From Candidatus Omnitrophota bacterium (GTDB taxonomy: Bacteria; Omnitrophota; Omnitrophia; Omnitrophales; Aquincolibacteriaceae), in the NCBI GenBank assembly GCA_018883425.1, contig VFQY01000013.1, forward strand, positions 1-34,972: 34,972 nt of DNA, written 5' to 3'. A program made the translations under genes and the position numbers. Of this stretch, positions 1 to 34,972 are shown piece after piece. Each line of letters starts with the position of its first letter. Position 1 is the stretch's first letter. The notes under the pieces were generated by a model. The model was not told the origin of the DNA. It made no database searches and saw only the letters and a list, made by a program, of their open reading frames with translations.

Positions 1-726
1 AAGGAGTCCTGAGCGTATGGATTCAGTGCGTATCCCCGAAATGACGAGCTTCAACGGAAGACGCGCGCCGTGAAAGGCCTCAATCAGACGCGCCGCATTT
101 TTCCAAGGGCTTTCACCGCCCGCATTAAAAATATAGGGACCGCCGATGCCGTAGCGGGCACCGAGCTTTTCAAGAATCTCCCCTGATTCCTGAACTCGGA
201 ATTCAGACCCTATACCGTTAGGTATGACCCTTATTTTGGATTCAGGAATGGCCATCCGTGAACGGATCCGTTGTCCTGAAACTTGGGAAACCGTAACGAT
301 CTTTGCGGCACGCCGGGCGATTGCAGGCTGGATTTTGCGGTAATAAAGTCGGTCTTGCCAGCAGCGATGCTGCATCTCCTGAAGGGTCGTGTCATGAACC
401 GTGATGATTCTGGGCACCCTCAAAAAAGGAGGCGCTGTATTCGCCGGTGAATGAAAGAGGTCCAGCGCGTCACGCCGTATTGCCGCCGGCAGGGCAGCAA
501 ACTCCCAAAGATGGTATCGGTCCCCCTTGGAAATCCGTACCGGGCGAATTTGAACTCTTGGGTCGACGGGGCCGCGCTCCAGCGTCTCTTGCCGCGGATC
601 ATAATACAGAACGTAGCGCGTATCCTGATCCAGCCGAAGAAGTTCCCGGATCAGATTCTGCAGATAGACGCCGATCCCCTTAAGAACGGGCGAAAACAAA
701 GTACGCGCATCAATGCCTACTCTCAC
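1..726 (-). CDS. Glycosyltransferase family 4 (group 1), 3' part cut off by window start
   Basis: Not in the ORF track because there is no stop inside the window. Open minus-strand frame from GTG at 724-726 to base 1. Translation begins (V/M)RVGIDARTLFSPVLKGIGVYLQNLIRELLRLDQDTRYVLYY and continues ...LFHSPANTAPP...ITVHDTTLQ...IVTVSQVSGQRI...RVIPNGI...YIFNAGGESPWKN, which is a GT4 pattern. The start overlaps the upstream stop by 4 nt. Confidence 0.85.
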   Translation of the reverse strand, partial: MRVGIDARTLFSPVLKGIGVYLQNLIRELLRLDQDTRYVLYYDPRQETLERGPVDPRVQIRPVRISKGDRYHLWEFAALPAAIRRDALDLFHSPANTAPPFLRVPRIITVHDTTLQEMQHRCWQDRLYYRKIQPAIARRAAKIVTVSQVSGQRIRSRMAIPESKIRVIPNGIGSEFRVQESGEILEKLGARYGIGGPYIFNAGGESPWKNAARLIEAFHGARLPLKLVISGIRTESIRSGLL

Positions 727-1868
727 CGTTCGTTTCTCCTTGGGTGCGGCTGCACCCTTAAATTCGATCGCATAAAAGGTTTCTCGAAAACCTGCGACCA
801 GGCAAAACAGATGAGAACAATCGACGGAATAATGAGTAGACAGTCGGTCGCCAGCGCCGGCAGAGGTGACCATGAGAACATCACGGTGGTCACCCAATCA
901 TCCAGCGGCACATGGAGTAGGTAGAGACTGTACGCGAAGCCCCCTACCCAAGACCCCGCCCGGAGAATGGGATTTGCCGAGATAACATCATCTTTTGACC
1001 TAAGCCCCATGAGAACAAAGAAAACGCCCATCAGGAACAGCCCTTCATCAAGCCTCATCTTCAAACTCACAAAGGTCCCGATGGCAACGGCACCGGCGCT
1101 GCACAGCAAAGGATACCCCGGGGAATAAAACTGCAGCACGCCGAGAAAAAAAAACCCCCAACAAGGTAAAAAAAACCCTCGCGGCAAACTTCCCTCCGGC
1201 AGAAAGAAAGCGCAGGCCCAGGCCGCTGTGACGATGCATAAGCTCAGAAAATACCTGGAGCGGTTCAGAAGCGCCAGAAAAATCACCGCATACATCTGGA
1301 CAAGAACCGCAACGAACCATAGCACCCCGTTGATCGGAAGAAACGCGCGGTTTAATCCCCCCTCTGCCGGATAGAACACTCGAGCCAATGTGATGAGGCT
1401 CAGCCAATCAAGCACTCCGTAGCTGTAGAAAAAACTGTCGGATCTCCCCTCCAGAACCAGCACGGCCGCCTGCATGGCGAGGGGCAGAATGAAGCCCGCG
1501 AAGACGAGGCTGAAAAACAAAGGTCCGTAGATCCTTTTCAAACGGTCTTTAAAAAAATCCCAGGGACTCTTTTCTCCCATCAAAACCCGCTGTGCTGCTG
1601 CCGACAAGGCGAACCCGCTTACTAAAAAGAACACGGGCACTCCAAGCCTGCCCAGCTTCACAAGCGCCGTAAAAAAAGGAATCATGCCGGCAGTCCTGTC
1701 GTTGAGCAAATGAAAACAGACGATCCAGAGTATCGCCGCTCCGCGGACCGCATCCAAACATCGGAACCGGGACCCCGCAGAATACCGGCCGATGGCAACT
1801 GGACCGAAGCTTGCGCCTGAAGCAGATCTCTTCGCAACATCCGTACGAGGATCACCGGGCGGATTCAT
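723..1868 (-). CDS. Acyltransferase family 3 (OafA/YrhL-like) membrane protein
   Basis: FRCLDAVRGAAILWIVCFHLLND motif and multiple hydrophobic segments. The ORF track start is 1925, but the internal ATG at 1866-1868 gives an ATGA overlap with the upstream GT2 stop, as for its neighbours. Confidence 0.85.
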   Translation of the reverse strand: MNPPGDPRTDVAKRSASGASFGPVAIGRYSAGSRFRCLDAVRGAAILWIVCFHLLNDRTAGMIPFFTALVKLGRLGVPVFFLVSGFALSAAAQRVLMGEKSPWDFFKDRLKRIYGPLFFSLVFAGFILPLAMQAAVLVLEGRSDSFFYSYGVLDWLSLITLARVFYPAEGGLNRAFLPINGVLWFVAVLVQMYAVIFLALLNRSRYFLSLCIVTAAWACAFFLPEGSLPRGFFLPCWGFFFLGVLQFYSPGYPLLCSAGAVAIGTFVSLKMRLDEGLFLMGVFFVLMGLRSKDDVISANPILRAGSWVGGFAYSLYLLHVPLDDWVTTVMFSWSPLPALATDCLLIIPSIVLICFAWSQVFEKPFMRSNLRVQPHPRRNER

Positions 1869-2821
1869 GGTTTGAGAGGCAGCACCGACGGCCGGCCGCG
1901 GTTGAGTGGCTTGCGCTGGATGCAATCAGCTAGACAGTAGAAAATGGCGCCCAGATAAAAATATCGCTGAAGCCCCAGCCAAACAGATTGACGCACATCA
2001 CCCTTTATGAGTTCATAGGCCGATTGCAGGGTCAGAAGAAAAACATATCGAACCATCCAAAGAGGAACCCTCAAGAAAGTTTTTCCCTGCTGCTCCTCTT
2101 GAACGCCGAACGCGATCGCTCGTCCCTGATTCCAGAAACGGCGCTTAAATGCTTTTTTCGTCCAGCGGCTAAAATCTACCCGGTTATAAACTTTGAGGTC
2201 CTGCAGATACCAAAGCCGAAAACCGGCTTTCATAGCCCGCAAAAAAAGATCAGCGTCCTCAGAATTTCCGAGTCTGTTGATGTCGTAGCCGCCAAGAGTT
2301 TCAAAAACTTTCCGTCGGTAAGCACAGTTAGGCCCGATCAGGGTTTCCGTCATCCTTGTAATCCTGTGTCTTTCGGGTCCGTGGTCCACGATGCCGGCCT
2401 GCCGCTCAAGCTCGGGACCGAACCAGGCGGGCTTTATACCGGTATAGTCCGCTATCACGGGCCCTCCGATGCCGTCCGCGCCGTAACTTTGAAAAGCCTG
2501 CCACAGAGTCAGAAGCCAAGACTCATCCATGCGGCAGTCATCATCGGTAAAAACAAGAATTTCTGCCGTTGCCGACGCAATGGCTGTATTGAGCGCATAC
2601 GACTTTCCTTGCCTTGGTTCGAAAATGCCTCGAAGCGGTACAGGGAAACCCGCACGTCTGACTTCCACGGCCGCAGAGGTTCCGTCGTTGGAATTGTTAT
2701 CCGCGACCACGACCTCAAATTGAAAAAGTCCCCGGGCGTCCTGACGCGCCAAGTGATCGAGCGTGAGCATCAAATCCTCACGCCGGTTGTAGGTTGCAAG
2801 GATGACCGTCATGTCCATCAT
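1865..2821 (-). CDS. Glycosyltransferase family 2
   Basis: MTVILATYNRREDL...VVVADNNSNDGT...EPRQGKSYALNTAI...LVFTDDDCRMD: GT-A fold with DxD-like motif. Confidence 0.9.
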   Translation of the reverse strand: MMDMTVILATYNRREDLMLTLDHLARQDARGLFQFEVVVADNNSNDGTSAAVEVRRAGFPVPLRGIFEPRQGKSYALNTAIASATAEILVFTDDDCRMDESWLLTLWQAFQSYGADGIGGPVIADYTGIKPAWFGPELERQAGIVDHGPERHRITRMTETLIGPNCAYRRKVFETLGGYDINRLGNSEDADLFLRAMKAGFRLWYLQDLKVYNRVDFSRWTKKAFKRRFWNQGRAIAFGVQEEQQGKTFLRVPLWMVRYVFLLTLQSAYELIKGDVRQSVWLGLQRYFYLGAIFYCLADCIQRKPLNRGRPSVLPLKP

Positions 2822-3828
2822 GGTTTCACAGGCCCTTTGAGCTGACGGCGCGCCGGGAGACTTTTGAGTATGATACGAACGGGCTCAGTGACAAACTTGA
2901 GAATCACTTTGAGGACTCCCCAGACGATGACGGCGTAAGGCTTAAATAAAGAGCGGCATCGGGACCATCGTCCTGAGGAATCACCCAGGAAGTAGGTCCC
3001 TAAATCGGGCGAAAGATACAGCGCCCGGATCAGAAGAATCAATCCCCGGATATCGGCTCTGCGCCGGAGCATGGTCACTCCATACAAGTAACAGAAGGCT
3101 TGAGACTTCTTAAAAACAAGGCGGGGTTCGGTCAAATCAACTTGATAAGCCCGAAAGATCTTTTCATAAAAACGCCAGTACCCTTCGTAGGTCTTCTCCA
3201 GGTCGCGCGTGGTTTTGTGCAGGTGGTCCCGGTGCTCGGCCAAGACCTGATCGAGACAAGCTATTTCATAACGCGAAGCGATTCGCAGCCACAAATCCCA
3301 ATCCTCGGCGATGGGCAGCGATGAGTCAAAACATCCCGTTTCTTCAAAGCAATTGCGCCGCACCATCACCGTGCTCGTCGGTACGTTGTTCTCACCGTTG
3401 AGGAGTTCAAGGAACCCGCTCGGGAAAGTGGGCGGACAGAGGCGCTGAGAGTGCTGGCTTCCAAGTTCATAACGGGCCAATCGGGTGGCCAGCAATCCCG
3501 TGCGGGGATTCTGATTCATGAAATCGACCTGAAGGGCCAGCTTATCGGGCCTCCAGGTATCATCCGAATCAAGAAAAGCGACATAGGTGCCTTGAGCCTC
3601 CCGAATACCGGCATTTCGTGCCGCGGAGATCCCCGCGTTCGGCTGCGTGAAATATCGCACCCGATCTCCCCACCTGGAAAGCACGGCTTCCTTTGTGCCA
3701 TCTGTCGATCCATCGTCAATCACGATGAGCTCGTAGTCGCGGAACGTCTGGGCAAAAACACTTTCCAAGGCCTCCTGAAGAAGGCCTTTGCGGTTGTAAG
3801 TCGGAATGATCACGCTGACGCACGGCAT
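2818..3828 (-). CDS. Glycosyltransferase family 2
   Basis: VSVIIPTYNRKGLLQEALESVFAQTFRDYELIVIDDGSTDGT...ISAARNAGIREAQGTYVAFLDSDDTW; 4-nt overlaps with neighbour. Confidence 0.92.
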   Translation of the reverse strand: MPCVSVIIPTYNRKGLLQEALESVFAQTFRDYELIVIDDGSTDGTKEAVLSRWGDRVRYFTQPNAGISAARNAGIREAQGTYVAFLDSDDTWRPDKLALQVDFMNQNPRTGLLATRLARYELGSQHSQRLCPPTFPSGFLELLNGENNVPTSTVMVRRNCFEETGCFDSSLPIAEDWDLWLRIASRYEIACLDQVLAEHRDHLHKTTRDLEKTYEGYWRFYEKIFRAYQVDLTEPRLVFKKSQAFCYLYGVTMLRRRADIRGLILLIRALYLSPDLGTYFLGDSSGRWSRCRSLFKPYAVIVWGVLKVILKFVTEPVRIILKSLPARRQLKGPVKP

Positions 3829-3831
3829 CGT

Positions 3832-4800
3832 TTAGATCCTCTTAAAGACACAAAGTGAGCTCGCCCAACACTCAGGCATAGCATGGATGAGACACTCGCC
3901 CAGTGTATTGGCCGCATACCGGAGCTGCATTTCGGAGGCCACCTTTTCTGCTTTCGTAACAGGCCCTACACGGGCGCGCAGCGTCCGAAGAAGCGCAGAA
4001 AGAGCGTCCCGCCAAACCCAGAGCGGAGCGCCGGTGATGGTGTGACGAAAGCGTCTCTTGAGCTGATGACCGGCGGTCTTGCCTATCGCAGAGAACCAGC
4101 GCCTCATATAGGCCTGCGTCAGCCGCTCGGGTTCGACGCGGTGGTAAATCACGGCATCTGGCTCATAAAAAATACTTTCGTTCAAGTCCTGAGCACGGTC
4201 GAAAAATTCCTTATCCTCACCGCCGACCAGAGAGCCGCCCTTGCGCCCCAGATCCTCACGAAAGCCGCCGATGCGAGCAAACAATCCCCGCCGACACGCG
4301 AGGGCCGCAGTGATCAGGTATTGTCCGGGACGAAATACGTTCGTGCGCACCAGGCCGAAATCCTGACCGATGAGAGGCCCGCCTACTTCTTCAGAAAACC
4401 AATCAGGCACCGGACATTCCCATTTCCTGAGAATTCGGCAGCCCGCCATCACAGCGTCGGTCTCCGCGAAGAGTTTCAGCATGGACGTGAGCCACTGAGG
4501 ATCCGCCAAGATATCATCGTCGAAAAAACAGATCAAATCCCCTTTTGCTTCATGAATACCGGCATTACGCGCGTAAGAAACCCCTTGCTGAGGCTCAAAA
4601 ACATACCGCACAGGAATAGCCTTTTGACGGCTATGTTTCTCGACGGTTTCTGCCGTAGCGTCACTGGAGGAATTGTCTACGACGATTATCTCGGCGCTTA
4701 AACTTTCAGGGATCATCATCTCCAGCAAAGATCGAAGCGTCTCATCCAAAATCGAGCATCGGTTGTAAGTACAAACAACAAGAGAAACAGACGTCATCAT
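3832..4800 (-). CDS. Glycosyltransferase family 2
   Basis: VSLVVCTYNRCSILDETL...IIVVDNSSSDAT...FEPQQGVSYARNAGI...LICFFDDDI. Confidence 0.9.
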   Translation of the reverse strand: MMTSVSLVVCTYNRCSILDETLRSLLEMMIPESLSAEIIVVDNSSSDATAETVEKHSRQKAIPVRYVFEPQQGVSYARNAGIHEAKGDLICFFDDDILADPQWLTSMLKLFAETDAVMAGCRILRKWECPVPDWFSEEVGGPLIGQDFGLVRTNVFRPGQYLITAALACRRGLFARIGGFREDLGRKGGSLVGGEDKEFFDRAQDLNESIFYEPDAVIYHRVEPERLTQAYMRRWFSAIGKTAGHQLKRRFRHTITGAPLWVWRDALSALLRTLRARVGPVTKAEKVASEMQLRYAANTLGECLIHAMPECWASSLCVFKRI

Positions 4801-7133
4801 GAAGCCTGCACTTTCAAGACGGCTTTCTTACAATCGAGTCCCAGCAATGCCAAAGTCTTCCCTGTCATCGCCTGAACCGTGAAAAGACGAAGAACCTTTT
4901 CCCGGGCTCTTATACCCATGGCCCTGATCTCATTCTGGGTCAGATGCGCCATTCTGACCAGTGCCGTGCCAAGCTCTTCAGGATCTCCGGGCCTGACGAC
5001 ATAACCGCAGGAGCTATCGACGACTTCTTTCACGCCCCCGACGTCTGTGGCGATGACCGCTTTGCCCGCGGCCATCGCCTCTAGCAGGACGAAAGGAACG
5101 CCCTCATTATAGGATGGAAGCACGGTGAATCGGCAATAGGCAGCCAGGGCAGGAATGTCTGCGCGAAATCCTATGAACTTCACTCTCTCCTGAAGCCGAA
5201 GGGTCCGAACCTTCGCCTTCAACTGTTCCTCAATCGGCCCCTCTCCGGCTAGAAGAAAAATGCAAGACTCCAGCCGGCTTTCATGCTGATTCAGAGCCTG
5301 CAGAAGAATCTCATGCCCCTTGACCGGGTGAAAACGAGCCGGAACGAGAATGGGCTGAGTCCCGGGAGGCAGATCGAACTCCTGATCGTAAAGCGCACCG
5401 GAAACCTCGCAGCTTGAAGCATCAGGATCCACTCCGTTGTAGATCACTTGGATTCGGCGGGAGGAAAAACCATAATGACGGATGAGCGAGCTCTTCATCA
5501 CTTCCGAGAGGGCGAGAACGGGAAATCTCGCACGCAGAACCAGCTGCGTCAAAAACCGCTCAACAGGACGTAAACGGCGAGGCTCATCAAACAGGTGAAT
5601 GATCATCGCCTTACGCTTGATTCCCGTTAGAGCTGCCGCCGCGCATACATGCGGCAGCGTTGGGAAGGTTCCTAAACTCAGAAAAAGAACATCCAGTTTC
5701 TGTGCCGCGAAAAAATTTCTGAGCGTGAAAGTTAATTTCAAATAGTACAGTACGAGCTTCAGCTGACCTATCCAACCGGCAGGCGTTCTTGCGGCCGGCC
5801 GGGGCGATGAATCAGCAGAGGTTTGAAGCGGGGTGCCTGGCCCCAAGGCACGGCCTTCAGAACCGCCGGGTACCGGAAGAGCTTCTTCATTCAGGGGAAA
5901 AATCTTAGCCCCGAGAGCTTCGATCCGCGAAACGAAGCGCGCTCGGTCCTCGCTCTCAGGACAATAAAGAAAAACGGTGACGTCCGCCGAATCGAATTCC
6001 AGACCGCTGAGTAAACTTTCGACATAACGGCCGTTGCCCCCAAGACCTTTCCCGTAGAGAAATATGCCCGCTTTTTTTTTGGAAATCGCTCCGGCCTTTC
6101 GCTTTTGCTTAAGGAAAAGTCCTCGGAACCAAGCACGGAGAAGCGCGCCATAGGGGCGCAGGGCGTGGTAGAGGGGCAGATCCAATCGTCCCCATCGGAT
6201 TGAAAGACCGATAAGGGGATCAGCTCCAAGAGCCGTGCGAAGAAGCTGCGCACCCCTCGTGGGGTCCCCTTTTTCAATCGCCTCTACCGCCTGACCGCAC
6301 AGACTGACGTTGCGCCTCTTGATCGCCTCGCTGAACTGAGCCGCATCCCCCGGTGCATCGCGCCTCGCAGCTCGCAAAATCCCGAGCACTTCACGGTGGG
6401 TACCCACCAGGCTGTGATGCGACATGTTTCCGGCATGAACGTGATAAGAAACCAGGGCATCCTCAAGCGAGAAGAGACGAGCGGCCCGCACTACTTTCAT
6501 GTAAAACTGATAATCGTGCGCATAGCGGCAGGATTCGTCGAATAAGCCGATTTTATGGTGCAGTTCGCGCCGCACCAAGATGCAGGAGGGAGAATAAATA
6601 ACGGACCCCTGACGGAGAAGCACTTCCAAAGTGACCTCCCCATGCCAGTCCGTGGTTTTGGTGCGGCAGAGCTCACCCTTCTCGTTAATCATTTTAACCG
6701 CGCATCCGACAGCCCCCGCATCGTGAACCTTTTGAAGAAACTTTACCTGGACCTCGAGTTTTGAAGGTTCCCATTCGTCATCATCATCAAGATGCGCGAT
6801 AAATTCTCCAAGAGCGTGCGCAATTCCAATATTTCGGGCCTTTGGCAGCGAAGGGACTGGCTCGTAAAAATAGCGGATCCGCATGCCGCGCTCTTGAAAT
6901 CGCGCCGCAATTTTTTCAGCTTCAGGCGGACAACCGTTCTCGACCACGATCACTTCAAAATTTAAAAAAGTCTGTTTTTCGAGGCTGACGAGAGCCCTCT
7001 CGAGAAGTGCGGGCCTCTTATGCGTGGGAACGATCACGCTCACCCGCGGGCTGGCGGCTGTAACATCCGGCTGGTCCCTGAGAACCCCGGGCTCGGACTT
7101 GCGGGATGATGCAGAACTGTCAGATAAGGACAT
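4797..7133 (-). CDS. Bifunctional glycosyltransferase: N-terminal GT2 + C-terminal GT4 fusion
   Basis: 778 aa. N-terminal VSVIVPTHKRPALLERALVSLEKQTFLNFEVIVVENG...IAHLDDDDEW (GT2). C-terminal KAGIFLYGKGLGGNGRYVESLL...VIYNGVDP...VPARFHPVKGHEILLQAL...FTVLPSYNEGVPFVLLEAMAAGKAVIATDVGGVKEVV (GT4). Confidence 0.92.
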   Translation of the reverse strand: MSLSDSSASSRKSEPGVLRDQPDVTAASPRVSVIVPTHKRPALLERALVSLEKQTFLNFEVIVVENGCPPEAEKIAARFQERGMRIRYFYEPVPSLPKARNIGIAHALGEFIAHLDDDDEWEPSKLEVQVKFLQKVHDAGAVGCAVKMINEKGELCRTKTTDWHGEVTLEVLLRQGSVIYSPSCILVRRELHHKIGLFDESCRYAHDYQFYMKVVRAARLFSLEDALVSYHVHAGNMSHHSLVGTHREVLGILRAARRDAPGDAAQFSEAIKRRNVSLCGQAVEAIEKGDPTRGAQLLRTALGADPLIGLSIRWGRLDLPLYHALRPYGALLRAWFRGLFLKQKRKAGAISKKKAGIFLYGKGLGGNGRYVESLLSGLEFDSADVTVFLYCPESEDRARFVSRIEALGAKIFPLNEEALPVPGGSEGRALGPGTPLQTSADSSPRPAARTPAGWIGQLKLVLYYLKLTFTLRNFFAAQKLDVLFLSLGTFPTLPHVCAAAALTGIKRKAMIIHLFDEPRRLRPVERFLTQLVLRARFPVLALSEVMKSSLIRHYGFSSRRIQVIYNGVDPDASSCEVSGALYDQEFDLPPGTQPILVPARFHPVKGHEILLQALNQHESRLESCIFLLAGEGPIEEQLKAKVRTLRLQERVKFIGFRADIPALAAYCRFTVLPSYNEGVPFVLLEAMAAGKAVIATDVGGVKEVVDSSCGYVVRPGDPEELGTALVRMAHLTQNEIRAMGIRAREKVLRLFTVQAMTGKTLALLGLDCKKAVLKVQAS
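5833..5851. repeat. Short inverted repeat inside the GT2-GT4 linker coding region
   Basis: GTGCCT-ggcccca-AGGCAC; overlaps a GGGGTGCCT 9-mer also present in two intergenic regions. Confidence 0.4.
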
Positions 7134-7136
7134 CGC

Positions 7137-8633
7137 TCAGACTCCAGCCTTACCCGATAAGGTCTTGCCTTCAGAGCGGAAAATAAGCCGGATGATTTCG
7201 AAAAAATCCTGACGGTGAAAGCACCAAAGAGAAGCGGCATAGGCCGAACCTCCGACCGCCGCGCCGAACAAAAGTCTGAGCAGAGGCGAATTCTCAAGCC
7301 GGCCTGAAGCCGTAGATCCCGCAAACCAGCCGCCAAGAACCAGCCCAACGGCCATACACGCCGAGGCAGAGGCTGCGGGCAGGATAGCTGTGACAAACTC
7401 GCTCCATCTGAAAGGCACACTCTTTTTGACCAGGGCAGCATTCATGGGCAGCAGAATCAAATTCACAGCAAGGTCCGAACAGACGGCTCCCATCAATCCC
7501 CCCGCCCTCGTCATGACAATGAGAAGCGGGATGCGCAGAGCCAATCCCGCGAGCGTGACATGCAGAGCGTATTTCGGCCTGCCGCAGGCCATGAATACAG
7601 GTCCCGCGCCGCAGCTGATCGAAGCGAGAAGCTGAACAGCGCAAGCTGCCTGCATGACCGGCACAATGAGCAGCCATTTTTCCCCGTAAAGCGTAAGAAC
7701 AAGATCATGCGCCAACAGCGCCAGCGCTGCACAAAAAGGAACCGTAAAGTAGCAAATGTATTTAAGAACTTTAAGGTAGATGCGCTTGAGCTCGGACGGA
7801 TCGTCCTGCACCGACGCGTAGGCTGGAAAAAGGACTCTCAAAATCAAGTAAGTGAAATGGGTGTTGATGAAGCTCGCAACGTTATTGGCCAGGGCCAAAT
7901 AGCCGACCTTCGTGGTATCCAGCATTCTTCCGACCGCGATGGCGTTTAAATTTTCGGTAAGGAATCTCGCGATGCCGCCAGCCATAAGAACGCTGCCGTA
8001 GCTCCAAAAATCCCTGGCAACAGATTTGCTGAAAATAAACTTTAACCTGAATCCCGAACACTTCCAGCTCAGCACATCCATGACAGCTGTTTTAATGAGA
8101 TAGGCCCACACCAAACTCCAGATACTAGGAGAAATCAGCGCGAACCCGACCGCAGCCGCGCTATTGACGCACCCTCCGGCCAGCTGAATCAGAGAAATCG
8201 TGCGAAACCGCATCTGCCGGGTCAACAAAGCGGAAGGAACCTTGCCGAATCCGTTGATGACGAAAACAAGCGCGAGAGCCTGAATCACCGATTGCGCTTC
8301 GGGGTTCTTAAAAAAAGCAGCGGCAAGAGGTGCGGCCGCGAGACAGAAAATCCCCATCAGGAAACCCGAAACCATGACCAGCCAAAATGCCGTACTGCGG
8401 ACTTCCTCAGAATCCTCTTTGCGCTGTATGAGTCCGGCATCGATCCCGAAGCTTTTGAAGAGCGACAGGCCGTCGATCGCCACAAACGCAAGCGCGAAAA
8501 GGCCGAAGACGGAAGGATCCAGAATCCTGGCCAAAAACGCGAAAGTGACAACCGAAAGCCCCTTGGCGGCAACCTGCAGAACAATCTGCCATTTAAAACC
8601 GCTCACCGTCTTTTTTTTCAGACTCACAAGCAC
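7137..8633 (-). CDS. Polysaccharide flippase, MOP superfamily (Wzx/TuaB-like)
   Basis: 498 aa polytopic protein; SGFKWQIVLQVAAKGLSVVTFAFLARILDPSVFGLFALA...; N terminus and repeated TM pattern typical of Wzx/WzxC. A GTG at 8625-8627 may be the better start (GAGG spacing). Confidence 0.88.
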   Translation of the reverse strand: MLVSLKKKTVSGFKWQIVLQVAAKGLSVVTFAFLARILDPSVFGLFALAFVAIDGLSLFKSFGIDAGLIQRKEDSEEVRSTAFWLVMVSGFLMGIFCLAAAPLAAAFFKNPEAQSVIQALALVFVINGFGKVPSALLTRQMRFRTISLIQLAGGCVNSAAAVGFALISPSIWSLVWAYLIKTAVMDVLSWKCSGFRLKFIFSKSVARDFWSYGSVLMAGGIARFLTENLNAIAVGRMLDTTKVGYLALANNVASFINTHFTYLILRVLFPAYASVQDDPSELKRIYLKVLKYICYFTVPFCAALALLAHDLVLTLYGEKWLLIVPVMQAACAVQLLASISCGAGPVFMACGRPKYALHVTLAGLALRIPLLIVMTRAGGLMGAVCSDLAVNLILLPMNAALVKKSVPFRWSEFVTAILPAASASACMAVGLVLGGWFAGSTASGRLENSPLLRLLFGAAVGGSAYAASLWCFHRQDFFEIIRLIFRSEGKTLSGKAGV

Positions 8634-8648
8634 CCTCGTCCGGACATT

Positions 8649-9368
8649 TTAAAAAGAATACCCGAAGCGCACCGCATCCTCGGCGTATCGATCGGCGGCT
8701 AGCGCCCGGATTTTTTCGGAATAATAATCTCGATAGGATCCGCCCCGGTTCGAGGTGTTAACCCGATCCAGCTGATACTCTTTGATCCCTATTTTTCGGC
8801 AAACGTATTCCATGTCGGCCGCCAGATTTTCGAACCTGCCGACATAATCAGGCTGGAGCAAACCGAAGCGCGTCCGAAGCATACCGCACTGCGACTTAAA
8901 ATGAGCTTCAGACTCGGAATCCGGAATGCTGCACACCGCATGAACAAATTCCTCAAAACTCATTCCAGCGCGGAAAACACCGTATTTTTTCCAAAGCCTG
9001 AAAATACCGTTTTCGTACTCGCCCTGGGTGTATTCGGGATCCTTGAGGATTTTATTAGCATAACAAGAGACGAGTCTGTCCCAGGGATTGCGGGCAAAAG
9101 CGAACTTGAAGTAGCTGGAGCATCGTTTCAGCTTCCAGAGCTGGATCGTCGGGTAGCGAAGCTCATGAATCGAGCCTGTGAGATCGAGTCTTAGTTCGCG
9201 GGCGATAACTTTCTTAACGGCAGAACACGCAACCTTGGGAAAAGGAAAATAGACTGCGCGGCATCCGTGCAGAACGATATTACGGTAGAGGTGGTGATCA
9301 AAGACTCCGTCAAGAGTCCCCAGCCAATGTCTCTCATAGAGTTTTCTCATTTGTTCTCTAAACATCAT
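8649..9368 (-). CDS. Carbohydrate sulfotransferase (Sulfotransfer_2-like)
   Basis: 5'-PSB-like VYFPFPKVACSAVKKVI; 3'-PB-like FKFAFARNPWDRLVSCYANK; SEAHFKSQ, DYVGRFENLAADMEYV and YRDYYSEKIRALAADRYAEDAVRFGYSF are characteristic of this family. Confidence 0.85.
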   Translation of the reverse strand: MMFREQMRKLYERHWLGTLDGVFDHHLYRNIVLHGCRAVYFPFPKVACSAVKKVIARELRLDLTGSIHELRYPTIQLWKLKRCSSYFKFAFARNPWDRLVSCYANKILKDPEYTQGEYENGIFRLWKKYGVFRAGMSFEEFVHAVCSIPDSESEAHFKSQCGMLRTRFGLLQPDYVGRFENLAADMEYVCRKIGIKEYQLDRVNTSNRGGSYRDYYSEKIRALAADRYAEDAVRFGYSF

Positions 9369-9703
9369 GCTTTATACCGTCCGCGCCATTCTGGATTCTC
9401 CAGGAACATTTCCTTTTATTGAAGTCTGATATTTCGCAAGTCCCGACATCGATTTCTGCGCGTCTCCCAAAACGGCTCTCTTAAGATCCGCGCACGCACT
9501 CTCTTCGTTCCGCGATCACATCAGAATCGATATTTCTGAAAGCGGGAATTTCTCGCGAGCACTGCAGCTCTGCTCAGGGCAGATCCTTCGTGTGACGATC
9601 AGGTTGCATCGACGCGGCTGGAGGGACGGAACCTTCAAGGCACCCCGCGGCTTCCCTTTCTCTTGGGCCGAACTCAAGGGCACCTAAAGGGCATGAACGC
9701 CGC

Positions 9704-10450
9704 TCACACTCCTTCAGCACCTGCGGCGGTCTCAGGCGATTTTCCGGGAAATACCTCCCGCTCATTGTCTGTCCCGCTGCGTGAAATTAAAAATCGTTCA
9801 TGCGCCAAAAGCCCCGACAAAAGAAGCATCAAGCCCGACATTTTCAAGCACCCGTTCAGCACAAACTTAATTTCTGCAAAGACCCTTTGGCGATTCCCGT
9901 CATAAGCGCCCGCAAGCATCACGGCCGTTCCAACGGCGCCGATGAGATAGATGAGCGTCCCCCAAAAAATAGGCTGACGGCATGCATAGGAACCTCTCAG
10001 GGATTCGAGCAGTATCCAACCGCCGGACAAAGCGGCAACAGCAATCATGAACAGGATCCCGGCCCAAACCTTCCCGAAAGATCCAGGTGAATCGACCCCA
10101 TAGGCCACGGTGCTCGGGGCAAAAGACATCACTTGGGAAAGGGCGAGAAAAGCGAAAAAAACCGTCATCGCGCGCCAAACGAATCTGTCACGCCTGCCTT
10201 CACTGAGCGATGAAATTCTGAGACTCGCAAAGATGCAGGCCATAAACACTGCCGCGCCGAATCCTTGAGATAAGTCCTGCTGATGCCGTACGAGCGCGAG
10301 GGAATTCTGAAGGTCAGCCTTTCCGAGCATGAAAGCACCTGCCTGAAAAACCGTGATCATCCCTGCGATCGCCATGAAGAAAGCCATGCGGTCTATTCCC
10401 GCGGGGCAAGCCTTCGGGCCTCGGGGGACGGCATCCGGATCTGTCTCCAT
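9704..10450 (-). CDS. Polytopic integral membrane protein of unknown function
   Basis: 248 aa with about six hydrophobic segments (MAFFMAIAGMITVFQAGAF..., WRAMTVFFAFLALSQVM..., WAGILFMIAVAALSGGWILL...). Starts 15 nt after the dehydrogenase stop. No family recognised. Confidence 0.6.
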   Translation of the reverse strand: METDPDAVPRGPKACPAGIDRMAFFMAIAGMITVFQAGAFMLGKADLQNSLALVRHQQDLSQGFGAAVFMACIFASLRISSLSEGRRDRFVWRAMTVFFAFLALSQVMSFAPSTVAYGVDSPGSFGKVWAGILFMIAVAALSGGWILLESLRGSYACRQPIFWGTLIYLIGAVGTAVMLAGAYDGNRQRVFAEIKFVLNGCLKMSGLMLLLSGLLAHERFLISRSGTDNEREVFPGKSPETAAGAEGV

Positions 10451-10465
10451 GAGGTGCTCCGCGCC

Positions 10466-11785
10466 CTAAAGCTGAATAATCTTTTCCGAATGAATACCCC
10501 GGAAAGCATTGCGGGTATCCAGGATCACCGGAAACTGGCGGCATAAGGCTTGACGGTCAAATTTATCGTGATCCGTCAGGAGAATGGCAATGTCTGCGCC
10601 GATCGAACTGTCGGCGGGATCCACGGATTCATAGGTCCGCTGATGAGCTCTAAAAACAGGGGCATACGGGTCCGAATACGTCACGACAGCCCCGAGCTTC
10701 TCCAGCAGCTCGACCACTTCAGCCGCCGGCGACTCGCGGCAGTCTGATACATTTTTTTTGTAGGTCACACCCAAAAGGTGAACCCGCGCCCCTTTAACGG
10801 CTTTGGCGTGTTCATTCAGGATTTCCTGCGCTTTCCGGACGACGAATTCGGGCATTTGGGAATTGATTTCGCTCGCAAGCTCGATGAAACGCGGAGCAAA
10901 ACCGTGACTGCGTGCGGTCCAAGCAAGATAGTGCGGATCAATCGGAATGCAGTGCCCGCCCAGCCCTGGACCGGGATAGAATGGCATGAACCCAAAAGGC
11001 TTGGTTGCCGCGGCATCGACAATCTCCCACACATTCACCCCTAATTTTGCACTCATCTGACAAAGCTCATTGATGAGGCCGATGTTGACGCTGCGGAATG
11101 TATTTTCGAGCAGCTTCACCATTTCGGCCGCCTTGGGCGAGGAAACTGGGTGGACGTGATCGATGGCCAATTTATAAAAGGCTTGCGCCAACCCCGTGCA
11201 GGCCTGCGTAACACCGCCCACGACCTTGGGAATGTTCTTCGTACCAAACTTGGCATTACCCGGATCGACACGCTCAGGTGAAAAGGCCAGGAAGAAATCC
11301 TCTCCGACTTTGAGCCCCTTAGCCTCCAACATTGGCTGGATCACTTCTTCGGTCGTTCCGGGATAGGTCGTACTTTCAAGAATGATCAGCATCCCGGGGT
11401 GAACATAATCGGCAATGTGCTTTGCCGCTGAGACAATATAAGTCATGTCAGGATCTTTGGATTTACCCAGAGGCGTCGGCACGCAGATGTTCACGGTATC
11501 CAGATCCTTGAGCACGCTGAAATCGGCGGTAGCCTTCAGTTTACCGCTTTCGACGAGATCCGCGACGTCCCGGTCAGGGACATCCAGGATATAGGATTTA
11601 CCCTGATTGAGCGCTTTGACTTTATCACGGTCGACATCGATGCCTACGACCTGAATTCCGACTTTTGCGAACTCAACAGCCAGAGGAAGACCGACATAGC
11701 CTAATCCGATAACGCCAGCCTTGAGAGTTTTACGGTTCATCTTTTGCTCGAGAGAGCTTCGGGAATCTTTCACGATTGCGGTCAT
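10466..11785 (-). CDS. Nucleotide-sugar dehydrogenase, UDP-GlcNAc/GalNAc/ManNAc 6-dehydrogenase type (WbpA/WecC/TviB-like)
   Basis: KAGVIGLGYVGLPLAVEFAKVG (Rossmann); ICVPTPLGKSKDPD; ESTTYPGTTEE; FSPERVDPGN; FYPGPGLGGHCIPIDP catalytic Cys motif. SD GGAGGTGG upstream. Confidence 0.92.
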   Translation of the reverse strand: MTAIVKDSRSSLEQKMNRKTLKAGVIGLGYVGLPLAVEFAKVGIQVVGIDVDRDKVKALNQGKSYILDVPDRDVADLVESGKLKATADFSVLKDLDTVNICVPTPLGKSKDPDMTYIVSAAKHIADYVHPGMLIILESTTYPGTTEEVIQPMLEAKGLKVGEDFFLAFSPERVDPGNAKFGTKNIPKVVGGVTQACTGLAQAFYKLAIDHVHPVSSPKAAEMVKLLENTFRSVNIGLINELCQMSAKLGVNVWEIVDAAATKPFGFMPFYPGPGLGGHCIPIDPHYLAWTARSHGFAPRFIELASEINSQMPEFVVRKAQEILNEHAKAVKGARVHLLGVTYKKNVSDCRESPAAEVVELLEKLGAVVTYSDPYAPVFRAHQRTYESVDPADSSIGADIAILLTDHDKFDRQALCRQFPVILDTRNAFRGIHSEKIIQL

Positions 11786-11904
11786 AAAGCCACCTCCTCT
11801 ATCAAGTATGAATCACTCAAAACAGGTCACCCGCGCCTCGGCCCCGCGATTTGGGGATGACATCATTAAAGCCGTTCACATCAGGGCAATGCACTCTTGA
11901 ACCT

Positions 11905-13743
11905 CTATTCAACGGTGACACTCTTGGCCAGATTTCGCGGCTGATCCACATCCGTACCTCGAAGCACTGCAACGTAATAGGCAAGATACTGAAGAGGGAG
12001 AACCGTCAGAAGCGGCGATAAAGCTTCATCGCACTTCGGTACGTAAAGAACCTCCTCAGCATGTGCCTTGATCGCTTCATCACCGTCCGAGGCAAGGGCA
12101 ATCACTCGGCCCTTTCTGGCCCTTACTTCCTGTATATTCGAAACCATTTTTTCGTAAACAACCGATTCAGTAACGATGCACACCACCGGCATTTTTTCAT
12201 CGATCAGAGCGATGGGCCCGTGCTTCATCTCGCCGGCAGGGTGCCCCGTGGCATGGATATAAGCTATTTCCTTAATCTTGAGTGCACCTTCATAGGCGTT
12301 GGGATAATTAATACCTCGCCCAAGGAACAGAAAATCGCGCGCTTCGTAGAATTTTTGGGCGGTGTGCCGCACGAGTTCCTTGCGGCCGATGACGGTCTGC
12401 ATTTTTTCGGGAAGTCTGCGGAATTCCTCTTTGAGTTCCGAGCATCGCGCCTCGCTCAGACGCCCTCGGACTTTTCCCCAGAAAAGGCTAAGGGCAAACA
12501 GCACACCGATTTGAGCGGTATAAGCTTTCGTCGAGGCTACGCCGATTTCCGGGCCGGCATGTGTAAAGATAACCCCGTCGGATTCCCGGGCGATCGTACT
12601 GCCGAGTACGTTGCAGACGGCGAGCGTTTTGAAACCCTTTTCTTTCCCCTGCCTCAAGCCCATCAGGGTATCGATCGTTTCGCCCGATTGAGTTATCGAA
12701 AGGACCTGCGTGTTCTTTTGCGGCAGGAGACCTCGGTAGCGGAATTCAGAGGAAACATCGACCTCCGTTGGGATCCCGGCTAGATTTTCGAAGAGGAATT
12801 TTGCCGTGAGTGCGGCGTGCCAGGAAGTGCCGCAAGCCTGAATGATCAAGCGCTCGGTCTGGATCAGTTCTTTTTCATCGAAATTCAGAACATCGAAGAT
12901 GCTCTTGTTCGGGCCCTGAGCCAGACGCGAAGCGTAAATGCGCTCGATCACCTGCGGCTGTTCCTCGATCTCCTTGAGCATAAAGTGATCGAAACCCTCT
13001 TTGCTGGCAGCCTTTGCGTCCCAGTCGATGCGGGTCACCACGGGGCTGATCTCTCGGCCCGAGGTCGTCGAAACTCTGACGCCGTCCTGAGTCAGGATCA
13101 CCATCTGATCATCCTCGAGGAAGATCACATCCCGCGTATAATCAATCAGAGCAGGCGCATCGGACGCGATGAAATTCTCCCCCTGCCCCAGCCCAACGAC
13201 CAAGGGACTGCCCTTGCGTGCAGCGATAAATTTACCGGGTTCGAGCGCGCTGATCACGCAAAACGCGTAGGTGCCGCGGATTTCACGGATCGCCTGCTTG
13301 ACTGATTCCTCCAGAGTTTGCCCCATCTTGATGTGATACTTCTCGATGAGTTTGACGAGAACTTCGGTGTCGGTGTCGGACTGAAAAACATAACCGGCTT
13401 CCATGAGCCGAACCTTTAGCTCGGCGTGATTCTCGATAATGCCGTTGTGAACAAGGGCTACTTTCTTTTCAGGGTCCGCGTGAGGATGCGCATTCTTTTG
13501 GTTCGGCTCACCGTGAGTCGCCCAACGCGTGTGTCCGATGCCTAGCTGCCCCGATACAGGGTGCTCCTGAACGAGTTTACGCAGGTTCGAAAGCTTGCCG
13601 CTCTCCTTCAGGATCGTGATGGTTCCGGATCCCAGCGTCGCAATCCCGGCAGAGTCGTATCCCCGGTACTCAAGACGCGAAAGAGCATTAAGAAGAACTG
13701 TATCGACCTTTTCGCGTCCGACGTATCCTACAATGCCGCACAT
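11905..13743 (-). CDS. glmS: Glutamine--fructose-6-phosphate aminotransferase (isomerizing)
   Basis: MCGIVGYVGREKVDTVLLNALSRLEYRGYDSAG (N-terminal nucleophile Gln amidotransferase) plus two SIS domains and C-terminal DVDQPRNLAKSVTVE. Confidence 0.98.
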   Translation of the reverse strand: MCGIVGYVGREKVDTVLLNALSRLEYRGYDSAGIATLGSGTITILKESGKLSNLRKLVQEHPVSGQLGIGHTRWATHGEPNQKNAHPHADPEKKVALVHNGIIENHAELKVRLMEAGYVFQSDTDTEVLVKLIEKYHIKMGQTLEESVKQAIREIRGTYAFCVISALEPGKFIAARKGSPLVVGLGQGENFIASDAPALIDYTRDVIFLEDDQMVILTQDGVRVSTTSGREISPVVTRIDWDAKAASKEGFDHFMLKEIEEQPQVIERIYASRLAQGPNKSIFDVLNFDEKELIQTERLIIQACGTSWHAALTAKFLFENLAGIPTEVDVSSEFRYRGLLPQKNTQVLSITQSGETIDTLMGLRQGKEKGFKTLAVCNVLGSTIARESDGVIFTHAGPEIGVASTKAYTAQIGVLFALSLFWGKVRGRLSEARCSELKEEFRRLPEKMQTVIGRKELVRHTAQKFYEARDFLFLGRGINYPNAYEGALKIKEIAYIHATGHPAGEMKHGPIALIDEKMPVVCIVTESVVYEKMVSNIQEVRARKGRVIALASDGDEAIKAHAEEVLYVPKCDEALSPLLTVLPLQYLAYYVAVLRGTDVDQPRNLAKSVTVE

Positions 13744-13765
13744 GTGAACCCCTCGATTTGGCCGA

Positions 13766-13815
13766 CCCGCTCAGCCGTAAGAGCGAGCGGGCAGTCATCC
13801 GAGCTGCCGAGCAGC
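13766..13815 (-). other. Two consecutive GC-rich stem-loops in the epimerase/glmS intergenic region
   Basis: CCCGCTC (13766-13772)/GAGCGGG (13785-13791) and GCTGC (13803-13807)-CGA-GCAGC (13811-13815); no poly-T follows on the minus strand. Confidence 0.5.
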
Positions 13816-13820
13816 CCGTT

Positions 13821-14774
13821 CTATTTTTTCCGTTTTGTTTTTAGGGCGTCGTATTTTAAAAACCAAGCCGCTGTTTTCTCGAGTCCTTCGACGAAACGCG
13901 TCTGCACTTTGAAGCCCAGTATTTTTTTAGCTTTTGAGATATCCGCGAGCGTCCGCCTGATGTCGCCTGCCCGCTTGGGCTTGAATATCGGCTTGACCTT
14001 TTCCTTGCCGAGAATCCGCTGGAGCTCACGGTACATGTCGAGAACTGAGAATTCTTCATGACAGGCAATATTGATCACTTCACCGTCTGCTTTCGGCGAT
14101 TTCATCGCCAGCAGATTTCCTGAGACCACATTGTCGACATAAGAAAAGTCCCGGGATTGGCGTCCATCCCAATGGATCTCGGGTGATTCGTCTTTAAGCA
14201 GCGCTTCCATAAAAATCGGAATCACCGCTGAATACTTCGATTCCGGATTCTGCCTCGGTCCAAAAACATTGAAATATCTGAGCGATACGGTCTGGAGTCC
14301 ATAAAGGTTGGAAAATATTTTGCAGTAGTACTCGCCCATAATCTTAGTTGCCGCATAAGGTGAGCACGGTCCGGGCAAGTGCGTTTCCCGAAGAACAGGC
14401 TCGCGCGATTCGCCGTAAACGGAAGAGGAGGAGGAGAAAACGAACCGTCTAACACCCAGGTCTCTGGCAGCAATCAGGAGATTGAGCGTGCCTCCGACGT
14501 TGATGTCGTTGGTCTCGACAGGATTATCAACGGAACGCAGGACGGCACGGGCTGCGGCGAAATGAAAGACACCGTCAATTCCCTTCATGGCAGAGCGGAC
14601 CTTGGAGACATCGCGAATATCCCCCAAGATAAAGTCTACGCCGCGCGGAATGTTATGGGCATACCCCGTGGAAAGGTTATCCAGAATTCGAACTTCGTGA
14701 GTTTTTTTAAGAAGCGCTTCGACGAGATTAGAGCCGATAAAACCCGCTCCGCCGGTCACCAGATATTTGGGCAT
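13821..14774 (-). CDS. NAD-dependent sugar epimerase (GalE/WbpP-like)
   Basis: YLVTGGAGFIGSNLVEALL; FHFAAARAVLRSVDNPVETNDINV; SSSSSVYGE...SPYAATKIMGE (S-YxxxK); RYFNVFGPRQNP. Confidence 0.93.
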   Translation of the reverse strand: MPKYLVTGGAGFIGSNLVEALLKKTHEVRILDNLSTGYAHNIPRGVDFILGDIRDVSKVRSAMKGIDGVFHFAAARAVLRSVDNPVETNDINVGGTLNLLIAARDLGVRRFVFSSSSSVYGESREPVLRETHLPGPCSPYAATKIMGEYYCKIFSNLYGLQTVSLRYFNVFGPRQNPESKYSAVIPIFMEALLKDESPEIHWDGRQSRDFSYVDNVVSGNLLAMKSPKADGEVINIACHEEFSVLDMYRELQRILGKEKVKPIFKPKRAGDIRRTLADISKAKKILGFKVQTRFVEGLEKTAAWFLKYDALKTKRKK

Positions 14775-14834
14775 TCGTTCATCCTTTTCTTACGCCGTTC
14801 AGAATCTTTTTTAAAATCCTCAGCCGGTCTGAAT

Positions 14835-14856
14835 CAGGCACCCCCTAGCGTGCCTG
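14835..14856. repeat. Inverted repeat upstream of the epimerase gene
   Basis: CAGGCAC (14835-14841)-8 nt-GTGCCTG (14850-14856). Confidence 0.5.
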
Positions 14857-15165
14857 CTCGCCCCCCCAGGGTAGACCCCAGATAGGATCACAAGTCCGTC
14901 ATCCACGGAAAAGTTCAGGGATCTATTCGGTGAGACGTCATGCCGAGATTGACTTGATTTGCGGTCACCTGACTGGAGCGCTAATTTCAGATTTGAGAGA
15001 TCCGACGACAATGGTCTAGCTTATCAAAAAATCGATCAAAAAGAAACATCCAACCCGATTCTGATGCCTGGGGATTGCGGACCTCACCCCGCCGACCTGA
15101 ACGAGGGGCTAAAAGGGGCTTCTAACACCTGCAAAAGAGCATTTAAACGTCTTTCTAGAAACAAC

Positions 15166-15675
15166 TTATACTTTCTTTGATCGCTGCACCCTGGGGTACA
15201 TATCCGTCTTGAGACAAACCACCCGGTCGAGAAAAAGAACTCCGTTCAGATGATCGAGTTCGTGCTGAATGCAGACAGCCTCGATTCCTTCGAACCTGTC
15301 CCGGTGAATTTTACCAAATTCGTCTTGCCATTTTAATGCTACCCACTCCGACCTTTTCAGATCCGCCGTGTACTCCGGTAAACTCATGCAGCCCTCACGG
15401 CTGACTTTGGTTCCGCCCTGATCCTGTATTTCAGGGTTCACGAGAACAAGCCGCACAGCACCCTGGACCCGCGCTGAAACGTCAACGAGGGCAAGCCTCT
15501 TGGCGATTCCAATCTGCGGGGCGGCGATGCCGATCCCATGCTTCTGCCTTCTCATCACAGAATCGAGGCGATTGACCAGGTCGATCAAGTGCTGATCAAA
15601 ATGGAGTATATCCGAGCAGGCCCCGCGGAGAACCGGGTCGGGAAAAAGAACAATTCGGGTCTGGCGGTTCATCAA
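15166..15675 (-). CDS. def: Peptide deformylase
   Basis: GIGIAAPQIG, EGCMSLP and QHELDHLNGVLFLDR metal-binding motifs. Confidence 0.96.
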   Translation of the reverse strand: MMNRQTRIVLFPDPVLRGACSDILHFDQHLIDLVNRLDSVMRRQKHGIGIAAPQIGIAKRLALVDVSARVQGAVRLVLVNPEIQDQGGTKVSREGCMSLPEYTADLKRSEWVALKWQDEFGKIHRDRFEGIEAVCIQHELDHLNGVLFLDRVVCLKTDMYPRVQRSKKV

Positions 15676-16223
15676 AGCTCCAGCTGCTCCACAGGACGAA
15701 TTTTGATATCGACATGCATGCGCCGCCCGAGGAGAGTCAGCTCCTTTTGTAGTTTTTCAGCAGGTGCTCGTCCCTGCGGAACGTCGACCTCAAGAGCTGC
15801 GACGTAGATCGCGCGGCCGCGGCCGGGAAGAATCTTGCAATTCAGATCCGTAATATTCATTTTTCTCTTCGAAAAAAATTCACTCAGACCATAAACAATT
15901 CCCGTGCGGTCAGCGCCGGCAGCTGTCAGCATGAGGGTCTGCGTTCGGCGCTCATGCTTCGGACGAGCGGACTTGACATCCCTCTTGAGATTACGCCATG
16001 AGACAGAAAGCCCGGAAGATTCCAGCAAAGCACAAGAGTTCTTGACGGCAGCTTCGGCTTCTTTTCCGCGCGTGTCGACTATGAGGACCATAGCCAGCTG
16101 ACCTCCCAGAATCGTCATGCTGACATCCTGCAGGTTGGCCCCCGCTTTATAGAGAATTCCTGTAATTTCAGCGATGATGCCTGGGCGATCCAGCCCCGTC
16201 ACCGTCACGACTGATTGCGCCAT
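15672..16223 (-). CDS. Tandem ACT-domain protein (GcvR-like)
   Basis: Two ACT repeats: VVTVTGLDRPGIIAEITGILYKAGANLQDVSMTILGGQLAMVLIV and LMLTAAGADRTGIVYGLSEFFSKRKMNITDLNCKI. 4-nt overlap with def. Confidence 0.82.
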   Translation of the reverse strand: MAQSVVTVTGLDRPGIIAEITGILYKAGANLQDVSMTILGGQLAMVLIVDTRGKEAEAAVKNSCALLESSGLSVSWRNLKRDVKSARPKHERRTQTLMLTAAGADRTGIVYGLSEFFSKRKMNITDLNCKILPGRGRAIYVAALEVDVPQGRAPAEKLQKELTLLGRRMHVDIKIRPVEQLEL

Positions 16224-16232
16224 AAAGGCCTC

Positions 16233-17546
16233 CTAATTTTTTGGCGGGCTGCCTGCTGATCCCGTTTCCTCGAGTCGGAAAACAGGTTGAGACGACAGCC
16301 CCCGATAGACAAACGGGAACACAAGACGCTTGTGCGGATTCGCGTAATTCGCAAGTCCGGGGTTCAGCCCTATCAGAACTCCGCTGAGGGACTCCAGCAC
16401 AACGAACCGACCCCTAATATCGACCTCCTCGCGCTTAAAATTGAATGTTCCCGCGCCCTCGATGATGTAGTCTGATCCCTTCGCAATAACCTCTTCAAAG
16501 ATCATTTCACCTGCAGCTGCGTTCACACTGAACTGCAGTAGTTCAAAAGGCAGCCGTTCGGCCGAAAAAAGATGCTGATAAGCCCGAAGCAGCTCGTCAT
16601 TCCTTAAACCTGCCTCGTCGAAATTCTTCTCGGCCCGTTTGAGAATTTCAAGAAGCCAATTGTTTTTATTAAAAAAACCCCTTCGGATGTCAGCGCCGCC
16701 CTCCAAGATAATGTTTTCGGGTCCAGAAACTTCCGGGAAGAGCGGGATCCGCCCTTGACCGTTGAACATCAGCGGGCCTTCGGCGAATGAAGGACCTTCG
16801 GCGCCGAGAAAATTCTGAAAAATTTGGGCGTCCTGACTCAATATTCTTAAATCCCCCTCAAAAACAGGACGCTCTAAGGGATCAATGACTGCCCCGCCGA
16901 AACTGATGCTTCCGTTGATTAAATCGCCCTTGATCTGGGCACGATTCGCGGCCGAGCTGTAAGCTCCGGTCATTTTAAAATCTTCTCCGCCATCGAGGGT
17001 TCCAAAAGCGTCCAATTCGGCAATGCCTTCAGGCCCCGCATCCCTGAGGAGAAAGTGCGTATGCACGAGATTCCTGCCTGCTCGGTCTCCAGGTAAACCG
17101 GATGAAAACGACAGTTTTGCGCCGAAGGCTTCAATCTCAAGAGGCTTCATGCCTTGGGGCAATCGAAAAAGAGTGCGCGGATCCGCCTTGCGAAGCGGCG
17201 CCTCACTGCCGAGACTCAGACTTATTTCCGGATTTTCGAGAGTGATTTTCTTGAAGAGAAATCGCCCGCTCCAATAGAAAGACGGGGAAGCTTGCGCCGT
17301 CATTTGAGGAATCTTGAAACGCGGCTCCTGGGTCTGGGGGTCGAGGACCACGAGATCTGTGATCTGTAACTTTGGAACTGCCTCGAGTTTGAGATGCATT
17401 TTAAAGTACCGAATTTCTCCGGGAAAAAGAGCGGAGAACTGCTGTTCGGCGTGTTCTAGGAAAATCGGCTGGGCGATAATTTCAGCGCATCGGACGCCGA
17501 AAATCAGCGCAAGAATTCCGATCAGGGGGAGTAAGATTTTTTTCAC
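16233..17546 (-). CDS. AsmA-like envelope protein
   Basis: N-terminal signal anchor MKKILLPLIGILALIFGVR and beta-rich body. C-terminal ...FSVNAAAGEMIFEEVIAKGSDYIIEGAGTFNFKREEVDIRGRFVV resembles AsmA/YhdP-type C termini. Confidence 0.5.
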   Translation of the reverse strand: MKKILLPLIGILALIFGVRCAEIIAQPIFLEHAEQQFSALFPGEIRYFKMHLKLEAVPKLQITDLVVLDPQTQEPRFKIPQMTAQASPSFYWSGRFLFKKITLENPEISLSLGSEAPLRKADPRTLFRLPQGMKPLEIEAFGAKLSFSSGLPGDRAGRNLVHTHFLLRDAGPEGIAELDAFGTLDGGEDFKMTGAYSSAANRAQIKGDLINGSISFGGAVIDPLERPVFEGDLRILSQDAQIFQNFLGAEGPSFAEGPLMFNGQGRIPLFPEVSGPENIILEGGADIRRGFFNKNNWLLEILKRAEKNFDEAGLRNDELLRAYQHLFSAERLPFELLQFSVNAAAGEMIFEEVIAKGSDYIIEGAGTFNFKREEVDIRGRFVVLESLSGVLIGLNPGLANYANPHKRLVFPFVYRGLSSQPVFRLEETGSAGSPPKN

Positions 17547-17564
17547 GAGGTCATCACCGCGTCG

Positions 17565-18095
17565 TTACGGTGCGTCTGGTTTTATTTGCCCGAGGGGCTC
17601 GCTTTCATAGGACCATATTCCCAGGCCCTTTTCACGCGCCTCGGACTCCCTTTGAGCAAAACTTTCTTTGAAATCAAAATCGGCGTCCCTCTGAAGCCTG
17701 GCCGCGCCAAGCGCAAGAAGCAGTTCATTGATCATGATCTTTCTTTCTCTCGCCGGAACGGCTTGTGCGAAAGGAACGTCTATTTCCGCCATGCTGACGC
17801 TCAAGTACACAGGGTTCGTCTCCGGATTACCGCCCGCAGAGAGTTTCGTATCCGGGGTCACCTCGATATCTTTGCCGCCGAGGAGCACACTCAGAAGAGC
17901 GATTGATTCTTCGGGAAGCTCAATACCTGCCAGACGCATCCGCTCCCCCGCTTCGGAACGCAGGCTTCCGTCTTTCTCAAGACTTTTGACCCGGATCTTA
18001 GAATCCGGAAAAACGGGATTCAATCCTGCCGTCAGCAGCATTAAAGCAGCACTAAAAACACGGGCCTTATAGCCAAGAGCCATTCCAGAATTCAT
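17565..18095 (-). CDS. Exported SNase-like (thermonuclease fold) protein
   Basis: Signal peptide MNSGMALGYKARVFSAALMLLTAGLNPVF. RLAGIELPE and INELLLALGAARLQ...FKESFAQRESEAREKGLGIW match the SNase C-terminal signature. Start refined from 18143 to ATG 18093-18095, which has GAGGTGG upstream. Confidence 0.6.
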   Translation of the reverse strand: MNSGMALGYKARVFSAALMLLTAGLNPVFPDSKIRVKSLEKDGSLRSEAGERMRLAGIELPEESIALLSVLLGGKDIEVTPDTKLSAGGNPETNPVYLSVSMAEIDVPFAQAVPARERKIMINELLLALGAARLQRDADFDFKESFAQRESEAREKGLGIWSYESEPLGQIKPDAP

Positions 18096-18161
18096 GGTGT
18101 ATCCACCTCGCTCTGTTCCTTTCCTGCATTGAGCGCTCTCCATGGACTCTCTGAGCGCAAG

Positions 18162-19538
18162 TCAGTTTCCTTCGTTAACAGGGTCTTTGCCTGAAATATT
18201 AAGCGGGCTGATTCGGTTCTTGGCCCAAGCAACTGCCTCCTCAGCGCTGTTAATTTTCTTCTCGAGCTGAAGTTCATAGGCCTCATCGAGTAAGGGCTTC
18301 ATACCCCGCCCGGGTTTGACTCCAAGAGCGATGAGATCGTGTCCCGAGAGCAGCGGCTTGGGCCGGAGCGGTTCATCTGCGAACGCTTTGAGCTTTTCAC
18401 GGATGAACTCGTAATTTTGGAGGTTTCCCGATGCAGAAAGACTGTCAAGCCGGTGCAATTCGAGCTCTTCATCGAAGTTCGGCCGGGAGATAAACAGCTT
18501 CAGCTTTCCCTCGCGCATATTCATCACATCTTTGAAGGTCAAATGCTGTTCGACCGCCGAAACCACCTTGTCGATCTCGTCGTTTGAAAACCTGAGGCGC
18601 TTCATCAGCTCTCGAGCCATGCGGGCTCCCGCTGCTGCATGGCAGTTAAAGCGAATCCTTCCGTGGGAGTCGAGGCTTTGCGTTACAGGTTTGGCAACGT
18701 CATGCAGTAAGACGGACATCGCCAGCGTGACGGTCGGTTCCCTCATTTTCTCAAGCATGATCTTCGTATGGGTGAAGACATCGCCTTCAGGATGGTACTC
18801 CGGCGCCTGCATCACGCCTTTCATAGCCTCGATTTCGGGCAGGATTTCCTTCATTAATCCGCTGTCGGAGAGCAGCTGAAATCCCCTCTCAGCTCCGGAT
18901 CGGGTCAAGGTCCGGACCAATTCATCGCGAATCCTTTCGGGACTGACACAATGTATTTCAGGAGACCATCGCCGCACCGCATCCCAGGTGGGACCATCAA
19001 TCTGAAATTTCAGAGAAGACGCAAACCGCACGGCACGCATGAGGCGAAGCTTATCCTCTTCAAAACGGGTGTCCGGATTGCCGATGGCTCGCAGCAAACC
19101 GGCTTGGAGATCAAGCTGCCCCCCCACATAATCAATGACCTTGCCGGCCTCGGGGTCAAAAAAAAGGCCGTTCACCGTAAAATCGCGCCTTGAAGCATCT
19201 TCCTGCGGCCCCGTGAATCGAACCTGCGTGGGATGCCTGCCGTCTTGGTAGCCTCCCTCTGTACGGAAAGTCGCCACTTCGAAGGAAAGTTCTCCATCCA
19301 TCACAAGAATCACACCGAATTGCTTTCCGACCGGCACGGTTCTAGGAAACGTCTTTTCAACGTCCTCGGGCAGGGCCGACGTCGCAATGTCGACGTCCTT
19401 CGGTTCGCGTCCCATGAGAAAGTCGCGAACACAGCCTCCTGCAAAATAGGCCGTGAAACCTCGGTGTCTGAGACGCTCGGCAATGGCAAAGGCTGATTTG
19501 AGAACGGGCGAAGATGGCTTCATAGACAAGGGACACAC
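18162..19538 (-). CDS. CCA tRNA nucleotidyltransferase / poly(A) polymerase family protein with HD domain
   Basis: TAYFAGGCVRDFLMGREPKDVDIATSALPE (Pol-beta NTase), RRDFTVNGLFFDP, HD motif LLHDVAKP. Start GTG 19538 or ATG 19523. Confidence 0.92.
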   Translation of the reverse strand: MCPLSMKPSSPVLKSAFAIAERLRHRGFTAYFAGGCVRDFLMGREPKDVDIATSALPEDVEKTFPRTVPVGKQFGVILVMDGELSFEVATFRTEGGYQDGRHPTQVRFTGPQEDASRRDFTVNGLFFDPEAGKVIDYVGGQLDLQAGLLRAIGNPDTRFEEDKLRLMRAVRFASSLKFQIDGPTWDAVRRWSPEIHCVSPERIRDELVRTLTRSGAERGFQLLSDSGLMKEILPEIEAMKGVMQAPEYHPEGDVFTHTKIMLEKMREPTVTLAMSVLLHDVAKPVTQSLDSHGRIRFNCHAAAGARMARELMKRLRFSNDEIDKVVSAVEQHLTFKDVMNMREGKLKLFISRPNFDEELELHRLDSLSASGNLQNYEFIREKLKAFADEPLRPKPLLSGHDLIALGVKPGRGMKPLLDEAYELQLEKKINSAEEAVAWAKNRISPLNISGKDPVNEGN

Positions 19539-19689
19539 TTAGGGAGCATCCCCCAGGCGTCCTTCCTCCTGACGGTTTGATATCCCTCGATCCGATTTTT
19601 TTCAAGGCTCATAAGCTGCTTCCTGACAGGTTGGTCCTAGCAGAATCCTGTCCAGCTCGATGCGGTTCTTCTCAAAGAATTCTTTCGGG

Positions 19690-20010
19690 CTAGCTTCCAA
19701 AAAAATCGCGGGCTTTTTTCTGACCCATGAGCTTTTGATAATCCGTGTAATCGATAAAGGTCAGATCCGGCCTTTTATCCCTCATTCGCCTGGCTAGCTG
19801 AAACCTCTCACCGGGATTCGCTTCAAGACGCCTGCTGGTCAGGTATTTGAAAGGGACACCGCACTCGGGACAAGTTCCCGCAGAATAGTAATCGATCCCC
19901 AAACAGCGGCACGACCCGCAATCCCCCGTCAGGTCTCCCATGATGAGAAGGTGCTTGGCTACTTCATCCAGATCGAGTTCACGGTAAACGCGAATGAATT
20001 CCTTGCCCAT
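19690..20010 (-). CDS. Small zinc-ribbon protein of unknown function
   Basis: 106 aa; CGSCRC...CPECGVPFKYLTSRR. Strong SD (GGGAGGAAAT) upstream of ATG. Confidence 0.65.
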   Translation of the reverse strand: MGKEFIRVYRELDLDEVAKHLLIMGDLTGDCGSCRCLGIDYYSAGTCPECGVPFKYLTSRRLEANPGERFQLARRMRDKRPDLTFIDYTDYQKLMGQKKARDFFGS

Positions 20011-20033
20011 GGACGATTTCCTCCCATCCGGCT

Positions 20034-20660
20034 TTAGGACAATTTAAAAACTTTATCTCCGACCCCCACATCGCGAAGAACTTCGAGCCCGACTTCCTCA
20101 CCGGACCTTCCCTCATCGATGGGGATTCTATTGATTTGCAGTGACCCTGTCTTCTGACGGTACCCCTTTGCACCGACTTCTTCTCCTATCCAAATCACAT
20201 CCCCAATCTTCAAATTCCCCTGCAGCTGAATGACGGCCGCTTTGACCTTCGGAAAATAGTGGGACACCGTGCCCAACAGGACGAACGGCTTTCCATCTTT
20301 TGCCTTCTTTTTGGATAACTCCGCGCGAGTTCCTGAACTTGTCGAAAGTGGTTTGATCGAGCCGGCAGGTCGAAGCACGCTTGACCTTTTGGGCGGGGAA
20401 GCCTTCTTCTCAGGCCGGCGCTTGGTCACGCGCGCCGGTGTTTTTTTTTGCGCAGAGGGTCGCGCGGACGGAGATACTTTCCGCGCACGTCCTCGGCTCG
20501 CTGAGGAGGTCCGGCGCTTTTGGGAAGGTCCGGACTTGAGGGATCGGCGCGCCGAAGACTTTCGTTTGCGGGCCTTGGCGGTAAGCCGTCTCCGCTCCCC
20601 TTCGGCGAAAAACGGCGTCAGAAAGAACTGTTTTATTTTCTCAATCAATCCCAACTTCAC
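20034..20660 (-). CDS. Lys/Arg/Ser-rich N-terminal tail fused to an EF-Tu domain 2-like beta-barrel (translation elongation factor-like protein family)
   Basis: Residues ~25-115 are basic low complexity. C-terminal VLLGTVSHYFPKVKAAVIQLQGNLKIGDVIWIGEE...SLQINRIPIDEGRSGEEVGLEVLRDVGVGDKVFKL matches the small EF-Tu-like family pattern (IGxVxHYFxKxxVAVIxLxxxLKxGDxIxIxG...SMQI...VxxGDxVYKV). Confidence 0.72.
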   Translation of the reverse strand: MKLGLIEKIKQFFLTPFFAEGERRRLTAKARKRKSSARRSLKSGPSQKRRTSSASRGRARKVSPSARPSAQKKTPARVTKRRPEKKASPPKRSSVLRPAGSIKPLSTSSGTRAELSKKKAKDGKPFVLLGTVSHYFPKVKAAVIQLQGNLKIGDVIWIGEEVGAKGYRQKTGSLQINRIPIDEGRSGEEVGLEVLRDVGVGDKVFKLS

Positions 20661-20750
20661 GCCCCCGCTGTCAGCGTTTGAGCCTGCTCAAGGTCCTGAT
20701 CGCCGGGATATCGCATCCAAACGGTGCTGCTTTTAAGCAGGAAATTAAAC

Positions 20751-22307
20751 TCAGCTCTGGATGAACGTCAGATTTATATCTTCGACGTGCAGCGACGGAT
20801 CAGAAAAAACGAAGATTCGGCTTCTGGTATTCTTCTCAAGCTGCTGCAGCGCTTTCTTTTCCTGGTTCAACAGACGCTCTGACACCGAGGGATGCACGTA
20901 AGCATTGATCATTCGTCCGGGTGTGTTGATGAGCGATTTCCGGAGTTCGCGGATCGTCTGAATCGCCATGGTTGCCGGGGATTTCACAATCCCCTTACCT
21001 TCGCAGTAAGGGCAGGTTTTGTGTACCGCGCTCTCAAGCGAGCCCTTAATACGCTGCCGGGTCATTTCTACCAGCCCCAATTCTGACATCGGAAGAATGT
21101 TGATCTTGGCGCGGTCAGGCCTCACAGCCTCCTTGAAGACCTTGAGAAGATTCCGTCTGTGCTCATGTTTCTCCATATCGATGAAGTCGATGATGATAAT
21201 TCCGCCCATGTCTCGGAGCCTGAGCTGACGGGCGACTTCCCACGCCGCTTCCATGTTCGTCTTATAGACCGTTTCCTCAAGATTCCGGGTTCCTGTGAAC
21301 TTTCCGGTATTCACGTCAATCGCGACCAAACTCTCGGTCTGCTCGATGACAAGATGCCCGCCCGACTTCAGAAAAACATTCTTCTGAAAAGTTCTTTCGA
21401 TTTCGCGCTCAACCTTGTACTTCTCGAAAAGAGGCATCTCGTCCTGATACAGCTCCACCTGAACGTTCTGTCCCGGCAGATAAATTCCGAGGAACCTTTT
21501 GACTTTGTGAAGCAGATCTTTGTGATCCACAATGATCTTGTCTGTTTCATCGGTAAGATGATCGCGAATGACCCGCTCAACAAGATCCAGCTCTTGATGG
21601 ATCAGTGCGGGAGCTTTCTTATACTGCATCGAGGTGTGGATTTTTTTCCATAACCGGGTCAAGTAGCGAATGTCCCGGCTGAACTCATTCTCGCTTTTAC
21701 CTTCTCCCGCGGTGCGGACAATGAAACCCACACCTTTTGGAATCTCCATGTTTTCAAAAATCGCCTTGATCTTATCCCGTTCCTTGCGGTCTTCGATCTT
21801 GCGGGAAATTCCGACCTTTGATTCCCCGGGCATCATCACAAGGTAGCGTGCCGGTATCGAAAAATGCGTGGTCAGGCGGGGCCCCTTACTTCGGATGGCC
21901 TCTTTCACCACTTGAACAATAACCTCTTGGCCCACCTTCAGAACTTCATCGATGGGTTTCAGCTTCTCCCTGTGGCGGTGTCTGCGCGGAGGATTCTGAG
22001 TTGATCCGTCGGGTTCATCCCCGTCCTCTTCAGGCTCGGGCGGTGCGGGCGTCTCACTCTCCAAGTCCAGATCCATCGGACTTCCCGTAGCATCCGCCAC
22101 ATAAAGGAACCCGTCTTTTTTTGTTCCCAAATCCACAAAAGCCGCACCGATGCCGGGGATAACCGTCTTGACGCGGCCCTTATAAATATTGCCGAACATG
22201 CCGGTTTGTTCCGCGCGCTCCATATAAAGCTCCTCGAGATGATCTTCCTCGAGAATGGCGACACGTTTCTCGCCGGCCTCCAAGCTGATTAGAATTTCAC
22301 GTTTCAT
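20751..22307 (-). CDS. rng: Ribonuclease E/G family
   Basis: MKREILISLEAGEKRVAILEEDHLEELYMER; NIYKGRVKTVIPGIGAAFVDLG (S1); IDVNTGKFTG; GGIIIIDFIDM; CPYCEGKG zinc link. Confidence 0.95.
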   Translation of the reverse strand: MKREILISLEAGEKRVAILEEDHLEELYMERAEQTGMFGNIYKGRVKTVIPGIGAAFVDLGTKKDGFLYVADATGSPMDLDLESETPAPPEPEEDGDEPDGSTQNPPRRHRHREKLKPIDEVLKVGQEVIVQVVKEAIRSKGPRLTTHFSIPARYLVMMPGESKVGISRKIEDRKERDKIKAIFENMEIPKGVGFIVRTAGEGKSENEFSRDIRYLTRLWKKIHTSMQYKKAPALIHQELDLVERVIRDHLTDETDKIIVDHKDLLHKVKRFLGIYLPGQNVQVELYQDEMPLFEKYKVEREIERTFQKNVFLKSGGHLVIEQTESLVAIDVNTGKFTGTRNLEETVYKTNMEAAWEVARQLRLRDMGGIIIIDFIDMEKHEHRRNLLKVFKEAVRPDRAKINILPMSELGLVEMTRQRIKGSLESAVHKTCPYCEGKGIVKSPATMAIQTIRELRKSLINTPGRMINAYVHPSVSERLLNQEKKALQQLEKNTRSRIFVFSDPSLHVEDINLTFIQS

Positions 22308-22536
22308 AGCGTTTTGATCCTAGGTGTGACCGAAAATCGAATTCCGGTCGGTGTGTTAAATGACCTGCAGACCTCTGACGTTGAGCATTCGCATTTCAAC
22401 CAAGACTGCGGATGTCCTACTTAGAGCAGGCTCAAGATGAGCAATATCTGCGCGGGGATTTTATGGAAGGCAGACTCAACAAGATTGCGGAAATAAGCTC
22501 TCGATGAGCCGGTCGTAAAAGACCGCCATCGTCAGC

Positions 22537-24126
22537 TTACGCAGCCGCGGGCAACGCTGTTTTTTCTTTAACCTGACCCGAAACGGCAGATGTCTTGCCG
22601 GCCGGAGCGTTAACCAACTGATCTTTGTTATCAGGGCTGGCGGACGGATCCTTTGATCCGCTGACGGCATCCTTGCCGTCCTTGGCCTCTGTGTCACTCT
22701 CCGCCTCATTCCCTGCCGGCTGACCTTCCGTATCCACCATGGTCACCGTGATGAAAAAGAGCGTTTCAACTTTACTATTCTCGGTTGTATCTTGACGTTT
22801 TGATCGAAAGGCTTTGCCTAGTATGGGTAGATCTGATAAATAGGGAACCTTCGCCTCCGACGACGCTACGTTGTCAGACAAAAGGCCGCCTATGGCAATC
22901 GTTTGGCCGCTTTCAATGAGGACCTGAGTCTTAGCTTTAGTCACGGTGAACTCCGGAATAAAAAAACCTCCGTAGTTTCGCCCCGCGCCCGAAGCCACAT
23001 TGCTCACCTCCGGCATGAGATCGACCAAGATTTCATCAGCAGAATTAATGTGCGGCGTCACGTTAAGAACGACACCGACTTCCCGATAACTGAACCCGCT
23101 GATTTCAATACTGCCGGTATTCTCATTGCGTTCAAAGGTCGGCAACGGTATATCGCTGCCTACCTGGATGTTCGCTGGTTGATTATTCAAAACTACCACG
23201 CGGGGGTTTGACACAACTTTCGTATTCGATGAACTCTGCAGCATCTGAAGAATAGCGCTGAAATCCGTAAAATCGAGCGTTCCATACTCAAACGTCGATT
23301 CCGCCGTGACTCCAGGTAAGGGAAATCCTCTTCGATCGATAGGGTTGATAGCCGCTGTGCCAACCGGATCGTTCAGAGTCGGAAAGAACTGCTTGAAGAG
23401 CGGACTCGTCTTGTCCTGACCTCCGGCCTGGGTAAACGGAAAAGTGGTTGGCCTGCTTGACCCCGTAGCACCCGCCTGCAAATTCCATTGGATCCCCAGG
23501 TTCTCGGTCACACCCGCTCCCGTTCTTACGACCTTCGAGTCGATATAGGCCTGGGGTGTTTGCTTATCGAGACTCCTGATGACCTCTTCGATCCTATAGA
23601 GGTTGGTGGGCACGTCTGTCACAACGATCATGTTCGTCCGTTCGGCAACCTTAACTCTCCCTCTTTCCGTCAGCATGTCCTTGACGGCGTCAGCGATCTC
23701 CTGAGCTTTGGAGTAATCCAGAATAAATGTCTTCGTCGCGACCGGCTCTTGGGCCAAATTTTCTCGCGTCGTTATCCGGATCACGTTATCGTCACGCTCA
23801 TACACATAGCCGTAGGTCCGCAAGAGCACATCAAGCGCTTTTTGCCACTCAACTTCCTCGAGCCGTATGCTTACGTTGCCCTGAACCTCGGGCCCGCTAA
23901 CGATATTCATACCGCTCTTGATACTCATCACTCTTAAGACAGTGTGAATGTCTGCGTCCTTGAAGTCGAGGGAAACCTTAGTTTGAGCTTGTTCCTGCTC
24001 GGACACCGCCTCACCGATAGGCGCGCTCGGCGCTGATTCTTGGGCAAGTGCTGTCGGAGTTTTCAAAGCGCTGTTCGCAGAGGTTAAAACAAATGCGGTC
24101 AGAAGAAAAAGCCTTCTAAATTTCAT
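22537..24126 (-). CDS. pilQ: Type IV pilus secretin
   Basis: STN (VSLDFKDADIHTVLRVMSIKSGMNIV), N1 repeat, secretin domain (VGVVLNVTPHINSADEILVDLMPEVS...VLIESGQTIAIGGLLSD...VPYLSDLPILGKAFRS). Next to pilP, O, N and M. Confidence 0.92.
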   Translation of the reverse strand: MKFRRLFLLTAFVLTSANSALKTPTALAQESAPSAPIGEAVSEQEQAQTKVSLDFKDADIHTVLRVMSIKSGMNIVSGPEVQGNVSIRLEEVEWQKALDVLLRTYGYVYERDDNVIRITTRENLAQEPVATKTFILDYSKAQEIADAVKDMLTERGRVKVAERTNMIVVTDVPTNLYRIEEVIRSLDKQTPQAYIDSKVVRTGAGVTENLGIQWNLQAGATGSSRPTTFPFTQAGGQDKTSPLFKQFFPTLNDPVGTAAINPIDRRGFPLPGVTAESTFEYGTLDFTDFSAILQMLQSSSNTKVVSNPRVVVLNNQPANIQVGSDIPLPTFERNENTGSIEISGFSYREVGVVLNVTPHINSADEILVDLMPEVSNVASGAGRNYGGFFIPEFTVTKAKTQVLIESGQTIAIGGLLSDNVASSEAKVPYLSDLPILGKAFRSKRQDTTENSKVETLFFITVTMVDTEGQPAGNEAESDTEAKDGKDAVSGSKDPSASPDNKDQLVNAPAGKTSAVSGQVKEKTALPAAA

Positions 24127-24539
24127 GAATTCCCCGAGGAGTTGGCAACAACCTCTTCACGCAGCCATACCACTCTTTGTTCGTCATTTTGAGTGAGCAA
24201 TATTCTATCCTTTAAAATTTGGACAATCACCGCATCGCCGACAGAGTCCCCAACCTTCTTCATCTCTCCATCGATCAGAGCTATGGCTCCATGCCTGGGA
24301 TCTACGACAATCCCCTGAATCCCAAGCCTGGCTCTCGGTGCCTCTTGAGGGGCGTTCGGCGATGGAAATGTGCTCGGTTGGACCACTGGCACCATAGGAT
24401 CCCTATTGAGGGAGCTATCATACTGAACATCCTCTGCGAATGCTAGTCTAAAAAAGACATTGATCGAAAGAACTAGCCCCAGGACTGTCAAATTAAAAAA
24501 TCTGATGCGCAGCTTTCGGACTGTTTTAACCGTCGTCAT
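24123..24539 (-). CDS. pilP: PilP-like type IV pilus assembly protein
   Basis: Position between pilO and pilQ with 4-nt overlaps; RDPMVPV...; LGIQGIVVDPRHGAIALIDGEMKKVGDSVGDAVIVQILKDRILLTQND resembles a PilP/GspC HR-like domain. Confidence 0.7.
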   Translation of the reverse strand: MTTVKTVRKLRIRFFNLTVLGLVLSINVFFRLAFAEDVQYDSSLNRDPMVPVVQPSTFPSPNAPQEAPRARLGIQGIVVDPRHGAIALIDGEMKKVGDSVGDAVIVQILKDRILLTQNDEQRVVWLREEVVANSSGNS

Positions 24540-25141
24540 ACTTTCCTCTCTTTCGAGGAGACCGCAGTAATCGCGAGCGAGGCCGTATGCCGGGCCGGAT
24601 TAGCTGCATTCGGCTTCAACTCAAAAAGCTGGATTTTTAAAATCTTGGGGTACCCCTCTAAATCAGAGATGAATCGGCCGATGTCGTAATAGCCGCCTTC
24701 AAAAACAAAGTCGTAACGGTCAGCTTTCAATTCAGCCTCATAGGGATCCGGAAACTGGAACTTCTCATCGCTGGGCTTAGACGCAACAATAAAAACTTTG
24801 TTTCGATCAGCCAACTCGGCGACTCTCCCGAGAAGAAGCGATGTTTCGCCAGGTAAGAAGAGCCTTCCGCGTGTGAATTGTATATAATCTGTCAGCTCTT
24901 TTTTTTGTTTGATCCAACTTTTTTCATTTTTCTTGAGGTTTTCAACTTGAGCTATCCGCCCCTCAAAATCGGAAATGTTCTGTTTCATCTGAATCGATAC
25001 AAACCAAGCCGGATAACCGACCCAAAAGCAGAAAGCCACGAAAACACAAACTCCCAGCGCCGCCTTTACCTTCGTAGCGGAATTCATTTCCTTGATCCGC
25101 CGGGCTAAATCCTGCACGTTGATCTCAAATGGAGGTTTCAT
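24536..25141 (-). CDS. pilO: Type IV pilus inner-membrane assembly protein PilO
   Basis: N-terminal TM, coiled coil, then ferredoxin-like region (VAELADRNKVFIVASKPSD...DRYDFVFEGGYYDIGRFISDLEGYPKILKIQLFEL); pilM-N-O-P-Q synteny. Confidence 0.85.
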   Translation of the reverse strand: MKPPFEINVQDLARRIKEMNSATKVKAALGVCVFVAFCFWVGYPAWFVSIQMKQNISDFEGRIAQVENLKKNEKSWIKQKKELTDYIQFTRGRLFLPGETSLLLGRVAELADRNKVFIVASKPSDEKFQFPDPYEAELKADRYDFVFEGGYYDIGRFISDLEGYPKILKIQLFELKPNAANPARHTASLAITAVSSKERKV

Positions 25142-25770
25142 TTCTTTTTTCCGTTGTCCTGAGCCTTTTTATTCGTTTTCTTCTCGGCTTTTTTCTCGGT
25201 TTCGGGAACCGGCCACGAAAAAATCGCAGTGAACTCCGTCACTTCCGCAGACGCTACAACCTGTCTGGAAGTCGTGAGAGAAAGCTTAGCCCCTATCATC
25301 TTGCTTTTGAGACTATTGAGATAGGCCTCGATCAAAATGATGCTCGACGACTTTTTAGACGGCAAGCATAGGCCGCGCACCACCAAAGAACGGTTCTTCA
25401 AATTATTTTCCATTCGAACCGTTGTCAGCCATGCCGATTCAGGCAGAGAATCAGCAATCCAAACAAGCTGCCGGGTTAGACTCATATCCGATGCAACGAA
25501 TTTACTGAAGAAATCCTTCTCTTGCCTCAAATTCTTCTCAACATCGTTTTGGAGTTTCGTCAGAGCGCCGGATTGCGCGCTGAGCGACTGCCAGTGAGTT
25601 TCAGTTTTTCTAAGAACCGCTCGGGCATTGAGATACTCCCAGTAAAAAAAACACGTCAGCAAAACAAAGAAAACTACGGCACCGGCCAGGATTTTGACAA
25701 TCGGTACCTCTGGAGCAGGCTCTTTTTCCTCGATTCTGAGATCTTCAGGAAGGAGATTGATTTCGATCAT
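25138..25770 (-). CDS. pilN: Type IV pilus assembly protein PilN
   Basis: MIEINLLPEDLR PilN signature, single TM, synteny. Confidence 0.92.
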   Translation of the reverse strand: MIEINLLPEDLRIEEKEPAPEVPIVKILAGAVVFFVLLTCFFYWEYLNARAVLRKTETHWQSLSAQSGALTKLQNDVEKNLRQEKDFFSKFVASDMSLTRQLVWIADSLPESAWLTTVRMENNLKNRSLVVRGLCLPSKKSSSIILIEAYLNSLKSKMIGAKLSLTTSRQVVASAEVTEFTAIFSWPVPETEKKAEKKTNKKAQDNGKKK

Positions 25771-26813
25771 AGCTGCCTCAAACAGAGACCCAAGGCTATC
25801 GGCAAAAGACGCTTATTCTGCTCAAATTGACTCTTATCAATCTCGGAAGAAATCGTTACTTTACGGGAAATATCAACCTCTTCAGCAGGGACTGACAAAG
25901 CGGCTCCCAGGGTTTCGAGCAGAAAGCCTGAATCTGACACGCCGCCGATGAGATAAAGCTTTTCAATCGGTTTCCCATCAGGAAGATGACCTCGGTAATA
26001 TTCCAACGTCACCTTCAGATCACTGCAGAGATTCTCATAGCACTCACTGAGAACCTCTCGCACTTCGGGGCTGATCTCGACGTTGTTCGCGAGAACAGCT
26101 TGCGCATCGGCATCCGACAGTCCGAGCTTTCGCCTTAGCCGCTTCACAATATCGATACGTCCGAAAGATAAGTCCCGCATGAAGCGGGGTTTACCCTCCA
26201 TCATGACCGTGAGACTTGAAATTTCCTCGCCCATATCAAAAAGCCCCACAACCCCCTTACTTTCATCGGGATACAAGTACTCGAAAACATTCACCGCCGC
26301 CAAAGTGTCAATATCAATAAGCTCAACGTTGAGATTTGCATCCTGAAACATCTTGATGACTGAGTAAATTTCGTCCTTCTTGACTGCGACCAGGATCAAA
26401 TTGAGCATCCCTTGCCCGTCTGCGGGCGCCTCGTCGAGAATATGAAAATCGAGAAGAACCTCATCCAGCTTGAAGGGTATGTAATTTTCTGCTTCGTAGG
26501 TCAAAGCGCTTTTGAGTTCTTCAGCCTTCATACGGGGCATTTGCACGAAGCGCACGACAGCGCTTTGCCCTTTGAGAGAAACGCGGATTCTGTTCGGACT
26601 ATACCCCTTGGCATGGCAAGACTTGATCGTTTCCGCGGCGCGGCCTGAGTCTTCCGTGATTCGGATGAGATCAAACTTCTCAACACGAAGCTGTCCATCG
26701 GTTTGAAGCGCTTCAAGCAGAATGAGTCTCGACAGGTCAAAATCACACGCGAGTACCCTGCGGGCAGAATTTTTTTTGGGGGCCTTCAAGCCCGGCTTTT
26801 TCAGGAGTTTCAT
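25767..26813 (-). CDS. pilM: Type IV pilus assembly ATPase-fold protein PilM
   Basis: ALTYEAENYIPFKLDEVLLDFHIL; VGLFDMGEEISSLTVMMEGKPRFMRDLSFG; LYLIGGVSDSGFLLETLG: actin-like PilM/FtsA fold. Confidence 0.92.
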   Translation of the reverse strand: MKLLKKPGLKAPKKNSARRVLACDFDLSRLILLEALQTDGQLRVEKFDLIRITEDSGRAAETIKSCHAKGYSPNRIRVSLKGQSAVVRFVQMPRMKAEELKSALTYEAENYIPFKLDEVLLDFHILDEAPADGQGMLNLILVAVKKDEIYSVIKMFQDANLNVELIDIDTLAAVNVFEYLYPDESKGVVGLFDMGEEISSLTVMMEGKPRFMRDLSFGRIDIVKRLRRKLGLSDADAQAVLANNVEISPEVREVLSECYENLCSDLKVTLEYYRGHLPDGKPIEKLYLIGGVSDSGFLLETLGAALSVPAEEVDISRKVTISSEIDKSQFEQNKRLLPIALGLCLRQL

Positions 26814-26920
26814 ACCTTCCGGTGACAGCTCGATATTCGGTGTTAGCGTAACTTTTTTATGATGAATTTTTATCGGAATACAAGGAGGTTTATCGGCTAA
26901 TCACAATAAAACTGAAAAAA

Positions 26921-26953
26921 AATCCCCCCCCGCTTTCGCGGGAGAGGATTTTT
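26921..26953 (-). terminator. Rho-independent terminator after the pilin gene
   Basis: Minus strand AAAAATCCTCTCCCGC-GAAA-GCGGGGGGGGATTTTTTTT: ~11-bp stem (with G-T pairs), GAAA loop, T8 tract. Lies between pilin stop and pilM start. Confidence 0.88.
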
Positions 26954-26986
26954 AACTCTTTTCTTTTCGTCCAGTCCGCCAACTGA

Positions 26987-27430
26987 TTACTCTTCGGCGG
27001 CGGCGGCACACCCTGCGTCGGACGCCGTACCTGCGATAACAGCGACACCTGTTTGGTCGATGCAGATAGAATCACGGTCATCAGCTGTGGCATTAAGGCT
27101 GTAGGTTTCCCCGGTCGTAAGATAGTTGATCGTATAACCGTTGCGAACACCGCCTTCACTCCAGGAACTCGCATCGAGATAAGGCGGAGTTGCCCCCGTG
27201 AGAGCGGCAATGTCATCCGGATAGGCAGGCGTGGCTTGCGCCGCACGGAAGCTCTCCGCAGCGGCACTGAATGCCCGCACATCGGAGCGCATCGCACCTA
27301 CCTGCGCGTTCTGACGGGAACGAACCAAGTTCGGGATCGCTATCGCGGCAAGTAGGCCGATGATGGCAACCACAATCATGATTTCAACGAGCGTAAAACC
27401 CTTTTCATTTAATTTTCTATGAGACAGCAT
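26987..27430 (-). CDS. Type IV major pilin/prepilin
   Basis: KLNEKG^FTLVEIMIVVAIIGLLAAIAIPNLVRSRQNAQ class III prepilin leader. Start refined to ATG 27428-27430 with GGAGGG SD; the ORF track start at 27499 adds an implausible extension. Confidence 0.95.
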   Translation of the reverse strand: MLSHRKLNEKGFTLVEIMIVVAIIGLLAAIAIPNLVRSRQNAQVGAMRSDVRAFSAAAESFRAAQATPAYPDDIAALTGATPPYLDASSWSEGGVRNGYTINYLTTGETYSLNATADDRDSICIDQTGVAVIAGTASDAGCAAAAEE

Positions 27431-27479
27431 AGTGAAACCCTCCGTTAGAATTTTTATGTTATTTGATGGACTACAATTC

Positions 27480-27509
27480 AATGTAACCACATGAAACATG
27501 ATTCGTCAA
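27480..27509 (-). promoter_or_regulatory. Candidate sigma70-type promoter for the pilin gene
   Basis: -35 TTGACG (27504-27509), 18-bp spacer, -10 TACATT (27480-27485). An AT-rich tract CTTAATATATTAATTTTAGTTTT sits just upstream (about 27517-27540), resembling an UP element. Predicted 5' UTR about 43 nt. Confidence 0.5.
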
Positions 27510-27775
27510 ATTCTCACAAAACTAAAATTAATATATTAAGCTAACTCCGTCCAAACGAGATTGCCTGCTTGAAATCAATCCTGCGAAATACTTTAGGTTC
27601 AAAGAGCCCGCGGCCGGACCAGCAGAAGAGCAGGCACTTCTTAGAATTTCTCGGGGATTTTTTCCTGAGAATCACCTAAAGAACTTCCCCTGCGGCAGTC
27701 ATTTAGATCACTGAAAGAGGGTCGTTCAACAAGCTAAGAGCCCATAGACTGCCTGCAAACGGGCATCCTCGTTTC

Positions 27776-29008
27776 TCACTGGATATGCTGCGTCATGGTC
27801 AAGATGGGCAGAAAGAGCGCAATCACGATCCCCCCGATCACAACGCCCAAAAAGACGATGATCAGCGGTTCGATAAGGGAGGTCAAACCGTCCACAGCGG
27901 TATCCACCTGCGTATCGTAAAAATCGGCGATCTTGATCAGCATCTCTTCCAGCTCGCCAGTTTCTTCGCCCACGGCAATCATTCTTACCACCATTTGAGG
28001 AAAGACGTCGCTCTTGATGAGTTGACTCGATATTGTTTCACCTTTTTTTACCGAATCCATGAGGGCGAGAATCGTGTTCTCGATCCTCTTGTTACCGGAG
28101 GTCAGCGCCGTGATCTCGAGTGAGGGAAGAATAGCCACGCCGCTTTTGACGAGCGTCGCGAGGGTTCTGGAGAATTTACTCACAGCCACCTTAAGAAGCA
28201 AGGGACCGAAAACGGGCATTTTGATCGTGAACGAGTCCCAGGCTAATCGCCCGGGTTTGGTCTGTATAAATTGATAAAAACTGAATCCAGCGCCTGCGCA
28301 TCCCGCCAAACAAAGAAACCAGTTGGTCGATAAAAAACGGCTGGCGTCAATTAAAGCCTGCGTAATACCCGGAAGCGGCGCTCCAAGCCCTTCGAAAATC
28401 TCGGCAAATTTCGGAATCACAAAGGTCATCATCCCAACCGTGATCAGGATTGCAATAATGGTCACGGAGGCGGGGTACATCATCGCCGACTTTACTTTTT
28501 TCTGAAGAGCGCTGGACTTTTCCAGATAACTGGCAACGCGGTCGAGAATCTCTTCAAGACTTCCGCTCGTCTCACCCGCGCGGACCATGTTGATAAAAAG
28601 AACCGAAAAAACCTTGGCGTGTTTCTGCATCGCTTCAGAGAGACTTCGGCCGCTCTGCAGATCCTTGTGAATCTGCTTTAAAATCTCGATGAATTTTTGT
28701 TTCTCGACCTGATCCCCCAGAATGTCAATCGCCTGAATCAAGGGAATACCTGCGGAAACAAGAGTGGCCATCTGTCTTGAGAACACGACAAGGTCGTCTA
28801 ACTTAACCCCGCCTCCTTTACCTTTTTTGGGTCCGGCCTGCCCCTTGGAAAGACTGAATGCTTTCGTTTGCTTTAATTCATTGACCCGGACAATGATAAA
28901 TCCCTGCGAGCGCAGGGAGGCAACCAGCGTTGCGACGTCAGGCGACTCCTGAACCCCTGTTTGATCTTTGCCGGCTCGATCTTTGACCAGATACTCGAAT
29001 TGAGGCAT
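27776..29008 (-). CDS. pilC: Type IV pilus inner-membrane platform protein (GspF family)
   Basis: FEYLVKDRAGKDQTGVQE; VVFSRQMATLVSAGIPLIQAIDIL; GMMTFVIPKFAEIFEGLGAPLPGITQAL; FYDTQVDTAVDGLTSLIEPLIIVFLGVVIGGIVIALFLPI. Confidence 0.95.
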   Translation of the reverse strand: MPQFEYLVKDRAGKDQTGVQESPDVATLVASLRSQGFIIVRVNELKQTKAFSLSKGQAGPKKGKGGGVKLDDLVVFSRQMATLVSAGIPLIQAIDILGDQVEKQKFIEILKQIHKDLQSGRSLSEAMQKHAKVFSVLFINMVRAGETSGSLEEILDRVASYLEKSSALQKKVKSAMMYPASVTIIAILITVGMMTFVIPKFAEIFEGLGAPLPGITQALIDASRFLSTNWFLCLAGCAGAGFSFYQFIQTKPGRLAWDSFTIKMPVFGPLLLKVAVSKFSRTLATLVKSGVAILPSLEITALTSGNKRIENTILALMDSVKKGETISSQLIKSDVFPQMVVRMIAVGEETGELEEMLIKIADFYDTQVDTAVDGLTSLIEPLIIVFLGVVIGGIVIALFLPILTMTQHIQ

Positions 29009-29012
29009 GTGT

Positions 29013-30725
29013 TTACCTTTCCGCCGAACTTACGCGAAGAACCTCTTCCAGCGTCGTCAGGCCTTGCTTGAACAGACTGAATGCGTTCTCATAGAGAGTT
29101 TCCATTCCTTTTCTGATGGCCGCATCCTGAATGATTCGGCTGGATTTTCGCTGGATGATCAGCTGGCGAATTTCGCCGTCCACTTTCATGACCTCGATCG
29201 CGCCCAGGCGGCCGTAATAGCCCGTTTGATTGCACTTGGCGCAGCCGCTCCCATGATAGGCCGTCAATCCCTCCAAATCGCTTTCAGTCATGCCGCAGCG
29301 CCTGAGGACATCCTCGGGAACGCGGTAAGGTTTTTTGCAGAAAGGACAGATTCTTTTCATCAGCCTCTGAGCCGCAACACAGACAAGAGAAGACGCTATC
29401 AAGAAAGGCTCGACCCCCATATCGATCAGGCGCGTGACGGCCCCTGGAGCGCTGTTGGTGTGAAGGGTGCTGAATACCAGATGCCCCGTGAGGGCGGCTT
29501 TGACCGCGATGTCGGCGGTTTCCCCATCGCGGATTTCACCCACCAGAACGATGTCGGGACTTTGCCGCAAGAGAGACCTCAAACCGCTGGCGAAATTCAG
29601 GCCCACTTCGGGAATGACCTGCGTCTGGGTGATCCCCTCGACTTGATATTCGACCGGATCCTCGATCGTCATGATATTGCGATCCGGTGTATTCAGGGTT
29701 CCCAGAATGGTGTAAAGCGATGTGGATTTTCCGCTCCCGGTAGGCCCGGTCACGAGCATCATGCCATAGGGACTCTTGATGGCCTCCGCGATGACAGCGG
29801 TCGGTTTTTCGGTAAATCCTAATTTATCCAGACCCGATTTGAGTCCCGCTTTGTCCAAAACGCGCAGCACAATTTTCTCCCCATAGTATGTCGGAAGTAT
29901 CGAAACGCGGAAGTCAACTTCCCGCTGTTCCATCTTCAAACGGAACCGGCCGTCCTGAGGAACCCGCTTTTCCGTAATGTCGAGCTGAGAAATGATTTTC
30001 ATGCGGGCAACGAGCGAGGGATACATTTCGCGTGAATGAGAGAATGATTCTCTCAAGGCTCCGTCAATCCGGTAGCGGATTCGAAACTCATGCTCATACG
30101 GCTCGAAATGAATATCGGAAGCACGCGAACGGAGCGCGCCTTCGAGGATGAGATTCACCATGCGCACGACAGGAGCTTCTTCAGCCGAATCCCGGCCGAC
30201 GGGCTTATCTTCAGCAGCGCCCTTCTCGTCTTTTACAATCTGCAGACTTTCATCATCGATTTCCTCGATGATTTGATGGATATTCGCCGATTCCGTGGCG
30301 TGGGCATCAATGGCAGCCGTAATCGCTCGTGACGGCGCAAGCACCAAAGAAACCTCGCACTGGGTAATGCCCTTGAGATCATCCCTCATCATCAGATCAA
30401 AGGGATTACTGGCGGCTACCGTCAGCAACTTGCCGATACGCGAAACGGGGATGATTTGATAGCGCTCGATGAGCCTCGCCGGAATCGATTTCACAAGCTC
30501 CTTGGAGATCTTCAGCGCTTGAAGATTGATGACCGGGATCCCATACTCTTCACTTAAAATATCGGTGACCTCTTCATCCTTGAGGACCCCTGCGTCAACG
30601 GCTACCTGAAAAATGCTTTTTTTTCCGGCTAGCGCCTGACCTTTGAGCTCGATCAGCTGTTTTGAGGTCAGCCGTCCGGCTGCGACCATCTTCTCCAGAA
30701 GCGTCTCTTTGGAAAGCTGAATCAT
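29013..30725 (-). CDS. pilB: PilB/GspE-type assembly ATPase (paralog 1)
   Basis: N-terminal MshEN-like fold, Walker A GPTGSGKST, Asp box ...IMTIEDPVEYQ, SLLRQSPDIVLVGEIRDGETADIAV, STLHTNSAPGAVTRL, C4 zinc motif CPFC...CAKC. Confidence 0.93.
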   Translation of the reverse strand: MIQLSKETLLEKMVAAGRLTSKQLIELKGQALAGKKSIFQVAVDAGVLKDEEVTDILSEEYGIPVINLQALKISKELVKSIPARLIERYQIIPVSRIGKLLTVAASNPFDLMMRDDLKGITQCEVSLVLAPSRAITAAIDAHATESANIHQIIEEIDDESLQIVKDEKGAAEDKPVGRDSAEEAPVVRMVNLILEGALRSRASDIHFEPYEHEFRIRYRIDGALRESFSHSREMYPSLVARMKIISQLDITEKRVPQDGRFRLKMEQREVDFRVSILPTYYGEKIVLRVLDKAGLKSGLDKLGFTEKPTAVIAEAIKSPYGMMLVTGPTGSGKSTSLYTILGTLNTPDRNIMTIEDPVEYQVEGITQTQVIPEVGLNFASGLRSLLRQSPDIVLVGEIRDGETADIAVKAALTGHLVFSTLHTNSAPGAVTRLIDMGVEPFLIASSLVCVAAQRLMKRICPFCKKPYRVPEDVLRRCGMTESDLEGLTAYHGSGCAKCNQTGYYGRLGAIEVMKVDGEIRQLIIQRKSSRIIQDAAIRKGMETLYENAFSLFKQGLTTLEEVLRVSSAER

Positions 30726-32479
30726 GAAGCCTCGTCTTTCTCAGAAGCATCATCCGCCGTAACACGAAAAACCTCATCAAGCGAAGTATCTCCGGCGGCC
30801 GCCTTCGACAGTGCGCACTGACGCAGCGTCGTCATCCCGAGCTCGCGGGCTTTAAACTTGATGGCTTCTGCACTCTCACCTTTCATGATCAGGTCCGACA
30901 CGGGTTTGGTCATTTCCAAAATTTCCGTGATCACAGTTCGGCCCGAATAGCCCGATCCTCGGCATGCAGGACATCCCTTAGGCTGGTAAAAAACATGCTC
31001 CGAATATGCTCCCCCAAGGCGCTGAAGCGCTTCATCCGGCAGATCGTAAGGCACCCGGCATTTCGCGCATAGGCGCCTCATGAGCCTCTGAGCGGAAATC
31101 ATATTCACTGTTGACGCAATGAGGAAGGGCTCAAGACCCATATTGACCATGCGGGTGATCGAACTTGCCGCATCATTGGTGTGCAGCGTGCTGAGCACAA
31201 GGTGTCCGGTGAGCGCGGCTTTCACAGCGATGTCGAGAGTGTCATTGTCGCGAATTTCACCGATCAGAATAATGTCAGGATCCTGACGGAGAATGGACCG
31301 CAGCGCCGCCGGGAAGGTAAGCCCTACGGCATCACGCACATTGACCTGGTTGATGCCGGGAAGCTGATATTCAACGGGATCCTCGACAGTCGTGATGTTG
31401 ACCTCGGGAGCTGAGAGGTATTTTAAAACCGAATACAGCGTCGTGGTCTTTCCGCTGCCCGTGGGTCCGGTAACCAGAAGCATCCCGTGAGGACGCCGCG
31501 CTGTATCCCTGATAATTTGCTGCTCCCTTTCATTGAAGCCCAGCTTGGAAATATCATGTCCCTGAGAGGATGTGTCGAGAATTCGCAAACAGACCTTTTC
31601 TCCGAAGGTTGTCGGAAGTATAGAAACACGCATGTCGACTTGCCTGCGGTCGGCTTTCACTTTGAAACGGCCGTCCTGAGGAACCCGGTGTTCGGCGATG
31701 TCCAAATCACTCATCACCTTGATGCGGGATACAATCGCGGTGGCTAGAGATTTCGGAGGACAGACCACTTCTTCGAGGAGTCCATCGACGCGCGCTCTCA
31801 CTCTTACATGGTTTTCCCACGGCTCGATAAAAATATCACTCGCCTTGCGTTTGATTCCTTCGATGAGCAGGCGGTTTACAAGCTTGATGACGGGAGACTC
31901 GTACGCCACTTTGAGGAGCTGAGAGGTCTGGGCTTCGGCGCCTTCCTGGTCCTGCGCAATCTCCTCAACGATCCGGCCCATCTCCTTTTCGTAATCCATG
32001 GCCGGAGAGGACTGCACGCTTTCAGCGGCCGCGGCGGCCTCCGGGGAATAGTATTTTTGGATGTAGCGTTTGAGAATGCTGACTTGAGAGACCGCCGGCC
32101 GGACTCGCATCTTGGTCACAGCCTGAAGTTCATCGATTGCGCGGAAATTCATCGGATTTGCGAAGGCTACCGTCAGGGTCTTTTCAAATAACGTGATCGG
32201 GAGAACTGTGTATTTCTCCGCAAGATTCCTAGGAACGAGTTTGAGAACCGATTGTTCGATGACAAAGATTGAGGGATTGACCGATGAAAAACCGAAGTGA
32301 CTGCAGAGGCATTGGACCAAAAGCTTTTCGTCGCACTTGCCTTTGCGGATAAGAATATCCAGAAAAGACTCCCGCGTCTCTCCCTGTTCACGAACGGCGT
32401 CATGCATGTCCGCTTCGGACACCGCCCCCTCCGCCACAAGCAGACCCCTGAGGTCTGTCGAAGACTTTTCTGGAGCCAC
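30722..32479 (-). CDS. pilB: PilB/GspE-type assembly ATPase (paralog 2)
   Basis: Walker A GPTGSGKTTTLYSVL, ITTVEDPVEYQLPGINQVNV, ILRQDPDIILIGEIRDNDTLDIAV, STLHTNDAASSITRM, CAKC...CPAC. Confidence 0.93.
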   Translation of the reverse strand: MAPEKSSTDLRGLLVAEGAVSEADMHDAVREQGETRESFLDILIRKGKCDEKLLVQCLCSHFGFSSVNPSIFVIEQSVLKLVPRNLAEKYTVLPITLFEKTLTVAFANPMNFRAIDELQAVTKMRVRPAVSQVSILKRYIQKYYSPEAAAAAESVQSSPAMDYEKEMGRIVEEIAQDQEGAEAQTSQLLKVAYESPVIKLVNRLLIEGIKRKASDIFIEPWENHVRVRARVDGLLEEVVCPPKSLATAIVSRIKVMSDLDIAEHRVPQDGRFKVKADRRQVDMRVSILPTTFGEKVCLRILDTSSQGHDISKLGFNEREQQIIRDTARRPHGMLLVTGPTGSGKTTTLYSVLKYLSAPEVNITTVEDPVEYQLPGINQVNVRDAVGLTFPAALRSILRQDPDIILIGEIRDNDTLDIAVKAALTGHLVLSTLHTNDAASSITRMVNMGLEPFLIASTVNMISAQRLMRRLCAKCRVPYDLPDEALQRLGGAYSEHVFYQPKGCPACRGSGYSGRTVITEILEMTKPVSDLIMKGESAEAIKFKARELGMTTLRQCALSKAAAGDTSLDEVFRVTADDASEKDEAS

Positions 32480-32483
32480 ACCC

Positions 32484-32966
32484 TCACCCGCCTTTTTTTA
32501 GGCCGCTGCCCGGCTGTTTTTTTTCTCCGGAGAAAATGAGATCCAAAGCACCGAGTATTTCCAAAGGCGTTGAAAGAAATATTTGCACACGGGTCTTGAG
32601 CTTCGCGCGCAGTTTCTCAAAGACTTGTTCAGAGAGAGGCTCGCTGGACGCCACAGATGCGCGGCGTTCATCTGCATCAAAGAGCACCAGTATGTTTTCT
32701 CGGCAAAAGTCCTCTTCTAAGTTGCGTGCGCTCTGGGAATTAACGGCATACTGGTTAAGCGGAACATAGGGTAAATGCAGCTGTCTGCCCAGAAAACTCA
32801 CCAGAACTTCTTCCGTCAAATGCCCCTGCTGAATGAGAATCTGGCCCAATTGCCCGCCCTGACCTTTTTGCTGTTCGAGAGCCTGATTCAGGGTCTCCCG
32901 GCTGACGAGCCCCTCTTCCACAAGCATTTCACCTAACTGTCTCTTGCCCTTGTCTTTATCACCCAT
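32484..32966 (-). CDS. Stand-alone MshEN/GspE-N-like domain protein
   Basis: Tandem motifs LGEMLVEEGLVSRETLNQALEQQ and LGQILIQQGHLTEEVLVSFLGRQ, followed by LHLPYVPLNQYAVNSQSARNL. No Walker motifs. Start refined from 32990 to ATG 32964-32966 (MGDKDKGK...). Confidence 0.75.
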   Translation of the reverse strand: MGDKDKGKRQLGEMLVEEGLVSRETLNQALEQQKGQGGQLGQILIQQGHLTEEVLVSFLGRQLHLPYVPLNQYAVNSQSARNLEEDFCRENILVLFDADERRASVASSEPLSEQVFEKLRAKLKTRVQIFLSTPLEILGALDLIFSGEKKQPGSGLKKGG

Positions 32967-32974
32967 AATCCCGA

Positions 32975-33003
32975 AGTATAGCCCCCTCATAAATCATTCG
33001 CAA
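32975..33003 (-). promoter_or_regulatory. Candidate sigma70-type promoter of the pilB/pilC transcription unit
   Basis: -35 TTGCGA (32998-33003), exactly 17-bp spacer, -10 TATACT (32975-32980), directly upstream of the MshEN-like ORF. Confidence 0.5.
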
Positions 33004-33380
33004 TGGCTGAAACGATATTTTTGATAACTTAAAAGAGTTTTTGCTAGCACTTAAACCGAATTGATCAGGCTTGCTAACGCAGCATCTGGACTAAAATGAT
33101 CCTAAAGTCCTTTGAGGAAATAATTTAGAGCTCACTTTCCCTCACTGGGGAGAATTCGCACTCTCTCGTCGGCGCTCGTCAAGATGACAGGTTTGGCCGA
33201 GGACGAAAGTCTTTCAGCTGGCTCGTCTTTCGCGGAAGCTGCTGAGAACGAGCTGTCTCTAGGTTCCCTGCGGCTCTTCCATTGTCCCACTCCTTTGACC
33301 CTAGGGCGTTTCGCTGCCCTCGTCTGAATCACCTCTCCGGCCGTGCTGGGATGCTGTGTTCGAATCATCGAATAAGACAC

Positions 33381-33417
33381 CCTGTGAGTCCCTGAGGTCT
33401 GGACACCCTCTCACAGG
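33381..33417. repeat. Perfect 8-bp inverted repeat in the 33.0-33.6 kb interval
   Basis: CCTGTGAG (33381-33388)-21 nt-CTCACAGG (33410-33417). Confidence 0.5.
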
Positions 33418-33646
33418 AAATATCCCGCAAGTTTTTTTGACAGGCCTTGAGCGAATGAGCGGGCCCCCGAGTCTTGACCTGTAATTTAAACGCGCGAGGA
33501 CCTGCTCGACATTTTTCTCATGAAGTATTCTGCGTGAACACTGCATCCGCGGTGACTGCCTCGGGCGCCCTGTGGGTAGGACCCGATGCCTCTTATGGCC
33601 CAAGCTGCGGCTGTGACTGCGCTCAACGTGCCCTTGTCGGGCTGTT

Positions 33647-34225
33647 TTATTGCGGGGGCGGCGGCGCCAGAGCAAAGGTCTCGAGAATTTCATAGCGTTG
33701 TCCCTTGTCCGACGGGCGGCTTTCAAAGAGGGCGATGCTCGAGATTTTCCGGCTTGGCAATCCTGGAAATCCAGAAGACACCAACGCCCTTTGGATCTCA
33801 TCCGGTGCCCCTCTGGCCAAGGTCACGTGAGGACGAAACGTCTCAGCGCTCACTTCGAAACCAGCATCCCGCAGGGATGCGCAAAGTCTTTGCTGAAGCG
33901 CACTGACAGCCGGCCTTTGACCGGCCACATCCGCCCATAGGATGCGCGGAGCTCGATCTTCCGGAAAAACACCGAGCCCTGAAATCTGAAGCAGAAACGG
34001 ACTCTGCCCCTGAAGGGCAAGCCTTGTACATTCCCCGATGAGAGGAACACGGGAGATCTCGGTCAAACCGAAATAATGCAGTGTCAGGTGAAGATCGGCA
34101 GGATGAACCCAACGAAGCTGAGGAAAATTTTCTTGCGATTTTTTTAAAAAAGCCGCGGCAGCTTCGATCGTTTCGCGTTCAAAAGGCAATGCTAAAAATA
34201 GACGCTGAAGACTTTCACGCGTCAT
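33647..34225 (-). CDS. thpR: RNA 2',3'-cyclic phosphodiesterase (LigT/ThpR, 2H family)
   Basis: RLFLALPFERETIEAAAAFL; two HxTx motifs (LHLTLHYFG and PHVTLAR). ORF track start 34252; ATG 34223-34225 preferred (MTRESLQRLFLALP). Confidence 0.9.
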   Translation of the reverse strand: MTRESLQRLFLALPFERETIEAAAAFLKKSQENFPQLRWVHPADLHLTLHYFGLTEISRVPLIGECTRLALQGQSPFLLQISGLGVFPEDRAPRILWADVAGQRPAVSALQQRLCASLRDAGFEVSAETFRPHVTLARGAPDEIQRALVSSGFPGLPSRKISSIALFESRPSDKGQRYEILETFALAPPPPQ

Positions 34226-34972
34226 GGCCGCGGTGATTCGCAGAAGGGACAAGTTCGCGCCAAAGAAGCTCTAGAGCCTTCTTGACCGCTCGGAGACGGA
34301 TGAGATTGCGCGCACCTGAAAAAAGAAATTTCTCGGCTCTCCCACCGCGCGGTCCCGCCACGGCGATCCAGACAAGGCCAACGGGCTTAAGTTTTGTCCC
34401 TCCGCCAGGGCCGGCAACCCCCGTCAGGGAGATCCCGAAATCGCTTCGGAATTTTCTTCGCACATTCGAAGCCATCGACAAGGCTGCCTCTTGAGAAACA
34501 GCGCCGCAGCTCTTTAAAAGGCTGCCCGGAACATCAAGCTCCCGTTCTTTGGAGGCATTGCTGTAGGAAACGATACCTCCGAGAAAATAGTCTGACGCAC
34601 CGGGACAAGAGGCAATTTCCGAGGCAAGCAGTCCGGCCGTACAGCTCTCGGCCAGCGCCAAACTGAATCGTCTTTTTTTTAGATGCTCCCCTACGGTCTC
34701 GGCAAGAGACCGGTCCTCGAGCGCGTAGAGATGCCCCTGAAGCCGCTTCCGGGCGAGGGCTTCAAGGCGTTTGAGCACCGAGGAACTGTCCGCCTGAACA
34801 CGCACAGCAGTTTCAGACGGACTGGGGTAAATCCCGAAATCAAAGCGGTCCCTGAAGAAATCTCTGCCTAGCCTCTTCATCACATCCGGCTCAGAGAGTC
34901 CTACGGTTTTTAGAACAGCCGAATATTTAGGAGCTAACTTGGGATAACGTTTTTCAAGTCTCGGCTTCACGC
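34215..34972 (-). CDS. cinA: CinA family protein (C-terminal nicotinamide-nucleotide amidohydrolase domain), N terminus beyond window end
   Basis: LAETVGEHLKKRRFSLALAESCTAGLLASEIASCPGASDYFLGGIVSYSNASKERELDVP...GVAGPGGGTKLKPVGLVWIAV. The frame is open to the window edge, and the track's 'M' at 34970 is an internal GTG. Confidence 0.9.
   Translation of the reverse strand, partial: VKPRLEKRYPKLAPKYSAVLKTVGLSEPDVMKRLGRDFFRDRFDFGIYPSPSETAVRVQADSSSVLKRLEALARKRLQGHLYALEDRSLAETVGEHLKKRRFSLALAESCTAGLLASEIASCPGASDYFLGGIVSYSNASKERELDVPGSLLKSCGAVSQEAALSMASNVRRKFRSDFGISLTGVAGPGGGTKLKPVGLVWIAVAGPRGGRAEKFLFSGARNLIRLRAVKKALELLWRELVPSANHRGHDA

Follow-up and report, generated by a model that had tools for sequence, protein, structure and literature searches.

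A stand-alone MshEN protein encoded beside two PilB-type ATPases with degenerate MshEN domains: a candidate trans-acting c-di-GMP receptor of Omnitrophota type IVa pili

In the window, a 34,972-nucleotide stretch of DNA from a Candidatus Omnitrophota bacterium (contig VFQY01000013.1), a complete MshEN domain is encoded as a separate protein, here named SOLO, immediately ahead of two PilB-type ATPases. Taking gene order, residue conservation and known systems together, SOLO is on balance probably a c-di-GMP receptor subunit that works in trans in the type IVa pilus machine of Omnitrophota, an MshEN-type counterpart of FimX/PilZ. In the systems studied, the MshEN sensor and the motor form one polypeptide; their separation across Omnitrophota means that sensor, motor and contact can each be purified and tested apart, which bears on whether and how the domain controls pilus motors. 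The features concerned were as follows.

32975..33003, minus strand: promoter TTGCGA-17-TATACT, its -10 box ending 8 nt before the SOLO ATG (near-leaderless start)
32484..32966, minus strand: stand-alone MshEN protein SOLO, 160 aa, with orthologues phylum-wide
32868..32939, minus strand: SOLO c-di-GMP motif I, aa 10-33 (Gln10 replacing Arg, L11, G12, L26, L30, Q33)
32781..32852, minus strand: SOLO c-di-GMP motif II, aa 39-62 (Gln39, L40, G41, L55, L59, Q62)
32520..32777, minus strand: SOLO MshEN_C subdomain, aa 64-149 (Pfam MshEN)
30722..32479, minus strand: PilB1, first PilB-type ATPase, 585 aa, with a GTG start 4 nt past the SOLO stop
29013..30725, minus strand: PilB2, second PilB-type ATPase, 570 aa, with an ATG start and a 4-nt overlap with the PilB1 stop

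The sequence-only reading of this DNA had described two canonical tandem MshEN motifs in ORF 32484-32966, and both were present. Motif I read QLGEMLVEEGLVSRETLNQALEQQ (aa 10-33) and motif II QLGQILIQQGHLTEEVLVSFLGRQ (aa 39-62), separated by the spacer KGQGG in a 24+5+24 layout that equals the published MshEN spacing. In the HMM search which that reading had proposed, SOLO passed both family models, scoring 49.7 bits against Pfam MshEN (cut-off 23.1; the model takes in MshEN_C) and 60.5 bits against NCBIfam NF053729 'c-di-GMP_motif' (cut-off 38; aa 10-62), with E values of 1e-13 to 1e-17, far above chance. The ligand residues Gly11, Gln32, Gly40 and Gln61 (MshE numbering) were all found; SOLO also had both Leu triads complete (MshE 10/54/58 and 39/25/29), as is usual in its family. 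Structure prediction of the protein alone, likewise proposed earlier, produced a high-confidence AlphaFold model (pLDDT 90.7; 36 sequences) with the two-subdomain MshEN fold, a four-helix bundle plus an alpha/beta subdomain. Its top PDB match was the c-di-GMP-bound MshE of V. cholerae (5htl; E 2.7e-11, TM 0.78 by target), the other best match being Thermus PilF GSPII-B with c-di-GMP. MshEN was the only Pfam domain in SOLO, EAL and PilZ domains being absent, and no T2SSE motor is fused to it: the window, like each relative checked, has a stop codon and then a separate PilB1 start.

The earlier claim that two full-length ATPases with degenerate motifs lie next downstream was confirmed, but a degenerate MshEN domain is present in each of them rather than absent. 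PilB1 and PilB2 scored 456 bits each against T2SSE, as complete PilB-type ATPases, and 646 and 655 bits against TIGR02538 (cut-off 675.65). Both kept MshEN_C (59.8 and 66.0 bits), while against NF053729 (cut-off 38) PilB1 reached 23.3 bits and PilB2 was not listed. In the window both proteins had intact motor motifs and had lost the MshEN_N ligand residues. Walker A was intact in 132/132 PilB1 and 124/124 PilB2 copies, the catalytic-Glu box and Walker B were kept, and the zinc cysteines were mostly kept. With these motor motifs intact in PilB1 and PilB2 alike, it appears to be the sensor that was lost and not the motor. The model of the PilB1 N-domain most closely resembled the N-domain of X. 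citri PilB in its solved complex with PilZ. At two loci (L087, 3618-7130, plus strand, and L118), PilB1 and PilB2 formed a single 1170-aa frame, either a natural fusion or a missing stop, which hints that both motors may work jointly.

The contrast between stand-alone proteins and motors was then quantified in MshE numbering over 148 non-identical Omnitrophota loci and 271 neighboring PilB copies. All four ligand residues (Gly11, Gln32, Gly40 and Gln61) were found in 140/148 stand-alone proteins and three of the four in the remaining 8; Gly40 and Gln61 were each present in 148/148, Gln32 in 141/148 and Gly11 in 147/148, the exception having a truncated start. By the same alignment, 0/271 motors had all four residues, so that the full retention of MshEN motifs by the ATPases, named beforehand as an outcome that would count against the proposal, was not seen. 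Gly11 occurred in at most 2 of the 271 copies, one of them probably misaligned, and three of the four residues occurred in 9/131 second PilBs. Among the stand-alone proteins the entropy of Gly11, Gly40 and Gln61 was zero; in the motors it was 2-3 bits, which places these columns among the variable ones. In MshE, the substitutions G11L and G40I abolish stabilization by c-di-GMP (PMC5013675), and in Thermus GSPII-A small motif deviations contribute to non-binding (PMC12002112). In Omnitrophota other than that of the window, the ATPases were less degenerate, yet still without the motif glycines; both PilBs of Candidatus Velamenicoccus archaeovorus, for example, passed NF053729 (51.2 and 42.8 versus 38) with the motif glycines still absent. 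Because of these proteins and of the second PilBs with three of four residues, the loss of c-di-GMP binding by the motor N-domains of Omnitrophota is to be read as a prediction from glycine loss. By the same token, PilB annotations that pass the MshEN HMM may not bind c-di-GMP.

One caveat raised earlier was that Gln replaces Arg at the start of the first motif and that ligand binding might be altered. In SOLO of the window, Gln in fact opens both motifs (KRQLG and GGQLG; MshE positions 9 and 38), and neither Arg nor the alternatives Lys and Leu occupy the first motif position. The caveat lost weight at position 9, where the family has Gln, Arg or Lys and Gln is the commonest residue (76/148 orthologues), so that Gln there is normal. 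It held at position 38, which is Leu in 140/148 orthologues and Gln only in the window, whose SOLO thus looks atypical at this site. The leading residue stacks on the base, and in Thermus PilF GSPII-B Arg is dispensable, Lys or Leu can replace it, and a Leu that opens motif II goes with nanomolar affinity (PMC11731258). The affinity of the window's SOLO for c-di-GMP may differ from that of its relatives.

A survey of relatives for the split arrangement, as the sequence-only reading had suggested, found it conserved across the phylum. A SOLO relative was found in 96/97 related genomes, the best match being mostly a short stand-alone frame, and the order stand-alone gene, PilB1, PilB2, PilC recurred phylum-wide (60 fetched loci). 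Upstream of SOLO lay CinA-ThpR in the window's lineage and PilT in many other Omnitrophota. In Candidatus V. archaeovorus the orthologue occupies 7078-7524 of L069, minus strand. Among 154 loci with the stand-alone gene, 146 had a downstream ATPase and 135 had two, the rest being mostly cut by contig ends; the spacing to the downstream ATPase had a median of 10 nt and was 60 nt or less in 108/146. The stand-alone gene and PilB1 were lost together: co-occurrence over the 97 genomes gave 14/3/4/76 (Fisher 6e-11), and 14 genomes without the stand-alone gene were also without a PilB1 orthologue. Six of the seven discordant genomes had contig-end breaks (G008, G023, G026, G036, G044 and G056), and the seventh (G077) was a threshold effect, both ATPases being present below the threshold used. 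Beyond Omnitrophota, where plasmid records only were covered, the 12 matches were mostly annotated fused ATPases or glycosyltransferases. No SOLO-PilB fusion was found among the loci surveyed (Rosetta-stone test); long open frames at two of them (G065 and G020) resolved to separate ORFs.

The remainder of the locus, on the same strand, read as follows.

27776..29008, minus strand: PilC platform protein (T2SSF, 217.8 bits)
26987..27499, minus strand: type IV pilin (N_methyl, 34 bits, with the N-methylation motif), probable ATG start near 27430
25767..26813, minus strand: PilM (PilM_2, 131.8 bits)
24123..25770, minus strand: three ORFs in the pilN/pilO/pilP positions, with no Pfam match and named by position and size only
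22537..24126, minus strand: PilQ-type secretin (Secretin, 144.2 bits)

PilB, PilC, a pilin, PilM and a secretin thus occur together, as in a type IVa pilus locus. Proteins with MshEN fused to many domain types are known, the N-terminal ring of PilB is thought to attach to the PilM stator, and the Pseudomonas PilB also lacks a c-di-GMP motif and is under FimX-PilZ control in trans. PilZ and FimX, the latter a c-di-GMP receptor, control the PilB of Xanthomonas citri, which has no c-di-GMP motif (PMC8389850, PMC11656802). The Omnitrophota locus has the same anatomy, though anatomy only: a separate predicted c-di-GMP receptor next to a PilB with a degenerate site of its own. As in X. citri PilB-PilZ-FimX (7LKO; PMC8389850) and Pseudomonas PilB-FimX, a folded non-binding PilB MshEN domain would be controlled in trans by a separate receptor; the difference is that FimX carries an EAL domain and acts partly via PilZ, whereas the Omnitrophota receptor would be an MshEN paralogue serving two PilBs. 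V. cholerae MshE (5HTL; PMC5013675) shares with SOLO the two 24-residue motifs, the 5-residue spacer, the Gly/Leu/Gln contacts and the MshEN_N plus MshEN_C organization, but in MshE the domain and the ATPase under its control form a single chain, and Arg9 and Arg38 are Gln in SOLO. Thermus thermophilus PilF GSPII-B (8PDK; PMC11731258), a fold match, has an Arg-free site with Leu opening motif II, as in 140/148 of the SOLO family; in PilF it belongs to a series of three such domains joined to one ATPase, and the window's SOLO has Gln in place of that Leu. In Acetoanaerobium noterae (L206), a PilB-PilT-PilC operon with canonical motifs has MshEN fused to a single 559-aa PilB. Control of PilB in trans by FimX/PilZ is already known; in the literature searched, which did not take in the supplementary tables of PMC5013675, no pilus operon was described that pairs a stand-alone MshEN subunit with motors devoid of the site.

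Based on these comparisons, we propose that an ancestral MshEN-bearing system was divided, with ligand binding kept in a separate paralogue, and that the MshEN domains of the tandem motors PilB1 and PilB2 would have kept the fold and lost the glycine and glutamine contacts. SOLO would be a soluble one-domain protein that binds one c-di-GMP, and loaded SOLO would dock on the N-terminal ring of PilB or on the PilM stator. Once docked, and with c-di-GMP high, it would license or stabilize the extension of pili, in the way that FimX-PilZ acts in trans. Action of SOLO in trans on the PilB ATPases is plausible by this analogy. A more specific model can be entertained only tentatively, namely, that Omnitrophota type IVa pili are powered by a three-part motor made of two diverged PilBs, possibly in a mixed hexamer, and a separate MshEN protein bearing the sole c-di-GMP site. 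If that were true, c-di-GMP would gate pilus extension via a detachable regulatory subunit, which was not reported for MshEN/PilB systems in the literature searched. Candidatus V. archaeovorus expresses type-4a pili, in a study that makes no mention of c-di-GMP (PMC10066038). Attachment during predation or symbiosis is the presumed role of Omnitrophota pili, and the finding would place c-di-GMP at that step, suggesting that a dedicated add-on sensor governs the pili of these predatory or symbiotic bacteria.

Operon linkage argues for membership of the pilus locus and not for contact with PilB, so that PilM, PilC or an unrelated target is possible. It is conceivable, though rather unlikely, that SOLO binds c-di-GMP and acts on PilM, PilC, localization or another target, the motors having lost binding for unrelated reasons. 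The stand-alone proteins have surface features (the conserved PYLPLxNY, F130 and D97) that differ from those of the motor N-domains, and contact of the GSPII/GspE N-domain with the PilM/GspL stator is known (PMC11656802). Against this, adjacency is tightest to PilB1, at the 10-nt median given above, and a transfer of role is the simplest account of the reciprocal loss in both motors.

The ligand was also considered. ATP, which the sequence-only reading had allowed as an alternative, found no support, the motif being the c-di-GMP one (PMC5013675); the ligand of SOLO should be c-di-GMP and not ATP. It is distinctly improbable that SOLO instead binds another cyclic dinucleotide (cGAMP), or holds c-di-GMP as a permanent structural cofactor and hence forms no switch. 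MshEN can bind cGAMP too (PMC5013675), the nanomolar GSPII-B has been argued to be always loaded (PMC11731258), and, with Leu38 prevailing, very high affinity is predicted for most family members. This is countered by the c-di-GMP character of the motif and by the GGDEF (diguanylate cyclase) domains found in 97/97 genomes searched, with 11 GGDEF proteins in the window's genome; since every genome has them, absence of GGDEF cannot discriminate the ligand. The window's genome also encodes 8 PilZ proteins over the cut-off, and SOLO is therefore not the only possible c-di-GMP receptor there. Apart from the leading Gln residues, no other MshEN in that genome has two canonical motifs: those of the two other pilus/secretion ATPases are degenerate, and that of a GGDEF-MshEN protein has lost Gln61.

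Another claim that did not stand was that SOLO is a module detached from the motor, since both motors keep a full MshEN domain of their own. In a FastTree analysis of 101 MshEN domains, in which the 149-column alignment allows moderate support only, a single clade (local support 0.87) took in all the stand-alone copies (35/35) and none of the motor N-domains, and the PilB1 and PilB2 N-domains grouped together (0.88). This pattern suggests a split that is old and vertically inherited rather than repeated fission, and SOLO appears to be an old separate paralogue and not a piece of either motor; fission of one PilB N-domain was rejected on the same grounds. That SOLO is a fragment of a broken pilB or an assembly-split gene can practically be dismissed, in spite of a seven-A run just ahead of its stop and the different frame of PilB1, given the same separate gene at 148 non-identical loci, a stop and a new start in varied frames in every relative checked (with the stop at the same place in L045), the N-domains kept by both PilBs and the single stand-alone clade. 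The assembly frameshift that the sequence-only reading had named as a possible refutation was thus itself refuted by the phylum-wide survey.

The start of SOLO is most likely at 32966, preferred because a longer ATG at 32990 sits upstream of the -10 box. TTGNNA-17-TATACT lay directly upstream of the stand-alone gene in 12 further loci (L040, L041, L043, L045, L049, L059, L067, L072, L076, L095, L196 and L197), against 0.38 expected over 155 loci, and in the nearest relatives the -10 box ended 8-10 nt ahead of the start codon. From this conserved promoter, SOLO is first in its operon in this lineage, and the earlier statement that it is translated first holds to that extent. The promoter was unusually uniform, with the near-leaderless start seen in the window's family. 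An Rfam search of the conserved ~680-850-bp upstream gap gave no regulatory RNA, and this candidate was set aside when alignment identified a HhH-GPD DNA glycosylase gene (endonuclease III / 3-methyladenine glycosylase type), which is decayed in the window (32967-33646, minus strand) and intact in 16 relatives at the same place, between ThpR and the stand-alone MshEN gene (227-283 aa; e.g., 7571-8254 of L051).

Two further proteins of the window's own genome combine these domains differently. On contig C106 (L181, 1829-3001, minus strand), a GGDEF protein has a C-terminal MshEN and possibly a receiver domain ahead, where the contig end cuts it; its motif I is canonical, and Lys replaces Gln61 in motif II. 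On contig C51 (L180, 1279-3558, minus strand), a 759-aa PilB/GspE-type ATPase carries a degenerate MshEN at its N terminus and, at its C terminus, a PilZ domain bearing the RxxxR and NxSxxG motifs; its gene lies beside one for PilC and one resembling the F/V-type ATP synthase beta subunit. Full-length matches to this ATPase, PilZ included, were found in ~16 relatives, some of them genomes without the stand-alone MshEN (G004, G016, G017, G027 and G041). Judged from its domains, this ATPase appears to be a second way to equip a pilus motor with a new c-di-GMP sensor.
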